Of a stretch of 64,000 nt of DNA, positions 1-64,000 are shown one piece after another (the first letter of the stretch is position 1; every line of letters begins with the position of its first letter). The position numbers and the translations under genes are program-made. This DNA comes from Marmoricola sp. OAE513 (lineage in GTDB: Bacteria; Actinomycetota; Actinomycetes; Propionibacteriales; Nocardioidaceae). The DNA lies in NCBI RefSeq assembly GCF_040546585.1, contig NZ_JBEPOC010000001.1:310001-374000 (forward strand), read 5' to 3'. Below the pieces are notes generated by a model that ran no database searches, was not told where the DNA came from, and saw only the letters and a list, made by a program, of their open reading frames with translations.

Positions 1-739
1 ACTCGATCTGGTCGGCGTACGTGTTCGGGGTGGACATCTCGACCGTGGCCGGCAGGTTGAGGATGATCTCGCGACCGGCCTCGGGCTGCCAGACGTCCGA
101 GACGGCTTCGCAGACCTCGAGCGCGAAGTCGGTCGGCGTCTGGGTGAAGATCTCCGGGCTGTACTGGTAGCCGAAGTCGGTGCCCTCCAGCAGCTGCTCG
201 GCGTACTTCATCACCCACTCGGTGCCGCGCGTGGCGATCCCGATGCACTCGGCCGGGCTCACCCCGAACACCACGCGCTGGAACAGTGGGGCGGTCGCGT
301 TGTAGAGGTGGACCGTCGCGTTCGGCGCACCGACCAGCGACGACACCGTCCGCTCGATCAGGTCCTCGCGGGCCTGGGTCAGCACCGAGACACGGACGTC
401 GTCAGGGATCTTGTCGCCCTCGATGATCTGGCGCACGAAGTCGAAGTCGGTCTGGCTCGCCGCCGGGAACCCGATCTCGATCTCCTTGTAGCCCAGCTTC
501 ACCAGCAGGTCGAACATCCGCAGCTTGCGCTCGGGGCTCATCGGGTCGATCAGCGCCTGGTTCCCGTCGCGCAGGTCGGTGGAGAGCCACCGCGGGGCGT
601 GCGTGATCTTAGTGTCCGGCCAGGTGCGGTCGGGGACGGTGACGGGCTCGAAGGCGGCGTACCGGTGCACCGGCATGCCGCTCGGCTGCTGCGTGTTGAC
701 GGTGCGGCTCAGGTGGATCGCCGGGTTGTTCTCAGTCAT
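1..739 (-). CDS. leuA: 2-isopropylmalate synthase, N-terminal part (3' end outside window)
   Basis: First committed step of leucine synthesis: condenses acetyl-CoA with 2-ketoisovalerate. About 246 N-terminal residues are visible. They include the DRxGNQ-type catalytic signature (RDGNQ at residues 57-61) and a 50-residue N-terminal extension, typical of the long actinobacterial LeuA form that carries a C-terminal leucine-binding regulatory domain, which lies outside the window here. The ATG at 739-737 gives MTENNPAIHL. The gene follows a leader-peptide attenuator (811-855), so expression is probably controlled by leucyl-tRNA supply as well as by feedback inhibition. Confidence 0.95.
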   Translation of the reverse strand, partial: MTENNPAIHLSRTVNTQQPSGMPVHRYAAFEPVTVPDRTWPDTKITHAPRWLSTDLRDGNQALIDPMSPERKLRMFDLLVKLGYKEIEIGFPAASQTDFDFVRQIIEGDKIPDDVRVSVLTQAREDLIERTVSSLVGAPNATVHLYNATAPLFQRVVFGVSPAECIGIATRGTEWVMKYAEQLLEGTDFGYQYSPEIFTQTPTDFALEVCEAVSDVWQPEAGREIILNLPATVEMSTPNTYADQIE

Positions 740-785
740 GGATCAATCTCTCGCTGTGAGGTGGGTGCCGGCGTACGCGAAGCCT

Positions 786-826
786 CCGCAGCGAGGGGGT
801 CCGACGTTCTTCAGACCTCGCTGCGG
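786..826 (-). promoter_or_regulatory. leuA leader hairpin (attenuator)
   Basis: A perfect 11-bp inverted repeat, CCGCAGCGAGG (786-796) and CCTCGCTGCGG (816-826), is separated by 19 bases. In the RNA the 5' arm overlaps the last codons of the leader peptide, so a ribosome stalled on the preceding Leu codons would leave the stem free to form or rearrange. There is no U-tract after it. Control of leuA translation is therefore as likely as transcription termination. Confidence 0.7.
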
Positions 827-855
827 CAGCGAAGAAGGAGCTGGCGCATCAACAT
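811..855 (-). CDS. leuA leader peptide, 14 aa, with three consecutive Leu codons
   Basis: A short reading frame upstream of leuA encodes MLMRQLLLRCRSEV and then stops. It has a run of three leucine codons (CTC CTT CTT) just before a strong hairpin, which is the layout of an attenuation or translational-control leader. A TATGCT -10 element lies at 870-865, nine bases before the ATG, so the transcript may start at or almost at the leader start codon. Leucine leader elements before leuA are known in Actinobacteria; that this one is functional is inference. Confidence 0.75.
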   Translation of the reverse strand: MLMRQLLLRCRSEV

Positions 856-893
856 GACCTGCTCAGCATAGCGTCTCGGGCAGACTGGCGCTC

Positions 894-1409
894 ATGCCCC
901 CGAGCACGCCCCACCTCCTGGTCGTCCACCACTCGCCGACGCCGACGCTCACGGCGCTGCGGGACCGCGTGGTCGCGGGTGCGCAGGACCCGGAGGTCAC
1001 GGGGGTCGAGGTCGTCGTCCGGAACGCCCTCGAGGTGACCGCGGACGACCTCCTGGCGGCGTCCGGCTACGTGCTCGGGACCAGCGCGAACTTCGGCTAC
1101 ATGTCCGGCGCCCTCAAGCACATGTTCGACTCGACCTTCCTGGCGGTCGGCGGAGCCCTGGACGACAGCGGTGCTGCCGGCGACGCGGCGGGGTCGACGG
1201 CCGGTTCGACAGCTGGGCGGCCGTTCGGTCTCTACGTGCACGGCCGGTACGACGTCACCGGTGCCGTCCGCTCGGTACTGGCGATCACGGGGGCGCTCGG
1301 CTGGAAGCAGGGTTACACGACGCTGGAGGTGCTCGGCGATCCCGGTGCCGACGACCTCGAGGCGGCGTACGTCCTGGGCGGTACGATCGCGGCCCTGTCG
1401 GCCGGCTGA
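894..1409 (+). CDS. Flavodoxin-like / NADPH-dependent FMN reductase family protein
   Basis: A 171-residue protein with a flavodoxin-fold start (LLVVHHSPTPT, an FMN phosphate-binding-type loop at residues 8-18) and the segment GTSANFGYMSGALKHMFD near residues 62-79, which resembles the FMN-contacting region of NADPH-dependent FMN reductases and WrbA-like flavodoxins. The substrate is unknown. It is divergent from leuA and 10 bases upstream of a lipoprotein gene. An Ala/Gly/Ser/Thr-rich stretch around residues 93-106 looks like a lineage-specific loop. Confidence 0.75.
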   Translation: MPPSTPHLLVVHHSPTPTLTALRDRVVAGAQDPEVTGVEVVVRNALEVTADDLLAASGYVLGTSANFGYMSGALKHMFDSTFLAVGGALDDSGAAGDAAGSTAGSTAGRPFGLYVHGRYDVTGAVRSVLAITGALGWKQGYTTLEVLGDPGADDLEAAYVLGGTIAALSAG

Positions 1410-1418
1410 GGAGGGACC

Positions 1419-2198
1419 GTGCGAGCCGTCGTCATCGGCGCCCTGGCGCTGTGCCTGCTGCCCCTGGTCGGGTGCGGCAGCGACGCAGCCCAGACCGCGT
1501 CCGACTCGAAGACCCCGCCCCGGGTCGGTGCCTGTCGTGACCTCAGCGCACGCGACCTGACCAGGGCCAGCAACGACGGGAAGCCGGTCGCCTGCGCGAA
1601 GGAGCACACGGCGCAGACCTTCCTCGTCGGCGAGCTCCCGAGGAGCACCGGAACCGCGTACGACGACAAGGGACACGCGGGGTACGTCTACGCCGCCTGC
1701 ACGAAGGCGTTCGGCTCCTACCTCGGCGCCGACGAGTCGATGGTGATGCGCTCCCGGCTCAGCTGGGCCTGGTTCCGCCCCTCCGAGCGTGGTTGGGACA
1801 AGGGGGCGCGATGGTTCCGCTGCGACGTCGTCGGAGGACCCCAGGACGCGACGTCGCTGCGGCCGCTGCCGGAAGAGGCCGAGGGCATGTTCGGCACCGA
1901 CCTGCCCGACGCCTGGTTCACGTGCGCCGACGGGGAGAGCGTCAGCACCGGTACGAAGGTGGCGTGCACGGAGCCGCACACCTGGCGTGCGGTGACCACG
2001 GTCAAGATCGGCCAGCCCGACGACGCCTACCCGGGCGACCGTCTGGCCGAGGTGCGCAGCCGCGACTACTGCAAGGACTCGGTGCGCGGTTGGCTCGGCT
2101 ATCCGCCGGACTTCGAGTTCGGCTACTCGTGGTTCCGCGAGGACCACTGGGACGGCGGCAACCGCCGCGCCGTCTGCTGGGCGAGGACGACCAAGTGA
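1419..2198 (+). CDS. Putative lipoprotein, septum formation-family-like (copy 1)
   Basis: A 259-residue exported protein. The signal peptide ends in a lipobox-like LVGC with the acceptor Cys at residue 19. The rest is Cys- and Trp-rich and contains WFRP...GARWFRCDVV, shared with the next gene. I match it tentatively to the actinobacterial septum formation family, whose members are membrane-attached and poorly characterised. The GTG start at 1419 is preceded by GAGGAGGG. The stop overlaps the GTG of the downstream paralogue, so the two are translationally coupled. Confidence 0.6.
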   Translation: MRAVVIGALALCLLPLVGCGSDAAQTASDSKTPPRVGACRDLSARDLTRASNDGKPVACAKEHTAQTFLVGELPRSTGTAYDDKGHAGYVYAACTKAFGSYLGADESMVMRSRLSWAWFRPSERGWDKGARWFRCDVVGGPQDATSLRPLPEEAEGMFGTDLPDAWFTCADGESVSTGTKVACTEPHTWRAVTTVKIGQPDDAYPGDRLAEVRSRDYCKDSVRGWLGYPPDFEFGYSWFREDHWDGGNRRAVCWARTTK

Positions 2199-3010
2199 GC
2201 GGCACACGCAGGCGAAGCGGGCTCGCGGCGCTGATCGCTGCCGGGCTCCTGCTCGCAGGGTGCGGCGGCGGGTCGGACGAGAAGCGCTCGGACCCCGAGG
2301 CGCCCGCTGCCGTGGTGCCCGCGGCCGCACCCGACGTCGGCGCCTGCTACGACATCGACGTCGCTGCCGCTCTCGAGCTCAGCAGCAGCGCACCGGCGGT
2401 GCCGTGCTCGGGACGGCACACGTCGGTGACGGTGTCGGTCGGCACGTTGGACCCGGTGGCAGACGGGCACCTGCTTGCCATCGACTCGACCCGGCTGCAG
2501 CGCCAGGTGGCGAACCGGTGCCGCGCGAAGGTCGACGCGCACGTCGGGGGCAGCGCGGAGACCCGACGGTTGAGCCGGGTCCAGGCCGTGTGGTTCTCCC
2601 CCACGTTGAAGCAGTTCGACACCGGTGCTCGCTGGTTCCGCTGCGACCTGGTGATCGCGGACGGGGCGACCACGTTCGCCCGTCTCCCGGCGAGGACGAA
2701 GGGGCTGCTCGCCAGCGCCTCCGCGTTGAACCGGTACGGCACCTGCGGGACCGCCGCTCCGGGCTCACCTGACTTCACCCGTGTCTCGTGCGCGGCCAAG
2801 CACTCCTGGCGCGCCCGGGCCTCGATCAACCTGCCGGCCGGTGCGGTCTATCTCGGCAAGGCCGCCGGGAAGGCGGCGGACTCCGCGTGCCGCGACATCG
2901 ACGCGCGTCGCGAGACGAACCTGACCAAGCTGCGCTGGAGCTTCGAGTGGCCGACCCGAGCCCAGTGGAGCAACGGGCAGCGGTACGGATTGTGCTGGAC
3001 GCCCGACTGA
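2195..3010 (+). CDS. Putative lipoprotein, septum formation-family-like (copy 2)
   Basis: A 271-residue paralogue of the preceding gene. The GTG at 2195 overlaps the upstream TGA (GTGA). The signal sequence ends in LLAGC with the lipid-acceptor Cys at residue 23. The core again has VWFSP...GARWFRCDLV and paired cysteines, so the pair probably arose by tandem duplication. An upstream in-frame extension to 1793 exists but would run antiparallel to good coding sequence in copy 1, so it was not used. The specific function is unknown. Confidence 0.6.
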   Translation: MSGTRRRSGLAALIAAGLLLAGCGGGSDEKRSDPEAPAAVVPAAAPDVGACYDIDVAAALELSSSAPAVPCSGRHTSVTVSVGTLDPVADGHLLAIDSTRLQRQVANRCRAKVDAHVGGSAETRRLSRVQAVWFSPTLKQFDTGARWFRCDLVIADGATTFARLPARTKGLLASASALNRYGTCGTAAPGSPDFTRVSCAAKHSWRARASINLPAGAVYLGKAAGKAADSACRDIDARRETNLTKLRWSFEWPTRAQWSNGQRYGLCWTPD

Positions 3011-3073
3011 GCGCCGGGTTCACCAGGTTTCGAGGCGCCCGCCAGCGCGGCCGCACCTCAACCAGCCGGCGTG

Positions 3074-3835
3074 CTACCGAACCGGGTGTCCTGCTTCGCG
3101 CAGGGTGTCCTTCACGTCGCCGATCCGCAGCGTCCCGAAGTGGAACACCGTGGCCGCGAGCACCGCGTCGGCGCCGGCCTCGACCGCCGGCGCGAAGTGC
3201 TCGAGCGCACCGGCGCCACCGCTGGCGATCACCGGGATGTTCACCGCGGCCCGGACCAGCCGCAGCAGCTCGAGGTCGAAGCCGTCCTGGGTGCCGTCGG
3301 CGTCCATCGCGTTGAGCAGGATCTCGCCCGCGCCGAGTGCGGCGGCCTCGACGGCCCACGCGACGGCGTCCTTGCCGGCCGACTGCCGGCCGCCGTGCGT
3401 GGTCACCTCGAACCCGGAGTCCGTGCCCGCCGCCCGGCGGGCGTCGACCGAGAGCACCAGGACCTGGTTGCCGAAGCGGTCGGCGACCTCGGCGACCAGC
3501 TCGGGGCGACGCAGCGCGGCGGTGTTCATCGCGACCTTGTCCGCACCCGCACGCAGCAGCCGGTCGACGTCCTCCACGCTGCTCACACCGCCGCCGACGG
3601 TCAGCGGGATGAACACCTGCTCGGCCGTGCGGGAGACGATCTCCATCGTGGTCGCCCGGCCCTCGTGCGAGGCCGAGATGTCGAGGAACGTGAGCTCGTC
3701 GGCGCCCTCGGCGTCGTACACCTTGGCCAGCTCGACGGGGTCCCCGGCGTCGCGGAGCTCCTGGAAGTTGATGCCCTTGACCACCCGGCCGCCGTCGACG
3801 TCCAGGCACGGGATCACGCGCACCGCCAGGCTCAC
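3074..3835 (-). CDS. hisF: Imidazole glycerol phosphate synthase, cyclase subunit HisF
   Basis: The cyclase half of IGP synthase. With HisH-derived ammonia it converts PRFAR to imidazole glycerol phosphate and AICAR. It is a 253-residue (beta/alpha)8 barrel with the two catalytic aspartates at D12 (CLDVDGG) and D131 (SVDARR). The GTG at 3835 overlaps the hisA stop, giving a coupled start. It is the last gene of the his operon; no hisI follows inside the window, and the next gene is convergent. Confidence 0.96.
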
Positions 3836-4587
3836 GAGCCGAACCGCTCCGGCCAGGTGAGGCGCAGCGCGTCCTCCAGCGTGAAGCGGCCCTCGTACAG
3901 CGCGGTGCCGATGATGGCGCCCTCGACGCCGATCGGGACCAGGTCCATCAGCGCCTCGAGGTCGTGCAGCTCGGTCACCCCGCCCGAGGCGACCAGCGGC
4001 CGGTCGGTGACGGCGCTGACGTCCTTGAGCAGCTGCAGGTTGGGCCCCTGCAGCATGCCGTCCTTGTTCACGTCGGTGACGACGTACCGGGCGCAGCCCT
4101 CGGAGTCCAGCCGGGTCAGCACCTCGTAGAGGTCTCCTCCGTCCCGCGTCCAGCCACGGGCCGCCAGAGTGGTGCCGCGGACGTCGAGGCCGATGGCGAC
4201 CCGGTCGCCGTGCGACGCGATCGCCTTGGCGCACCACTCCGGCTGCTCGAGCGCGGCCGTGCCGATGTTGACCCGGCGGCAGCCGGTCGCCATCGCCGCC
4301 TCCAGCGACTCGTCGTCGCGGATGCCGCCGCTCATCTCCACCATGATGTCCAGCCGGCCGACGATCTCGGCCTGCAGCTCGCGGTTGTTGCCCCGCCCGA
4401 AGGCGGCGTCGAGGTCGACCAGGTGCAGCCACTCCGCGCCAGCCTCCTGCCAGCGCAGAGCCGCCTCGATCGGGTCACCGAAGCGCTTCTCCGAGCCGGC
4501 GACGCCCTGCACCAGCTGGACGGCCTGGCCGTCGGCGATGTCGACGGCGGGCAGCAGCTCGAGGTGGGGGGTCGAGGACTTGTTCAC
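3832..4587 (-). CDS. hisA: Phosphoribosyl isomerase HisA (possibly bifunctional PriA)
   Basis: Isomerises ProFAR to PRFAR in histidine synthesis. It is a 251-residue TIM barrel with D16 in the N-terminal [11 protein letters not shown] motif. In many actinobacteria the homologue (PriA) also performs the TrpF reaction of tryptophan synthesis; that is likely here but not shown by the sequence. I chose the GTG at 4587 because GGAG lies six bases upstream; an in-frame GTG at 4620 has no ribosome-binding site. It overlaps hisF by four bases. Confidence 0.93.
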
Positions 4588-4621
4588 GGGGTGCTCCAGT
4601 CGGGTGGGTGGGTCGATCACA

Positions 4622-4957
4622 TCAGAGGGCGAACACGGCCAGCACCGGGAAGGCGAAGACAGCGATCACGAAAGCTGCCAGCCGGGCCTGCCAGTCAGGG
4701 CGCGCGAACCAGGTGAAGACCTGGACCGCGAGCAGCAGCATCAGGATGACGCGCAGCCGGGTACGGCGCTTGTTCGCGAGTGCACCCGTCTGCTTGCCGG
4801 TCTCCCCGCGCGGGGAGAACGGGCCGAGCCGTCGCTGCCAGGCGGCCTTGCGGGCACGCTTGCGTGCGACCTTCGCCTCCGCGACAGCGCGGGCCTCCGC
4901 CCGGGCGGCGGCCTCGGCCTCGCGGACCTCGCGCCGCCGGGCCCGCTCCTTGCTCAC
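4622..4957 (-). CDS. Small basic membrane protein within the his operon
   Basis: A 111-residue protein not assigned to a named family. The N-terminal half (residues 1-45) is an Arg/Ala/Glu-rich, probably coiled helix. After a linker, the C-terminal half has two hydrophobic segments, about residues 69-85 and 92-111, separated by FARPDWQAR. It lies 7 bases after hisH and 34 before hisA on the same strand, so it is co-transcribed with histidine genes. Nothing in it suggests a biosynthetic role; a positively charged membrane anchor is all that can be said. Confidence 0.7.
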
Positions 4958-4964
4958 AGCGGAC

Positions 4965-5609
4965 TCACGATGCTGTCCGCAGCGAGCCCACCCAGTTGGC
5001 GAGCAGCCGGGCGCCGGCGTCGCCGGACTTCTCGGGGTGGAACTGGGTCGCGCACAGCGCGCCGTTCTCGACAGCCGCGACGAACCGGTCGCCGCCGTGC
5101 TCGGACCAGGTCACCAGGGGCGCCCGGGTGCGGTCGTTGGTCACCAGCGACCAGTCGCGCACCCCGTAGGAGTGCACGAAGTAGAACCTCTCCCCGGTGA
5201 CGCCCTCGAACAGCACGGTGCCCTCGGGCACCTCGACCGTGTTCCAGCCCATGTGCGGGACGACCGGAGCCTGCAGCTGCTCGACGGTCCCCGGCCACTC
5301 GCCGCAGCCCTCGGACGTCACGCCGTGCTCGACGCCGATCTCGAAGAGCACCTGCATACCCACGCAGATGCCCAGCACCGGACGGCCGCCTGAGAGGCGG
5401 CGCCCGATGATCTCCGGGCCCTTGACCCCGCGGAGGCCCTCCATGCACGCGGCGTACGCACCGACGCCGGGCACGACGAGTCCGTCGGCGTCCAGCGCGG
5501 CCTGCTTGTCCGAGGTGAGCGTGACCTCGGCACCCGCGCGCTCGAGAGCGCGCACGGCGGAGCGGAGGTTGCCTGATCCGTAGTCCAGGACAACGACGTG
5601 AGGGGCCAC
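4965..5609 (-). CDS. hisH: Imidazole glycerol phosphate synthase, glutamine amidotransferase subunit HisH
   Basis: Class I glutaminase that feeds ammonia to HisF. It has 214 residues, with the triad visible as C82 (GICVGMQ), H191 and E193 (FHPEKSGD). The GTG start at 5609 lies two bases after the hisB stop and is supported by the conserved [15 protein letters not shown] beginning. hisF is three genes downstream in the same operon, consistent with a HisFH heterodimer. Confidence 0.96.
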
Positions 5610-5611
5610 GG

Positions 5612-6211
5612 TCAGAGGGTTCCCTTGGTGGACGGCACGCCGGTCTCGCGCGGGTCGAAGGCGACCGCGTCGCGCAGCGCCCGGGCGACGGCCTTGAACT
5701 GCGTCTCGACGATGTGGTGCGGGTCGCGACCGCCGAGCACCCGCACGTGCAGGCCGAGGCTCGCGTGGTGCGCGAGCGTCTCGAAGACGTGCCGGGTCAG
5801 CGACCCGAGGTAGGCGTCGCCGATGAGCACGAACTGCTGCCCCTCGGGCTCGCCGGTGTGCACGCAGTACGGGCGCCCGGAGACGTCGACGGCGCACTGG
5901 ACCAAGGCCTCGTCGAGGGGCACCAGGGAGTCCCCGAAGCGACGGATTCCGGACTTGTCGCCGAGCGCCTGCTTGAGGGCGTCGCCGAGCACGATCGCGG
6001 TGTCCTCGACGGTGTGGTGGGCGTCGATGTGGGTGTCACCCTCGGTCTGCACGGTGAGGTCGAACAGCGCGTGCCGCCCGAACGCGGTGAGCATGTGGTC
6101 GTAGAAACCGACCCCGGTCGAGATGTCGGTCCGGCCGCTCCCGTCGAGGTCTAGCTCGACGAGGACCTTCGACTCCTTGGTCTCGCGCTCCAGGCGCACC
6201 TTGCGGCTCAT
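5612..6211 (-). CDS. hisB: Imidazoleglycerol-phosphate dehydratase
   Basis: Dehydrates imidazole glycerol phosphate to imidazole acetol phosphate. It is the monofunctional 199-residue form with no phosphatase domain, as usual in actinobacteria. The paired metal-binding HHTVED and HHIVE motifs are present. The ATG at 6211 overlaps the hisC stop (ATGA). Reading frames extending further upstream run inside hisC and were discarded. Confidence 0.97.
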
Positions 6212-7317
6212 GTCAGTTCCGTCTCTTTCCGCATCACTGTCAAAGTCTCGGTGAGGGCGTCCTTGAACGCCATCATCTCGGCAGCGGTACCGATCGAGAC
6301 CCGCAGCCATCCGTCGGGACCAGTCTCCCGTATGAGCACTCCCCGATCGAGCAGGCCCTGCCACACCGCATGCCGGTCCTCGAAGAGCCCGAACAGGCAG
6401 AAGTTCGCATCGGAGTCCGCGACCGCGTGCCCCTGTGCCCGCAGCCACTCCACCGTGCTGTCCCGCTCGGCGCGCAGCTCGGCCACCTTGGCCAGCAGCT
6501 CGTCGGCGTGCCGCAGGGCCGCGTTCGCCGTCGCCTGGGTCACCGCGGAGAGGTGGTAGGGCAGCCGGACCACACGCAGCGCGTCGCAGATCTCCGGCGC
6601 GGCCGCGAGGTAGCCGAGGCGCGCGCCGGCCAGGGCGAACGCCTTGCTCATCGTGCGGGTGACCACCAGGTTCCGGTACGACGGCAGCAGCTCGAGCGCG
6701 GAGGGGACGCCCTCGCGCCGGAACTCGCCGTACGCCTCGTCGATGACGACGATGCCTCCGGGCAGCAGGTCGCACAGCTTCCCGATCACCTCGTGCGGCA
6801 GCGCCGTCCCGGTGGGGTTGTTCGGGGACGGCAGCAGCACCACGGCCGGGGCGTGCTCGGCGATCAGGGCGGCGGCGTGGTCGAGGTCGAAGGAGAAGTC
6901 CTCGTGACGGCGACCCGCGACCCAGGTCGTGCTCGTGTCACGCGCGTACTCCGGGTACATCGAGTACGTCGGCGCGAACGAGACGGCCGTCCGACCAGGC
7001 CCGCCGAACGCCTGGAGCACCTGCAGCATGATCTCGTTCGAACCGTTGGCCGCCCAGATCTGGTCCGCCGAGAGCCCGGAGCCGCCCGAACCGTTCAGGT
7101 AGGCCGCCAGCCCCTCGCGGAGCTCGGTGAACTCCCGGTCGGGGTAGCGGTTCAGCGTCGTCGCAGCAGCGGCCACCGCGGCGGCAATGTCCGCCACGGT
7201 CTCGGCCGAGGGGCCGTAGGGGTTCTCGTTGACGTTGAGCTGCACGGGCACGTCGAGCTGCGGCGCGCCGTACGGCTCGACGCCCCGGAGCTCCTCGCGC
7301 AGGGGCGGGAAGGTCAC
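6208..7317 (-). CDS. hisC: Histidinol-phosphate aminotransferase
   Basis: A PLP-dependent fold-type I aminotransferase converting imidazole acetol phosphate to histidinol phosphate. It has 369 residues with the PLP lysine at K225 ([15 protein letters not shown]), the [10 protein letters not shown] substrate motif near residue 30 and the VIDEAYGEF strand. The GTG at 7317 overlaps the true hisD stop (7316-7314). Because of the frameshift in hisD, this frame is also open upstream all the way to the hisD start; that fusion is treated as an artefact. Confidence 0.96.
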
Positions 7318-8649
7318 GGCTGACTGCCCTCGATGTCGTCCAGCCGCACCCGCACCGCGGTGCCGTGGCCGGGGAGGTCCTCGGCGTCGGCCAGTGTCAT
7401 CACGTGGCCGCCCACCTCGGCGAGGGCCTCGGCCGAGTACTCGATGACGTGCACGGCGCGCACGAAGGCCCTGACCGAGAGACCCGAGGAGTGGCACGCG
7501 CACCCCGGCCGTCGGCAGGACGTGGTTGGACCCGGCGCAGTAGTCACCGAGCGAGACCGGCGCGTACGCGCCGACGAACACCGCGCCGGCGTTGCGCACC
7601 CGGGCAGCCACCGCGGCAGCATCCGCGGTGTGGATCTCGAGGTGCTCGGCGGCGTAGGCGTTGACGACGTCGAGCCCCTGGTCGACGTCGTCCACCAGGA
7701 CGATGCCGGACTGCTCGCCCGTCAGTGCGGTGCGGATCCGCTCGACGTGCTTGGTCGCGGGGACCTGCTTGTCGAGCTCTGCCTCGACCTCGTCGGCCAG
7801 GCGCAGCGAGTCGGTGACCAGCACCGAGCCGGCCATCGGGTCGTGCTCGGCCTGGCTGATCAGGTCCGCGGCGACGTACGCCGCGTCGGCGGTGTCGTCG
7901 GCCAGGATCGCGATCTCGGTCGGACCCGCCTCGGAGTCGATGCCGACGACGCCCTTGAGGAGCCGCTTGGCGGAGACGGTGTAGATGTTGCCGGGACCGG
8001 TGACCAGATCGACCTTGCGGCACGGACCGGCGCCGTAGGCCAGCATGGCGATCGCCTGGGCGCCGCCGACCGCGTACACCTCGGTGATCCCGAGCAGGGC
8101 GCACGCGGCCAGGATGGTCGGGTGCGGGAGCCCGCCGTGGTCCTTCTGCGGCGAGCTGGTCAACGCGATCGAGCGGACGCCGGCGACCTGGGCCGGGACG
8201 ACGTTCATGACCACGCTGGAGACCAGCGGCGCCACGCCGCCGGGGACGTAGAGACCGACGCGGTCGACCGGGATCATCCGCTGGGTCACCCGGGCACCCG
8301 GACCGAGGTCGGTGACCACGTCGGCCTCCAGCTCGGCCTCGCAGGTGGCCCGGAGGCGGCGGATCGACTCCTCGAGCCCGGCGCGCACGGCGGGGTCCAG
8401 AGCCTCGAGAGCAGCGGTGATGACCTGGGGAGGAACCGCGATGTCGGTGCCGGTCACGCCGTCGAACCTGGCCGAGTACTCCAGGATCGCCTCGACCCCG
8501 CGGTCTCGGACGTCGTCGCAGATCGGGCGCACGACGTGCAGCGCGGACTCGACGTCGAAGTCAGCCCGCGGCACCAACGTCGTGTAGTCCGGCGACTCTG
8601 CGTCCGGGGACGACGCAGCGGCGCCCCTCAGATCGATCCTGCGCAACAT
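7314..8649 (-). pseudogene. hisD: Histidinol dehydrogenase, frameshifted by one extra G
   Basis: Two-step NAD-dependent oxidation of histidinol to histidine. The reading frame matches HisD from MLRRIDLRG through SNHVLPTAG, then jumps frame. [24 protein letters not shown] and the remaining C-terminus, including the probable zinc-ligand His in LPGHGTAV, continue one frame away. One G too many in a GGGG run (plus-strand CCCC, 7503-7506) explains it. Removing one base gives 444 residues, normal for the family. A TAGAAT -10 seven bases before ATG 8649 supports this start. Confidence 0.9.
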
Positions 8650-8656
8650 GCGTCCC

Positions 8657-8662
8657 ATTCTA
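8657..8662 (-). promoter_or_regulatory. -10 element of the his operon (leaderless)
   Basis: TAGAAT on the minus strand ends seven bases before the hisD ATG (8649), so transcription probably begins at the start codon. This argues for ATG 8649 over the in-frame ATG at 8658, which lies inside the -10. Confidence 0.6.
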
Positions 8663-8716
8663 GGGAGGCCCGCCGCACGACTCCGACCGGATTTCACCGC
8701 TCGGTCACGGGACGGC

Positions 8717-8838
8717 GCCACGAGCGAGCTCGGGCGCTCGCTAGGCTCCGAACGTGATCCTCGCTTCACTCCTCAACGTTTCGTCGCCCACTCGGCCACG
8801 AGCAAGCTCGGGCGCTCGCTAGGCTCCGAACGTGATCA
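8717..8838 (+). repeat. 43-bp direct repeat, two copies 78 bp apart, carrying a promoter and start codon
   Basis: Copy 1 (8717-8760) and copy 2 (8795-8838) share about 43 bases with a single mismatch. Each contains TAGGCT followed by CCGAAC and then GTGATC. In copy 2 this is the -10 and start codon of the LON-domain gene. In copy 1 the GTG at 8754 opens a 22-codon frame that stops at 8822. It looks like a local tandem duplication of the promoter-start region. Confidence 0.75.
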
Positions 8839-9506
8839 GGATTCCGGTGTTCCCGCTGAACGCGGTCCTGTTCCCCGGCGTGGTCACCCCCTTGCACATC
8901 TTCGAGGACCGCTACCGCGCCCTGATGCGTGACCTGCTGGCGATCGAGAACCGCGAGGACCGGGTCTTCGCCGTCGTCGCGATCAGGGAGGGCTACGAGG
9001 TCGGCGAGCACGGCATGCAGTCAATGCACCGCACCGGGACGCTGGTGCAGCTGACCGAGGTCGAGCGGTACGACGACGGGCGGTTCGACATCGAGGTCAC
9101 CGGCCGTCAGCGGCTGGTGCTCAGCGACGTCGACGGCAGCGGCGAGTACCTCACCGGCGAGTACGAGCTGCTCGAGGATCCGTCAGAGGTCACCGATCCC
9201 GAGGCCGAGGAGGAGGCCGCGCGCACGCTCCTGACCTTCGAGACCTACCGGGACGAGCTCTCCGAGCTCCGCGGCGGGCCGGTTCTGGCCGGGCCGATGC
9301 CCCACGACCCCACGTACCTGTCGTACTCGCTCGCCGCCACCTGCCTGCTCAGCCAGACCGAGCGCCAGGAGCTGCTCGAGGCTCCGACCGCCCTGGAGCG
9401 GCTGCGGATGCTGCGCTGGTCGTTGCGGGAGGAGATGCGGGCGATGCGCGCCGTCCCGAGCCTGCCGGCCACCGAGGTCTCGCGCACCCGCTGGTCCCCC
9501 AACTGA
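8832..9506 (+). CDS. LON substrate-binding domain protein
   Basis: A 224-residue protein that is essentially a stand-alone N-terminal LON domain (IPVFPLNAVLFPGVVTPLHIFEDRY at the start), without the AAA or protease domains of Lon. Stand-alone versions are widespread and thought to bind proteins, but their role is unsettled. The GTG at 8832 is six bases after a TAGGCT -10, indicating a leaderless transcript. The stop overlaps the ATG of the next gene (TGATG), so the two are coupled. Confidence 0.85.
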   Translation: MIRIPVFPLNAVLFPGVVTPLHIFEDRYRALMRDLLAIENREDRVFAVVAIREGYEVGEHGMQSMHRTGTLVQLTEVERYDDGRFDIEVTGRQRLVLSDVDGSGEYLTGEYELLEDPSEVTDPEAEEEAARTLLTFETYRDELSELRGGPVLAGPMPHDPTYLSYSLAATCLLSQTERQELLEAPTALERLRMLRWSLREEMRAMRAVPSLPATEVSRTRWSPN

Positions 9507-10000
9507 TGGCGAAGAAGGCCCCGAGCGGGACGCCGGCGATGGTGGCGCTGCAGAAGGCGGGGATCGGGTTCACGGTGCACACCTACGAGCACGACCCGGC
9601 GGCGACGTCCTACGGGCTGGAGGCCGCCGAGGCCCTGGGGCTGGACCCCGCCACCGTGTTCAAGACCCTGCTGGCCGAAGCGGACGGCGTCCTGGTCGTC
9701 GGCGTGGTCCCGGTGCTCGGCCTGCTCGACCTGAAGGCGCTCGCGGTCGCCGTCGGCGCGAAGAAGGCAGCCATGGCCGACCCCGCGCACGCGACCCGGG
9801 TGACCGGATACGTCGTGGGCGGGATCTCGCCCGTCGGCCAGAAGCGGACCCTGCGGACCGTCCTGGACGAGTCGGCGCTGACGCTGACGCGGATCTACGT
9901 CAGCGGCGGCCGCCGTGGCCTGGACCTCGGGCTCGCACCCGCGGACCTGGTCACGGCGACCAGTGCCTCGACCGCTGCGATCAGTCGGTCGCGAGCTTGA
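9506..10000 (+). CDS. ybaK: Cys-tRNA(Pro)/Cys-tRNA(Cys) deacylase, YbaK/EbsC family
   Basis: A 164-residue trans-editing enzyme that hydrolyses mischarged aminoacyl-tRNA. Family features are the YEHDPAATSYGLEAAEALGLDP segment, the VFKTLLAEAD strand with the conserved Lys near residue 50, and GGISPVGQKR around residues 111-120. The start overlaps the LON-domain gene. The last 20 bases overlap the 3' end of the convergent DUF3352 gene. A second, more divergent YbaK-domain gene lies at 51579. Confidence 0.9.
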   Translation: MAKKAPSGTPAMVALQKAGIGFTVHTYEHDPAATSYGLEAAEALGLDPATVFKTLLAEADGVLVVGVVPVLGLLDLKALAVAVGAKKAAMADPAHATRVTGYVVGGISPVGQKRTLRTVLDESALTLTRIYVSGGRRGLDLGLAPADLVTATSASTAAISRSRA

Positions 10001-11792
10001 CGAGGATGTGGGCGACGCCCCCGTCGTTCCACGAGCTGATGCCCAGTGACTTCAGCGGCTTGGTGTTCTCGTCCACGTCGCGGACCTCGGAGGCGTCTGC
10101 TCCCGAGTCCTCGATCGCGCTGATGATGGCGTCGCGCCACTCGGAGTTGAAATCGACGTAGAACACCGACGAGGCGCGTCCGGCCTCCGGGATGGCGTCC
10201 TTGAAACGCGAGCTGTCGCCCAACGAGCCGTTCTCCAGCAGCGAGTCGGCATAGTCCTCCGACGTCGAGAGCACGACCCGGTCACCAGAGCTCTTCACCC
10301 CGATCTGCACGTCAGCCAGGCTGGCGCCGAAGGTGTCCTCGAGACGGGCGATCAGATCCTTGATCTTCTGGCCGTCGCCGTGCACCACCAGACCGACCGG
10401 GATCTCGGAGAAACCCTCGATCTGAGCGAGGTCGGCCGGGGCGTCACCGCCGAGCGACAGGGTGAGCGCCTTGCCGAGCAGCGTGTCGAGGTCCTCAGGG
10501 ATCTTCAGACCGGTCTCGTCCTCGAATTCGCCGAGCAGGTCGCCCTCCTCGCCGCACGTACCGGCCTTGAACCCGGTGACGAAGTCGTCGGCGTAGCCCT
10601 TCGGCACACCGAACCCGAACGCGAGTGCGGAGTCCTTGGGCAGTGCCTGGATCTGCTTGCCGACCGAGGAGGACGGCACACCGCCCCCCTTCTTGCCACC
10701 GCTGACCACCGAGAGCTCCATGCCGCCATCGGCGAAGCGGACGGTGCCGGCCAGGCCACCGAAGTTCTTCAGACCGTCCTTGATCGAACCGACGGCGTCG
10801 GTGTCGCAGTCCGGGTCGGCCGTGCTGCCACCGGAGCGCGCTGCGGACTCACCGAACCCGCCCTCCAGGCTGTCCGAGGAGAGCTCCCCGGAGGTGGTGC
10901 CGCCGAACAGCTCGCTGCCGAACTCGTCGAGGAGGTCCGAGGCGTAGTCGATGACCTTCGGGCTCACGTAGAAGTTCACGACGCCCTTGTCGCCGACCTC
11001 GTCGGCCCACTTCTTGTAGGTCTTGTCGTCGGCGAGCGGCTTCTCCTGCCCGTCCTCGAGGATCTTCTTGGCGTGCGCGATCGAGTCGCTGGCGATCAGG
11101 TAGTCCTTGCCGACGGCGAAACCGACGTCGTCGCCGAGGTCCGCACAGCTGACGAGCTTCTGGAAGTTCGCCTTGGCCTTCTTCTGGTCCTCGATCTTCA
11201 GAGCCAGGGCCGGGACCGGGTTCTTGTCGCCGAGGTCGACCGCGGCGAACGCGACCCGCTGCCCGATCCAGGGCTTGATGTCGTCGTCGTAGTCCAGGCC
11301 GCAGTCCTCGTCCTCGGTGGCCTTCTCGAACACGAACTTGCGCAGGTCGTCGCGGGTGTTGATCCCGAGCTCGTCCTTCAGCGCGGGGAACTTGCGGATC
11401 GCCTTGATCGCCGCGATCTTCTGACCACCGGACGGGTCCAGGTCGAGACTGATGACGGCCACCGTCGAGGTCGGCAGGGCCTCCTCCGGCTGCGGGCCGC
11501 CACCGAAGAAGAAGGACACGACGGCCCAGGCGCCGCCGCCGAGCAGCGCGGCGACCACGAGGGCGACGATCCCGACGACCAGCCCACGGCGGCCCTTCTT
11601 GCCGCCCGCGGCGGGCTCGGGCGCCACGGCAACCGCCTCGTCCTGGTGGGCTGCCCCTGCACCCGGCGGCAGCGTGGCCGTCGGTTCGGTGCCCTCGACG
11701 GGCACGGTGGGCTCGGTGGGCTGGACGGGCTCGACGGGCACCGTGGGCTCCGTGGACCCGGTGGGCTCGACGGGAGTCTGGTCGTCAGACAT
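9981..11792 (-). CDS. DUF3352 family membrane-anchored protein
   Basis: 603 residues. The cytoplasmic N-terminus is a low-complexity Pro/Thr/Glu/Val segment (residues 7-45) containing a near-repeat of PTEPTVPVE. A basic stretch leads into one transmembrane helix at about 70-95. A large acidic extracellular domain follows, with repeated VAVISLDLDPSGGQKIAAIKAIRKFP-like elements typical of DUF3352. The function is unknown. Two Cys pairs in the ectodomain may form disulphides. A single-gene unit, separated by 51 bases from the next gene upstream on the same strand. Confidence 0.75.
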   Translation of the reverse strand: MSDDQTPVEPTGSTEPTVPVEPVQPTEPTVPVEGTEPTATLPPGAGAAHQDEAVAVAPEPAAGGKKGRRGLVVGIVALVVAALLGGGAWAVVSFFFGGGPQPEEALPTSTVAVISLDLDPSGGQKIAAIKAIRKFPALKDELGINTRDDLRKFVFEKATEDEDCGLDYDDDIKPWIGQRVAFAAVDLGDKNPVPALALKIEDQKKAKANFQKLVSCADLGDDVGFAVGKDYLIASDSIAHAKKILEDGQEKPLADDKTYKKWADEVGDKGVVNFYVSPKVIDYASDLLDEFGSELFGGTTSGELSSDSLEGGFGESAARSGGSTADPDCDTDAVGSIKDGLKNFGGLAGTVRFADGGMELSVVSGGKKGGGVPSSSVGKQIQALPKDSALAFGFGVPKGYADDFVTGFKAGTCGEEGDLLGEFEDETGLKIPEDLDTLLGKALTLSLGGDAPADLAQIEGFSEIPVGLVVHGDGQKIKDLIARLEDTFGASLADVQIGVKSSGDRVVLSTSEDYADSLLENGSLGDSSRFKDAIPEAGRASSVFYVDFNSEWRDAIISAIEDSGADASEVRDVDENTKPLKSLGISSWNDGGVAHILVKLATD

Positions 11793-11843
11793 GGCGGTTC
11801 CTCAGCTTCGGCGGGAGCGTGCGGGGGCCGCACGCGAGGCACC

Positions 11844-12503
11844 TTACCTGGCGTACGGCGCGCTGCCGGGCGCTTGATCCAGCTCCGCACGGCGGTTCGC
11901 GAACGACTCGGTGAGCCAGAGGGCGAGCGCAGCGCCGAGCAGGGCCGCGATCGACCACGCGAAGTAGACGGCCTTTGCGTCGGGCTTGAGCTGCACCGGG
12001 ACCTTGTCCCCGATCTGCGCGGCGCCGAGCGCGACGTTGGGGTCCCCGGGCCCCCAGGCCAGCCCGAGCTGCAGCATCACCAGGGTCGCCACGGCTCCCC
12101 CGACGGCGACCATGCCGACCATCGCGACCGGCGACTTCCGACGCAGCAGCAGGAGCGCCAGGCCCGAGACGAGCCCACCGATCGCTGCGATCACCGTGAA
12201 CCAGCCGTTGGTCGAGAACTGCTTGGCCAGCTGCTCCTCGTCCATCGTCCCGGTGGTGGCGATCCGGGTGAACTCCGGGAGCGGGGTGACCTCGACCCAG
12301 ATCAGCGCACCGATCACCGCGGCGACAGCGAACCAGGCCAGGACGACCAGTGCGCTGGTGACCAGCTCGGTGATCAGCTCGCGGCGCTGCTCGGCGGCCT
12401 CGGCCTCGGTCACCGACGGGAAGTCCGGGAACGCCGGGCCCGACGTGGCAGGCGGCACCGGGGCTGACGGACCGGGAGGCGTCAGCGGGTTCTGGTCGCT
12501 CAT
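11844..12503 (-). CDS. Hypothetical four-helix membrane protein coupled to dnaE
   Basis: 219 residues. A Pro-rich, negatively charged N-terminus (about 1-45) is followed by four hydrophobic segments at roughly 52-75, 103-122, 129-150 and 186-205. No named family is recognised with confidence. The ATG at 12503 overlaps the dnaE stop (ATGA), so it is translated after the replicative polymerase. There is no obvious mechanistic link to replication. Confidence 0.65.
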   Translation of the reverse strand: MSDQNPLTPPGPSAPVPPATSGPAFPDFPSVTEAEAAEQRRELITELVTSALVVLAWFAVAAVIGALIWVEVTPLPEFTRIATTGTMDEEQLAKQFSTNGWFTVIAAIGGLVSGLALLLLRRKSPVAMVGMVAVGGAVATLVMLQLGLAWGPGDPNVALGAAQIGDKVPVQLKPDAKAVYFAWSIAALLGAALALWLTESFANRRAELDQAPGSAPYAR

Positions 12504-15500
12504 CCCAGGCAGCCCGGGCCGAGCAGCTGCTTGAGGTCGGCGAACAGGGCCGGGGTGGGAGTCACCCTGAGCTGGTCGGGCATCCGGAACACCTTCGTCG
12601 AAGTACGGCTCATCAGCTTCAAACGTACCTCCGACATCCCCGGGTGGGTCGAGAGCACCTCCTTGAGCTGCTCGACGACCGGCGGGGTGCACCGCGTCGA
12701 GGGGATCGAGATGACCACCGGTCCGCTCGGACCGTCGCTCAGGTCGGGGAGGGTGACCTCCTGACCGTGCAGCTCGGGCTGGTCCTTCTGGCGGGACAGC
12801 CGACCCTTGACCGTCACGATGGCGTCCTCGGTCAGCAGCGTCGCCGCGAGCTGGTAGGCGCTGGGGAACAGCAGCACGTCGATGGCACCCTCGAGGTCCT
12901 CCAGCGTCACCATTGCCCAGGTGTCACCCCGCTTGGTCATCTTGCGCTGCACGCTGGTGATGAGGCCGGAGACGGTGACGGTGGAGTTGTCGGCGCGCTC
13001 CTCGTCGAGCAGCAGCTGTCCGATCGTGCAGTCGCCGGCCGCAGCCAGGACGTGCTCGACACCCAGCAGGGGGTGGTCGCTCACGTAGAGGCCGAGCATC
13101 TCGCGCTCGTGCCCCAGCAGCGTGGTCTTGTCCCACTCCTCCATGTCCGGCACCGTCACCGAGGCGCCGAAACCGGCGTCGTCGCCGTCGAGGCCCTCGA
13201 GCCCGGCGAACAGGGAGTCCTGCCCCATCGCCTCGTTCTTCTTGAGGTCGGCGTACTGGTCGACCGCGACCTCGTGCACCGCGACCAGCGCCCGGCGCTT
13301 GTGCTTCATGTCGTCGAACGCGCCCGCCTTGGCGAGCGACTCGATCACCCGCTTGTTGCAGACCACCGCGGGGACCTTGTCGAGGAAGTCGTTGAAGTCG
13401 GCGTACCGGCCCTTCTCCTCACGCCCGGACACGATGCCGTCGACGACGTTGTGGCCGACGTTGCGCACGGCGGTGAGGCCGAAGCGGATGTCGTTGCCGA
13501 CCGCGGTGAAGTCGTGGGCGGAGGCGTTCACGTCCGGTGGGAGCACCTGGATCTTCATCCGGCGGCACTCGTTGAGGTAGATCGCCATCTTGTCCTTGGT
13601 GTCCTTCACGGACGTCAGGAGCGCGGCCATGTACTCGGTCGGGTAGTTCGCCTTGAGGTAGGCGGTCCAGTAGGTGATGACGCCGTACGCCGCCGAGTGC
13701 GACTTGTTGAAGGCGTAGTCCGCGAACGGGACGAGAACCTCCCAGAGCTTCTTGATCGCCTCGCGCGGGAAACCGCGCTCGAGCATCCCGGCCTCGAAGC
13801 CGTCGTACTCCTTGGCAAGCTTCTCCGCGTCCTTCTTGCCCATCGCGCGCCGCATGTTGTCGGCCGCACCCAGCGAGAACCCGGCGAGCTGCTGGGCGAT
13901 CGCCATCACCTGCTCCTGGTACACGATCAGGCCGTAGGTCTCGCCCAGCACCGACTCGAGGGCATCGGCGAGAGCGGGGTGGATCGGCTCGATCGGTTGG
14001 CGACCGTTCTTGCGGTGTGCGTACTTGTTGTGCGAGTCGGCACCCATCGGGCCGGGGCGGTAGAGCGCGGAGACGGCCGTGATGTCGGCGAACTGGTCGG
14101 GCTGCATCGAGCGCAGCAGGGCACGCATGCCGCCACCGTCGAGCTGGAAGACGCCGAGCGTGTCGCCGCGGCCCATCAGCTCGTAGGTCGCCCGGTCGTC
14201 GAACGGCAGGTCCTCGAGCACGACCTTCTCGCCGCGGTTCGCCTCGATGTTGGCGAGCGCGTCCTCCAGCGTGCGCAGGTTGGAGAGCCCGAGGAAGTCC
14301 ATCTTGACCAGGCCGAGCGACTCGCACATCGGGTAGTCGAACTGCGTGATGACGGCGCCGTCCTGGGGGCGCGCCATGATCGGGACGATGTCGATCAGCG
14401 GCTCGCTGGACATGATGACGCCGGCGGCGTGGACGCCCCAGTTGCGGATCTGGCCCTCGAGGCCGAGCGCGGTGTTGTAGATGGTGCGGACGTCGTGGTC
14501 CTGGTCGTGCAGGGTGCGGAACTCGCCGCCCTCGTTGTAGCGCTTGTGCTCCGGGTTGAAGATGTCCTTGAGCGCGACGCCCTTGCCCATCACGTCGGCG
14601 GGCAGTGCCTTGGTGATCTTGTCGCCGATCGCGAACCCGTGGTCGAGGACCCGGGCCGCGTCCTTGATGGCGGCCTTGGACTTGAGCCGGCCGAAGGTCG
14701 CGATCTGGGCGACCCGCTCGGAGCCGTACTTGTCACTGACGTACTGGATGACCTCGCCGCGGCGGACGTCGTCGAAGTCGATGTCGAAGTCGGGCATCGA
14801 CGGCCGCTCGGGGTTGAGGAACCGCTCGAAGAACAGCCCGTGCTCCAGCGGGCACAGGTCGGTGATCCGCAGCGCGTACGCCGCGATCGAACCGGCACCG
14901 GAACCACGGCCGGGGCCGACCCGGATGCCGTTGTCCTTCGCCCAGCCGATGAAGTCGGCGACCACGAGGTAGTACCCGCAGTAGCCCTTCTGCGAGATGA
15001 TCGCGAGCTCCATCTCGACCCGGTCGCGGACCTCCTGGGTCAACCGCTCGCCGGGGTAGCGCGCCTCGATGCCGCGCCAGACCTCCTTGCGGAACCACGA
15101 GTCCTCGGTCTCCCCCGCCGGCACGTCCGCCCGGGCCATGTAGCCGCCCGTGGACTCGGTGAACTCGACCTGGCAGCGCTCCGCGATGGCGAGGGTGTTG
15201 TCGCACGCCTCGGGCATGCCGAACCCGTCGGCCCACAGCGCGCGCATCTCGGCCGCGGACTTGATGTAGTAGCCGCCGCCGTCGAACTTGAGGCGGTTGG
15301 CGTCGGAGAGCCGCTTGCCCGAGGCGACGCAGATCAGGGCGTCGTGGGCGTCGGCGTCCTCGGGGTTGTTGTAGTGCGAATCGTTGGTGGCGATCGGGGG
15401 GATGCCGAGCTGCTTGCCGAGCTTGAGCAGGTCGTCGCGGACCCTCCTCTCGATCGAGATGCCGTGGTCCATGAGCTCGAGGAACACGTTGTCCCGACCG

Positions 15501-16069
15501 AAGATGTCCTGGAGCTCGCCGGCCTCCTGGACGGCCTCGTCCCACTGCCCGAGACGGAGCCGGGTCTGGATCGCGCCGCTGGGACAGCCGGTGCTCACGA
15601 TGAGGCCCTTGCTGTAGGTCTGCAGGATCTCCTTGTCCATCCGCGGCTTGAAGTAGTAGCCCTCCAGGCTCGACAGGGATGAGAGCCGGAAGAGGTTGTG
15701 CATGCCCTCGGTCGACTCCGACCACATGGTCATGTGGGTGTAGGCACCGCCGCCGGCGACGTCGTCGCCGCCCTCCTCCGCCGCGTCGCCCCGCCCCCAC
15801 CGGACCCGCCGGCGCTCGGAGCGCTGCGTCCCGGGCGTCACGTAGGCCTCGATGCCGATGATCGGCTTGACCCCGTGCTTCTTGGCCTTGGAGTAGAAGT
15901 CGAAGGCACCGTGCAGGTTGCCGTGGTCGGTCATGGCGATCGACGTCATGCCCAGGTCGTTGACCCGCGAAAAGAGACCGTCCAGCAGCGAGGCGCCGTC
16001 GAGCATCGAGTACTCGGTGTGCACGTGCAGGTGGACGAAGTCCGCGGCGCCGGCCGACTGCGTTGTCAT
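12500..16069 (-). CDS. dnaE: DNA polymerase III subunit alpha, replicative
   Basis: 1189 residues, the length of the essential DnaE1-type alpha subunit. In order: an N-terminal PHP domain (FVHLHVHTEYSMLDG, residues 12-26), the C-family palm with catalytic aspartates in PDFDIDFDD near residue 428, the thumb and fingers, a helix-hairpin-helix region and a C-terminal OB fold (VTVSGLITSVQRKMTKRGD). It synthesises both strands at the fork with the beta clamp. The leader (16070-16150) contains an inverted repeat, ACCTTCCCAGG/CCTGGGGAAGGT. Confidence 0.97.
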   Translation of the reverse strand: MTTQSAGAADFVHLHVHTEYSMLDGASLLDGLFSRVNDLGMTSIAMTDHGNLHGAFDFYSKAKKHGVKPIIGIEAYVTPGTQRSERRRVRWGRGDAAEEGGDDVAGGGAYTHMTMWSESTEGMHNLFRLSSLSSLEGYYFKPRMDKEILQTYSKGLIVSTGCPSGAIQTRLRLGQWDEAVQEAGELQDIFGRDNVFLELMDHGISIERRVRDDLLKLGKQLGIPPIATNDSHYNNPEDADAHDALICVASGKRLSDANRLKFDGGGYYIKSAAEMRALWADGFGMPEACDNTLAIAERCQVEFTESTGGYMARADVPAGETEDSWFRKEVWRGIEARYPGERLTQEVRDRVEMELAIISQKGYCGYYLVVADFIGWAKDNGIRVGPGRGSGAGSIAAYALRITDLCPLEHGLFFERFLNPERPSMPDFDIDFDDVRRGEVIQYVSDKYGSERVAQIATFGRLKSKAAIKDAARVLDHGFAIGDKITKALPADVMGKGVALKDIFNPEHKRYNEGGEFRTLHDQDHDVRTIYNTALGLEGQIRNWGVHAAGVIMSSEPLIDIVPIMARPQDGAVITQFDYPMCESLGLVKMDFLGLSNLRTLEDALANIEANRGEKVVLEDLPFDDRATYELMGRGDTLGVFQLDGGGMRALLRSMQPDQFADITAVSALYRPGPMGADSHNKYAHRKNGRQPIEPIHPALADALESVLGETYGLIVYQEQVMAIAQQLAGFSLGAADNMRRAMGKKDAEKLAKEYDGFEAGMLERGFPREAIKKLWEVLVPFADYAFNKSHSAAYGVITYWTAYLKANYPTEYMAALLTSVKDTKDKMAIYLNECRRMKIQVLPPDVNASAHDFTAVGNDIRFGLTAVRNVGHNVVDGIVSGREEKGRYADFNDFLDKVPAVVCNKRVIESLAKAGAFDDMKHKRRALVAVHEVAVDQYADLKKNEAMGQDSLFAGLEGLDGDDAGFGASVTVPDMEEWDKTTLLGHEREMLGLYVSDHPLLGVEHVLAAAGDCTIGQLLLDEERADNSTVTVSGLITSVQRKMTKRGDTWAMVTLEDLEGAIDVLLFPSAYQLAATLLTEDAIVTVKGRLSRQKDQPELHGQEVTLPDLSDGPSGPVVISIPSTRCTPPVVEQLKEVLSTHPGMSEVRLKLMSRTSTKVFRMPDQLRVTPTPALFADLKQLLGPGCLG

Positions 16070-16218
16070 GGAGCGGGGATCACCTTCCCAGGGGTTGCGG
16101 ATGGGGACGCCGAAGCGTCTCGGAACTGCCTGGGGAAGGTTGTCAGCCTACGTCCCCGGTGATCGCGATTGTGTCAGGCACGGCCGACATTCCTCATCCC
16201 GGGACGGAGGACGAAACA

Positions 16219-16252
16219 GCGCCCGGCGCGTCCTCGAGGACACGCCGGGCGC
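16219..16252 (-). terminator. htpX terminator hairpin
   Basis: Long stem: GCGCCCGGCG (16219-16228) and CGCCGGGCGC (16243-16252) enclose a further palindrome GTCCTC/GAGGAC. On the minus strand it is followed by TGTTTCGT, a weak U-tract. It sits 25 bases after the htpX stop and before the dnaE leader. Confidence 0.7.
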
Positions 16253-16277
16253 CGGTGGAAACTACCCTCGTCGCGCC

Positions 16278-17165
16278 TCAGAAACGGCCGGGACCGCGCC
16301 CGGCCATCTCCTGGAGCCGGGCGATCCGGTCCCCCGTCGGCGGGTGCGTCGAGAAGAGCTTGGACACGTCCTGGGCACGGAACGGGTTCGCGATCATCAT
16401 GTGGCTCGCGTTCTGCAGCTGCGGCGTCGGCTGCAACGGCCGCGCAGCCACCCCGTGCTCGAGCTTGTTGAGCGCGCTGGCCAGGGCCATCGGGTCACCG
16501 GTCAGCCGGGCGCCGTCCTCGTCCGCGTCGTACTCGCGGGTACGGCTGATCGCCATCTGGATCACCGACGCGGCGATCGGGGCGAGCAGCGACATCAGGA
16601 TCAGCACCAGCGGGTTGGGGCGGTCCTCGTCGTCGCCACCGCCGAAGATCGAGGCGAACATCATCATCTGCGCCACCGAGGTGATCACACCGGCCACCGC
16701 GGCCGCGACCGACGACGTCAGGATGTCGCGGTTGTAGACGTGCATCAGCTCGTGGCCCAGCACGCCCCGCAGCTCACGCTCGTCGAGCAGCTCGAGGATG
16801 CCCTCGGTGCAGCACACCGCGGCGTGGTCGGGGTTGCGGCCGGTGGCGAACGCGTTGGGCGCGCTGGTCGGGGAGACGAACAGGGCCGGCATCGGCTTGC
16901 CCGCGGTCATCGAGAGCTCGCGGACGATCCGGTACATGGCCGGCTGCTCCTGCTCGGTCACCGGGACCGCCTGCATCGCACGGATGGCGATCTTGTCGGA
17001 GTTCCAGTAGCCGTACGCCGTCATGCCGACGCCGAACAGCGCGAAGAGCCAGATGAAGGCCATGCTCCCGGTCGACGCGCTGATCGCGCCGCCGATGGCC
17101 AGCAGGAGGCCGAAGATGCCGCCGAGGAGCAGCGCGGTCTTCAGGCCGTTGAAGTGGTTGTGCAT
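16278..17165 (-). CDS. htpX: Protease HtpX homologue, membrane zinc metalloprotease
   Basis: 295 residues. A family M48 membrane protease for quality control of misfolded membrane proteins. The zinc site is visible as HELMH (H138, E139, H142). Two N-terminal hydrophobic helices lie at about 12-33 and 35-52, and two more follow the active site (about 155-180 and 195-215). The Glu ligand is probably in the [13 protein letters not shown] segment. ATG 17165 with GGGGAAG nine bases upstream was chosen over the longer frame, which starts within the upstream gene. Confidence 0.95.
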
Positions 17166-17223
17166 GTCTTCCCCAACGAGTCGGCCGCGGAGTCGGTTCC
17201 CGCGGTGCGGAGTGACGCGGACC

Positions 17224-17940
17224 TCACCGGTCCCGTTCGTAGGCATCGAGGGACTCCCCGATGACCGTGTGCATGATCCGGGTGATCGCTGCCAGGCCCA
17301 GTCCGGGTGCGTGCGCCGCCATCCGGGCAGCGATGGCCGCCTCCCGTTCGGGGTCGCGGCCGGACTGCCCCGGGTTGTCCTTGAAGCCCTGCACGGTCGC
17401 GGTCAGCGCGAGCCGCCGGGCGAGCAGCAGGGCGAGCTCGTCGTCGACCGCGTCGATCTGGCCGCGCAGGTAGCTCAGCGGCTCCCGCCCGGGCCACACC
17501 ATCCGGACGTCGGGCGCCTTCTCCGCGTTCCCGGACCCGTCGGTGTGCTCCAGCTCGACCAGACCGTGCCGGTGGTAGAAGCCGCGGGCCGAGGAGTTGC
17601 TCGCGAACACCCAGAGGCCGAAGCCGTCCGGCCGCTGGGCCTTGACCAGGTCGAGCAGCATCGACCCGACTCCCCCGGCCTGGTGGTGCGGCCCGACGTA
17701 CAGCGAGTTCAGCCAGGCGCCCTCGACCATGGCGAACCCGATGAGGTCGCCGTCCTCGGCCACCCAGATCTCCTGGGTGTGCGCGTGCTCGTCGAACCAG
17801 GCGCGCACCTTGTCGTCGCTGCTCACCACCGGCGGCATCTGCGGTACGGCGGCACGCCGCGTGGCCAGGAACAGCTCGGCGATCTCGGGCAGGTCCTCGG
17901 GGGTGCCCGGTCGCAGCAGGACGTCGTCAGTGGGCGTCAC
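17224..17940 (-). CDS. GNAT acetyltransferase fused to a type II chorismate mutase domain
   Basis: 238 residues with two domains. Residues 8-145 form a GNAT acetyltransferase: the acetyl-CoA loop is [12 protein letters not shown] at about 85-96 and the C-terminal strand is [17 protein letters not shown]. Residues 147-235 match an AroQ-class chorismate mutase ([21 protein letters not shown]), with the Arg of LRGQID at 149 and downstream Arg/Lys residues in the expected pattern. It would convert chorismate to prephenate; the acetyltransferase substrate is unknown. The start overlaps the pseudouridine synthase gene by 14 bases. Confidence 0.8.
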
Positions 17941-18868
17941 GGATCTTCTCCAGCGCGCTCGCGAGGTCCGCCGGGTAGGTCGACTCGTACTCGACGTGCT
18001 CCCCCGAGTCGGGATGGGTGAACCCGAGGCGGATCGCGTGCAGCCACTGGCGCTCGAGCTTGAGCCGCTTGGCGAGCGTCGGGTCGGCGCCGTACGTCAG
18101 GTCGCCGACGCACGGGTGCTTGAGCGCCGCCATGTGCACCCGGATCTGGTGGGTGCGGCCCGTCTCCAGCTGGATCTCCAGCAGGCTGGCGAACCGGTGC
18201 GCCTCGAGCGTCTCGTAGTGGGTGACGCTGTGCTTGCCGTCCTCGCGCACCGCGAACTTCCAGTCGGACTTCGGGGCCCGCCCGATCGGGGCGTCGATGG
18301 TGCCGGCCAGCGGGTCCGGGTGCCCTTGGACCAGCGCGTGGTAGGTCTTGTCGATCTCGCGGTTGCGGAAGGCGTTCTTCAGGACCGAGTACGCGCGCTC
18401 GCCCTTGCAGATCACCATGACGCCCGACGTGCCGACGTCCAGGCGCTGCACGATCCCCTGCCGCTCCGGTGCTCCGCTGGTGGCGATCCGGTACCCCGCT
18501 GCGACGAGGTGGCCGACGACGGTCGGCCCCGTCCAGCCCATGGAGGGGTGCACGGCGACGCCGACCGGCTTGTCGATGACGACGATCGACTCGTCGTCGT
18601 GCAGGATCCGGATGCCCTCGACCAGCTCGGCGTTGATCTCGAGCGGGTCGCCGGCTGCGGGCAGGCTCACCTCGAGAAGGGTCCCCGGCAGCAGCCGGTC
18701 CGACTTCATCGCGGTGCTGCCGTCGAGCTGCACCAGACCCTCGCTCAGCAGGTCGGCGGCCTTGGACCGGGAGATGCCGAACATCCGGGCCAGGCCGACG
18801 TCGACGCGTTCGCCGGCGAGACCGTCGGGGACCAGGAGGGCACGCTCCTCGGCGGCGGAGGCACTCAC
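17927..18868 (-). CDS. rluD: RluA-family 23S rRNA pseudouridine synthase (RluD-like)
   Basis: 313 residues. An N-terminal S4 RNA-binding domain (about 15-75) is followed by the RluA catalytic domain with the active-site Asp in [12 protein letters not shown]; the more usual residue before RLD is His. [10 protein letters not shown] is also present. The GTG at 18868 overlaps the lspA stop. lspA followed by an RluD-type gene is a common pairing in actinobacteria. The exact rRNA target cannot be read from the sequence. Confidence 0.9.
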
Positions 18869-19425
18869 GAGGACTTCTCCGACTTCTCCTCCCGGCCTGC
18901 CAGCGGCACACCGCGCAGCGACTGCAGGATGATCAGTCCGGCCGCGATGTTGATGCAGATGTCGGCGATGTTGAAGATCGGCCAGTTCGGCAGCTCGAGG
19001 AAGTCGATGACGTGCCCCCGCAGCGGACCCGGGTCGCGGAAGAACCGGTCGACCAGGTTGCCGGCGATGCCGGCGATCAGCAGGCCGAAGGCCAGGGTCC
19101 ACAAGGGCGTCCGCACCCGGCGGGCGACGACCAGCACGACGACCAGCGCCACGCAGCCGAAGGCGGAGATCCACGGCGTCATCGAGGTGCCGGTGCTGAA
19201 GGCGGCGCCAGGATTCCTGGTCAGGTGCAGCTGGAGCAACGATCCGATGAAGTGCCGCGGCTCACCGTCGGCGAGACGCTCGACGGCGAGGACCTTGGTG
19301 CCCAGGTCGACCAGCAGGGCGACCAGACCGATGGCGAGGATCGGAACCAGCCGGGAGCCGGAGTCCTCCGTCGGCTGGGGAGACTCCCCGTCGCTGGTTA
19401 GCGACGTTCCTCGCGCTGCTTGCAT
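18865..19425 (-). CDS. lspA: Lipoprotein signal peptidase (signal peptidase II)
   Basis: 186 residues with four membrane helices. Cleaves signal peptides from prolipoproteins such as the two at 1419 and 2195. The catalytic aspartate motifs are present: GNLVDRFF and [12 protein letters not shown] 19425 lies 28 bases inside the upstream zinc-finger gene; no later start retains the N-terminal charged segment. The C-terminal tail is Glu/Lys/Ser-rich. Confidence 0.93.
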
Positions 19426-20414
19426 GTCATGCACATTGTCGCACGCGGGAATGCCATCAACCGATTCTTGCCGATCGGGTTGCCGCACACCTCGCAGACG
19501 CCGTAGGTCTTGTCGGCGATCCGGTCCAGCGCGTGCTCGGACTGCACCAGCATGTCGCGCGCGTTGTTGACGATCGTCATCTCCTGGTCGCGCTCGAACG
19601 TCGCCGAGCCCACGTCCGCGGTGTCGTTGCCGGCACCCTCGCCGCCGCTGGACATCATGTGGGCGAGGTCGCTCTCGACCACGTCGAGCTCGGCCTTCAA
19701 CCGCTTGACGTCGGCACGCAGGGTGTTGCGCACCTCGTTGAGCTCGTCCTTGGTCCAGGGGCTCTCGTCCTCGCGGACGACGAGCTTGGACTTGGAGGTG
19801 GCAGCCTTGATCGGGGCGGCCGTCTTGACCGGGGTCTTCGGGGTCGGCGCAGAAGTCACGGGCGCTACCTTGACAGGTGCCTCCAACTTCGGCGCCACCG
19901 CCTTGCTCGCGGGGGCCTTCTTGGCAGGCGCCGCCTTGGCGGGGGGCGCCTTCTTGACCGGTGCAGCCTTCTTCGCCGGAGCGGTCTTCTTGACCGGCGC
20001 GGCCTTCTTGGTGGGGGCCTTCTTCGGGGGCGCGGCCTTCTTGGCCGGTGCTGCCTTCTTGGCCGGAGCCTTCTTGGCGGGCGCGGCCTTCTTCGCGGGC
20101 GCTGCCTTCTTGGCCGGAGCCTTCTTCGCGGGCGCCGCCTTCTTCGCGGGTGCTGCCTTCTTGGCGGGGGCCTTCTTCGCCGGAGCTGCCTTCTTCGCGG
20201 GCGCGGCCTTCTTGGCCGGTGCTGCCTTCTTGGCCGGAGCCTTCTTCGCGGGCGCCGCCTTCTTCGCGGGCGCCGCCTTCTTGGCCGGAGCCTTCTTCGC
20301 GGGCGCCGCCTTCTTGGCGGGGGCTGCCTTCTTCGCGGGAGCCGCCTTCTTGACCACCTTGCGGGCAGCGGCGCCCGCTCGACTGACCAGCGACTTCTTG
20401 GGTGATGCAGCCAT
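19398..20414 (-). CDS. TraR/DksA-type zinc-finger protein with a histone-like Lys/Ala/Pro repeat tail
   Basis: 338 residues. Residues 22-175 are almost entirely [11 protein letters not shown] repeats, resembling histone H1 or HupB tails and likely to bind DNA or RNA. Residues about 215-300 form a coiled coil ([19 protein letters not shown]). The C-terminus is a four-Cys zinc finger (C307, C310, C328, C331) of the DksA/TraR type. That suggests contact with RNA polymerase, but the acidic tip typical of DksA is not obvious. The ATG at 20414 was chosen because the frame upstream is non-coding in character. Confidence 0.85.
19890..20351 (-). repeat. Coding minisatellite in the TraR/DksA-like gene (51-bp higher-order unit)
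   Basis: The protein repeat resolves into a 17-residue unit ([17 protein letters not shown], 51 bp). There are six units over residues 22-135, two of them with an extra six residues. Less regular copies run to residue 175. Length changes in multiples of 6, 5 or 17 residues would keep the frame open, so copy number may vary between strains. Confidence 0.8.
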
Positions 20415-20444
20415 CGCGCTTCGCCCCCATCGGGCTGTAGGAAA

Positions 20445-20460
20445 TATGACGTAGGTCATA
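20445..20460. promoter_or_regulatory. Palindrome TATGAC-N4-GTCATA between the zinc-finger gene and ileS
   Basis: A perfect 6-bp inverted repeat with a 4-bp spacer, 31 bases upstream of the zinc-finger gene start. It is a candidate operator. It could also be part of the minus-strand -10 region. Confidence 0.35.
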
Positions 20461-20561
20461 ACCAGGTGGGCGCGAGGATATGTCCCTGCGCCAGAGCCTT
20501 CAACTCGCCATTCCGTGAATCCCGGATGATTCCGCACGGGTTCCTCTGGCAGAATGGACCC

Positions 20562-20773
20562 GCTGCACGGCATCGATGGGGCCATCACCCCGGAGCCGCC
20601 GGAAGAAACGCCCCGATCAGCACCGGGGCGGACTAGAACCGGCAGCAGCAGACGAAGAGCGGGTCGGCACCGACGTACGAGCGTCAGCCGGCCAAGGAGG
20701 GTGGTACCGCGGGAGCCGGAACGGCGCTCGTCCCTTCGGTTGGACTCGAGAAGACCTCCGAAGGACGAACACC
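20562..20773 (+). promoter_or_regulatory. T-box leader of ileS
   Basis: The leader contains the T-box core AAGGAGGGTGGTACCGCG at 20694-20711, which binds the tRNA acceptor end. A hairpin CGCCCCG/CGGGGCG lies at 20609-20630 with ATC in its loop, and another stem-loop at 20578-20591 also shows ATC; either could present the Ile specifier. A CAGAAT -10 lies at 20550-20555. Actinobacterial ileS T-boxes act on translation, and here the 3' part can pair with the region just before the GTG start. Uncharged tRNA-Ile should raise IleS synthesis. Confidence 0.88.
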
Positions 20774-23700
20774 GTGAACCAGTACCGCCCCGTTGCCCCC
20801 CAGGTCGACCTGCCCGCCCTCGAGCGCGGCGTTCTGGACCTCTGGGCCGAGCAGAAGACCTTCGAGCAGTCGGTCGCGCTGACCCGCGACGGTGAGCCGT
20901 GGACCTTCTTCGAGGGCCCGCCGACCGCCAACGGCATGCCGGGCACCCACCACATCGAGGCCCGGGTCTTCAAGGACCTGTTCCCGAGGTTCCACACCAT
21001 GCGTGGCCGGTACGTCGTCCGCAAGGCCGGCTGGGACTGCCACGGCCTGCCCGTCGAGCTCGCCGTCGAGAAGGAGCTGGGTTTCTCCGGCAAGGGCGAC
21101 ATCGAGGCGTTCGGCGTCGCCGAGTTCAACGACCGCTGCCGCGAGTCGGTGACCCGCCACGTCGGCGCCTTCGAGCAGATGACCGAGCGGATGGGCTACT
21201 GGGTCGACACCGAGGACCCCTACCGGACCATGGACTCCTCCTACGTCGAGTCGGTCTGGTGGGCCCTGCAGCAGATCCACGGCAAGGGCCTGCTGGTCGA
21301 GGACTACCGCGTCGCGCCGTACTGCCCGCGGTGCGGCACGGGACTCTCGGACCACGAGCTCGCCCAGGGCTACGAGACCGTGACCGACCCGTCGGTCTAC
21401 GTCCGGTTCGCCCTGACCAGTGGACCGTGGGAGGGCGCGGACCTCCTCGTCTGGACGACGACGCCGTGGACGCTGGTCTCCAACACCGCCGTCGCGGTGA
21501 ACCCGGAGGTCGACTACGTCCTGGCCGAGACGGCATCCGATTCGGCGGGCCGCAAGGTCGTCGTCGCCCGCCCGCTGCTCGACGCCGTGCTGGGTGAAGA
21601 CCACACGGAGATCGCCTCGATCACCGGCCGCGAGATGGAGCGCTGGAGCTACCAGCGGCCCTTCGAGATCGTCGACTTCCCCAGCGAGGCACACTTCGTC
21701 GTCCTCGCCGACTACGTCACCACCGAGGACGGCACCGGCCTGGTGCACCAGTCCCCCGCGTTCGGCGCCGACGACATGGCGGTCTGCAAGTCCTACGGCC
21801 TGCCGGTGGTCAACCCGGTGAACCCGGACGGCCACTTCGCCGACGACGTCCCGCTGGTCGGCGGCCAGTTCTTCCGGCACGCCAATGCCGACCTGACCGC
21901 GGACCTCGAGAGCCGCGACCTGCTGTTCAGGCACGTCGCCTACGAGCACAGCTACCCGCACTGCTGGCGCTGCCACACCGCGCTGCTCTACTACGCACAG
22001 CCGTCCTGGTACGTCCGCACCACGGCCGTCAAGGACGCACTGCTGCGGGAGAACGAGGGCACCAACTGGTTCCCCGAGACGATCCAGTGGGGCCGGTACG
22101 GCGACTGGCTGAACAACAACATCGACTGGGCGCTCTCCCGCAGCCGGTACTGGGGCACGCCGCTGCCGATCTGGCGCTGCACCGAGGGGCACCAGACGTG
22201 CGTCGGTTCGCTGGCCGAGCTGTCCGGGCTCACCGGGACCGACCAGTCCGAGCTCGACCCGCACCGCCCGTACGTCGACGCGATCACCTTCGCCTGCCCG
22301 TCGGAGAACCAAGGAGCGGTCTGCGGTGCCCTGTCGACGCGCGTTCCGGAGGTGATCGACGCGTGGTTCGACTCGGGCTCGATGCCGTTCGCGCAGTGGG
22401 GCTACCCGCACGTCGAGGGCTCGAAGGAGAAGTTCGAGGCGGCCTACCCCGCCGACTTCATCTGTGAGGCGATCGACCAGACCCGCGGCTGGTTCTACAC
22501 GCTGATGGCGGTCGGCACGACGGTCTTCGACCAGTCCTCATACAAGAACGTGCTCTGCCTGGGGCACATCCTCGCCGAGGACGGCCGCAAGATGAGCAAG
22601 CACCTCGGCAACATCCTCGAACCGATCCCGTTGATGGACGAGCACGGCGCCGACGCCGTGCGCTGGTTCATGGCCTGCTCGGGATCGCCCTGGTCGGCCC
22701 GCCGCGTCGGGCACGCCTCCATCCAGGAGACCGTGCGCAAGGTGCTCCTGACCTACTGGAACTCGGTGGCCTTCCACGTGCTGTACGCGCGCACGGCCGG
22801 CTGGACGCCGGGCACCGGCGACGCACCCGCCGTGCAGGACCGGCCGGTCCTGGACCGCTGGCTGCACGCGGAGACGGCCAGCCTGGTCGTCGAGGTGACG
22901 GCGGCGTACGAGCGGTTCGACACCCAGCGGATCGGCAACCTGCTCGGCCAGTTCGTCGACGACCTGTCCAACTGGTACGTGCGTCGCTCGCGACGCCGCT
23001 TCTGGGACGGCGACGCGGGCGCGCTGCAGACCCTGCACGACACCCTGGAGACGCTGACGAAGCTGATGGCGCCGCTGGTGCCGTTCATCACCGAGCAGGT
23101 CTGGCAGGACCTGGTCGTGCCCGTCACGCCGGACGCGCCGTCCTCGGTGCACCTGGCCTCCTGGCCGACCCCGGTCCCCGAGGACGTCGACGCCGACCTG
23201 TCCGCCGGGGTGGCGATCGCCCGTCGCCTGGTCGAGCTGGGCCGTGCCGCCCGCGCCGACGCGAAGGTGCGCACCCGCCAGCCGCTGCGGCGGGCCCTCG
23301 TCGGGACGGCCGCCTTCGAGCGGCTCACCGACGAGCTGCGGGCCGAGGTCGCCGACGAGCTCAACCTCGGCGCGATCGAGCCGCTCAGCGCCGCCGGTGC
23401 CGACCTGGTCGACCACTCCGCGAAGGGCAACTTCCGCGCGCTGGGCAAGCGGTTCGCCAAGGAGACCCCGACGGTGGCCGCCGCCATCGCCGAGTCCGAC
23501 GCCAGTGCGCTGGCCGCCGCGATCGCGGCGGACGGTCGTGCGACGGTCGACGTGAACGGGACGCCGACAGAGGTGCTCGCCGACGAGGTGATCATCTCCG
23601 AGCGTCCGCGCGAGGGCTGGTCGGTCGTCAACGAGCAGGGCGAGACGGTGGCGCTGGACCTCGAGCTCACCGAGGACCTGGTCCGTGCCGGCCTGGCACG

Positions 23701-23926
23701 CGAGGTGATCCGGATGGTGCAGGAAGCGCGCAAGAACAGCGGCTTCGAGGTCTCTGACCGGATCACGCTCACCTGGTCCGCCTCCGGCGACCTGGCTGCG
23801 GCGGTCGCCGAGCACGCCGACCTGATCGCCGGCGAGGTGCTGGCCACCACGATGACCGCGGGCGAAGCCCCGCTGACGTTCAGCGACGACGAGCTCGGCT
23901 TCGCGTTCTCCGTCGCCAAGGTCTGA
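20774..23926 (+). CDS. ileS: Isoleucyl-tRNA synthetase
   Basis: 1050 residues. Charges tRNA-Ile with isoleucine and edits valine. The HIGH-type motif is GTHHIE (57-62) and the KMSKS motif is KMSKH at 606-610. The sequence style (PPTANGMPGTHHIEARVFKD) is that of the eukaryote-like IleRS clade found in actinobacteria, often linked to low mupirocin sensitivity; that is family knowledge, not tested here. GTG 20774 follows the T-box, whereas in-frame ATGs upstream lie inside the RNA leader. Confidence 0.96.
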   Translation: MNQYRPVAPQVDLPALERGVLDLWAEQKTFEQSVALTRDGEPWTFFEGPPTANGMPGTHHIEARVFKDLFPRFHTMRGRYVVRKAGWDCHGLPVELAVEKELGFSGKGDIEAFGVAEFNDRCRESVTRHVGAFEQMTERMGYWVDTEDPYRTMDSSYVESVWWALQQIHGKGLLVEDYRVAPYCPRCGTGLSDHELAQGYETVTDPSVYVRFALTSGPWEGADLLVWTTTPWTLVSNTAVAVNPEVDYVLAETASDSAGRKVVVARPLLDAVLGEDHTEIASITGREMERWSYQRPFEIVDFPSEAHFVVLADYVTTEDGTGLVHQSPAFGADDMAVCKSYGLPVVNPVNPDGHFADDVPLVGGQFFRHANADLTADLESRDLLFRHVAYEHSYPHCWRCHTALLYYAQPSWYVRTTAVKDALLRENEGTNWFPETIQWGRYGDWLNNNIDWALSRSRYWGTPLPIWRCTEGHQTCVGSLAELSGLTGTDQSELDPHRPYVDAITFACPSENQGAVCGALSTRVPEVIDAWFDSGSMPFAQWGYPHVEGSKEKFEAAYPADFICEAIDQTRGWFYTLMAVGTTVFDQSSYKNVLCLGHILAEDGRKMSKHLGNILEPIPLMDEHGADAVRWFMACSGSPWSARRVGHASIQETVRKVLLTYWNSVAFHVLYARTAGWTPGTGDAPAVQDRPVLDRWLHAETASLVVEVTAAYERFDTQRIGNLLGQFVDDLSNWYVRRSRRRFWDGDAGALQTLHDTLETLTKLMAPLVPFITEQVWQDLVVPVTPDAPSSVHLASWPTPVPEDVDADLSAGVAIARRLVELGRAARADAKVRTRQPLRRALVGTAAFERLTDELRAEVADELNLGAIEPLSAAGADLVDHSAKGNFRALGKRFAKETPTVAAAIAESDASALAAAIAADGRATVDVNGTPTEVLADEVIISERPREGWSVVNEQGETVALDLELTEDLVRAGLAREVIRMVQEARKNSGFEVSDRITLTWSASGDLAAAVAEHADLIAGEVLATTMTAGEAPLTFSDDELGFAFSVAKV

Positions 23927-23940
23927 CCCGGACAGGAACG

Positions 23941-23978
23941 ACGAACGGCGCCTCTCCCGGAGGAGAGGCGCCGTTCGT
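23941..23978. terminator. Strong bidirectional terminator between ileS and wag31
   Basis: A perfect 17-bp stem with a 4-base loop: arm ACGAACGGCGCCTCTCC at 23941-23957 and its complement at 23962-23978. It lies between two convergent genes and can serve both. Confidence 0.85.
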
Positions 23979-24030
23979 GCTACGTGCTGTGCTTGTCAGC
24001 GCTGCGAGACGTGGTGCAGCGCAACGCTGA

Positions 24031-24780
24031 TCAGTCGTCGGCGTCTTCGCCGAGGATGGACCGCAGACGCTTGGGAGCGTGCTCGATCTGACCGACGGGC
24101 GGGAGACCGCCACCGGTCTGGGTCGAGCCGTCGAGCGCCTCGAGCTGCTGGGTGAAGTAGCTCTTCAGGCGACTGCGGTACTCGCGCTCGAACGAACGGA
24201 GGCCCTCGATCTCGCCGTTGAGGTTCTCCTTCTCCTTCTCGAGGTTGCCGAAGATCTCCTTGCGGCGGGCCTCGGTCTCGGAGTCGAGCATGGCGGCACG
24301 GGTGCGGGCGTCGGACTCGAGCCGGTCGGTCTTGGCCTTGGTCTCGGCCTCGAGGCGCTCGGCCTTCGTGCGGGCGGCACCGACGATCTTGTCGGCCTCG
24401 TCCTTCGCGTCACCGACGAGCTCGTCAGCGTTGCGGGTCGCGATCTCGAGCAGCCGGGCAGCAGCGCTGGAGGCGTCGGCGACCGTGCTGACCTTGAACT
24501 CCTGGACCGGAGCAGCGGCGACCGGGGCGGGCGGCGGCGGTGCGATCGGCTCGGGGGCCTTCTCGAAGACCGGCTCGGGCGGCAGCGGCGCAGCAACCGG
24601 GGCGGCACCGCTCTGGGCGGCGCTCAGCTTGGCTCGGAGGTCGTCGTTCTCCTTGTTCAGGCGCTCCAACTCAGCCTCGACCTCGTCGAGGAACTGGTCG
24701 ACCTCACCCATGTCGTAGCCCTCACGGAGCCGGACCGGAGTAAAGCGCTTGTTGCTCACGTCCTCAGGCGTCAGCGGCAT
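24031..24780 (-). CDS. wag31: DivIVA-domain polar growth protein Wag31
   Basis: 249 residues. Recruits the elongation machinery to cell poles and septa and senses membrane curvature. The N-terminal DivIVA domain (MPLTPEDVSNKRFTPVRLREGYDMGEVDQFLDEVE) is followed by coiled coil, a Pro/Ala-rich linker (about 66-97) and a second long coiled coil to the C-terminus. The ATG at 24780 gives the conserved MPLTPEDV start. It is the distal gene of the division cluster, with its own intergenic region (24781-24903). Confidence 0.96.
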   Translation of the reverse strand: MPLTPEDVSNKRFTPVRLREGYDMGEVDQFLDEVEAELERLNKENDDLRAKLSAAQSGAAPVAAPLPPEPVFEKAPEPIAPPPPAPVAAAPVQEFKVSTVADASSAAARLLEIATRNADELVGDAKDEADKIVGAARTKAERLEAETKAKTDRLESDARTRAAMLDSETEARRKEIFGNLEKEKENLNGEIEGLRSFEREYRSRLKSYFTQQLEALDGSTQTGGGLPPVGQIEHAPKRLRSILGEDADD

Positions 24781-24903
24781 GACCTCACCCATTCTTCGTT
24801 AGTCGGACAAACACGATCTTGTTAAGCACGGTGCTGTTGAACAATAGCGGGTTGGGCGATCTGCGGCATTCTCGGCATCTCGTCCGGTGGAGCCAGCGCG
24901 GCC

Positions 24904-25194
24904 TCAGACCCAGATCGCTGCGTTGATCGCCAGCAGGATGTAGCAGACCACCAGGACCAGCAGGACGCTCAGGTCCAGGGCCACCGGACCGATCCGGATG
25001 GGTTTGAAGATCCTGCGGAATGCCAGGATCGGCGGGTCGGTGATGGTGAACACCGTCTCGAGGGCGACCAGGGCGGCACCGCGGGGTTCCCAGCTGCGCG
25101 CGAAACTCTGGACCATCTCGAAGACGAGGCGGACGAAGACGAGGCCGATGAAGGCCCAGAGCACGAAGGCGATCGTGCTCCCGACAGGATTCAT
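24904..25194 (-). CDS. YggT family membrane protein
   Basis: 96 residues with hydrophobic helices at about 6-28 and 74-93 and the family core PPILAFRRIFKPIRIG between them. YggT proteins are small conserved integral membrane proteins. In Gram-positives they sit between sepF and divIVA, as here, and are suspected to influence division or turgor. It starts 7 bases after the sepF stop. Confidence 0.88.
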   Translation of the reverse strand: MNPVGSTIAFVLWAFIGLVFVRLVFEMVQSFARSWEPRGAALVALETVFTITDPPILAFRRIFKPIRIGPVALDLSVLLVLVVCYILLAINAAIWV

Positions 25195-25201
25195 CGCGGG
25201 A

Positions 25202-25687
25202 TCAGCTCTGGTTGAAGAAGCCGCCCTGTTCGATGAGCTCCTTCTCCTCGGCGCCGATCTCGATGTTCGGCGGGGAGAGCAGGAAGACCTTGCTGGTCAC
25301 GCGCTCGATCGAACCACGGACCGCGAAGATCAGACCGGCGGCGAAGTCGACGAGGCGCTTGGCGTCCTCGTCGGCCATCTCGGACAGGTTCATGATGACC
25401 GGGATGCCGTCGCGGAAGTTCTCGCCGATGACCCGGGCCTCGTTGTAGGTGCGCGGGTGCAGCGTCGTGATCCTGGACAGCGGCGCCGCGGCACGGGCCG
25501 GCGCTGCCGCCGGGGCGGGTGCCGCCGGCGCCGGGCGACGACGCTCGGAGATGTTGGAGACGGCACGGGTCGTCTCGGGTGCACGACGAGCGGGCTCGTC
25601 GTACGCGTTGTCGAGCTCGGCGTAGTCGCCGTCGGCGTCCTCGAGCAGTCCGAGGTAGACGCCCATCTTTCGCATCGCGCCGCTCAT
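25202..25687 (-). CDS. sepF: Cell division protein SepF
   Basis: 161 residues. A membrane-binding FtsZ anchor; in actinobacteria, which lack FtsA, it is the main one. An N-terminal amphipathic helix ([13 protein letters not shown]) is followed by a Pro/Ala-rich linker (about 50-75) and the C-terminal SepF domain that binds the FtsZ tail ([27 protein letters not shown]). ATG 25687 has AGGAAGAGG upstream. FtsZ, its partner, is encoded three genes upstream. Confidence 0.95.
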
Positions 25688-25758
25688 GAATCCTCTTCCT
25701 CTACGCCTGTTCCGACCCGGGTGGGACTGGAGTTGCTTGTGTGTCCTGTTTGTTGAGA

Positions 25759-26457
25759 TTAGTGGATCGAGGGCCTCGAACCGAGGACCGACGAGCCAAT
25801 GCGCACGTGTGTCGCGCCGTATTTCACGGCGTGCTCCAGGTCGCCGCTCATCCCGGCGGAGACGACGGTCGCCCCGGGATGGTCGCGGCGCAGCTCGGCC
25901 GAGATCGCAGCGAGCCGCTCGAAGGCTGGCGCCGGCGGTTCCCCGAGCGGGGCGACCGCCATCACGCCGCGCAGGCGCAGTGCCGAGGACGCCGCGATCG
26001 CGTCGGCGACCGCCGCCACCGCGCTCGCGTCGGCGCCACCGCGGCCGCTCGCGCCCGGCGGGTCCAGGCTGACCTGGACCAGGCACCCGACCTCGCGACC
26101 TGCCTGCTGGGCACCGCGGTCGAGCGCGCCGACGAGCTTGACCCGGTCCACCGATTCCACGGTGCTCGCGTACGCCGCGATCGCGGCCGCCTTGTTGCTC
26201 TGGATCGAGCCGATGAAGTGCCAGTCCAGCCCGAGGTCGGCGCACTCGGCGGCCTTGGCCTGCGCCTCCTGGTGCCGGTTCTCCCCCACCGCGGTGACAC
26301 CGAGGTCAGCGAGGATCCGTACGTCGGACGCCGGGAAGTACTTGGTCACCACGACGAGCTGGACGCCGCCGGCGGGGCGACCGGCTGCGGTCTCGGCATC
26401 GGTGATGCGGGTGCGCACCGCGGCGAGGTTCGCCGCGAGCTCCTCGGCGCGGCTCAT
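25759..26457 (-). CDS. Pyridoxal phosphate homeostasis protein (YggS/PLPBP family)
   Basis: 232 residues, a single-domain PLP-binding TIM barrel with the PLP lysine at K39 (VVVTKYFPA). [10 protein letters not shown] and the C-terminal [27 protein letters not shown] are family hallmarks. It buffers free PLP and amino-acid pools rather than catalysing a defined reaction. The ATG overlaps the pgeF stop by four bases. Position between pgeF and sepF is the conserved Gram-positive arrangement. Confidence 0.93.
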
Positions 26458-27173
26458 CGGCGTACCCGGACGACGCCGGCCAGCCGGCCGGCTCCGACCC
26501 CGTCGCGACGGTAGGAGTAGAGCGACGGAGTCTCGAGCGTGCAGACCTCCAGCGCCGTGACCTCCACCCCGTCACGTTCGAGCTGGGCGCGGACCCCTGC
26601 TCCGAGGTCGAGGGCAGGAGTCCCCCAGCTCGTGGTGCCGACCGCCTCGGGGACCGAGCCGCCGACCGCGTCCCGCATGGCCTGGGGCACCTCGTAGCAG
26701 CGCCCGCAGATGTGCGGACCGATCCAGGCCTTGATCGCGGTTGCACCCCGGGCACGCATCCGGGCGACCGTGGCCGGGACGACGCCCCGCTCCATGCCGA
26801 GCCGCCCGGCGTGCGCGACTCCGATCACGCCGTTGCCGGGATCGGCCAGGACGACCGGGACGCAGTCCGCAGCCCGGACCATCAGCGTCACGCCCGGCTC
26901 CGTGGCGACCACCCCGTCCGCGTCAGGTCGTACGGCGAACCCCGCAGCGGTGGCCACGACGACGTCGGCGCCGTGCACCTGGTGCAGGTCCGCCAGCACG
27001 TCGCCGGGCGCGAAGTCCGCCAGCAGGATCCGGTGGTTCTCGGCACGGACGTCCGGGTCGTCACCGCCCTCGACGGCCAGGTTCAGCTCGTCGTACGGAA
27101 CGCCGCTGACCCCGCCGTACCTGTCCGTGAAGGCCAGGTCGACGGGGCCGAGCGATGTTCTGTGGAGGTACAC
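26454..27173 (-). CDS. pgeF: Peptidoglycan editing factor, laccase-domain family (YlmD/PgeF)
   Basis: 239 residues. A copper- or zinc-binding polyphenol-oxidase-like fold; in E. coli the homologue removes wrongly incorporated residues from peptidoglycan precursors. Metal-site motifs: HQVHG, AADCVPV, GVAHAG and the Cys-containing GPHICGRCYEV. Where many homologues have HAGWRG this one has HAGRLGM. It lies 27 bases downstream of ftsZ. Confidence 0.9.
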   Translation of the reverse strand: MYLHRTSLGPVDLAFTDRYGGVSGVPYDELNLAVEGGDDPDVRAENHRILLADFAPGDVLADLHQVHGADVVVATAAGFAVRPDADGVVATEPGVTLMVRAADCVPVVLADPGNGVIGVAHAGRLGMERGVVPATVARMRARGATAIKAWIGPHICGRCYEVPQAMRDAVGGSVPEAVGTTSWGTPALDLGAGVRAQLERDGVEVTALEVCTLETPSLYSYRRDGVGAGRLAGVVRVRR

Positions 27174-27200
27174 CAGGGACCGTGCCAGGAACCGGGTGTT

Positions 27201-28370
27201 CTACTTCAGGAAGTCGGGCACGTCGAGGTCGTCCTGGAAGTCGACGTTCTGCGTCGTCGGCGTGGCCGCGACCGTGACCGGCTCCTTGTGGCTGACCGGG
27301 GTGGACGCGGCACGACGCTCCTCGACCATCGCGCGAGCAGCCTCCCGGGTCTCCTCCTGGGTCTGGGTCTTGATCGGCGGGACCGGACGACGCAGGCCCG
27401 GGGCGTCCTCGCGACGCTTCGGGCGACCGCCCTCGAACCCGGCGGCGATGACGGTGACCCGCACCTCGTCGCCGAGGGCGTCGTCGATGGTGGCACCGAA
27501 GATGATGTTCGCCTCCGGGTGCACGGCGTCGGCCACCATCGCCGCCGCCTCGTTGATCTCGAAGAGTCCGAGGTCCGAACCACCGGCGATGGAGAGCAGC
27601 ACGCCCTGAGCGCCGTCGATCGACTCCTCGAGCAGCGGCGAGGAGACGGCGAGCTCGGCGGCCTCGACCGCACGGTTCTCGCCACGGGCCGAGCCGATGC
27701 CCATCAGCGCGGAGCCGGCGTTCGACATCACGGACTTCACGTCGGCGAAGTCGAGGTTGATCAGCCCGGGGGTGGTGATCAGGTCGGTGATGCCCGAGAC
27801 GCCCTGCAGCAGGACCTGGTCGGCCTGCTTGAAGGCGTCCAGCATGCTGACGTTGCGATCGGCGATCGAGAGCAGCTTGTCGTTCGGGATGACGATCAGC
27901 GTGTCGACCTCCTCGCGGAGGTTGGCGATGCCCTCCTCGGCCGAGGTCGAGCGGCGCCGCCCCTCGAAGGCGAACGGACGGGTGACGACACCGATGGTCA
28001 GCGCGCCGAGCGAGCGGGCGATCTTGGCGACCACGGGGGCGCCACCGGTGCCGGTGCCGCCACCCTCGCCGGCCGTCACGAACACCATGTCGGCGCCCTT
28101 GATGACCTCCTCGATCTCGTCCGCGTGGTCCTCCGCGGCGCGCGCGCCCACGTCGGGGTTCGCGCCGGCGCCGAGGCCGCGGGTGAGCTCGCGGCCGATG
28201 TCCAGCTTGACGTCGGCGTCGCTCATCAGCAGTGCCTGCGCGTCGGTGTTGATGGCGATGAACTCAACGCCGCGCAGCCCGACCTCGATCATCCGGTTGA
28301 CTGCGTTGACGCCGCCGCCGCCGATACCGACGACCTTGATCACGGCCAGGTAGTTCTGCGGTGCTGCCAT
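27201..28370 (-). CDS. ftsZ: Cell division protein FtsZ
   Basis: 389 residues. Tubulin-like GTPase that forms the Z ring. The GTP-binding signature GGGTGTG is at 103-109 and the T7-loop region [11 protein letters not shown] near residue 205. A variable linker is followed by the C-terminal partner-binding peptide DLDVPDFLK. The start gives [20 protein letters not shown], matching family starts. It has its own promoter region (28371-28561) besides read-through from ftsQ. Confidence 0.98.
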
Positions 28371-28426
28371 GGCGGGTGCCCTTCTCGAACGTGGTGGGAA
28401 ATCCTGTCCGGACCGGCTGGGGAACC

Positions 28427-28460
28427 TTAACCCTCTAGTGGAGAGTTAATGTTATGTCAA
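28427..28460 (-). promoter_or_regulatory. ftsZ promoter with overlapping palindrome
   Basis: On the minus strand TTGACA (28460-28455) is followed 17 bases later by TAGAGG (28437-28432). An inverted repeat with 9-base arms and one mismatch (TTAACCCTC 28427-28435 and GAGAGTTAA 28441-28449) covers the -10 and spacer, suggesting a bound regulator. It lies about 60 bases before the ftsZ ATG. Confidence 0.6.
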
Positions 28461-28561
28461 CCTGCGACCGTTCGAACAACGTAGGCAACGCGGACCCGAG
28501 TTCTGCGGCAACACGCCCGGAGCGGCGGAACTTCTTGCAGAGATGACGAAAGTCGGTGCGG

Positions 28562-29323
28562 TCAGCGCGTGGTCGGACGACCCGGCACGCTGACGTCGAT
28601 CTCCTTGACGCCCTTGCGCTTCAGCAGGAGGACCAGGACCTGGGCCTTGTCCTCGGACCCCTCCGCGCTCCCCCACTGGACCGTGACGCCCTTGGTGAGC
28701 TCGAGGTTGATCTTGTCGATCGTCTGCACGTTGATCTTCTCGACGCGCCCGGCGACGTCGGCACGCAGGGCGCCGACCACCTTCGCAGCCTCCGCCAGTG
28801 CGGACGCGCTGACGTCCGCTCGCGTCTCGACCAGCGGGAGGTCGTCAGGGGCTCGGGAGTAGCCGCCGAACAGGACGCCCGAGGCGTCGAGCGCCTGCAG
28901 CTTGCCGCCCCGGTCCACGACGGCGACGGGGGTGCGCTCGACGATCTCGATCACGACGGTGTGCGGCCACGAGCGAGAGACCGCCACGGACTCGACCGCG
29001 TGGATCGCCTCGACGCGCGCCTTGATCGCGGCGAGGTCGGTGCGCACCATCGGACGACCGATCGGTACGCCGGCGACCCGCTCGACCCGGGCCGTGGTCA
29101 CCCGGGCGTTGCCGGTGACCTCGACCTGGCTCACGGCCAGGACGGAGGAGAAGTAGATCAACCACCCGCCGGTGACCAGCAGGATCGCGACCAGCGCGAG
29201 GATGATCCAGCGGCGCCACCTGTCCAGCCGGGCGCGGAAGCGTCGTCGTCCGAAGTCGGGTGCGGCGACGACCGTGGTGTCCTCGTCGTCACCTACTGCC
29301 GTGTCGCCGTACTCGCCGATCAC
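28562..29323 (-). CDS. ftsQ: Cell division protein FtsQ
   Basis: 253 residues, a bitopic divisome protein. A charged cytoplasmic N-terminus, one transmembrane helix at about 40-58, then a POTRA domain (VSQVEVTGNARVTTARVERVAGV) and a beta domain. It links FtsL and FtsB-type proteins to the ring. The GTG at 29323 overlaps the murC stop (GTGA). Longer upstream frames lie inside murC. Confidence 0.92.
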   Translation of the reverse strand: MIGEYGDTAVGDDEDTTVVAAPDFGRRRFRARLDRWRRWIILALVAILLVTGGWLIYFSSVLAVSQVEVTGNARVTTARVERVAGVPIGRPMVRTDLAAIKARVEAIHAVESVAVSRSWPHTVVIEIVERTPVAVVDRGGKLQALDASGVLFGGYSRAPDDLPLVETRADVSASALAEAAKVVGALRADVAGRVEKINVQTIDKINLELTKGVTVQWGSAEGSEDKAQVLVLLLKRKGVKEIDVSVPGRPTTR

Positions 29324-30762
29324 GACCCGGCACCCTCGGCGGCGCGCGTCGTCAGCAGCTCGAGGACCGAGGGTCCCAGCAGCGTCACGTCGCCGGCACC
29401 CAGGGTGAGGATGAGGTCGCCCGGGCGGGCGCGCTGCACGAGGTGCTCGGCTGTGGCGGACCACGAGGGTTCCAGCACGACCTGCGCGGGCGGGAGCGGG
29501 ACGGCGTCCGCGACCAGTGCTGCGGTGACCCCCGGCTCCGGGTCCTCGCGAGCGACGTAGATGTCCATCACCACGACCTCGTCGGCCGCGCCGAGCGCCT
29601 CGCCCATCTCGGCCCCGAAGATCCGGGTGCGCGAGACCATGTGCGGCTGGAACGCCACCACGATCCGGCCGCCGGCAGCCAACGACCGCGCTGCCTCGAG
29701 GTCACCGACGATCTCGCGCGGGTGGTGCGCGTAGGAGTCGTAGACCCGGATCCCGCCGACCTCGCCCTTGAGCTCCATCCTGCGCCGGGTGCCGGTGTAG
29801 GCGCCGAGCCCGCGTGCCAGGTCGGCGAAGGGGAAGCCGAGCCGCAGGCCGCAGGCCAGTGCAGCGAGCGCGTCCTGCACGTAGTGCTGCCCGGGGACCT
29901 GCAGCTGGACCTCGCCCAGCCGGCGGCCGCGGTCGACGACGACGAAGGTCGAGGTCGGCCCCACCTGGCGCAGGTTCTCCGCCTTGACCTCGGCCGGCTC
30001 GCCGCTGGTGCCGATGCCGACGCCGACGCTGTGCAGGCCGAGGCGCTCGGCCTGGGTGAGAAGGTCCGCGGCCCCGGGGTCGTCGACGCAGCCGACGACG
30101 AAACCGTCGGGGTCGATCCGACCGAGGAACTCGGTGAAGGCGGCCCGGTAGGCCTCCTCGGTGCCGTAATTGTCGAGGTGGTCGGCCTCGACGTTGGTGA
30201 CGAGCGCGGCCCGCGGCGAGTACACCAGGAAGGCGCCGTCGCTCTCGTCCGCCTCGGCCACGAACAGTCGGCCGGTGCCGTCGTGGGCGTTCGAGCCGGA
30301 CTCGTTGAGGTCGCCCCCGATGGCGAAGGACGGATCGGCGCCGCAGTGCTGCAGGGCGACCGTGAGCATGGAGGTGGTGGTGGTCTTGCCGTGGGTGCCG
30401 GCCACGGCGATCACCTCGCGTCCCTGCATCACCGCCTCGAGCGCGGCCGAGCGCGGCAGCAGCCGCAGGCCGCGGCGTACGGCCTCGGTGACCTCGGGGT
30501 TGTCCTCGCGGACGGCGGTCGAGACGACGACGGTGTCGACCTCGGCGACCTGCTCGGCAGCGTGGCCGACGTAGCACCGGGCGCCGAGCGCACGCAGCGC
30601 CTCGATGGTCGCCGAGGACTTCGCGTCGCTGCCGGAGACCTCGATGCCGCGGGCCAGCATGATCCGGGCGATGCCGGAGAGGCCGGCGCCGCCGATACCG
30701 ACGAAGTGGACGCGACCCAGGGCCTCGGCGGGCAGCAGCTCGGCGGGGACGGGGACCTTCAT
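29320..30762 (-). CDS. murC: UDP-N-acetylmuramate--L-alanine ligase
   Basis: 480 residues. Adds L-Ala to UDP-MurNAc using ATP. The N-terminal nucleotide fold has VHFVGIGGAGLSG, the ATP loop GTHGKTTTT is at 122-130 and the central domain carries EADESDG. The ATG at 30762 overlaps the murG stop. Cytoplasmic, part of the continuous mur-fts operon. Confidence 0.97.
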   Translation of the reverse strand: MKVPVPAELLPAEALGRVHFVGIGGAGLSGIARIMLARGIEVSGSDAKSSATIEALRALGARCYVGHAAEQVAEVDTVVVSTAVREDNPEVTEAVRRGLRLLPRSAALEAVMQGREVIAVAGTHGKTTTTSMLTVALQHCGADPSFAIGGDLNESGSNAHDGTGRLFVAEADESDGAFLVYSPRAALVTNVEADHLDNYGTEEAYRAAFTEFLGRIDPDGFVVGCVDDPGAADLLTQAERLGLHSVGVGIGTSGEPAEVKAENLRQVGPTSTFVVVDRGRRLGEVQLQVPGQHYVQDALAALACGLRLGFPFADLARGLGAYTGTRRRMELKGEVGGIRVYDSYAHHPREIVGDLEAARSLAAGGRIVVAFQPHMVSRTRIFGAEMGEALGAADEVVVMDIYVAREDPEPGVTAALVADAVPLPPAQVVLEPSWSATAEHLVQRARPGDLILTLGAGDVTLLGPSVLELLTTRAAEGAGS

Positions 30763-31850
30763 CGCCGCCCTCCTCGCGCCGCTGCCTCGACCAGGTCGGC
30801 GACCTTCTCGTCGGCGTCCAGCGGGATCACCCCGGCTGCCGCCGCGCCCATCGCCTCGCGCGCAGCGACGTCGGTGAGCAGTCCGGGCAGCGTCGCCCGG
30901 ACCCACTCGGGGGTGAACGCCGCGTCGGCGACGAGGAGGCCTCCGCCGGCGTCGACGACCGGGCGGGCGTTGAGCGCCTGCTCGCCGTTGCCGATCGGGA
31001 GCGGGACGAAGACGGCCGGAAGCCCGACGCCGGAGACCTCGGTGACCGTGTTGGAACCGGAGCGGCAGACCACCAGGTCGGCGGCGGCGTACGCGAGGTC
31101 CATCCGGTCGACGTAGTTCTGCACCACGTACGCCGGCCCGCCCGGGGTCGTCGGTGCCTCGAGCTCGTTCTTGGGACCGATCACGTGCAGCACCTGCACC
31201 CCCGCAGCGGCCAGCGCACCGGCCCCGGCCACGATCGAGCCGTTGATCCGCTGCGCCCCCTGCGAGCCGCCGGTCACCAGCAGCGTCGGGGCATCGGCGT
31301 CGAGGCCGAAGAAGGCGCGCGCCTCGGCCCGCAGCGCGGCGCGGTCCAGCGTGGCGATCATCCGGCGTACGGGCAGACCGGTGACGACCGCGTGCGGGAG
31401 GTTGGTGCCCGGGAAGCTGGTCGCGACGTACCGGGTGAAGCGCGCGCCGAGCTTGTTGGCGATGCCGGGCAGGGCGTTGCCCTCGTGCACCACCAGCGGC
31501 GTCCTCCGCCGGCGCGCGGCCAGGTAGGCGGGCACCGAGACGTAGCCACCGAAGCCGACGACGACGTCGGGCTGAAGCCGGTCCAGGACCGCGGTCGCCT
31601 CGTTCACCGACGCACGGAGTCGTCCGGGTGTGCGGACGAGGTCGGCGTTCAGCTTGCGCGACAGCGGCACCGGCGAGACCAGCTCGAGCTGGTAGCCGGC
31701 TGCGGGGATGACGGTGACCTCGAGCCCGCGCGGGGTGCCGAGGCAGACGATGTCGAGATCGGGGTCCCGGCGCCCGAGGGCGTCGGCGACGGCGAGCAGC
31801 GGGGACGTGTGCCCCGCTGTACCTCCGCCGGCCAGCAGGACGCGCTTCAC
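30759..31850 (-). CDS. murG: UDP-GlcNAc--MurNAc-pentapeptide undecaprenol GlcNAc transferase
   Basis: 363 residues, a GT-B glycosyltransferase that makes lipid II from lipid I at the inner membrane face. The G-loop GGGTAGH is at 8-14 and the second nucleotide-binding loop is TGGSQGAQ. The C-terminal VVCRSGSNTVTEV segment contacts UDP-GlcNAc; where most homologues have RSGA here it is RSGS. It starts 10 bases after ftsW. Confidence 0.97.
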   Translation of the reverse strand: MKRVLLAGGGTAGHTSPLLAVADALGRRDPDLDIVCLGTPRGLEVTVIPAAGYQLELVSPVPLSRKLNADLVRTPGRLRASVNEATAVLDRLQPDVVVGFGGYVSVPAYLAARRRRTPLVVHEGNALPGIANKLGARFTRYVATSFPGTNLPHAVVTGLPVRRMIATLDRAALRAEARAFFGLDADAPTLLVTGGSQGAQRINGSIVAGAGALAAAGVQVLHVIGPKNELEAPTTPGGPAYVVQNYVDRMDLAYAAADLVVCRSGSNTVTEVSGVGLPAVFVPLPIGNGEQALNARPVVDAGGGLLVADAAFTPEWVRATLPGLLTDVAAREAMGAAAAGVIPLDADEKVADLVEAAARGGRR

Positions 31851-31860
31851 GGCAGTGCCC

Positions 31861-33129
31861 TCATCGCAGTCCAGCGGTCCGTGCCGCCCCGGCGTTCACG
31901 GCACGGAGGCGACGGCGTTCGTTGCGACGGCGCTGGAGCTCACCGGCGGCGTTCGGGTTGGAGCGGGCGAAACCGATCACCAGGCCGAGCGCGACCAGCT
32001 CGGGCACCAGCGAGGAACCGCCGTAGGAGACCAGCGGGAGCGGGATGCCGATGACCGGGAGCAGGGCGAGGACCATGCCGATGTTGATGATCACGTGCGC
32101 GGTCAGCCAGATCACGATCCCGGCGGTCGCGTAGCGCACGAAGAGGTTCTCGGCCTGCGCCGCCACCCGGAGGCCGGCGTAGGCGATCACCAGGAAAAGC
32201 GCCAGCACCAGCAGGGTGCCGACCAGGCCCATCTCCTCACCGAGCACGGCGAAGATGAAGTCGGTGTGGGCCTCGGGCAGGTTTCCCCACTTCTGCTGGC
32301 TGGCGCCGATGCCCTTGCCGAAGACGCCGCCGCTGGCCATGCCGAGGATGCCGTGGCCGGCCTGCCACCCGGAGTTCTGGAAGTCGGAGAACGGCTTGGT
32401 GAACATCGTCAGACGTTCCATCCGCTCGGGACTGCTGGCCGCGAGGAACAGGACCACGACGCCGGCGAGGCTCGCAGCGCCGAAGAAGAACCGCACCGGG
32501 ACCCCCACCACCCAGAGCATGCCGAGGGTGATCGCGACCAGAACCAGGGCCGTGCCGAGGTCGCCACCGACCAGGACCAGGCCGGTGATCGCTGCGGCCA
32601 CCGGGATCACCGGGACGACGAGGTGCTTCCAGCTGGCCAGCAGGTGGTCCTTGCGTGCGTAGACGTCGGCACACCACAGGATCATCGCGAACTTCGCGAC
32701 CTCCGAGGGCTGCACCTGGAAGGGACCGACGCCGAGCCAGTTCTTGTTGCCGTTGACCTCGACGCCGAGCGAGGTCTGCGTCGCCACGAGCATCCCGGCG
32801 GCCACCAGCAGCATCGGCCAGGAGGCGAGCCGCAGGACCTTCAGCGGCAGCCGGGTGGCGATCCAGGCGCACGGCAGCGCCACGACGACCCACATGAGCT
32901 GCTTGGTCGCCCAGTAGTAGCTGTTGCCGCCCTGGTTCTCGAAAGCCTCGACGCTGGAGGCGCTGAGCACCATCACCATGCCGATGGCCAGCAGCAGCGT
33001 GGTCGCGCCGAGGAGCAGGTAGTACGGGGTCAGCGGCCGGTCGAGGTGGCGGCGCATCGTCGCGATCCAGGTCCGGACACCGGCGCTGCTGCCGTAGGTC
33101 CGGTCACCGGGGTGCGCGGTGGCGCTCAC
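31861..33129 (-). CDS. ftsW: SEDS-family septal peptidoglycan polymerase FtsW
   Basis: 422 residues with about ten membrane helices. Polymerises lipid II during septation together with FtsI. SEDS features include QPSEVAKFAMILW, GGDLGTALV and the C-terminal SYGGSSLV...LGLVIGFAR. The GTG at 33129 has an excellent ribosome-binding site (GGAGGAAGA immediately upstream), which decides the start over ATGs further in. A basic C-terminal tail (RRRNERRRLR) may be a docking site. Confidence 0.95.
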   Translation of the reverse strand: MSATAHPGDRTYGSSAGVRTWIATMRRHLDRPLTPYYLLLGATTLLLAIGMVMVLSASSVEAFENQGGNSYYWATKQLMWVVVALPCAWIATRLPLKVLRLASWPMLLVAAGMLVATQTSLGVEVNGNKNWLGVGPFQVQPSEVAKFAMILWCADVYARKDHLLASWKHLVVPVIPVAAAITGLVLVGGDLGTALVLVAITLGMLWVVGVPVRFFFGAASLAGVVVLFLAASSPERMERLTMFTKPFSDFQNSGWQAGHGILGMASGGVFGKGIGASQQKWGNLPEAHTDFIFAVLGEEMGLVGTLLVLALFLVIAYAGLRVAAQAENLFVRYATAGIVIWLTAHVIINIGMVLALLPVIGIPLPLVSYGGSSLVPELVALGLVIGFARSNPNAAGELQRRRNERRRLRAVNAGAARTAGLR

Positions 33130-33142
33130 TCTTCCTCCTGCG

Positions 33143-34612
33143 TCAGCTGTCCTGAGCCCGCTGCCTGCGGTGCACCGCCTCGGCGAAGGCATCGCCGCGG
33201 GCGCCGTAGTTGGCGAACATGTCCATGGAGGCGCATCCGGGAGCAAGGAGAACCGTGTCCCCCGGTCGTGCCAGCGCCGCGGCTTCCGCCACGACCCTTT
33301 CCATGGGAGCAGTCTCTCCGGCGGCGAGCCGGAAGACGGGCACATCCGGGGCGTGTCGGGACAACGCCTCACCAATCACATCAGCATCAGTACCCATCAG
33401 GATTACCGCGCGCAGCCGGTTCCCGACCTTCTCGACGAGGTCGTCGAAGGTGGCTCCCTTCGCCAGTCCCCCGGCAACCCACACGACCGACTCGTAGGCC
33501 TGCAGGGACGCCAGCGCTGCGGGAGGGTTGGTGGCCTTGGAGTCGTCGACCCAGGTGACCCCGTCGAAGGTGGCCACCTCCGCGATCCGGTGACCGTCGG
33601 GCTTGAACTCGCGCAGCGCGTCGCGCACGGCCACCGGGGCGACCCCGTACGAGCGGGCCAGCGCGGCCGCTGCCAGGGCGTTCGCCACCATGTGCGGGGC
33701 CGGCGAGGCAAGATCGGCCAGCGTGCACAGCTCGGCGGCCGCCTCGCGGCGGTTCTCGACGAACGCCCGGTCGACCAGGACGTCCTCGACCAGACCGAGC
33801 ATGCCGACCGACGGCATCCCGAGGGTGAAACCGATCGCGCGTGCGCCCTCGACGACGTCGGCGTCGACGACGAGCTGCTCGGTGACCGGGTCGGCGACGT
33901 TGTAGACGCAGGCGTGCTGGACCTGCTCGTAGATCCGGCCCTTGTCCGCCGTGTAGGCCTGCATCGAGGGGTACCAGTCGAGGTGGTCCGGGGCCACGTT
34001 GAGGACCGCCGCGGAGTGCGCACTCATCGAGGACGTGTAGTGCAGCTGGAAGCTGGAGAGCTCGACCGCCAGGACGTCGTAGGGGTCGCCGTCCTCGCCG
34101 TACCCGGTCATCACGGCCTCCACCAGCGGCAGCCCGACGTTGCCCGCGGCCACCGCGCGGTGGCCGCCCCGGCGCAGCATCTGCGCGAGCATCTGCACCG
34201 TCGTCGTCTTGCCGTTGGTGCCGGTGACGGCCAGCCAGGGCACCGGGTTCTCCGGGTCGCGCAGACGCCAGGCGAGCTCGACCTCGCCCCAGACCGGGAT
34301 GCCCCGGGCGGCGGCCTGCGCCAGCAGCGGGGTGTCGGGCCGCCAGCCCGGTGAGGTGATCAGCACGTCGACGTCCTCGGGCAGCACGGCGGTGGAGCCC
34401 TCGCCGTACCGGATCGTGGCGCCGAGGTCCTCGAGCAGCGCGGCCCGCTCGGCGCGGGCCCCGGGCTCGCCGTCGTCCAGGCCGGTCACCGAAGCACCCA
34501 GGTAGGTCAGGTTGTCGGCGGCGGCGAAACCGGAGACGCCCATGCCGGCGACGACGACGTCGACGCCCTCCCAGGAGTCGTGCCGGCCGAGCTGGTCAGG
34601 ACGGGACGGCAA
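33143..34612 (-). CDS. murD: UDP-N-acetylmuramoylalanine--D-glutamate ligase
   Basis: 489 residues. Adds D-Glu to UDP-MurNAc-Ala. The ATP loop GTNGKTTT is at 131-138 and the N-terminal fold starts DVVVAGMGVSG. The start assigned is TTG at 34612, six bases after the mraY stop. The ATG overlapping that stop (34622) is in a frame that closes after eight codons, so TTG is the best choice but not certain. Confidence 0.94.
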   Translation of the reverse strand: MPSRPDQLGRHDSWEGVDVVVAGMGVSGFAAADNLTYLGASVTGLDDGEPGARAERAALLEDLGATIRYGEGSTAVLPEDVDVLITSPGWRPDTPLLAQAAARGIPVWGEVELAWRLRDPENPVPWLAVTGTNGKTTTVQMLAQMLRRGGHRAVAAGNVGLPLVEAVMTGYGEDGDPYDVLAVELSSFQLHYTSSMSAHSAAVLNVAPDHLDWYPSMQAYTADKGRIYEQVQHACVYNVADPVTEQLVVDADVVEGARAIGFTLGMPSVGMLGLVEDVLVDRAFVENRREAAAELCTLADLASPAPHMVANALAAAALARSYGVAPVAVRDALREFKPDGHRIAEVATFDGVTWVDDSKATNPPAALASLQAYESVVWVAGGLAKGATFDDLVEKVGNRLRAVILMGTDADVIGEALSRHAPDVPVFRLAAGETAPMERVVAEAAALARPGDTVLLAPGCASMDMFANYGARGDAFAEAVHRRQRAQDS

Positions 34613-34618
34613 CGGTGC

Positions 34619-35713
34619 TCATCCTCCGACCACCCATTCGGCGTAGAAGACGCCCAGACCGGCGGCGACGAAGACCGCGCCGATCAGCCAGAAGCGGATC
34701 ACCACGGTGATCTCCTCCCAGCCGAGCAGCTCGAAGTGGTGGTGCAGCGGCGCCATCCGGAACAGCCGCTTGCCCTTGGTCGCCTTGAAGTACCCGACCT
34801 GCAGGATCACCGACATCGTCTGGATCACGAACAGGCCCCCGAGCAGGGCGAGCAGCAGCTCGGTGCGGGTCATCACGGCCATACCGGCGACCGCACCACC
34901 GAGAGCCAGCGAGCCGGTGTCACCCATGAAGATCTGGGCGGGCGAGGCGTTGTACCAGAGGAAGCCGAAGCAGGCGCCGGTGATCGCGGCGGCGATGACG
35001 GCCAGGTCCAGGGGGTCGCGGACCACGTAGCAGGAACCGACCGCACCGGATACCGCGACCCGGGTGCCGCCGCAGTCCTGGTTGTTCTGCCAGATGTTCA
35101 TCAGCGTGTAGGCACCGAAGACCATCATCGAGGCGCCGGCGGCGAGGCCGTCGAGACCGTCGGTGAGGTTCACGGCGTTGCTGGTGCCGGCGATCAGCAG
35201 CACGATGAACACGACCATCAGGGCCAGCGGGAGCTTGAACGAGTCGAGGTCGCGGGTGAACGAGATCGCGCGGCTGGCCACCGTGGTGCCGTCGGCGTCG
35301 ACGAACGGCGCGTGCTTCCACAGAGCCAGGAAGCCGAAGATCACCGCGACCAGCGTCTGACCGATGAACTTCGCCTTGCTCCGCAGACCGAGGTTGCGCT
35401 GCTTGTAGATCTTGATGAAGTCGTCGAGGAACCCGACGAAACCGAGCCCGACGAAGAGGAACAGCAGCAGCAGCGCCGACGCCGAGGGGTGCACGCCGGT
35501 GATGAGCTTGGCCAGGAAGTAGGAGACGACCGTGGCCAGCACGATCACCAGGCCACCCATGGTCGGGGTGCCGCGCTTGGTGTGGTGCGTCGTCGGCCCG
35601 TCCTCGCGGATCAGCTGGCCGTAGCCCCGCTTCGCGAAGACCGAGATCGCGACCCGGGTCCCGATGATGGTGAAGATCAGCGACAGACCGCCGGCGAGCA
35701 GGACTGCTCTCAC
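34619..35713 (-). CDS. mraY: Phospho-N-acetylmuramoyl-pentapeptide-transferase
   Basis: 364 residues with ten predicted membrane helices. Transfers phospho-MurNAc-pentapeptide to undecaprenyl phosphate, giving lipid I. The Mg2+ aspartates are in FLDDFIKI, NLTDGLDGLA and GDTGSLALGG. An early THHTKRGTPTMGG motif is present. GTG 35713 overlaps the murF stop (GTGA). Confidence 0.97.
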   Translation of the reverse strand: MRAVLLAGGLSLIFTIIGTRVAISVFAKRGYGQLIREDGPTTHHTKRGTPTMGGLVIVLATVVSYFLAKLITGVHPSASALLLLFLFVGLGFVGFLDDFIKIYKQRNLGLRSKAKFIGQTLVAVIFGFLALWKHAPFVDADGTTVASRAISFTRDLDSFKLPLALMVVFIVLLIAGTSNAVNLTDGLDGLAAGASMMVFGAYTLMNIWQNNQDCGGTRVAVSGAVGSCYVVRDPLDLAVIAAAITGACFGFLWYNASPAQIFMGDTGSLALGGAVAGMAVMTRTELLLALLGGLFVIQTMSVILQVGYFKATKGKRLFRMAPLHHHFELLGWEEITVVIRFWLIGAVFVAAGLGVFYAEWVVGG

Positions 35714-37146
35714 GGTTTCGCCTCCTTCGCCTCGTCGTCAGCCCGGTCGTCGGCCAGCAACGCGTCGGCGACCCGTTCCAACCCGGCCGCCCGCGATGCC
35801 TTGACCAGCACGATCTCCGTGCCGTCGACATTGTTCCGCACGGCGAGGGCAGCATCGCGCACCGAGGGGTGGAAGACGGCTGTGTCGTTGGCCTCAGTGA
35901 TCCCCTCAGCAATCCCCTCAGCAATCCCTTGGGCGCCCTCCCCGACGACGACCACCCGCGAGATGCCCAGGTCGGCGGCCAGCCGGCCGATCGCGCGGTG
36001 CTCCTCCAGCGCTGTCGCACCGAGCTCGCGCATCTCCCCCAGGACGGCGACCGTGGGACGACCGGCCCGCTCCCCGATCCCGGCCAGGGTCTGCAGACCG
36101 GCCGCCATCGAGTCCGGGTTGGCGTTGTAGGCGTCGTTGATGACCACCAGACCGTCGGCCCGCTCGTGCAGCTCCATCCGCCACTTCGACAGCGCGGTGA
36201 GCCGCTGCAGGGACGCGGCGACGTCCTCCAGACGGACGCCCGCCGCCAGAGCTGCCGTGGTCGCTGCGGCGGCGTTGCGGGCCTGGTGCGCCCCGAGCAG
36301 CCCGAGGTTCACGTGCACCCGCTCGGCGCCGGTCGTGAGGTCGAACGACGGTCGCCCGAGGTCGTCGACCTCGAGGTCGGACAGCCGCAGGCCGGCGTTC
36401 ACGTCCTCGCCGAAGGTGTGCACGGCCGCCTTCGTGCGCGGAGCCATCCCCGCGACCAGGGGGTCGTCGAGGTTGAGCACGGCGACGCCGTTCGGACCCA
36501 GCGCCTCGACCAGCTCGCCCTTCGCGATCGCGATGTTCTCCTGCGAACCGAACTCGCCCAGGTGGGCCCTACCGACGTTGAGCACGATGCTGATGTCCGG
36601 GGGCGCGATCGCGCAGAGGTCGGCAAGGTGACCGATCCCGCGGGCGCCCATCTCCAGGACGAGGTAGCGGGTGGTCTCCTCCGCACGGAGCACGGTCAGC
36701 GGCAGGCCGAGCTCGTTGTTGAAGGACCCGTACGTCGCCACCGTCGGGCCCGCGTCGGCGAGCACCGCGCCGAGCATGTCCTTGACGCTGGTCTTGCCCT
36801 GGGACCCGGTGACGGCGAGCACGACCAGGTCGGGGTTCCGACGACGCAGCGTGGCGAGCACGTGGGCGGCGAGCGCCCCGACGGCTCGTTGCACGTCGTC
36901 CACGACGACGCCGGGGAGATCCAGGTGCCGGCTGGCGAGGACCGCGGCGGCTCCGCCCGCGACCGCTCCCGCGGCGTAGTCGTGACCGTCGACGTGCTCC
37001 CCTGCGATGGCGAGGAAGAGCCCGCCTGGCGCGGGCTCGCGGCTGTCCAGGAACGCCGGACCGCTGACGACCGTGGGCCCCTGGAGCGGGTCGGCGACCT
37101 CGCCGCCGACGACCTCGGCGATCTCCGTGAGCGTCATGGCGATCAT
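35710..37146 (-). CDS. murF: UDP-MurNAc-tripeptide--D-Ala-D-Ala ligase
   Basis: 478 residues. Adds the D-Ala-D-Ala dipeptide to complete the cytoplasmic precursor. The ATP loop is TGSQGKTSVKDM and the substrate segment is INDAYNANPDSM. A local micro-duplication gives GIAEGIAEGITE near residue 410 (plus strand about 35896-35930), which adds a few residues to a surface loop. It overlaps murE and mraY by four bases each. Confidence 0.97.
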   Translation of the reverse strand: MIAMTLTEIAEVVGGEVADPLQGPTVVSGPAFLDSREPAPGGLFLAIAGEHVDGHDYAAGAVAGGAAAVLASRHLDLPGVVVDDVQRAVGALAAHVLATLRRRNPDLVVLAVTGSQGKTSVKDMLGAVLADAGPTVATYGSFNNELGLPLTVLRAEETTRYLVLEMGARGIGHLADLCAIAPPDISIVLNVGRAHLGEFGSQENIAIAKGELVEALGPNGVAVLNLDDPLVAGMAPRTKAAVHTFGEDVNAGLRLSDLEVDDLGRPSFDLTTGAERVHVNLGLLGAHQARNAAAATTAALAAGVRLEDVAASLQRLTALSKWRMELHERADGLVVINDAYNANPDSMAAGLQTLAGIGERAGRPTVAVLGEMRELGATALEEHRAIGRLAADLGISRVVVVGEGAQGIAEGIAEGITEANDTAVFHPSVRDAALAVRNNVDGTEIVLVKASRAAGLERVADALLADDRADDEAKEAKP

Positions 37147-38663
37147 CGGGCTCTTCCCTCCAGTGCGGCACGGACCTGGTCACGGTCGTCGAACGGGTGC
37201 ACCACCACGTCCCCCGGGCCGCCCACCTCCTGGCCGGTCTCGTGTCCCTTACCCGCCACCAGCACGGTGTCACCGGGTCCGGCCAGTCCGACCGCATGGG
37301 CGATGGCGCTGCCACGGTCGCCGATCTCGACGACCTCGGCGTGCGCGTCGGCGGGGACGCCCGCCAGGACTGCCGCACGGATGGCGGCCGGGTCCTCGCT
37401 GCGCGGGTTGTCGTCGGTGACCACGAGCACGTCGGCGGAGCGGGCCCCGATCTCGCCCATCAGCGGACGCTTGCCGGCGTCCCGGTCGCCGCCGGCCCCG
37501 ACGACGAGGATCAGCCGACCGGTGGTCAGTGGGCGCAGTGCTGCCACGGCCGCCTCCAGGGCGTCCGGCTTGTGGGCGTAGTCGACGACCGCGAGGAAGT
37601 CCTGCCCGGCGTCGATCCGCTCGAGACGACCGGGAACGCCCCCGGAGGAGGCGATCCCCGCGGCGACCGCGGCGACGTCGAAGCCGGCCTCGGCGGCGAG
37701 CGCCACGGCGCAGAGCGCGTTGGAGACGTTGAAGGCACCGGTGAGCGGCACGCCCGCGGGCACCTGCTCCCCCGTGGGCGTGATCACCGTGAACGTCGAA
37801 CCCTCCGGCCGCAGCTGCACGTCGACCGCCCGCCAGTCGGCCGGGTTGCCCTCGGTCGAGAACGTGCGCATCTCGATGCCGGCGACCTCGAGCAGGCGGC
37901 GGCCGAACTCGTCGTCGACGTTGGTGAGGCCGAGGCGGGCGCGCTCGGGAGTGAACAGCGACGCCTTGGCCGCGAAGTAGTCCTCGAGGTCGGCGTGGAA
38001 GTCGAGGTGGTCGCGGCCGAGGTTCACGAACGCCGCGACGTCGAAGACGACACCGTCGACGCGCCCCATCACCAGGGCGTGGCTGGAGACCTCCATGGCG
38101 CAGCCGCGGACGTCCTGCTCGACCATCACGGCGAAGAGGGCGTGCAGGTCGGGGGCCTCGGGCGTGGTCAGCGCCGTCTTCACCTCGGCTCCGGCGATCC
38201 GGGTGCCGACGGTCCCGATCACCGCAGCGCGCAGACCCGCCTGCTCGAGCCCGGCCTCGAGCAGGCGGGTGGTGGTGGTCTTGCCCTGGGTACCGGTGAC
38301 GGCCATCAGCGTGAGGGAGCCGGCCGGGTGCCCGTAGATCTCGTCCGCGAGCCTGCCCAGGAGCGCCCGCGGGTCGTCGACGACCAGGACCGGGACGGTC
38401 GCCCCGGTCAGCCGGTCGGCACCGGCCGGGTCGGTGAGGACCGCGACAGCACCGGCGTCGACCGCGTCGGCGGCGTAGTCGGCGCCGTGGGCCGCGGAAC
38501 CCGGGAGGGCGGCGTACAGGTCGCCGGGGGTGACCCGGCGCGAGCTCAGGCTCAGGCCAGTGACGCTCACACCGTCGGTCCCGCCGAGCACACGCGCACG
38601 GGTCCTGGCAGCCAGATCGCCCACAGGGGTGGCGATCGGGTGCGCGGGACGGGTCAGTGACAC
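37143..38663 (-). CDS. murE: UDP-MurNAc-dipeptide--diaminopimelate ligase
   Basis: 506 residues. Adds the third stem residue. The ATP loop is GTQGKTTTT and the amino-acid selectivity motif is DNPR (TDDNPRSEDP), which indicates diaminopimelate rather than lysine. Whether it prefers the LL or meso isomer cannot be told. The GTG at 38663 is preceded by TAGGCT six bases upstream, an apparent leaderless promoter inside the division cluster. Confidence 0.96.
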   Translation of the reverse strand: MSLTRPAHPIATPVGDLAARTRARVLGGTDGVSVTGLSLSSRRVTPGDLYAALPGSAAHGADYAADAVDAGAVAVLTDPAGADRLTGATVPVLVVDDPRALLGRLADEIYGHPAGSLTLMAVTGTQGKTTTTRLLEAGLEQAGLRAAVIGTVGTRIAGAEVKTALTTPEAPDLHALFAVMVEQDVRGCAMEVSSHALVMGRVDGVVFDVAAFVNLGRDHLDFHADLEDYFAAKASLFTPERARLGLTNVDDEFGRRLLEVAGIEMRTFSTEGNPADWRAVDVQLRPEGSTFTVITPTGEQVPAGVPLTGAFNVSNALCAVALAAEAGFDVAAVAAGIASSGGVPGRLERIDAGQDFLAVVDYAHKPDALEAAVAALRPLTTGRLILVVGAGGDRDAGKRPLMGEIGARSADVLVVTDDNPRSEDPAAIRAAVLAGVPADAHAEVVEIGDRGSAIAHAVGLAGPGDTVLVAGKGHETGQEVGGPGDVVVHPFDDRDQVRAALEGRAR

Positions 38664-38669
38664 GCGCCG

Positions 38670-38675
38670 AGCCTA
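38670..38675 (-). promoter_or_regulatory. Internal -10 element before murE
   Basis: TAGGCT on the minus strand lies six bases before the murE GTG. It sits in the 96-base gap after ftsI, the largest break inside the rsmH-ftsQ block. It should let murE and downstream genes be transcribed independently of the mraZ promoter. Confidence 0.5.
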
Positions 38676-38759
38676 ACGATCGCCGGAGCGTGCTCTTGAC
38701 CGAGCGAGCGACGGCGCGTTGACGAGCGAGGCGAGGAACACAGCCACGAACCTATCGGT

Positions 38760-40574
38760 TCACCACTCCACGGGCAGCGCGGCGGGCGGGGTGTTCGTCG
38801 GCGGCACGGCGTACTTCTGCAGCAGGTAGGACAGGATCTTGCGGAACACCGGACCTGCCGTGCCACCGCCGGTCGCTCCCCCGGCGGGCTTCTGGATGAC
38901 GACGTACACGGTGAACCGCGGGTCGTCCGCGGGCGCGAAGCCCGAGAACGAGACAGCCAGCGAGCCGTCGTAGCACCCGCAGCTCTTGCCGACCTGCTGG
39001 GCGGTACCGGTCTTGCCGGCGACGCGGTAGCCCGGGATGGCCGCCATCGGTGCGGTGCCGGCTCCCTCGGTGACGACCATCTCCATCATCTGCGCCGTGG
39101 CCGCGGCGGCGGCCGGGCTGACCACGCGCGTGCGGGTGGCCGTGTCGGTGCCGACCTCGGTGCCGTCGACCGTGGTCGCGCTGCCCTTCACCAGGCTGGG
39201 CGAGATCCGCTCGCCGCCGTTGGCGATCGCGTTGACCGCGGTGATCATCTGCAGCGCGCTGACCGAGACGCCCTGGCCGAAGGAGATCGTCGCCTGACTC
39301 AGCTCCGACCAGGTCGAGGCGTCCGGGAGCAGCCCGCGGGTGGCGTCGGGCAGGCCGACGTTCGGGCGTTGACCGAGGCCGAACTTGTCGAGGTAGCCCC
39401 ACAGCTGCTGGGGCTTGAACTGACGGGTGGCCAGCACGGTGCCGATGTTGGAGGACTTCGCGATCACGCCGGCGAGGGTGAGCTTGATGTTGTCGTGCTC
39501 GAAGTAGTCGTGGATCACCCGGTCGAGGACCGGGAGGTCCTTCGGCACCTTGATCCGGGTCCGCGGCGTGACCTTGCCGGCGTCGATCAGCGCCGAGGTG
39601 GTCAACACCTTCTCGACCGACCCGGGCTCGTACACGTCGCTGAGCGCACGACTGCCGCGGTCGACCTTCTTGGCGGCTGCCGGGTTGTTGGCGTCGTACG
39701 TCGGGTAGTCGGCGAACGCGAGGATCTCACCGGTCTTGGTGTCCATCGCCAGCGCGGCGCCGGAGACCGCCCGCGAGTTCTGGACCGCGGTGCGCAGCAC
39801 CCGCTGGGCGTACCACTGCACGTCGCGGTCGATGGTGAGCTTCAGGTCCTTCCCGTTGACCGGCTTGACCTGGGAGTTCTCACCGAGCGGGATCCGGTTT
39901 CCGCCGCCGACCTCGTAGGTCTCGCTGCCGTCCTTGCCGGAGAGCAGCGTGTCGAACGACTTCTCCAGCCCGGCCAGCGGCTTGCCGTCGGTGTTGAGGA
40001 AGCCGAGGAGGTTCGACCCGACGTCGTGCGCGGGATAGGTGCGCACCGGGTCGGCGAGGGTGTCGATGCCGAGGTACTTGGCCTTCTTGACCTCAGCCAC
40101 CGCCGCAGTGGCCAGACCGGCAGGCACGCGACGCGCCACGTAGACGAAGTGCAGCTTCTTCCCGCTCTTGTCCGTCGTCTTGCGCAGACTGGCCAGCACG
40201 TCGAAGTAGTCGAGGTCGAGCTTGTTGGCCAGGATGCGGGCGATCTTCTCCGCGTTCGGGTTGGTCGCCTGCGGGTCGGCGACGATCGTCAGCCCGCTGA
40301 TCGTCTCGGCCAGCGCGACCCCGTTGCGGTCGAGGATCTCGCCGCGGGTCGCCGGCAGCGGCACCGTGACGACACCCTCGGCGTCGGCGCGGGTCGCGTA
40401 GGACCGGGGGTCGAGACCCTGGAGCTGGAACAGCCGGGCGCCGAAGATCGACACGACGATCGCGATCACGATCATCCCCGAGCGCAGCCGCGCCTCGGAC
40501 GAACCCCGCAGCGTGCGCTGGTCGGTCCGGGTCCGGTTGCGGTTGCGCGCGGCCGGTCGGCGAGGCTGGGTCAA
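38760..40574 (-). CDS. ftsI: Septal peptidoglycan transpeptidase FtsI (PBP3, class B)
   Basis: 604 residues. One N-terminal transmembrane helix (about 33-50), a pedestal domain, then the transpeptidase domain with active-site S319-V-E-K322, SSN at 374-376 and KTG at 521-523. It cross-links septal wall with FtsW. TTG start at 40574 overlapping the ftsL stop (TTGA). A Cys pair (CGC) in the KTG-distal loop is unusual for an exported domain and could form a disulphide. Confidence 0.95.
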   Translation of the reverse strand: MTQPRRPAARNRNRTRTDQRTLRGSSEARLRSGMIVIAIVVSIFGARLFQLQGLDPRSYATRADAEGVVTVPLPATRGEILDRNGVALAETISGLTIVADPQATNPNAEKIARILANKLDLDYFDVLASLRKTTDKSGKKLHFVYVARRVPAGLATAAVAEVKKAKYLGIDTLADPVRTYPAHDVGSNLLGFLNTDGKPLAGLEKSFDTLLSGKDGSETYEVGGGNRIPLGENSQVKPVNGKDLKLTIDRDVQWYAQRVLRTAVQNSRAVSGAALAMDTKTGEILAFADYPTYDANNPAAAKKVDRGSRALSDVYEPGSVEKVLTTSALIDAGKVTPRTRIKVPKDLPVLDRVIHDYFEHDNIKLTLAGVIAKSSNIGTVLATRQFKPQQLWGYLDKFGLGQRPNVGLPDATRGLLPDASTWSELSQATISFGQGVSVSALQMITAVNAIANGGERISPSLVKGSATTVDGTEVGTDTATRTRVVSPAAAAATAQMMEMVVTEGAGTAPMAAIPGYRVAGKTGTAQQVGKSCGCYDGSLAVSFSGFAPADDPRFTVYVVIQKPAGGATGGGTAGPVFRKILSYLLQKYAVPPTNTPPAALPVEW

Positions 40575-41158
40575 CGCTGGGCTCCATCGTCCGCGTTCGT
40601 GGGTGAGTCATTCGTACCTGCGGCGGACGCGTTTGCGCCGGAGGCAGGGCCGTTCGCGGTGGAGGTTTGTCCGGCGGGAGGATCGATGAACCTCGTGATC
40701 GGCTTGCGGTTTCCCCACGGCGGCAGCGGCGTCCTGTCGGACATGATGATCGTCCGGTTCTCCGGGGTGGCGGCCTGCGGCTCGCCCTCGACCTTCCCGG
40801 TGCTGAGGTTGAGCGTCGCGGGGTTGGGCGGCGTCACCATGTTGAGCTTGCGGGCAGCGCGCGCAAGCCGCTGCGGGTCGCGCTTGTCCTCCAGCTCCTG
40901 GCTCATCGCCTGGCTCTTGGCCTGCAGCGCGTCCGCCTTCCGCTGCAGCTCGGTGGCGTGGAACGAGGCCTGCTGCATCTGGGTGTTGAACATGAGCAGC
41001 CCGAGGACGCCGGCGCCGAGGATGAGGAAGACCAGGATCGCGAACGGCGCCCGCGGAGCCGACGACGGGCGGCTGGGGACCAGGGAGAGCCGAGCACGCT
41101 CGACGGCCGCCGTGGCCGTGCGCTGCGACCGGACCCGGACACTCTGCGTCTGACTCAT
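40571..41158 (-). CDS. ftsL: FtsL-like divisome protein
   Basis: 195 residues, assigned by position between rsmH and ftsI and by architecture. A basic cytoplasmic N-terminus, one transmembrane helix at about 38-57, then a short coiled coil ([24 protein letters not shown]) and a disordered Pro/Ala/Asn/Thr-rich tail. FtsL activates FtsWI as part of the FtsQLB complex. Sequence similarity in this family is low, so the name rests largely on context. The ATG overlaps the rsmH stop. Confidence 0.82.
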
Positions 41159-42117
41159 GCTGCGTCCTTCTTGAAGCGGATCCGTTCGACGGCGCGCACC
41201 CGGACGGATGCGGCGCGGGGGTTCTCCTCGATCTCGGCGGCCGAGGCCTTCTCGCTGCCGCGGGTGAGCAGCTTCAGCTCGGGCTGGTGCTCCTCGGGGA
41301 CGACCGGCAGGTCGACCGGCGCCGTGGACGTGCCGCGCTTGGTGATGACCTGCTTGACCATCCGGTCCTCGAGCGACTGGTAGCTCATGAAGACGACCCG
41401 CCCGCCGATGCCGATCGAGTCGATCGCCGCGGGGATCGCCCGCCGCAGCACGCCGAGCTCGTCGTTGACCTCGATGCGAAGCGCCTGGAAGGTGCGCTTG
41501 GCGGGGTGTCCCCCGGTACGACGCGCCGGCGCCGGGATCACGTCGTAGAGCAGCTCGACGAGGCGGGCCGAGGTGGCGAAGGGCTCGGTCTCGCGCTCCT
41601 TCACGATCGCCCGGGCGATCTGGCGGGAGAACTTCTCCTCGCCGTACGAGCTGAGGATCCGGGCCAGGTCCGCTCCGCTGTAGGTGTTGAGCACGTCGGC
41701 GGCGGTCAGGCCCGTGGTGTCGTTCATCCGCATGTCCAGCGGTGCGTCGACGGCGTAGGCGAACCCGCGCTCGGCGACGTCGAGCTGCATCGAGGAGACG
41801 CCGAGGTCGAACAGGATCCCCTGCACCGGGCCCCGGCCGAGGTCGGCCAGGACGTCGGGGATCTCGTCGTACACGGCGTGCACCAGGGTGGTCCGCTCCG
41901 CGAACGGCTCCAGCCGCTTGCCGGCGATGTCGAGCGCGTGCACATCGCGGTCGACGCCGATCACGTGCGCCTCGGGGCACCGGGTCAGCACGGCCTCGCT
42001 GTGACCGCCCAGGCCGAGGGTCGCGTCGATGAACACGCTGCCCGGCGCGGTGAGCGCGGGGGCCACCAGGGCAACGACCCGGTCGAGGAGCACCGGGACG
42101 TGGGAGGGGGTCGTCAT
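41155..42117 (-). CDS. rsmH: 16S rRNA (cytosine(1402)-N4)-methyltransferase
   Basis: 320 residues. Methylates C1402 in the decoding centre using S-adenosylmethionine. The SAM motif is [15 protein letters not shown] near residue 30, with the family segments [12 protein letters not shown] and [14 protein letters not shown]. Formerly mraW. It is the first full-size enzyme gene after mraZ, preceded by a 46-codon membrane peptide gene and a structured RNA region. Confidence 0.97.
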
Positions 42118-42128
42118 CTGCCCGAGCC

Positions 42129-42269
42129 CTACTTGCCGAGTCCGATGAGCAGCGTCATGACCAGGCCGAGCACCACGCTGGTGACCGCGGAGAACGCCAT
42201 CAGCGCGACACCGTCGCGTACGTCGTGACGTACGCGTCGGGCCGGCGTGGCCTCGTTCAATCCGCTCAT
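42129..42269 (-). CDS. 46-residue single-pass membrane peptide upstream of rsmH
   Basis: A short frame translating to [20 protein letters not shown], then a hydrophobic helix (about 21-43) ending IGLGK. It starts at ATG 42269 and stops 11 bases before rsmH on the same strand. The basic-then-hydrophobic layout, the lack of stops and the position between the structured leader and rsmH favour a real gene. The ribosome-binding site (AGGGGTCG) is weak. Function unknown; the location suggests a division-associated peptide. Confidence 0.6.
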
Positions 42270-42308
42270 GGTTTCGACCCCTGATGGCTGGTGTGGTGGT
42301 GAGAATTT

Positions 42309-42429
42309 GGTGATCGCCGGGTCAGGTTCGGGTCCGCTCGCTCCTCGGGAAGCGGTCTTCTGTCACCGGGGAAGGTGCGACAGACGGCCGTGAGGCGGGA
42401 GCGGACACGAGCCTGGTCCGGCGATCACC
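42309..42429 (-). ncRNA. Structured leader RNA between mraZ and rsmH (mraW-motif-like)
   Basis: 31-base arms, 42309-42339 and 42399-42429, pair with four mismatches (outer 12 bp GGTGATCGCCGG perfect) around a 59-base insert that itself holds a stem TCTGTCACC/GGTGCGACAGA. The element is non-coding, upstream of the 46-aa frame and rsmH. A conserved mraW RNA motif has been described before this gene in Actinobacteria; position and size agree, but I cannot verify a covariance match. Confidence 0.6.
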
Positions 42430-42493
42430 TGTGTTGAGTTGTGTTCTGCGACTTCTGGTGGGGCGTTGTGGGGCGCCGGGAACCTGACGTGGG

Positions 42494-42922
42494 TCAGAGG
42501 CCCGGGTAGACCTCTTCCTCGACGTCCGAGAACGCCTGCTCCTGGGCGGCGGTGTACTCCGCCCAGGCGGCCGGCTCCCAGATCTCGAGCCGGTTGTAGA
42601 CGCCGATCACGACGCACTCCTTGGAGAGGCCGGCGTACTCGCGCAGCTCCGGGGTGACCGTGAAACGGCCCTGCTTGTCGAGCTTCTGGTCCGAGGCGAG
42701 CGCGAACAGCATCCGCGTGTGGTGCCGGAGCCGTGCGTCGGTCTGCGGCGCGTTCTGCAGCTTGACGGCGAACGAGTCGAAGTCGGCCTGGGTGCGCACG
42801 TCGACCGAGCGCTCCTGCCCCCGGGTGATCACCAGCCCGTCTCCCATCGCCTCGCGGAACTTCGCCGGGAGGAAGAGACGGCCCTTGTCATCGAGCTTCG
42901 GGCGGTAGGTGCCGGAGAACAT
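42494..42922 (-). CDS. mraZ: Transcriptional regulator MraZ
   Basis: 142 residues with two AbrB/SpoVT-like swapped-hairpin domains. Each carries a DxxGR motif: DDKGR at 11-15 and DKQGR in the second half. MraZ forms ring oligomers that bind direct GTGG/TGGG-type repeats and repress the division cluster. The ATG at 42922 gives the standard MFSGTYRPKLDDKGR start, 25 bases from the nearest MraZ box. Confidence 0.96.
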   Translation of the reverse strand: MFSGTYRPKLDDKGRLFLPAKFREAMGDGLVITRGQERSVDVRTQADFDSFAVKLQNAPQTDARLRHHTRMLFALASDQKLDKQGRFTVTPELREYAGLSKECVVIGVYNRLEIWEPAAWAEYTAAQEQAFSDVEEEVYPGL

Positions 42923-42947
42923 CCCACCACCTCGTCCTTCTCTTCCA

Positions 42948-42991
42948 CCACTTTCCTCCACTTTACTCCACAACGCCCCACCGTCAACCAC
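42948..42991 (-). promoter_or_regulatory. mraZ promoter covered by five MraZ boxes
   Basis: On the minus strand GTGG occurs five times at exact 10-base spacing (plus-strand CCAC at 42948, 42958, 42968, 42978 and 42988). A sigma-A-type promoter is embedded: TTGACG (42987-42982), 16 bases, TAAAGT (42965-42960). Boxes overlapping both elements explain autorepression. The spacing puts all boxes on one DNA face, as MraZ rings require. Confidence 0.82.
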
Positions 42992-43107
42992 CTTCGCTCC
43001 CTTTCTCTCCCTTTCTCACCAGATTTCTGGCGGTGGCGGTTTTCGAGCTCCCGGAACCGATCGGCCCCCACCGACGTCCCAGTCCTGCCGCCCCACGTGG
43101 AGCGGTG

Positions 43108-44115
43108 ATGTTGACTAGGGCCATGGAGGAACGAGTGCAGCCAGCGGCAGGCGCGCGATCGGGAGCACCCAGCAGCGACCTGGCCGCACTGAGAGCGGTC
43201 ACGGACCGGGTGCAGGCGAACGTCGAGCGCGTCATCGAGGGCAAGCCGGACGTCGTCCGGATGTCGCTGGTGGTGCTGCTCGCGGAGGGCCACCTGCTGA
43301 TCGAGGACGTCCCCGGCGTCGGCAAGACGACGCTGAGCAAGGCGCTGGCTCGCTCCATCGACCTGACGGTGCGCCGGATCCAGTTCACCCCGGACCTGCT
43401 GCCCTCGGACCTGACCGGCGTCTCGATCTACAACCAGGAGACCCGGGACTTCGAGTTCCGCCCCGGCGGCATCTTCGCCAACATCGTCATCGGTGACGAG
43501 ATCAACCGCGCCTCGCCGAAGACCCAGTCCGCGATGCTCGAGTGCATGGAGGAGCGGCAGGTCACCGTCGACAACCAGACCTTCGGCCTGGAGTCCCCCT
43601 TCATGGTGATCGCCACCCAGAACCCGCTGGAGATGGAGGGCACCTACGCACTGCCCGAGGCGCAGCGCGACCGCTTCCTGGCCCGGGTCTCGATGGGCTA
43701 CCCGGTGATGGCCGCCGAGATCGCGATGCTCTCGGCACGCACGACCTCCAGCCCGATCGACGACCTCGAGCCGGTCACCGACGCCGCCGAGATCCGCAAG
43801 CTGGTCTCGATCGTCTCGGAGGTCGACGTACGCCCTTCGGTCCAGCAGTACGCCGTGGCGATCGCGACTGCGACCCGCACCTCGCCGGAGCTCCGGCTCG
43901 GCGCCTCACCGCGCGCGACGTTGCACCTGGTCCGGGCCGGCAAGGCCTGGGCCGCGATGGACGGCCGCGACTTCGTGACCACTGACGACCTGCACGCACT
44001 GGCGTCACCGGTGCTCGCGCACCGACTGCTGCCGACTGTCGACGCCGCGATGAGCGGCCGGGGTCCCGGCGACATCCTCGCCTCGATCCTGGCATCCCTG
44101 CCGGTCCCCCGCTGA
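43108..44115 (+). CDS. MoxR-family AAA+ ATPase
   Basis: 335 residues. Walker A in EDVPGVGKTTLSKA, Walker B IVIGDEINRAS, sensor 1 ATQNPLEMEGTY and a C-terminal lid domain. MoxR ATPases act as chaperones with DUF58 and VWA-type partners; the DUF58 gene follows 7 bases downstream. ATG 43108 has GGAG five bases upstream; ATG 43123 is also possible. A GTG at 43033 seems too far upstream for the family. Confidence 0.9.
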   Translation: MLTRAMEERVQPAAGARSGAPSSDLAALRAVTDRVQANVERVIEGKPDVVRMSLVVLLAEGHLLIEDVPGVGKTTLSKALARSIDLTVRRIQFTPDLLPSDLTGVSIYNQETRDFEFRPGGIFANIVIGDEINRASPKTQSAMLECMEERQVTVDNQTFGLESPFMVIATQNPLEMEGTYALPEAQRDRFLARVSMGYPVMAAEIAMLSARTTSSPIDDLEPVTDAAEIRKLVSIVSEVDVRPSVQQYAVAIATATRTSPELRLGASPRATLHLVRAGKAWAAMDGRDFVTTDDLHALASPVLAHRLLPTVDAAMSGRGPGDILASILASLPVPR

Positions 44116-44122
44116 GCTGACG

Positions 44123-45403
44123 ATGTCCACGGCCACCGCTGCGCGGACGACGGGACGGCGGCCCTCGCGCCTGCGGTCGACGTTGGGCACGCTGACCGTG
44201 CGCGGACGTGCCTTCGTGGCCGGCGGCGTCACGGCGGCGTTGTGCGGGCTGGCGCTCGGCGAGCGCGACCTGGTCCGGATCGGCGTGCTGGTGCTGCTGA
44301 TCCCGGTGGTCACCGCCCTGGTGGTCGCGCGCACCGGACCGCGGCTGAGCCTGACCCGGACCATCGCCGCACCGGTGGTCGAGGTCGGCCAGGGCACGAC
44401 TGTCCAGCTGCACCTGACCAACGTCGGCGCGCGGACCGGGCTGCTGCTCGTGGAGGAGCAGGTTCCCTGGGCACTGGGTCACCGACCGCGGTTCCTGATC
44501 GGCTGGATGCAGTCCGGCCGCAAGCGTCTGGTCCAGTACCCGGTCCAGGCCGAGGTCCGCGGCATCTACGAGGTCGGCCCGCTGTCGGTGAAGGTGGCCG
44601 ACCCGTTCGGCATGCTCTCGCTGCAACGGGCCTTCCCGCGGACCACTCCCCTGGTCGTCGTCCCGGTGGTCGAGCCGCTGCCGGTGATCGGACCGATCGG
44701 CGCGTGGTCCGGGAGCGGCGACAACCGTCCGCGCCCGTTCTCCATCGGCAGCGCCGCGGACACGAGTGTCCGGGAGTACCGGCTCGGTGACGACCTCCGC
44801 CGGGTGCACTGGCGCAGCACGGCACGCACTGGCGAGCTGATGGTGCGTCGCGAGGAGCAGCCGTGGCACTCCCGCTGCACGCTCTTCATCGACAACCGGG
44901 CGGTCGCGCACCGCGGCAGCGGACCGGACTCCTCCCTCGAGCGCGCGGTGACCGCGACCGCGTCGATCGCGGTGCACCTGAGCCGGCTCGGGTTCCAGGT
45001 GCGTCTGGTCAGCGCCGACGGCAACGAGCTCGACCACGCCTGGCACGACGTGCCCGGTGGTGCGTCGACCGGTCCGATCCTCGAGCACCTCGCGGCCCTG
45101 GCCACGACCGCGGAGACCCGGATCAGCACTCCCTGGATCGACGAGGGCGGCACCGGTGGTCTCTTCATCGGCGTCCTCGGCGCGCTGGACGACCACGACC
45201 GCCGGGTCCTCGGTCGGCTGCACACCCAAGGAAGCTCGTCGTACGCCGTCTCGCTCGCCGTCGACTCCTGGTCACCCCGCGACCGGCTCGCCGGAGACGT
45301 GACCGGGACCAGCACCACCTACCTCCGCGAGCGCGGCTGGAAGGCAACCGACCTGAACCGCGCGGACTCGCTGCCTGCGGTGTGGAAGGAGCTCGGCCGA
45401 TGA
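44123..45403 (+). CDS. DUF58 domain-containing membrane protein
   Basis: 426 residues. Two N-terminal helices (about 28-68) are followed by a beta-rich domain and the DUF58 core with REYRLGDDLRRVHWRSTAR. DUF58 proteins have a VWA-like fold and are usual partners of MoxR ATPases. Together with the transglutaminase gene they form a conserved three-gene actinobacterial operon next to the mraZ cluster. The stop overlaps the next start (ATGA). Confidence 0.9.
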   Translation: MSTATAARTTGRRPSRLRSTLGTLTVRGRAFVAGGVTAALCGLALGERDLVRIGVLVLLIPVVTALVVARTGPRLSLTRTIAAPVVEVGQGTTVQLHLTNVGARTGLLLVEEQVPWALGHRPRFLIGWMQSGRKRLVQYPVQAEVRGIYEVGPLSVKVADPFGMLSLQRAFPRTTPLVVVPVVEPLPVIGPIGAWSGSGDNRPRPFSIGSAADTSVREYRLGDDLRRVHWRSTARTGELMVRREEQPWHSRCTLFIDNRAVAHRGSGPDSSLERAVTATASIAVHLSRLGFQVRLVSADGNELDHAWHDVPGGASTGPILEHLAALATTAETRISTPWIDEGGTGGLFIGVLGALDDHDRRVLGRLHTQGSSSYAVSLAVDSWSPRDRLAGDVTGTSTTYLRERGWKATDLNRADSLPAVWKELGR

Positions 45404-47739
45404 CCGAGCGGACCGCCTTCACCCTCGCGGGCTCCCTGGTCGCCGCCGTCCTCGGGTGGGTCGCCATCTGCTCGTGGCGCGGCCTGGTCGAGCACCCGGC
45501 ACAGTTCAGCGGGCCGGCGCTCGTCGCCGCTCTCCTGATCGCCCTGGTCGGCTCGGCCGGGCGCGTCCTGCGGCTCCGCTGGTACGCCGTCCTCCCCCTG
45601 CAGCTGGTCGTCGTGACCGTCTGGTTCCACCACCGGCAGCGCGCCGACGACCTGCTCGGCGGGTGGGTCCCGACGCCGCACGGTCTCGCCGAGCTCTTCG
45701 GTCAGGTCCGCGACGGGGCCGAGGCGATCAACAGCTACGGGGCCCCGGTCTCGGCGAGCTTCGTCGACGCGCCGGTCTACCTGATCGCCGTCGGAGCCGG
45801 CGTCGTGCTGCTGGTCGACCTGCTGGCCTGCGGGCTGCGGCACCCCGCGTGGGCAGGCCTCCCGGTCCTGGTGGCGGTCACGATACCGATCAGTGTTCTG
45901 GACGGCGGCCTGCCGGTCCCGGTGTACGTCGGCACCGCGCTCGGCTTCGCGCTGCTGCTCGCGGTGCTCGAGGCCGATCGTGCGATGGCCTGGGGACTCG
46001 CCTCCGACACGCGCGGTGTCAACAAGGACGACCCGGTGCTGCGGCTCGGCGCCCTGGGCGCACCAGCGCTCGGCATCGGCGCGGCGACGACCGCGGCGGC
46101 CTTGGTGCTGTCCCTCGGCGTACCGGTCGGCGACGGGTTCTTCCGCGAGTCCGGCAAGGGTGGCGGCACCGGTTCCGGCGAGGCCAAGAGCGTGTCGCTG
46201 ACCAACCCGCTGGTGAACCTGCGCCGCGACCTGGTGCGCAACGACCACCTGCCGCTGCTCGACGCGACGACGGATGCGTCCGACCCGACGTACGTCCGCC
46301 TGACCGTCCTCGACCGGTTCCGCAAGGACGCCTGGGTGCCGTCCCCGCGCAGCCTCGAGGCGGCGGACGCGGCCGACGGTCGGCTCCCGGAACCGGAAGG
46401 CCTGAGCCCGGGTCGACCGGGCAGCAGCTCGAGCTGGGACCTCGTGACCAGCCGTGCCTTCCGCACCACCTGGCTGCCGACGCCGTACTCGACCCGGACG
46501 ATCAGCATCGACGACGGCGACTGGCGCTACGACCCGAATTTCCTCGACATCGCCAACGTCGACGACACCCCGCCGACCGGGGTCGGGTACCGGCTGACGG
46601 CGTTCACCCCGGCCTTCAGCTCCGCCGCACTCGACCAGGCCCCGGCGCCCCCGCCGGACGTCCTGGAGACGATGACCGCGACGCCGGACCTGCCGAAGGT
46701 CGTCACGGACATCGCGACGGAGATCACCGCGGCGGGCAAGACCCAGTACGCCAAGGCGGTGCTGCTGCAGGACTGGTTCCGCAGCAAGGGCGGCTTCACC
46801 TACTCCCTCGCGCCGGCCGCCGGGGAGGGGCTCGAGCAGCTGGCCAGGTTCGTGACGACGGACAAGGTCGGGTACTGCGAGCAGTTCGCGGCGACGATGG
46901 CGCTGATGGCGCGGTCGCTGGGCATCCCGGCGCGGGTCGTCGTCGGGTTCCTCTCCCCGAGCGAGTCCTCGGGGACCGACCTGACCTACACCAGCGACGA
47001 CCTGCACGCCTGGCCGGAGATCTACTTCCGGGGCTACGGGTGGGTGCGGTTCGAACCGACGCCGAGCACCCGGACCGGGAGCGCTCCGAACTGGACCCGC
47101 GGCAACGTCGACCGACCGGACCCGGCACTGCCGACGACGACGCAGGCACCGGAGACGAGCGCGCCGGCGCCGACCGCGAAGCCGGACGCCGAGGTCGACC
47201 CGGTCGAGCCGACCCGGTCGACCTCGACCCCGGTCCTGCCGATCGCGGTCGGTGCGCTGCTGCTCCTGCTGGTGGCCGCGGTCACGCCGCGCGCGCTCCG
47301 GAACCGCCAGCGGATGCGCCGCCTGGATCCCAAGGCCGACCCGCGGGCCGACGTCGAAGGACTCTGGGACGAGCTCCGGGCCACCTGCCTGGACCACGGC
47401 ATCGCCTGGCCCGAGACGCGGTCGCCGCAGATGATCGCGGACCTCGTCGCGGACCGGGTGTTCCGCTCGGACACCAGCAGCCGCACCGCCGAGGACCGCG
47501 CCGTGCTGGAGACGCTGGTGCGCCTGGTGGAGCGTGCCCGCTACCAGGAGAGGTTCGAGCCGGACGAGCTCGACCGGCTCGAGGCGCTGGAAGCGGTCGG
47601 TCGGTGGTCGGACCTGATCGAGCTGGCGGTCACCACCCGACAGGCACGGCTCGCGGCGTGGGCGCCGCGGTCACTGTTCGCCGGCGCGGGCCGGGCCGTG
47701 GCCGCCAGGAACGAGAACAGCCTCAGCGACCTGCGCTGA
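45400..47739 (+). CDS. Transglutaminase-like membrane protein (TgpA-type)
   Basis: 779 residues. About six N-terminal membrane helices (to residue 250), an exported transglutaminase-core domain with the catalytic Cys in GYCEQFAATMALMARSLGIPARVV, His in DDLHAWPEIY and an acidic residue near YGWVRFEPTPS, then a Pro/Thr-rich linker, one more helix (about 608-626) and a cytoplasmic DUF4129-like tail. The substrate is unknown; a periplasmic wall-associated protein is plausible. Coupled to the DUF58 gene. Confidence 0.9.
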   Translation: MTERTAFTLAGSLVAAVLGWVAICSWRGLVEHPAQFSGPALVAALLIALVGSAGRVLRLRWYAVLPLQLVVVTVWFHHRQRADDLLGGWVPTPHGLAELFGQVRDGAEAINSYGAPVSASFVDAPVYLIAVGAGVVLLVDLLACGLRHPAWAGLPVLVAVTIPISVLDGGLPVPVYVGTALGFALLLAVLEADRAMAWGLASDTRGVNKDDPVLRLGALGAPALGIGAATTAAALVLSLGVPVGDGFFRESGKGGGTGSGEAKSVSLTNPLVNLRRDLVRNDHLPLLDATTDASDPTYVRLTVLDRFRKDAWVPSPRSLEAADAADGRLPEPEGLSPGRPGSSSSWDLVTSRAFRTTWLPTPYSTRTISIDDGDWRYDPNFLDIANVDDTPPTGVGYRLTAFTPAFSSAALDQAPAPPPDVLETMTATPDLPKVVTDIATEITAAGKTQYAKAVLLQDWFRSKGGFTYSLAPAAGEGLEQLARFVTTDKVGYCEQFAATMALMARSLGIPARVVVGFLSPSESSGTDLTYTSDDLHAWPEIYFRGYGWVRFEPTPSTRTGSAPNWTRGNVDRPDPALPTTTQAPETSAPAPTAKPDAEVDPVEPTRSTSTPVLPIAVGALLLLLVAAVTPRALRNRQRMRRLDPKADPRADVEGLWDELRATCLDHGIAWPETRSPQMIADLVADRVFRSDTSSRTAEDRAVLETLVRLVERARYQERFEPDELDRLEALEAVGRWSDLIELAVTTRQARLAAWAPRSLFAGAGRAVAARNENSLSDLR

Positions 47740-47745
47740 GGCTGT
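47717..47745. terminator. Terminator hairpin spanning the transglutaminase gene stop codon
   Basis: A perfect 12-bp inverted repeat (47717-47728 and 47734-47745) with a 5-base loop overlaps the TGA at 47737-47739. It lies between convergent genes and can act in both directions. Confidence 0.75.
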
Positions 47746-47773
47746 GCCGGGCTCGATCTCGAGACCTGAGCTT

Positions 47774-48253
47774 TCAGTAACCGCCCTGGTCGCGACGGTT
47801 CTGCCAGCGCTGCTCCATGCGCTGCATGAACGTGCCCTGCTTGCGCGGACGACGCTGACGCTTCGGGCGGCTGACGCGACCGGCACGACCACCGTCGATC
47901 GCCTCGAAGCGGTGCGGGTGGTCGTCGAAGTCGAAGAGGGCGTCGGGACCGGCCGGACGCTCATCAGGAACCTGGTGTCCCCGCCACGCAGCGAGACCCA
48001 CCATGGCGGAGGCCAGCATGACGACGAAGCCGAGAGCGCCGAGCAGGACCGAGACGGTGCCGGCGTCGGTCATCACGCCGCCGAGCAGCATCGCGATGCC
48101 GCCGAGGAAGACGAGACCGGCGGCCAGCGAGCGCATCCGCGCCGCCTGGCGGAGCGTCCGGCCCTGAAGGGCGGAGACGAACTTGGGGTCCTCCGCGGCG
48201 AGCGCGCGTTCCATCTGCTCGAGCAGACGGAGCTCTTCTTCCGAGAGCGGCAC
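47774..48253 (-). CDS. DUF3040 family membrane protein
   Basis: 159 residues. N-terminal MPLSEEELRLLEQMERALAAEDPKFVSALQG is the DUF3040 signature. Two helices (about 43-62 and 68-88) follow, then a long basic C-terminal tail (RAGRVSRPKRQRRPRK). Function unknown; the family is actinobacterial. The GTG at 48253 has GGAGGAA three bases upstream, which decides the start. A TAGACT -10 lies at 48297-48292. Confidence 0.85.
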   Translation of the reverse strand: MPLSEEELRLLEQMERALAAEDPKFVSALQGRTLRQAARMRSLAAGLVFLGGIAMLLGGVMTDAGTVSVLLGALGFVVMLASAMVGLAAWRGHQVPDERPAGPDALFDFDDHPHRFEAIDGGRAGRVSRPKRQRRPRKQGTFMQRMEQRWQNRRDQGGY

Positions 48254-48382
48254 GGGTTCCTCCAACGGACAGATGGTGATCCAACACCACAAGTCTAGGC
48301 AGGCACTGGGCAACGCGGTACCCGAGATCGCGAATTCATAGGGAAAGTCGGGACCTGCGCGGGCGGGGCGACCGGACGCTCC

Positions 48383-49582
48383 TCACGGGCGGCGGCGCCC
48401 GAGCAGGGTCGCAGGGCGGATCGTTCCGCTCCCGAAGCGCTGTCCCGCCCGGTCCACGGCGCGGTCTGCCTCGGACCAGCCCCGTTCGCGCTCGCCCAGC
48501 GTCATCTGCCGGTCGGCGCTGCTCCGCGCCCGCAGCCCCTCGACCCGGACCCCCACCAGGCGGATCCCGCGCTGGTTGCGCAGGGCCGCGAACAGCGCCG
48601 CCGCAGCGGCGTACACCTCGGCGGTGACGTCGGTCGGGTCAGGCAGCGTCCGGGACCGCGTGATGGTCTCGAAGTCGCTGTACCGGACCCGGATCGCCAC
48701 GGTCCTCCCGACCAGGTCGGCGCGCCGCATCCGGGACGTGACCTTGGTGGCGAGCCGGAGCAGCTCGGCGTTGATCGCGTCGGGGTCGGCGGTGTCGCGG
48801 GAGAACGTCTCCTCGGCCCCCATGCTGCGCTCGGGGTCGTCGTCGGAGCGGCGCGGGGTCAGCGTGCTGCGGTCGGTGCCCCAGGCGAGCTCGTGCAGGT
48901 GCACCCCCGAGGCCTTGCCGACCATCAGCTTCAGGGTGGGCAGCTCGATGGCGGCGATGTCACCCACGGTGAGCAGGCCGAGCTTGTGCAGCTTGGCACG
49001 GGTCTTGGGCCCGACTCCGAAGAGCTCGCCGACGTCGAGCGGGTGCAGGTACTCGATGACCCGGTCGGGCGGGACCATCAGCACTCCGTCGGGCTTGGCC
49101 CGTCGACTGGCGAGCTTGGCCACCGAGACCGTGCCGGCCAGCCCGACCGAGCAGGTGATCCGCTGCTCGTCGTAGATCGTGGCGCGCAACCGCTCCGCGA
49201 TCTGCAGCGGCGTGCCCATCCGTCGTCCGGCGCCGGAGACGTCGAGGAACGCCTCGTCCAGCGAGTACGCCTCGACCTGGGGCGTGACCTGCCGGAAGGT
49301 CTCCATCACCGAACGCGACACGGCCTCGAACTCGCTGAACTCCGGGGACAGCCGGACCGCCTGCGGGCAGAGCCGTTGCGCCTCGCGCCCGGACATCCCG
49401 GAGCGGACCCCGAAGTCGCGGGCCGGGTAGTTGGCGGCGAGCACCACACCGCGGTGTCCCCCTCCGATCAGGACAGGGACGTGGTGGAGGTCGGGTCGGT
49501 CGCGCAGCATCACCGAGGCGTAGAACGCGTCCATGTCGACGTGGAGGATGTGGCACTCCTCCGACCCGTCCTGCGGGTTCAC
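48383..49582 (-). CDS. dinB: DNA polymerase IV (Y-family translesion polymerase)
   Basis: 399 residues. Catalytic residues: D16 in HVDMDAFYASV and D109-E110 in YSLDEAFLDV. The little finger follows a helix-hairpin-helix segment (GVGPKTRAKLHKLGLLTVGDIA). It copies past lesions. A C-terminal clamp-binding QxxLF-like motif is not clear; RQMTLGER is the nearest candidate. It is the last of four minus-strand genes downstream of a LexA box, 123 bases after the methyltransferase gene, so co-regulation is likely but not proven. Confidence 0.95.
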   Translation of the reverse strand: MNPQDGSEECHILHVDMDAFYASVMLRDRPDLHHVPVLIGGGHRGVVLAANYPARDFGVRSGMSGREAQRLCPQAVRLSPEFSEFEAVSRSVMETFRQVTPQVEAYSLDEAFLDVSGAGRRMGTPLQIAERLRATIYDEQRITCSVGLAGTVSVAKLASRRAKPDGVLMVPPDRVIEYLHPLDVGELFGVGPKTRAKLHKLGLLTVGDIAAIELPTLKLMVGKASGVHLHELAWGTDRSTLTPRRSDDDPERSMGAEETFSRDTADPDAINAELLRLATKVTSRMRRADLVGRTVAIRVRYSDFETITRSRTLPDPTDVTAEVYAAAAALFAALRNQRGIRLVGVRVEGLRARSSADRQMTLGERERGWSEADRAVDRAGQRFGSGTIRPATLLGRRRP

Positions 49583-49705
49583 GCGCTGCGCCTGGTTGCG
49601 CTGTCGTCAGCCGACGTCCGCTTTGCTGCGCTCCGCCTTGCCAGCCACCACCCCTGAACCTGCGAGCTCTCAGGAGTCGACTCAGGAGGCGGCGCAGGCG
49701 GCGAC

Positions 49706-50425
49706 TCAGGCGGTGGCGAGGAGGTGGATCTGACCGGCCAGGGCGAAGAACTCGGTACGACCGGCCACCGCGCGCTCGAGCTCGACCAACCCGGCGACGG
49801 CGCCCGGCTCCAGGTCCAGCAGCGTCGAGGGGACGAGGTCCGCGAAGACGCGGATGCCTTGCACGTCGGTGACGGTGAAGCCGGCGTCGACGAGAAGGCC
49901 CTCGGCCTCGTCCGCGGTGAACCGACCCTCGGGCGACGTCGAGTCGTCGAGGGCTGCGCGAGCGGCGTCGAACTGACCAGCCATCGCCCGGGCGAGCACG
50001 GCCGCGTGCCGCTGGTTGACGAGGAGGCTGAGCGCTCCGCCAGGACGCAGCGCGGCGTGGATCGTGGCGAGCGCCTCGGCCGGGTCGGCGACCAGCCCGA
50101 GCACGTCGTGGCAGAGCACCAGGTCAGCGCTACCGGCCTCGACCAGCTCGCCGAGCGAGGCGAGGTCACCCTGTTCGGCGATGACCCGGTCGGCGACGCC
50201 ACGCTCGGCGGCGCGACGACCCAGGGCCGCGAGCGCGTCGGGGCTGGGATCGATGACCGTGACCTCGTGGCCGAGCTCGGCCACCCGGACCGCGAACCCG
50301 CCCGTGCCACCGCCGATGTCGACCACGGTCTGGTCGGCAGCCTGGTCGAGCCGGGCACGGCAGGTGTCCCAGAGGACCGCCGTCCGCACGGAGGCTCGGC
50401 GTTCCAGAGGGCGCTCAGGGTCCAT
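49706..50425 (-). CDS. Class I SAM-dependent methyltransferase
   Basis: 239 residues. The SAM-binding motif VVDIGGGTGG is at 34-43 and the acidic residue after strand 2 in VTVIDPSPDAL. The substrate is unknown; the protein resembles SmtA/UbiE-like enzymes. A TAGTGT -10 seven bases before the ATG suggests an independent leaderless transcript, and a hairpin at 50441-50479 separates it from the HEPN gene. It may therefore be both read through from the SOS promoter and transcribed alone. Confidence 0.85.
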   Translation of the reverse strand: MDPERPLERRASVRTAVLWDTCRARLDQAADQTVVDIGGGTGGFAVRVAELGHEVTVIDPSPDALAALGRRAAERGVADRVIAEQGDLASLGELVEAGSADLVLCHDVLGLVADPAEALATIHAALRPGGALSLLVNQRHAAVLARAMAGQFDAARAALDDSTSPEGRFTADEAEGLLVDAGFTVTDVQGIRVFADLVPSTLLDLEPGAVAGLVELERAVAGRTEFFALAGQIHLLATA

Positions 50426-50440
50426 GCCTCAAACACTAGG

Positions 50441-50479
50441 GCACCTCGACCAACGTCGAGTCCTGACGTTGCCAGGTGC
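50441..50479 (-). terminator. Intercistronic hairpin between HEPN and methyltransferase genes
   Basis: Two stacked helices: GCACCT (50441-50446) with AGGTGC (50474-50479), and CAACGTC (50451-50457) with GACGTTG (50465-50471). There is no U-tract, so it may be an attenuator or RNA-processing site rather than a full terminator. Confidence 0.4.
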
Positions 50480-50568
50480 GGCGCAGGGCACGGCGGAGGG
50501 CGCAGGGCTCCTTCGTGCGCAGCGAGCTCACGCGACGACCACGCGGCCCGGTGCCGTGCATGGCGACG

Positions 50569-51000
50569 TCAGGCCACGCGAATGGACTGGTGCTCGACCA
50601 GCCCCAAGGACGTCTCGACGAGCGCGAGGAAGCGGTCGGCGTCACGGACGAGGTCGTCGGCCTCGCGCTCGGTCACGGCACGGCGCGAACCAGCCTCGGC
50701 GGCCGACCGCTTCTGGGCGCCCGAGGAGAAGAACGCGGCCCACTCGCTGAACTCCGGCGCGACCTCGGCGAGCAGCACCCAGGCGTTCTTCTGGCGTCGG
50801 CGTGCGACCGGCGTCGGCTGGGTGCGGGCGGCCAGCAGCGCCGCAGTCGCCCGCAGTGCCGACACGTGCGCCAGCGCGTACCGCTGCGGCACGTCGTCGG
50901 AGGTGATGGCCTCGCGCAAGGACTCCGCCGAGCGCTCGAGGTAGGAGTGCGTCGCGGCCGGGAGCTGGACGTTCATCGCAGGTCGGGACTGGTAGGACAT
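50569..51000 (-). CDS. HEPN domain protein (SAV_6107-like)
   Basis: 143 residues, all-helical. The HEPN ribonuclease signature R-x4-H is present as R40-YALA-H45 in PQRYALAHVSALRATAALLA. HEPN proteins are frequently RNases in toxin-antitoxin, CRISPR and stress systems, and this actinobacterial subfamily is uncharacterised. It starts 6 bases after the DUF6504 gene, so the two form a tight unit under the LexA box. No separate antitoxin-like nucleotidyltransferase (MNT) is nearby. Confidence 0.75.
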   Translation of the reverse strand: MSYQSRPAMNVQLPAATHSYLERSAESLREAITSDDVPQRYALAHVSALRATAALLAARTQPTPVARRRQKNAWVLLAEVAPEFSEWAAFFSSGAQKRSAAEAGSRRAVTEREADDLVRDADRFLALVETSLGLVEHQSIRVA

Positions 51001-51006
51001 CGGGTC

Positions 51007-51396
51007 TCAGTCCAGCGAGCCGGCCAGGCGCCAGACGCCCTCGGCTCCGTCGAAGGTGAGGTCGAAGACGCCGAAACCCGGGTCGTCCTCGGTGGCGACG
51101 GCGCGACCGCGGGCCGCGGTCACGCGCCAGACGAGGCGCTCGGTCATCAGGGCGGACCGGCCGGGAGCGTCCTCGGGTCGCCGGAGCCACCAGGCGCCGG
51201 CTTCCACCCAGTGCGACAAGATCTCGCGCACCTGCCAGAGCCGGCCGCGCCACAGGAACTGCTGCGGGCCGTCCTCGGGCAGGGGGTCGAGCCGCAGGTC
51301 AGGCCGGAGGTCGGTCAGGACGGAGCCCGGGCCGTCCGCCCCGTAGCCGGGGACAGGACCCTTCCGAACCTCCACCAGGTCTTGGTATGTCTGCAC
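51007..51396 (-). CDS. DUF6504 family protein, first gene after the LexA box
   Basis: 129 residues with the core QFLWRGRLWQVREILSHWVEAGAWW, which I recognise as DUF6504. The SH3-like look of this Trp-rich segment suggests nucleic-acid or protein binding, but no activity is known. I chose GTG 51396 because AAGGAG lies seven bases upstream; in-frame starts at 51429 and 51414 have poor spacing. The gene follows a perfect LexA operator and a 12-bp leader hairpin. Confidence 0.7.
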   Translation of the reverse strand: MQTYQDLVEVRKGPVPGYGADGPGSVLTDLRPDLRLDPLPEDGPQQFLWRGRLWQVREILSHWVEAGAWWLRRPEDAPGRSALMTERLVWRVTAARGRAVATEDDPGFGVFDLTFDGAEGVWRLAGSLD

Positions 51397-51442
51397 CGTC
51401 TTGCTCCTTCCCATCTCCTCGGCCGTCACCGGTTGTGTCGGT

Positions 51443-51485
51443 GCTCCGGTGGAGAGTGGGGGTCGAAGTCACCCTCCACCGGAGC
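51443..51485 (-). promoter_or_regulatory. Leader hairpin of the LexA-controlled cluster
   Basis: A perfect 12-bp inverted repeat, GCTCCGGTGGAG (51443-51454) and CTCCACCGGAGC (51474-51485), with a 19-base loop. It begins five bases from the LexA box and lies in the 5' UTR of DUF6504. A wider 9-bp repeat (51435-51443 and 51529-51537) encloses it. Confidence 0.6.
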
Positions 51486-51490
51486 GTCAT

Positions 51491-51506
51491 TCGAACATCT
51501 GTTCGA
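51491..51506. promoter_or_regulatory. LexA (SOS) box
   Basis: TCGAACATCTGTTCGA fits the actinobacterial/Bacillus-type SOS consensus CGAACN4GTTCG with flanking T/A symmetry. It is 95 bases before the DUF6504 start and 73 before the divergent YbaK-domain gene, so LexA could control either side. Confidence 0.88.
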
Positions 51507-51578
51507 ATGAATCCAAGGTACACCTCCCCACCGACACCACGTCAAGCCCCCGCGCGGCACCTGGGATACGTTCGCCGC

Positions 51579-52080
51579 ATGACCGAGCAGTCCCAGGACG
51601 AGCACCCCTCGATCGCCCGCTTCCGCGCCCGGCTGACCGAGCTCGGCGGCGCAGGCCGGATCGTCGTGCTCCCCGACTCGGTGCACACGGCCGCGCTCGC
51701 CGCCGAGGCGCTCGGCTGCGCGGTGGGCGCGATCGCCAACAGCCTGCTCTTCGCCGCACCGGCGGAGTCCGGCGACCTCGAACCGGTCCTGATCCTGACC
51801 TCGGGCGCGCACCGCGTCGACGTGGAGCTGGTGGCCGCCGCCATCGGAGCGAGCGCCCTGCGCCGCGCGAAGCCCGAGTTCGTCAAGGAGCACACCGGCC
51901 AGGTGATCGGGGGCGTCTCCCCGATCGCCCACCCGGCTCCGATCCGCACCTACCTGGACCGCGCCCTGGCGTCGTACGACGTGCTCTGGGCCGCGGCCGG
52001 CGCACCCGGCGGCGGTCTTCTCCACCGACTACCCCGAGCTGCTCGCCCTGACCGGGGCCACCGAGATCGACGTGAACTGA
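51579..52080 (+). pseudogene. YbaK/prolyl-tRNA editing domain protein, frameshifted near the C-terminus
   Basis: The frame from ATG 51579 matches YbaK-domain proteins (LPDSVHTAALAAEALGC, VLILTSGAHRVDVELVAAAIGA, GQVIGGVSPIAHP) up to AAAGAP. It then turns to Arg-rich nonsense, while the expected VFSTDYPELLALTGATEIDVN ends in the neighbouring frame at 52080. Removing one base, most simply from CCC at 52005-52007, restores 166 residues. TACGTT six bases upstream suggests a leaderless start, 73 bases from the LexA box. Confidence 0.8.
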
Positions 52081-52087
52081 GGACCCG

Positions 52088-52441
52088 ATGGAGATCTGGA
52101 TCAACCCTGCCTGCAGCAAGTGCCGGGTTGCGACCGACGAGCTCGACGCCGCCGGTATCGAGTACACCGTCCGGCGCTACCTCGACGACCCACCGTCGGT
52201 CGCCGAGCTGCGCGAGGTCCTCGACCGGATGGGGCTCGACCCCTGGCACGTCGCGCGGACGGCCGAGACCCGGGAGGCCGGCATCGACCTCCCCCGCGAC
52301 GCCGCCCACCGCGAGGACTGGATCGCCGCGATGGTCGCGAACCCGCGCACGATCCAGCGACCCATCGTCACCGCCACCGACGGCACCACGGTGGTCGCGC
52401 GCGACGCCGAGACGCTGAAGGCGATCGTCGAGCGCGGCTGA
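52088..52441 (+). CDS. ArsC-family (Spx/arsenate reductase-like) protein
   Basis: 117 residues with a thioredoxin-like fold: MEIWINPACSKCRVATDEL places C9 and C12 as a CxxC motif, and the family segment TIQRPIV is near residue 90. No other arsenic gene is nearby, so this may be a general glutaredoxin-dependent reductase rather than a resistance determinant. It starts 7 bases after the YbaK-domain gene and is probably co-transcribed. Confidence 0.85.
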   Translation: MEIWINPACSKCRVATDELDAAGIEYTVRRYLDDPPSVAELREVLDRMGLDPWHVARTAETREAGIDLPRDAAHREDWIAAMVANPRTIQRPIVTATDGTTVVARDAETLKAIVERG

Positions 52442-52454
52442 CGAGCCGGGTGGT

Positions 52455-52474
52455 GCCCGACTAGGGGGTCGGGC
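52455..52474. terminator. Hairpin between convergent arsC-like and PPOX genes
   Basis: GCCCGAC (52455-52461) and GTCGGGC (52468-52474) with a 6-base loop overlap the stop codon of the minus-strand flavoprotein gene. No U-tract. Confidence 0.45.
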
Positions 52475-53090
52475 CGTAGAGACCCGCCGTGTACTGCTCC
52501 CCGTAGTACTCGTCGAGCTCCTCCAGGCTGAGCTCGGAGGCGTCGAGCCGCTGGGCGATCACCGCGCGGCGCGGCACGGTGCCGGTCGGGTCCCAGGTCT
52601 CCGGTTCCCACAGACCCGACCGCAGGAAGGCCTTGGCGCAGTGGTGGAACAGCTCGTCGATGTCGACGACGACGGCCAGGACCGGTCGGTGGCCCTTGAC
52701 CACCATCTGGTCGAAGAACGGTGCGTCCGAGACGAGTCGGGCACGCCCGTTGACCCGCAGCGTGTCACCGCGACCGGGGATGAAGAAGGTGAGCCCGACG
52801 TGCGGGTTCTCAAGGATGTTCTTGTACCCGTCCGCCCTCCGGTTGCCCGGTCGCTCGGCGATCGCGATCGTGACGTCGTCGATCACGTGCACCAGGTCGC
52901 CGGCCGGGTCGCCCTTCGGCGAGGCGTCGCAGGCACCGTCCGCCGACGACGTGGCCATCACGCAGAACGGGGACGCCGCGAGCCAGTCGCGGTCGAGGTC
53001 GGTCAGCGCGTGCCTGGCCTTGTCCCGGGCGCGCGGCAGCGGCTCCCCGATGAGGGCCACCAAGGCGTCCAGGTCAGCGATCTCGGTCAT
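52461..53090 (-). CDS. PPOX-class FMN-dependent flavoprotein
   Basis: 209 residues with a pyridoxamine 5'-phosphate oxidase-like split barrel: FCVMATSSADGACDASPKGDPAG, NILENPHVGLTFFIPGRGDTLRVNGRARLV, and a C-terminal region resembling the MSMEG_1061-type subfamily. Substrate unknown; relatives bind FMN or F420. ATG 53090 was chosen; a GTG two codons upstream is also possible. Confidence 0.82.
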   Translation of the reverse strand: MTEIADLDALVALIGEPLPRARDKARHALTDLDRDWLAASPFCVMATSSADGACDASPKGDPAGDLVHVIDDVTIAIAERPGNRRADGYKNILENPHVGLTFFIPGRGDTLRVNGRARLVSDAPFFDQMVVKGHRPVLAVVVDIDELFHHCAKAFLRSGLWEPETWDPTGTVPRRAVIAQRLDASELSLEELDEYYGEQYTAGLYGPTP

Positions 53091-53160
53091 CTCCACCCGG
53101 CTGACGGTACGCCGCGAGCGGGACCCGGCTCGACCGAATAACGCCGGATAGCCTCTCGCC

Positions 53161-53742
53161 ATGGACCTTCTCCCCCTGGTGTTCTCCAGCGGTTGGGCCA
53201 GCGGCGTCAACGCCTACCTGGCTGTCCTCGTGCTCGGCCTCTCGGAGCGGTTCGGCTCGTTCGCCGACCTTCCCGACGCACTCGGACGCACCGAGGTGCT
53301 CCTCGCCGCCGCGGTGATGGCTTCGATCGAGTTCTTCGCCGACAAGATCCCGTACGTCGACTCCACCTGGGACGCGATCTCCACGATCGTCCGTCCTGCC
53401 ATCGGCACCACGATCGCCCTGCTGGTCTCGGGGGACGCGACCTCGCTGGAGCAGGCCGGGTACGCCGCGCTCGGCGGCGGCACCGCCCTCGCGAGCCACA
53501 GCGTCAAGGCGGGGGGCCGACTGGCGCTGAACACCTCCCCCGAGCCCTTCACCAACATCGCTGCCAGCCTGGTCGAGGACATCGCGGTGGTCGGCATCGT
53601 CCTGGTCGCGATCCGGCACCCCTGGTTGGCCGGCGCCGTCTGCCTGGTGCTGCTCGTCGTCGGGCTGGTGCTGCTGCGGCTCGCACTCAGGCTGGTCCGC
53701 CGCGGCTGGAGACGCTGGAAGAACAGGACCGCGCCGGCCTGA
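53161..53742 (+). CDS. DUF4126 family membrane protein
   Basis: 193 residues with about five hydrophobic segments. The start LVFSSGWASGVNAYLAVLVLGL and FFADKIPYVDSTWDAI are DUF4126 hallmarks. The C-terminal tail is strongly basic. TAGCCT six bases before the ATG predicts a leaderless mRNA. Function unknown. Confidence 0.83.
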   Translation: MDLLPLVFSSGWASGVNAYLAVLVLGLSERFGSFADLPDALGRTEVLLAAAVMASIEFFADKIPYVDSTWDAISTIVRPAIGTTIALLVSGDATSLEQAGYAALGGGTALASHSVKAGGRLALNTSPEPFTNIAASLVEDIAVVGIVLVAIRHPWLAGAVCLVLLVVGLVLLRLALRLVRRGWRRWKNRTAPA

Positions 53743-53777
53743 GGCCGACCGCTGGCACACACCCCTAAGGTGTGCGC

Positions 53778-55082
53778 ATGGCGCGCGTAGTGGTGATCGG
53801 TGGCGGGTTCGGCGGACTGGCGAGTGCGGCCCGGCTGGCCAAGCTCGGCCACGAGGTGACCCTGCTCGAGGCGCGCGACACCCTGGGTGGTGCGCTCGGG
53901 TACGTCGAGAAGGACGGGTTCCGCTGGGACGAGGGCCCGACCAGCACCTTGCTGCCGGCGGTGATCCGGGACTTCTTCCGCAAGTCAGGACGCCCCGCCG
54001 AGAAGGAGATCGACCTCGTCCCCGTCGAGCCGGTGGCGCGGCACCGGTTCGAGGACGAGACCGTGCTCGACCTTCCCGGCGGCAGTCGCGCTGCCCAGCT
54101 CGAGGCTGTCGAGCGCGCGTTCGGCAACGGCGCCGGGGAGAAGTGGACGAGCTACGTCGACGACTTCGCCGAGGTGTGGGAGGTCCTGCGCAAGGACTGG
54201 TTCGAGCGTCCGTTCTTCCCCGAGCACGCCGCCAAGCAGACGCTTGCCCTGCTCGAGACCCGCCTGACGCTGCACAAGATGGTCACCAAGGAGTTCAAGG
54301 ACAAGCGCCTCCAGCTGCTCGCGATGCACGCGGCGAAGTTCGAGGGGCACGACCCGCGCAACGTGCCGGCCTGGGTCGGTGTCTGGTCCTACGTCGAGCA
54401 GAACTTCGGCGCCTGGACGCTCCCGGGGGGCATGGGGCAGCTCGTCGACGTGCTCGCCGACCGTCTGAGCACCCGCGGCGTCACCGTCGTCAGCGGGAGC
54501 ACGGCTCTGGACCTGGTCGTGGAGAACGGCGCCGTGGTCGCCGTACGGACGGAGTCCGGTGACCACGCCGCCGACGCCGTGGTGGTGGCGATGGACCCGC
54601 GCCGCCTGCCCGCGCTCGCCAAACACGTCGAGCGCACGATGCCGGCGATCCCGCCGGTGATGTCGTACATCGGCGTCACCGGTGAGGTGCCCGACCTGCC
54701 GCACGAGGTCGTCCTGCACGGCGACCCCACCATCGTGCTGCGGACGACGGGCACGGCACCCGAGGGCGCGCACGCCTGGACCCTGCTCGGCCGGGGCCAG
54801 CTCGCCGAGGACATCGTGACCGCGCTCGCCCGGCGCGGCATCCGGGTCCGCGACCAGGTCGAGGTCCGGGTCGACCGGTCCCCGCGCGAGCTCGTCGAGC
54901 ACTGGAACGGTTCGCCGTTCGGGGTGCTGTGGCAGGGCCGCGGCACCGTCAAGCACCGCGTCGGCACGCAGTCACCGATCAGCGGGGTGTACCTCGCCGG
55001 CGCGCACACGACCCCGGGAGCAGGCCTTCCCAGCGTCGGCCTCTCGGCAGCGCTGGTGGCCCAGCTGATCGGGCCCGCTTAG
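53778..55082 (+). CDS. Phytoene desaturase-like NAD(P)/FAD-dependent oxidoreductase
   Basis: 434 residues. The N-terminal dinucleotide fold VVVIGGGFGGLASAARLAKLGHEVTLLE and the C-terminal GVYLAGAHTTPGAGLPSVGLSAALVA match the CrtI/amine-oxidase superfamily. No crtB, crtE-adjacent or other carotenoid gene is in the immediate neighbourhood, so the substrate is uncertain. TAAGGT six bases before ATG 53778 supports that start over GTG 53772. Confidence 0.82.
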   Translation: MARVVVIGGGFGGLASAARLAKLGHEVTLLEARDTLGGALGYVEKDGFRWDEGPTSTLLPAVIRDFFRKSGRPAEKEIDLVPVEPVARHRFEDETVLDLPGGSRAAQLEAVERAFGNGAGEKWTSYVDDFAEVWEVLRKDWFERPFFPEHAAKQTLALLETRLTLHKMVTKEFKDKRLQLLAMHAAKFEGHDPRNVPAWVGVWSYVEQNFGAWTLPGGMGQLVDVLADRLSTRGVTVVSGSTALDLVVENGAVVAVRTESGDHAADAVVVAMDPRRLPALAKHVERTMPAIPPVMSYIGVTGEVPDLPHEVVLHGDPTIVLRTTGTAPEGAHAWTLLGRGQLAEDIVTALARRGIRVRDQVEVRVDRSPRELVEHWNGSPFGVLWQGRGTVKHRVGTQSPISGVYLAGAHTTPGAGLPSVGLSAALVAQLIGPA

Positions 55083-55085
55083 GCG

Positions 55086-55119
55086 TGTCGGTTTCACACC
55101 AGGTGGTGGGAAACCGACA
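55086..55119. terminator. Hairpin 1 of a duplicated terminator-like palindrome
   Basis: 15-bp arms with one mismatch (55086-55100 and 55105-55119) around AGGT. It sits just after the oxidoreductase stop. It shares GGTTTCACACCAG with hairpin 2. Confidence 0.6.
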
Positions 55120-55149
55120 GAACAGCCTGATACTTCGGGCAGTTCGCGA

Positions 55150-55175
55150 GGTTTCACACCAGATGGTGTGAAACC
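55150..55175. terminator. Hairpin 2 of a duplicated terminator-like palindrome
   Basis: A perfect 11-bp stem GGTTTCACACC/GGTGTGAAACC with loop AGAT. It ends one base from the metF stop codon on the minus strand. With hairpin 1 it separates convergent genes. Confidence 0.65.
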
Positions 55176-55176
55176 G

Positions 55177-56067
55177 TCACGCGTTGACGGCGAGAGCGGC
55201 GTAGATCTCGCGGGTCGCCTTGCTCCGGTTCAGCGTGTAGAAGTGCAGGCCCGGCGCGCCGCCGGCGAGCAGGTCGTCGCAGAGCTCCGTGGCGATCCGG
55301 ATGCCCTCGGCGCGCACCGCCTCGGGGTTGTCGGCCAGCGGCTCGATGCGGTCGAGGACCTCCTGCGGCATCTCCCGCCCGGAGAGCTCGACCATCTTCT
55401 TCATCGAGCCGATCGCCAGGATCGGCATGATGCCCGGGATGATCGGCATGTCGATACCGGCGGCGCGGCTGCGCTCGACCAGACCGAAGTAGTCCGACGC
55501 ACGCAGCACCATCTCCGTGACGCCGAACTCGGCGCCCGCGTCGTACTTGGCCTTCATGACCGCGACGTCGGAGTCCAGCGAGGTCGAGTCGCGGTGGCCC
55601 TCGGGGAACACCGCCACGCCGATCGAGAACTGGTCCCGCGCTTTCACCAGGCCGACGAGGTCGGCCGCGTAGTCGACACCACCCTCGGTGCTGACCCACG
55701 CCGTTCCGGGACCACCGGCCGGGTCACCGCGCAGCGCCAGCACGTTGGAAACCCCGGCATCTGCCAGGGAGTCGAGGATCTCGCCGAGCTCCTCGACGGT
55801 GTGGCCGACGCAGGTCAGGTGCGCCATCGGCGTCATCGAGGTCTCCCGGGCGATCCGACCCGTGATCTCGATGGTCCGGTCACGGGTGGTACCGCCGGCG
55901 CCGTACGTGACGGAGACGAAGGTGGGCTTCAGCTCCTCCAGCTCGCCCAGGGAGCGCCACAGCACTTCTTCGCCGGCCTCGTCCTTGGGAGGAAAGAACT
56001 CGAAAGAGAAGGAGCGCTCGCCCTGACCCAGGAGGGTCGCGATGCTGTCAGGTCGTCCCGTCGCCAT
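55177..56067 (-). CDS. metF: Methylenetetrahydrofolate reductase
   Basis: 296 residues, FAD-dependent TIM barrel. Reduces 5,10-methylene-THF to 5-methyl-THF for methionine synthesis. Family segments: SFEFFPPKDEAGEEVLW, VSVTYGAGGTTRDRTIEI and PGIMPI near residue 195, and LHFYTLNRS at the end. TATTCT seven bases before the ATG indicates a leaderless transcript, back to back with the polyprenyl synthase promoter in a 32-base gap. Confidence 0.96.
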   Translation of the reverse strand: MATGRPDSIATLLGQGERSFSFEFFPPKDEAGEEVLWRSLGELEELKPTFVSVTYGAGGTTRDRTIEITGRIARETSMTPMAHLTCVGHTVEELGEILDSLADAGVSNVLALRGDPAGGPGTAWVSTEGGVDYAADLVGLVKARDQFSIGVAVFPEGHRDSTSLDSDVAVMKAKYDAGAEFGVTEMVLRASDYFGLVERSRAAGIDMPIIPGIMPILAIGSMKKMVELSGREMPQEVLDRIEPLADNPEAVRAEGIRIATELCDDLLAGGAPGLHFYTLNRSKATREIYAALAVNA

Positions 56068-56074
56068 GGCAGTG

Positions 56075-56093
56075 AGAATACGAGCGATACGCT
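56075..56093. promoter_or_regulatory. Back-to-back leaderless promoters of metF and the polyprenyl synthase gene
   Basis: Minus-strand TATTCT (56080-56075) is seven bases from the metF ATG. Plus-strand TACGCT (56088-56093) is six bases from the GTG at 56100. The two -35 regions must lie within or beyond the opposite gene's start. Confidence 0.55.
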
Positions 56094-56099
56094 CGGCGC

Positions 56100-57194
56100 G
56101 TGACCGAGTCTCAGGAAGTCGTGCTGCCCACCTGGGACCCCGGGGCGTTCCGCGACGGCATCGAGGAGTGCGTCCAGCGCTTCATCGACGACCAGGCGAC
56201 CTGGCTCTCGGCGCTCGGCGAGGACGCCGACCGGTTGGTCGAGCACGCGCGGGTCAGCGTCTCCGGCGGGAAGCGCTTCCGGGCCGCCTTCTGCTGGTGG
56301 GGTTTTCGGGCCCTGGCCGAGCCGACCGACGATGCCACGGCGACCGCTCTGCTCCGCGCCTGCGCCTCGCTCGAGCTGCTGCACGCGAGCGCGCTGGTGC
56401 ACGACGACTACATGGACGCCTCCGACGTCCGCCGTGGCCGTCCGGCCACGCACCGCGCCTTCGAGACCCTGCACCGCGAGCGGGGTTGGAACGCCGACGC
56501 GGCCCAGTACGGCGCCTCCGCGGCCATCCTCCTCGGCGACCTGCTGCTGTCCTGGTCCGACGAGCTGCTGCGCACCTGCGGGCTGCCGGCCGAGCGGGTG
56601 CTCGCCGCGCTCGGCTTCTTCGACCTGACCCGCACCGAGGTGGTCACGGGCCAGTTCCTCGACGTCTCGGCGCAGGCCCGTGGCACCACCGACGTCGAGG
56701 TCGCGATGCAGGTGGTCCGCTACAAGTCGGCCAAGTACTCCATCGAGCGACCGCTGCACCTGGGCGCCGCGCTGGCCGGAGCTTCGCCGGAGGTGATCGA
56801 GCAGCTGACCCGCTTCGGCCTTCCCCTGGGCGAGGCGTTCCAGCTGCGCGACGACCTGCTCGGCGTCTTCGGGGATCCTGCGGTGACCGGCAAGCCGGCC
56901 GGCGACGACCTCTCCGAGGGCAAGCGCACCGTGCTGATCGCGCTGGCGCTCGACGGCCTCGGGCCGGCCGACCGCGCGCACCTGGACAGCAGCCTGGGAG
57001 GTCCGCTGACCGAGGACGAGGTGGCCGGGCTGCGCCGCCTGATCCGGGCGAGCGGTGCCGAGGCGCAGGTGGAGGAGATGATCACCGATCTGACCGACAG
57101 GGCTCTGGCGGCGCTGGAGGTGGCCGACGTCCGCGACGAGGCCCGCAGCGTCCTGCGCGAGCTGGCCGCCGCTGCGACCCAGCGCGGGTTCTAG
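56100..57194 (+). CDS. Trans-isoprenyl diphosphate (polyprenyl) synthase
   Basis: 364 residues, all-helical prenyl synthase. The first Asp-rich motif D102-D-x-x-D106 (HDDYMDASDVRRGRP) and the second (RDDLLGVFGD, near residue 257) bind Mg-diphosphate. Residues before the first motif suggest a C15-C20 or longer product, but chain length cannot be fixed by eye. Its position matches idsA2 (Rv2173) of M. tuberculosis. It could supply quinone or carotenoid side chains, including substrate for the CrtI-like protein upstream. Confidence 0.9.
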   Translation: MTESQEVVLPTWDPGAFRDGIEECVQRFIDDQATWLSALGEDADRLVEHARVSVSGGKRFRAAFCWWGFRALAEPTDDATATALLRACASLELLHASALVHDDYMDASDVRRGRPATHRAFETLHRERGWNADAAQYGASAAILLGDLLLSWSDELLRTCGLPAERVLAALGFFDLTRTEVVTGQFLDVSAQARGTTDVEVAMQVVRYKSAKYSIERPLHLGAALAGASPEVIEQLTRFGLPLGEAFQLRDDLLGVFGDPAVTGKPAGDDLSEGKRTVLIALALDGLGPADRAHLDSSLGGPLTEDEVAGLRRLIRASGAEAQVEEMITDLTDRALAALEVADVRDEARSVLRELAAAATQRGF

Positions 57195-57201
57195 GACGCC
57201 G

Positions 57202-57486
57202 GTGCGCGGGATCTTTTTCGACGAGGACGCGGCTCGTGACGTCGAGCGGCAGCTGGCCGCCGACGGCTACGAGGTCGAGGTCGCCCGGGAGCGGTACGCC
57301 GGCGAGGACGACGACGAGGACCACCCCTGGGCGGTGCTGACCGATGCCCCGGCGATCGTGCTCGAGCTGCTCGTCGACCAGCACGACGGCTGGCTCGACG
57401 ACGTCGTACCGGACGCTGCTCCGCCGCTGGTGCTGCCCCCGGCAGCGCTGCCTGACAGCCCGAAGCGGCTGCACCGAAACGAGTGA
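57202..57486 (+). CDS. Hypothetical acidic protein, 94 aa
   Basis: Starts GTG 57202, 7 bases after the prenyl synthase stop, and is probably co-transcribed with it. Acidic middle (GEDDDEDHPWAVL) and a Pro-rich end. No family recognised. The N-terminus GIFFDEDAARDVERQLAADGYEVEVARERYAGED suggests a small alpha/beta fold. It ends three bases before the convergent Rv2175c-like gene. Confidence 0.6.
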   Translation: MRGIFFDEDAARDVERQLAADGYEVEVARERYAGEDDDEDHPWAVLTDAPAIVLELLVDQHDGWLDDVVPDAAPPLVLPPAALPDSPKRLHRNE

Positions 57487-57489
57487 GGC

Positions 57490-57867
57490 CTACAGCGACA
57501 TCGCCTGGGCTCGACGCTTGACCTCGGACCCACGGTTCTCGCGCAGCGCGTCGATCGGGCGCCCCGGGAGCGAGTCGTCCGCGGTGAACATCCACGCGAG
57601 GATCTCGCGGTCCTCGAAGTTGCCGTCGTGCAGCGTCGTGAGCAGTCCCGGGACGCCCTTGACGATGGCACCGTCCATGATGAGCTCGGCCGGGACCAGC
57701 TGTCCGAGGCCGGGAGCGGGCACCGCGGCGGCGAGCTGGTGCTCGCGGATGTACTGCCGGACCTTGCTCACGGTGACGCCCAGCTCAGCTGCCGCGCCCT
57801 TCCAGTCGAGCCAGTCGGTGATCAGCTCGGACAGGTCGACGTCGCCGGGAGCGGTGGAATCGGTCAC
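57490..57867 (-). CDS. Rv2175c-like DNA-binding protein
   Basis: 125 residues. An N-terminal disordered stretch containing Ser/Thr, then a winged-helix-type HTH (DWLDWKGAAAELGVTVSKVRQYIREHQLAA). In M. tuberculosis Rv2175c is the substrate of PknL, encoded next to it, and phosphorylation of its N-terminal tail abolishes DNA binding. The same neighbour relation is kept here. The N-terminal TDSTAPG holds the candidate phospho-Thr/Ser. GTG start at 57867. Confidence 0.82.
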   Translation of the reverse strand: MTDSTAPGDVDLSELITDWLDWKGAAAELGVTVSKVRQYIREHQLAAAVPAPGLGQLVPAELIMDGAIVKGVPGLLTTLHDGNFEDREILAWMFTADDSLPGRPIDALRENRGSEVKRRAQAMSL

Positions 57868-57921
57868 GAGACCATGCTGCCAGCAAGGGCCGCGCTCCCG
57901 CGATTCCGGGTCCCGAGCAAC

Positions 57922-57927
57922 TAAACT
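57922..57927 (+). promoter_or_regulatory. -10 element of the pknL-like gene
   Basis: TAAACT on the plus strand, about 48 bases before the chosen GTG start. It gives a conventional leader of roughly 40 bases. Confidence 0.4.
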
Positions 57928-57974
57928 TCAGCACTGACCGGGACCTTCCCCACCGGTCGACGATGGAGGACGCT

Positions 57975-60053
57975 GTGGAGCGCAAGGACACGGGTCGTGC
58001 TGACGACCCGCTGATCGGGCGCGTTCTCGACGGCCGGTACCAGATCGGGGAGCAGGTCGCGAGCGGCGGCATGGCGACCGTCTACCAGGCCGAGGACCTG
58101 CGCCTGGAGCGGACCGTCGCGGTGAAGGTGATGCACGCCGGCCTCGTCGACGACCCCGAGTTCGTCGCCCGTTTCGAGCGCGAGGCGCGTTCCGCCGCCC
58201 GCTTGTCCCACCACAACGTCGTCTCCGTGTTCGACCAGGGTGCCGATCGCGGCACGCTCTTCCTGGTGATGGAGTACGTCCCGGGAATCACCCTGCGCGA
58301 CGTGATCCGCCGCGAGGCCCCGATCGACGCCGGCCGAGCCCTGGCGCTGATCGAGCCGGTGCTGGCCGCGCTCGCCGCCGCGCACGCCGCCGGCATCATC
58401 CACCGGGACGTGAAGCCCGAGAACGTCCTGATCGCCGACGACGGCCGGGTCAAGGTCGCCGACTTCGGGCTGGCCCGCGCCGTCAACGCGGAGACGCAGC
58501 ACACCGCGGCGGGCGGCGTCCTCATCGGCACGGTGTCCTACCTCTCCCCCGAGCTCGTCGTCGACGGCAGGGCCGACGCCCGCTCCGACGTGTACGCCGC
58601 CGGGGTGCTGATCTACGAGATGCTCACCGGGGTCAAGCCGCACCAGGCCGAGAACCCGATCCAGGTGGCTTACAAGCACGTGCACGAGGACATCCCGGCG
58701 CCGTCCCTGCGGGTGCCGGAGCTGCCGGCGTACGTCGACGCGCTGGTCGCGCGCGCGACCGCCCGCGACCGCGACCTCCGCCCCTCCGACGCGCGGGTGC
58801 TGCTGCACCAGGTACGTCGGGTGCGCCAGGCGCTGGACCACGGGATCGTCGACGATCCCGAGCTCGTGGCCGACCTGCTGCCGAGCTCGCGGCACCAGCC
58901 CGACAGCATCCCGACCGGGGTGATCCCGGTGGACCGCGCGGCGGTCCGGGCCCACGACGAGGTCTACGACCAGGCCGCCGACGCGGACTACGACGACTAC
59001 ACCGAACCGGTCGTGCGGACCGGGCCCGTGCGGACCGGGCCCGTGCGGACCGGGCCTCTGCCCACCGGATCGGTCCGGCCGCCTACACGGGACTCCGTTC
59101 CGCCGCCGCTCCCGCCGGAGGCGCGACGTCCGCTCGCCGAGGAGCCCGTCGTCCCGGGGCCGAAGCGCGACCGGTCGCGGCGCCGCGGCATGTGGGCGCT
59201 CGTCGCCGTCCTCGTCCTGGCACTGGCCGCTGGCGTCGGCGCGTGGCAGCTCGGCCGGTACACGACCGTGCCGTCGCTGGAAGGTCTGCAGGTCGCGGAT
59301 GCGAAGACCAGGTTGGCCCGGGCCGACCTGAAGCTGCGGCTCGGGACCCCGGAGTACTCCACCGAGGTGGCGAAGGACTCCATCATCGGCACGAACCCGG
59401 ATCCCGGGGACCGGATCGGCAAGGGCGACACCGTGACGGTCGTCGTGTCGCTGGGCCCCGAGCTCACCGCCGTCCCGACATTGAAGGGGAAGACCGTGGC
59501 CGAGGCGACCGCGATCCTCGAGGGCGTGAAGCTCGAGGTCGGCACCGTGACCCAGCGGTACGCAGAGACCATCCCCAAGGGACAGGTGATCCGGTCCAAC
59601 CCCGCCGCCGGCGAGGACCAGCCGCTGGGCACGCTGATCGACCTGACCGTCAGCAAGGGCCGGGAGCCGGTGGCGATCCCGAACTACACGGGCAAGAAGG
59701 CGAAGACGGCCGAGAAGAAGCTCAAGGAGCTGGGCTTCCAGGTCCGCTTGACCGAGGACTTCAGCGACACCGTCAAGACCGGGGACGTCATCTCGCAGAC
59801 CCCGAACTCGGGCAAGGGTTTCAAGAAGGACACGATCACGCTGGTCGTCTCCAAGGGCGTCGAGATGATCGAGATCCCGAAGGTGCGGCGCAAGAGCGCC
59901 ACCGAGGCCCAGGCTCTGCTCGAGGGCCTCGGGTTCCGGGTCGAGGTCCGCCAGAGCGCGCTCTACCTCGGGTACAACGTGGTCGCCGGTTCGGACCCGG
60001 ACGCCGGAACGCTGGCGCCCCACGGGAGCGTCGTCGTCCTGACGGTCATCTAG
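57975..60053 (+). CDS. pknL: PASTA-domain Ser/Thr protein kinase, PknL-like
   Basis: 692 residues. Kinase domain 22-285 with glycine loop GEQVASGGMATVYQ, ATP lysine K51, HRDVKPEN catalytic loop and DFG. Then a juxtamembrane linker with a three-fold RTGPV repeat, one transmembrane helix near residue 407, and four extracellular PASTA repeats that bind muropeptides or lipid II. GTG 57975 was chosen because GGAGG lies five bases upstream; ATG 57963 is in frame. It likely phosphorylates the divergent Rv2175c-like regulator. Confidence 0.93.
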   Translation: MERKDTGRADDPLIGRVLDGRYQIGEQVASGGMATVYQAEDLRLERTVAVKVMHAGLVDDPEFVARFEREARSAARLSHHNVVSVFDQGADRGTLFLVMEYVPGITLRDVIRREAPIDAGRALALIEPVLAALAAAHAAGIIHRDVKPENVLIADDGRVKVADFGLARAVNAETQHTAAGGVLIGTVSYLSPELVVDGRADARSDVYAAGVLIYEMLTGVKPHQAENPIQVAYKHVHEDIPAPSLRVPELPAYVDALVARATARDRDLRPSDARVLLHQVRRVRQALDHGIVDDPELVADLLPSSRHQPDSIPTGVIPVDRAAVRAHDEVYDQAADADYDDYTEPVVRTGPVRTGPVRTGPLPTGSVRPPTRDSVPPPLPPEARRPLAEEPVVPGPKRDRSRRRGMWALVAVLVLALAAGVGAWQLGRYTTVPSLEGLQVADAKTRLARADLKLRLGTPEYSTEVAKDSIIGTNPDPGDRIGKGDTVTVVVSLGPELTAVPTLKGKTVAEATAILEGVKLEVGTVTQRYAETIPKGQVIRSNPAAGEDQPLGTLIDLTVSKGREPVAIPNYTGKKAKTAEKKLKELGFQVRLTEDFSDTVKTGDVISQTPNSGKGFKKDTITLVVSKGVEMIEIPKVRRKSATEAQALLEGLGFRVEVRQSALYLGYNVVAGSDPDAGTLAPHGSVVVLTVI
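59013..59057 (+). repeat. Three 15-bp tandem repeats in the pknL-like gene
   Basis: GTGCGGACCGGGCCC occurs three times in a row (last copy ends in T), encoding VRTGP repeats in the juxtamembrane linker. Each repeat adds a Thr, a possible autophosphorylation site. Confidence 0.75.
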
Positions 60054-60094
60054 GACGACGGGCTCGCGCAGGGCGCCAGCGTCGTGTGCCGGGG

Positions 60095-60115
60095 CCCGAG
60101 GTTCAGAGGCTCGGG
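60095..60115. terminator. Weak hairpin between pknL-like and MFS genes
   Basis: CCCGAG (60095-60100) and CTCGGG (60110-60115) in a very GC-rich 113-base convergent gap. No U-tract. Confidence 0.3.
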
Positions 60116-60166
60116 GCTCGGGACACGGGCCGGGCCGGGTCCGGGGCCGGCGGCCTCAGGCCCGGA

Positions 60167-61669
60167 TCAGTCGACCAGGACGGGCACCGGCTCCTCGGCG
60201 ACCTGGCCCCGCCTGATCACGAACGTGACCAGGAACAGCGTCACCACGAGCATGACCGTCGCCGCCTCGAAGGCCGCGTGCGCCCCGGACAGGAACACCG
60301 CGTGCGCGTGCTGCACACCGTCGAGGACTCCTGCGGGGTCGGCGTTGCGGGCCGCGTGACCGGAGACGGTCACCAAGCCTGCCAGCCCGAGGGCCGAGCC
60401 GACCTGCTGGGCGACGTTGACCAGTCCGGCCGCAGCGCCGGCCTCGTGCGGCTGGACACCGTGCAGGGCCGAGGACGTCAGCGGGACGAAGGCCAGGCCG
60501 TTGCCCAGACCGAGGAGCACGAGTGAGACGACCACGTCCCCGTACCCGCTGTGCACGTCGAGCTGGGTCAACCAGACCAACGAGGCCAGGCTGAGAACTC
60601 CACCGACGATCATCACGATCCGCTCACCGAGACGCTCGACGAGGAATCGGGAGCTCGACTGCGAGGCGAGGAACACGCCCGCAGTCATCGGCAGGAACGC
60701 GAGCCCGGCCTGGATCGGCGTGAACTCCAGGACGTCCTGCAGGTACTGGGTCAAGTAGAAGAACGCGCCCATCGCACCGGCGATCAGGAACATCCGAGCG
60801 AGCAGCGCCCCGCTGCGGACCCGGCTCGCGAACAAACCGAGCGGGGTGATCGGCTCGTCGGCGCGACGCTCGATCGCGATGAAGGCGACCACCAGGGCGA
60901 CACCGCCGATGACCGACGTCAGGGTGACCACGCTGCTCCAACCGGCCGAGGCCGCGTGCACGAAGCCGTAGACCAGTCCGGAGACACCAGCGGTGGACGT
61001 CACCGCGCCGGCCAGGTCGAACCGGCCGCGGCGCCGCGGGGTGTGCGGGACCGAGAGCCACGCCGTGGTCGCGACGGCGATGCCGATCGGGACGTTCACG
61101 AGCATCACCCAGCGCCACGAGGCGAACTCGGTGAGGATGCCTCCGACCACGAGGCCGAAGGACACACCGCCGACCGAGACGGCCGTGTACAGACCGAGCG
61201 CTCGGGTGCGCTCCCGGCCCTCGGGGAACATCGTCGTCAGCAGGGACAGGGACGCGGGAGCGGCGAGCGCCGCGCCCAGGCCCTGGACCGCCCGGGAAAC
61301 GACCAGGGCGGCTCCCGAGGTGGCGAACCCGCCGGCCAGGGAGGCGAGCGTGAAGATCGCGATCCCGACCAGGAAGGTGGGGCGCCGACCCAGCAGGTCG
61401 CCGGCACGCGCTCCCAGCAGGAGCAGTCCGCCGAAGGTCAGGCTGTAGGCGTTGAGGACCCAGGACAGCCCGGTGGCACTGAAGCCGAGCGCTTCCTGCA
61501 TGTTCGGCAGGGCCACGTTGACGATGCTGAGGTCGAGCACGACCATCAGCTGGGCGATGAGGATGGTGGCCAGGACCAGACCACGCCGGTCACGGCTCGG
61601 GTTCTTGATGTGCTCGGTCTCGTCTGGTGCAGAGGTCGCCGGGTTCTCGGCGATAAGTTGTTCGGACAC
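60167..61669 (-). CDS. MFS drug efflux transporter, DHA2 (14-helix) family
   Basis: 500 residues with 14 hydrophobic segments. Motif A is GARAGDLLGRRPTF and the antiporter motif C region is GLVVGGILTEFASWRWVMLVNVPIG, as in EmrB/QacA exporters. GTG start at 61669. It is divergent from a TetR regulator with two operator copies between them, a standard drug-responsive pair. The substrate cannot be predicted. This pair interrupts a region otherwise syntenic with mycobacteria, so it may have been inserted. Confidence 0.92.
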   Translation of the reverse strand: MSEQLIAENPATSAPDETEHIKNPSRDRRGLVLATILIAQLMVVLDLSIVNVALPNMQEALGFSATGLSWVLNAYSLTFGGLLLLGARAGDLLGRRPTFLVGIAIFTLASLAGGFATSGAALVVSRAVQGLGAALAAPASLSLLTTMFPEGRERTRALGLYTAVSVGGVSFGLVVGGILTEFASWRWVMLVNVPIGIAVATTAWLSVPHTPRRRGRFDLAGAVTSTAGVSGLVYGFVHAASAGWSSVVTLTSVIGGVALVVAFIAIERRADEPITPLGLFASRVRSGALLARMFLIAGAMGAFFYLTQYLQDVLEFTPIQAGLAFLPMTAGVFLASQSSSRFLVERLGERIVMIVGGVLSLASLVWLTQLDVHSGYGDVVVSLVLLGLGNGLAFVPLTSSALHGVQPHEAGAAAGLVNVAQQVGSALGLAGLVTVSGHAARNADPAGVLDGVQHAHAVFLSGAHAAFEAATVMLVVTLFLVTFVIRRGQVAEEPVPVLVD

Positions 61670-61720
61670 GGTGTGATCCGCCTTTGGGTGAAGGGTTGTT
61701 CAGCCGGTGGGCTGAGGTAA

Positions 61721-61764
61721 TATATGGAGGGCGCCTCCACTTACTATACGGAGGGTGCCTCCGT
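61721..61764. promoter_or_regulatory. Two TetR-type operators between MFS and TetR genes
   Basis: TATATGGAGGGCGCCTCCAC (61721-61740) and TATACGGAGGGTGCCTCCGT (61745-61764) are near-identical palindromes GGAGG-N3-CCTCC, 24 bases apart start to start. AT-rich -10-like sequences for both directions lie within them. Confidence 0.85.
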
Positions 61765-61784
61765 TTATGCAAGGGACATGTGGA

Positions 61785-62360
61785 ATGACTGATGCGACGC
61801 CCGCCGACGGCGCGCCCAAGCTTCGGGCCGATGCCGCGCGCAACCGAGCCAAGCTGGTCACCACTGCCCGGGACGTGTTCACCGCCGAGGGCGGCGAGGC
61901 TTCCCTCGAGCAGATCGCCAAGGCCGCCGGCGTCGGCATCGGCACGCTGTACCGACACTTCCCGACGCGTCTGGACCTCCTCGAGGCCGTCTACCGCGAC
62001 GAGGTCGATCTCCTGCGGGAAGCCGCGGAGAAGGTGATCCCGAACCACTCCCCTGTCGAGGCGCTGGAGCTGTGGCTGGCAGCCTTCGTGGACTACGCCG
62101 CGACCAAGCGGCACATCTTCGCCGAGCTCGTCGAGGCCGTCGGGCGCGAGTCCGAGCTGATGACGCACTCGCGCGGAGTCATCTACGGCAACGCCGAGGT
62201 GCTCGTGACCCGTGCGCAGGAAGCAGGCGAGATCCGCTCGGACGTCACCTCACCCGACGTGCTGCGCCTCGTGGGTGGCTGCACGATGATGCCGAACTTC
62301 GACCGGGAGCAGACCGAGCGCATCCTGAAGATCGTCATGGATGGTCTGCGCGCGACGTAG
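61785..62360 (+). CDS. TetR family transcriptional regulator
   Basis: 191 residues. The N-terminal HTH is ASLEQIAKAAGVGIGTLYRHFPTRLDLLEAVY; the C-terminal ligand domain resembles the TetR_C SbtR-like group (MTHSRGVIYGNAEVLVTRAQ). It probably represses the divergent MFS gene and itself through the paired operators. ATG 61785 was chosen; an in-frame ATG at 61755 lies too close to operator 2. Confidence 0.9.
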   Translation: MTDATPADGAPKLRADAARNRAKLVTTARDVFTAEGGEASLEQIAKAAGVGIGTLYRHFPTRLDLLEAVYRDEVDLLREAAEKVIPNHSPVEALELWLAAFVDYAATKRHIFAELVEAVGRESELMTHSRGVIYGNAEVLVTRAQEAGEIRSDVTSPDVLRLVGGCTMMPNFDREQTERILKIVMDGLRAT

Positions 62361-62431
62361 CGGACCGGCCGGGCGTCTCGCGGGCCGAAATCAGTGTCCG
62401 GCTGGTGGACGCCCGCACTAGGGTCTGCCCC

Positions 62432-63478
62432 ATGGTTGTGGTGATGGCCCCTGATGCCACTGACGAGCAGATCGCCCACGTCACGGAGCGCGTCGAGGGA
62501 GTCGGCGGGCAGGCATTCGTGTCCCGCGGGGTGGTCCGGACGATCATCGGACTGGTCGGCGACATCGAGTCGTTCCACGGCCTGAACCTGCGCAGCATGG
62601 CCGGCGTCGCCGCCGTGCACCGCATCTCCGATCCCTTCAAGCTGGTCAGTCGCCAGCACCACCCGGACCGCTCGACGGTCTGGGTCGGCCCTGCTGGCCA
62701 CCAGGTGCCGATCGGTCCCGAGACCTTCACGTTCATCGCCGGCCCGTGCGCGGTCGAGACACCGACGCAGACGTTGGAGGCCGCCGAGATGGCCAAGGCC
62801 GCCGGCGCGACGCTGCTGCGCGGGGGCGCCTACAAGCCGCGGACGTCGCCGTACGCGTTCCAGGGTCTCGGAGTGAAGGGCCTGGAGATCCTGGCCGACG
62901 TCCGCGAGACGACCGGTCTGCCGATCGTGACCGAGGTCGTCGACGCCCGGGACGTGACGGTGGTCGCCGAGCACGCCGACATGCTCCAGATCGGCACCCG
63001 CAACATGGCCAACTTCGGGCTGCTCCAGGCAGTCGGTGACGCCGGCAAGCCCGTGCTGCTCAAGCGCGGCATGACCGCCACCATCGAGGAGTGGCTGATG
63101 GCGGCGGAGTACATCGCCCAGCGCGGAAACCTCGACGTCGTGCTCTGCGAGCGCGGCATCCGGACCTTCGAGCCGTCCACCCGGAACACCCTCGACATCT
63201 CGGCCGTCCCGGTGATCCAGGGCATCAGCCACCTGCCGATCATCGTCGACCCGTCGCACGCCGGCGGCCGCAAGGACCTGGTCGTGCCGCTGTCGAAGGC
63301 GGCCATCGGGGTCGGCGCCGACGGTGTGATCGTCGACGTGCACCCGGACCCGGAGACGGCGCTGTGCGACGGTCCGCAGGCGCTGCTCGGCAACGAGCTG
63401 CGCGCCCTGGCCCAGGCCGTGCGCCAGATCCCGCCGGTCGTCGGGCGCGTCGACGCCGGAGAACGGGTCCGACGCTGA
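62432..63478 (+). CDS. aroF: 3-deoxy-7-phosphoheptulonate synthase, class I (AroA-beta type)
   Basis: 348 residues. First step of the shikimate pathway. An N-terminal ferredoxin-like regulatory domain (VVVMAPDATDEQIAHVTERVE, residues 2-70) precedes the TIM barrel with GPCAVE, LLRGGAYKPRTSPY, LLKRGM and DPSHAGGR. This is the B. subtilis/Thermotoga type, unrelated to the class II enzyme encoded 300 bases away. TAGGGT seven bases before the ATG predicts a leaderless mRNA. Confidence 0.94.
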   Translation: MVVVMAPDATDEQIAHVTERVEGVGGQAFVSRGVVRTIIGLVGDIESFHGLNLRSMAGVAAVHRISDPFKLVSRQHHPDRSTVWVGPAGHQVPIGPETFTFIAGPCAVETPTQTLEAAEMAKAAGATLLRGGAYKPRTSPYAFQGLGVKGLEILADVRETTGLPIVTEVVDARDVTVVAEHADMLQIGTRNMANFGLLQAVGDAGKPVLLKRGMTATIEEWLMAAEYIAQRGNLDVVLCERGIRTFEPSTRNTLDISAVPVIQGISHLPIIVDPSHAGGRKDLVVPLSKAAIGVGADGVIVDVHPDPETALCDGPQALLGNELRALAQAVRQIPPVVGRVDAGERVRR

Positions 63479-63483
63479 AGCCC

Positions 63484-63503
63484 GGGCGGTGCGAGAGCCG
63501 CCC
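63484..63503 (+). terminator. Hairpin after the class I DAHP synthase gene
   Basis: GGGCGG (63484-63489) and CCGCCC (63498-63503) with an 8-base loop, six bases after the stop codon. Confidence 0.5.
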
Positions 63504-63671
63504 CGTCGACTTGTGCGTGACACCCCTCGGTCCAGATCCCCAAGGCCATAGTCGATTTTGAGCCTCCGAAGCTCAGAACCGTGGAGACCCGCTCGGGTTC
63601 TGGACCGGACGAGCTCAAAACTGAAAGTCATGGCTGGGTTCTGAGAGCTCGCGGGTCAGAACCGGGGTCAA

Positions 63672-63749
63672 CGCCTGAGTTCGGCGCCTGAGTTCGGCGC
63701 CGGGGGCCAGCGCCGGGGGCCAGCGCCAGGGGCCAGCGCCGGGGCCCGG
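63672..63749. repeat. Six 13-bp tandem repeats of two kinds
   Basis: CGCCTGAGTTCGG occurs twice (63672-63697), followed directly by four copies of CGCCGGGGGCCAG or close variants (63698-63749). The change of unit without loss of the 13-base period suggests slippage within a related core. The rest of the 298-base gap holds inverted repeats TTTTGAGC/GCTCAAAA and GCTCAGAACC/GGTTCTGAG but no convincing gene. Confidence 0.75.
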
Positions 63750-63776
63750 TCGGCTCGACGAGGCAGCAGGGGCCTG

Positions 63777-64000
<224 letters not shown>

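Follow-up and report, generated by a model that had tools for sequence, protein, structure and literature searches.

A candidate DNA-damage operon in an actinobacterium, probably a slimmed-down SOS mutasome under PafBC and LexA with a hairpin leader

Genes of the cluster

The window, the 64,000-nucleotide stretch of DNA analysed here, holds four minus-strand genes in the order DUF6504, HEPN, methyltransferase and DinB (Table 1). The preliminary description placed a perfect LexA box at the head of these genes, and both operator and genes are borne out; the structured RNA leader was overlooked. The start assigned to DUF6504, at 51429, is replaced by a probable GTG at 51396 with AAGGAG seven bases upstream. 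DUF6504 and HEPN are 6 bp apart, HEPN and methyltransferase 143 bp, and methyltransferase and DinB 123 bp; given the two long gaps, co-transcription of DinB with the upstream genes is putative. Compared with five relatives, dN is well below dS for all four genes. DinB carries what we take to be intact catalytic motifs, and its tail resembles the RecA-NT motif.

Table 1. Features of the cluster, with positions counted along the window
Feature	Position	Strand	Description
-35-like hexamer TTGACG	51540..51545	-	from the sequence
PafBC-type -26 element TGTCGGTG	51529..51536	-	fits TGTCRgtg-N8-TAnnnT
-10 element TACCTT	51515..51520	-	TAnnnT, 8 bases past TGTCGGTG
Perfect LexA box TCGAACAGATGTTCGA	51491..51506		14 bp past start of -10
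Leader hairpin	51443..51485	-	16-bp stem, 11-nt loop ACUUCGACCCC; RNA fold z -2.73
DUF6504 protein	51007..51396	-	129 aa; PF20114 E 6.5e-15, scored on longer 140-aa frame
HEPN_SAV_6107 protein	50569..51000	-	143 aa; PF18726 E 4.1e-34
Gap between HEPN and methyltransferase genes	50426..50568		DnaE-like polymerase (DnaE2B candidate) sits here in relatives
SAM-dependent methyltransferase (class I)	49706..50425	-	239 aa; CmoM nearest, under cut-off
DinB / Y-family polymerase	48383..49582	-	IMS E 6.7e-48; DMDAFYASV and SLDEAF motifs

A neighbourhood search upholds the pairing of DUF6504 with HEPN. The two co-occur in 70 of 147 genomes of the order and adjoin in all 70 (Fisher p 2e-7), with order and strand unchanged. 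HEPN is found alone in 26 of these genomes and DUF6504 alone in 14, indicating that they are not obligate partners. The cluster was also compared across 131 loci, 80 found via HEPN similarity and 50 chosen by us, with distinct upstream stretches in 126. HEPN stands without DUF6504 or DnaE in 43 of them, 39 of which have a LexA box with at least 10 of 12 matches, and DUF6504 stands without HEPN in five. These loci would suit a bystander linkage, in which HEPN would be an SOS gene in its own right, with DUF6504, DnaE2B, methyltransferase and DinB merely sharing its promoter. The constant order and strand in co-occurring genomes and the very short gaps, such as the 6 bp in the window, argue against such an arrangement, which we regard as rather unlikely.

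Promoter and operator

LexA control, as proposed in the preliminary description, is supported by the conservation of the operator. Of 131 loci, 127 have a box matching at least 10 of 12 positions ahead of the cluster, and in 114 all 12 positions match. In shuffled upstream stretches the best score was 10/12 or higher in 1.7%, and none of 655 reached 12/12, so the conservation of the box in relatives is far above chance, as is that of the DUF6504-HEPN pair. The full 12-position palindrome occurs five times in the 3.89-Mb genome and its reversed-pattern control not once, whereas a loose GAACN4GTTC with up to one mismatch is at chance level (24 found versus 19.6 expected). The promoter in the window thus has an SOS box, as in the LexA/SOS regulon.

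LexA would be half of the control. Judged from its motifs, the promoter belongs to the PafBC type of damage promoters, a feature that had been overlooked. The arrangement TGTCGGTG-N8-TACCTT, shortly before the LexA box, is the sole site of this type in the window. It follows TGTCRgtg-N8-TAnnnT, the mycobacterial PafBC consensus as quoted in PMC5656591, and is shared with mycobacterial PafBC promoters (recA P1). When 123 promoters are aligned on the -10 element, TTGAC has the most frequent base at each of its positions (77-90%). Among 127 promoters, 48 contain the PafBC motif in its strict and 89 in its relaxed form, compared with 0.0 strict and 0.035 relaxed per set in base-shuffled upstreams; even the relaxed motif is absent from 38. 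Genome-wide, the relaxed pattern has 37 sites versus one in the control. Eight of the 30 PafBC-type sites opened precede uvrC, uvrB, polA, mfd, radA, nth, dnaX and recA (these identities, together with uvrA and HNH, were read from translations; L211-L224). An HTH_PafC protein encoded at 3800064 (E 2.7e-37) points to PafBC in the same genome. No PafBC motif accompanies the LexA box at 1234050, some 700 bp ahead of the genome's imuB-dnaE2 pair.

In the window, PafBC promoter and LexA box are joined in a single unit, and in most loci the box lies 14-15 bp past the start of the -10 element. In mycobacterial recA, by contrast, P1 and P2 are separate promoters (PMC5656591). A literature search for PafBC with LexA, dnaE2 or SOS box returned no title or abstract on such a promoter. 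It would be a compact promoter at which the LexA and PafBC damage pathways appear to converge outside mycobacteria. We propose that a sigma-A promoter drives transcription, that PafBC, a sensor of single-stranded DNA, is probably required, and that LexA positioned over the start site would block transcription. Both alarms would have to agree: RecA-driven loss of LexA would lift the block, and PafBC would activate. In this soil-type actinobacterium, a HEPN protein and an error-prone polymerase look to be placed behind a promoter apparently wired to two DNA-damage alarms.

The leader

After the LexA box lies a hairpin with a near-invariant loop; the loop motif is missing from 49 of 127 leaders. 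In an alignment of 59 leaders, 14 of 14 pairs are compensated (0 of 500 shuffles), and 93.2% of the stem cells are paired, many as G-U. Such helix-supporting covariation is the mark of a structured cis-regulatory RNA. The alignment (A4) comprises 59 of 73 unique leader windows with rows chosen by us; it omits nine nearly identical leaders and five (L101, L107, L119, L166 and L171) whose stem is displaced or of another kind, a choice that favours structure. The model R1 matches 51438-51489 with 53.8 bits, the window being among its 59 training leaders. Matches were found in 33 of 81 genomes of the family, with a single match in 32 of the 33, and none in the other 48, counted regardless of gene presence. 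All 30 model-found loci that were opened hold DUF6504 and/or HEPN, including 21 in which none of the training sequences recurs exactly. Against Rfam, the leader stayed below the gathering score of every family.

In relatives, the loop TCGACCCC and a downstream GGGGTCGA form an inverted repeat that is conserved in sequence and sometimes repeated; in the window this loop-to-downstream pairing is absent, with 5 nt only. A repeat conserved in sequence would be expected if the element worked as DNA, an operator or a cruciform, instead of RNA. The variable but compensated stem, with its many G-U pairs and high share of paired cells, is however RNA-like, and the predicted start site lies upstream of the element, making a DNA element improbable. 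We favour a hairpin leader that opens the transcript and most likely acts as a post-transcriptional brake or timer. The conserved, folded leader may represent a novel type of control; a covarying leader on an SOS operon would put a post-transcriptional layer on error-prone repair. Less probable still than a DNA element is a specific scheme in which the leader constitutes a new class of damage-response riboregulator, pseudoknot-capable in many relatives, that gates translation of mutagenic polymerases, with HEPN reading the RNA as a checkpoint after the LexA/PafBC switch. HEPN as the leader's exclusive reader is disfavoured because the hairpin also occurs at loci without a HEPN hit: L107, recognised by the loop motif, and L110, L307 and L309, recognised by the model.

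Mutasome relationships and the HEPN protein

A DnaE-like gene lies within the cluster at 67 of 131 loci, in agreement with the earlier link to translesion synthesis, and 58 loci combine DUF6504, DnaE and DinB. The one DnaE-like protein scanned contains PHP, pol3_alpha, finger, HHH and OB domains, and four are 28-32% identical to the DnaE2 encoded in the genome of the window. In the window, a search of the 143-bp gap gave no convincing DnaE remnant (best E 0.13).

With the DnaE-like protein as a DnaE2B candidate, the cluster in relatives fits the published DnaE2B/ImuB-C/PolY mutasome. Section 20 of PMC12926913 describes a group with DnaE2B, active PolY, stand-alone ImuB-C and RecA, for example in Tessaracoccus lapidicaptus, and that paper reports DnaE2B genomes without ImuA and ImuB. 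Both systems are actinobacterial and combine an active Y-family polymerase, with a RecA-NT-like tail, and a small stand-alone subunit; the DnaE in the same cluster is matched by the window's relatives. The window itself differs, as its cluster has no DnaE beside the putative ImuB-C and active PolY, and its genome has a canonical imuB-dnaE2 pair at 1.23 Mb, whereas ImuA/ImuB are absent from the system as described. The words 'HEPN' and 'DUF6504' do not occur in the main text of that paper. The Geobacter lexA-imuB-C-polY operon (PMC6511836, section 17) likewise has a stand-alone ImuB-C and an active PolY, is damage-induced and has no DnaE2. Unlike the window operon it includes lexA, and the section on it mentions neither HEPN nor a PafBC-type promoter. 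The mycobacterial ImuA'-ImuB-DnaE2 mutasome is also a LexA-controlled translesion cassette; the window operon, in contrast, is without ImuA or a full ImuB.

DUF6504 had been called uncharacterised. The family assignment stands, but the protein is best read as a mutasome part of the ImuB-C type rather than an orphan. Genomic context and the parts of PMC6511836 and PMC12926913 cited above, not sequence comparison, suggest that it is probably a stand-alone ImuB-C-type subunit. Profile comparison (hhalign) with seven ImuB C-termini, six of them actinobacterial, was not significant (probability 0.8%, E 0.073), and PF20114 had no match in six ImuB proteins at E 10, as would be expected if DUF6504 were unrelated to ImuB-C and had its own role with DnaE2B. 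Yet DnaE without DUF6504 occurs in 0 of 131 loci, and PF20114 is also found in Caulobacter, which presumably has ImuB. In the published actinobacterial group (PMC12926913), too, DnaE2B and active PolY are accompanied by a stand-alone ImuB-C, and we give an unrelated DUF6504 a small chance. Searches for homologues of known structure found none (best E 0.35 for HEPN and 0.55 for DUF6504), and a literature search found no paper with DUF6504.

We consider it likely that the cluster is a DNA-damage operon encoding a slimmed-down SOS mutasome under PafBC and LexA, with a hairpin leader. In the ancestral order, a DnaE2B-type polymerase would have followed HEPN, to be lost in the window lineage. Given this presumed loss and the canonical imuB-dnaE2 pair elsewhere, DUF6504 probably now serves DinB together with RecA, as in the Geobacter operon. 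DUF6504 and the SAV_6107 HEPN, families without assigned function, would thereby gain a testable role in induced mutagenesis.

The window HEPN has both R40 and H45, as first described. Among 130 non-redundant sequences from the order, chiefly Nocardioidaceae, R40 is kept in 127 and H45 in 126, and W74, P82, E83, E86, W87, R112, D116 and R119 are likewise invariant or nearly so. This conservation, and HEPN's own LexA box where DUF6504 is absent (39 of 43 loci), would be in keeping with an active ribonuclease made under SOS that cuts RNA and slows translation during mutagenic repair. In 20 strong loci at phylum level, however, H45 is Tyr in five (family f7) and Gln in two (family f9), and each of these seven loci has a LexA-like box (10-12/12). 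R-x4-6-H is therefore not conserved family-wide, and the ribonuclease reading is weakened by these replacements in other orders. A HEPN survey (PMC3710099) enters 'No' for SAV_6107 in what we read as the motif column, PADLOC models gave no match at E 0.01, and no antitoxin-like neighbour was recognised. The RNA-cutting effector of the preliminary description is thus doubtful, and we think it unlikely.

A defence or toxin-antitoxin protein was rejected on the PADLOC result, on the kept chromosomal neighbours (YbaK, methyltransferase and DUF3040) and on a plasmid collection in which HEPN appeared in a single record, an 11.85-Mb Nonomuraea replicon. Searches combining HEPN with LexA, SOS, actinobacteria or translesion gave no title or abstract on such a pairing among the matches listed. 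PF18726 occurs in C. glutamicum, where cg2381, which we take to adjoin mraZ, is putatively a SAV_6107 HEPN. Its likeness to the window HEPN lies in LexA control: PMC5055667 includes cg2381 in the LexA regulon list and reports it as ciprofloxacin-induced.

Gene content and conservation of the cluster

The preliminary description placed a perfect LexA box at the head of four genes on the same strand. This arrangement is borne out and was understated: the box is perfect, and the single 3.89-Mb contig that holds the window (bases 310001-374000) has five copies of the full palindrome and none of its reversed form.

Features of the LexA-headed cluster in the window
Feature	Coordinates	Strand	Position in cluster	Basis
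LexA box, perfect	51506-51491		heads minus-strand cluster	sequence
DUF6504	51396-51007	minus		
HEPN_SAV_6107	51000-50569	minus		
Methyltransferase	50425-49706	minus		
DinB	49582-48383	minus		

Conservation in related genomes, the lack of which would have counted against the earlier proposal, was found for both the box and the gene pair. We compared 131 loci (50 from 147 genomes of the order, 80 named loci collected by HEPN similarity, and the window), 126 of which have distinct upstreams. Those named loci closest to the window come from Nocardioides and Marmoricola, which points to a relative within the Nocardioidaceae as its source. The best LexA box matches all 12 palindrome positions in 114 loci, 11 in 10, 10 in three and eight in four; shuffled upstreams reached 10 in 1.7% of cases and 12 never. 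In loci lacking DUF6504, the box precedes HEPN. Among the 147 genomes, HEPN is found in 96 and DUF6504 in 84: both in 70, HEPN only in 26, DUF6504 only in 14 and neither in 37. In all 70 genomes that have both, the two genes lie on the same strand with DUF6504 ahead of HEPN, and no more than 750 bp separate the matched parts; some of the DUF6504 matches are partial.

By profile searches, with some loci interrupted by contig ends, the most frequent composition is DUF6504, HEPN, DnaE and DinB (54 of 131), followed by HEPN and DinB (25), HEPN alone (18), DUF6504, HEPN and DinB (15, including the window), DUF6504, HEPN and DnaE (9), DUF6504 and HEPN (5), DUF6504, DnaE and DinB (4), and DUF6504 and DinB (1). 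Comparison with five close relatives gives each of the four window genes a dN much lower than its dS (for the relative L127, 0.08 and 0.66 for DUF6504, 0.08 and 1.04 for HEPN), indicating that the slimmed operon is being preserved.

The closest match of the methyltransferase is CmoM (tRNA wobble uridine), at a score far under the cut-off (103.6 versus 366 bits). A protein with Endonuclease I and DUF6359 domains, assigned on locus L083, gave 17 profile matches (L073, L074, L083, L087 and others), mostly directly 3' of HEPN. Elsewhere in the genome, a perfect LexA box at 823462-823477 (L121) overlaps the 5' end of a gene for an HNH endonuclease (PF01844), two LexA-like boxes 3 bp apart lie at 154891-154925 (L122) between genes whose translations read as TetR-like and NUDIX-like, and an 11/12 box at 13386-13401 (L120) stands at the start of a gene reading as uvrA.

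A putative mutasome and its HEPN partner

A DnaE-like protein, missing from the window's cluster, is present in 67 of the 131 loci, as a rule 3' of HEPN, and never without DUF6504. It is divergent in L081 and L171, where the half with DnaE, methyltransferase and DinB runs opposite to DUF6504-HEPN. Full-length copies have about 1,230-1,320 residues and are 57-75% identical among themselves; they share 28-32% identity with the DnaE2 of the window's genome and about 29% with the DnaE1 found there. The one scanned carries PHP, pol3_alpha, finger, HHH and OB domains. Published mutasome sets include DnaE2B with an active PolY, stand-alone ImuB-C and RecA, exemplified in Tessaracoccus (PMC12926913), and ImuB-C with PolY alone (PMC6511836). 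On the basis of these sets we infer that DUF6504 is probably ImuB-C and the DnaE-like protein a candidate DnaE2B. Compared directly, DUF6504 and seven ImuB C-termini showed no significant similarity, and PF20114 had no match in six ImuB proteins. At 1.23 Mb the genome also holds a canonical imuB-dnaE2 pair that has a LexA box upstream of it. With two DnaE proteins in total, the genome matches 46 of 52 family members; the count is two in nine of 10 family genomes with DnaE in the fetched locus and in 12 of 12 without, as expected if one extra DnaE were swapped for another. The predicted operon would be a variant of a mutasome class already described, and carries, besides a composite LexA/PafBC promoter, a leader RNA and a conserved HEPN partner.

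The HEPN protein had been credited with an intact ribonuclease motif. Within the order this stands, R40 and H45 being near-invariant, but it does not hold in the phylum as a whole, where 35 of 346 genomes are HEPN-positive. Of 20 strong loci, five have Tyr and two have Gln in place of H45, and a LexA-like box accompanies all seven; readable weak loci mostly have Tyr there too. A HEPN superfamily survey gives 'No' for SAV_6107 in what we read as the motif column (PMC3710099). Further conserved residues (W74, P82, E83, E86, W87, R112, D116 and R119) suggest that the protein may act by binding rather than, or besides, cleavage. HEPN without DUF6504 and DnaE keeps its own LexA box in 39 of 43 loci, which is why we take it to be a damage-response protein that would assist the putative mutasome without requiring it. 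PF18726 matches in C. glutamicum, where the gene may be cg2381, which lies beside mraZ. This cg2381 belongs to the LexA regulon and is induced by ciprofloxacin (PMC5055667).

A predicted composite promoter

Directly upstream of the LexA box lies TTGACG-TGG-TGTCGGTG-GGGAGGTG-TACCTT. The mycobacterial LexA-independent damage promoter has the consensus TGTCRgtg-N8-TAnnnT, as quoted in PMC5656591; single-stranded DNA activates PafBC, and PafB makes its contact at the -26 motif (PMC11804915). Among the 127 promoters with a LexA box of at least 10/12, the PafBC motif is present in strict form in 48 and in relaxed form in 89, compared with 0.0 and 0.035 per set of base-shuffled upstreams. In 123 of them a TAnnnT is found 8-26 bp upstream of the box, and in 105 the distance from its first base to the box is 14 or 15 bp. 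The promoter is a composite of predicted LexA and PafBC elements. No description of DUF6504, the HEPN-LexA pairing or such a promoter appeared among the literature matches listed.

Within the window, no relaxed match occurs besides the cluster promoter; the genome, which encodes an HTH_PafC protein, has 37, versus one in the reversed control. Judging by translations, eight of 30 opened sites precede uvrC, uvrB, polA, mfd, radA, nth, dnaX and recA, and five (L211, L218, L220, L222, L224) precede HNH-endonuclease-like genes. The motif is absent at the LexA box upstream of imuB-dnaE2, which counts against generality. The predicted arrangement extends to other orders, where TGTCGGTG-N8-TATATT stands ahead of a 10/12 box (L254, L255). 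Seven of nine loci of one family in the phylum-level set (f6) have CCGAACN4GATCGA instead, in agreement with the S. venezuelae consensus in PMC9380542.

The leader RNA

In the window, the RNA after the LexA box is predicted to fold into a hairpin of 16 bp (z -2.73, equalled by 1 of 200 shuffles). YTCGACCC occurs within 75 nt of the box in 78 of 127 leaders, 18-25 nt after it in 72 of these. From 73 unique leaders we chose 59, leaving out nine near-duplicates and five with shifted or different stems (L101, L107, L119, L166, L171), a choice that favours structure. All 14 stem pairs show compensatory changes; 93.2% of stem cells are paired (72.7% shuffled), with 161 double changes (44.7) and covariation of 0.609 (0.213), and none of 500 shuffles equalled any of these measures. 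Sliding the stem partners lowers pairing to 41-55%. The 11-nt loop, ACCUCGACCCC, is almost fixed. In 34 of 74 leaders a stretch complementary to it, 8 nt or longer, follows no more than 60 nt downstream (shuffled leaders: 0.7 on average and 4 at most; same-strand control: 4), suggesting a possible pseudoknot in relatives; in the window the complement is just 5 nt.

Scored against Rfam, the leader stayed below the gathering score of every family. A covariance model matched in 33 of 81 family genomes, once in each save one; the sole match in the window's genome is the cluster leader, itself among the 59 used for building. All 30 opened loci contain DUF6504 and/or HEPN, 23 with a perfect LexA box; 21 lack an exact training sequence, 14 of these with a perfect box. 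Weaker matches occur in another family (L092, L097, L098, L110).

On the minus strand 3' of the hairpin, CACCGACA (51436-51443) is the reverse complement of the -26 element TGTCGGTG, with no -10 at the right distance. CACCGA occupies the equivalent place in the leaders of L084, L127, L128, L130 and L133.
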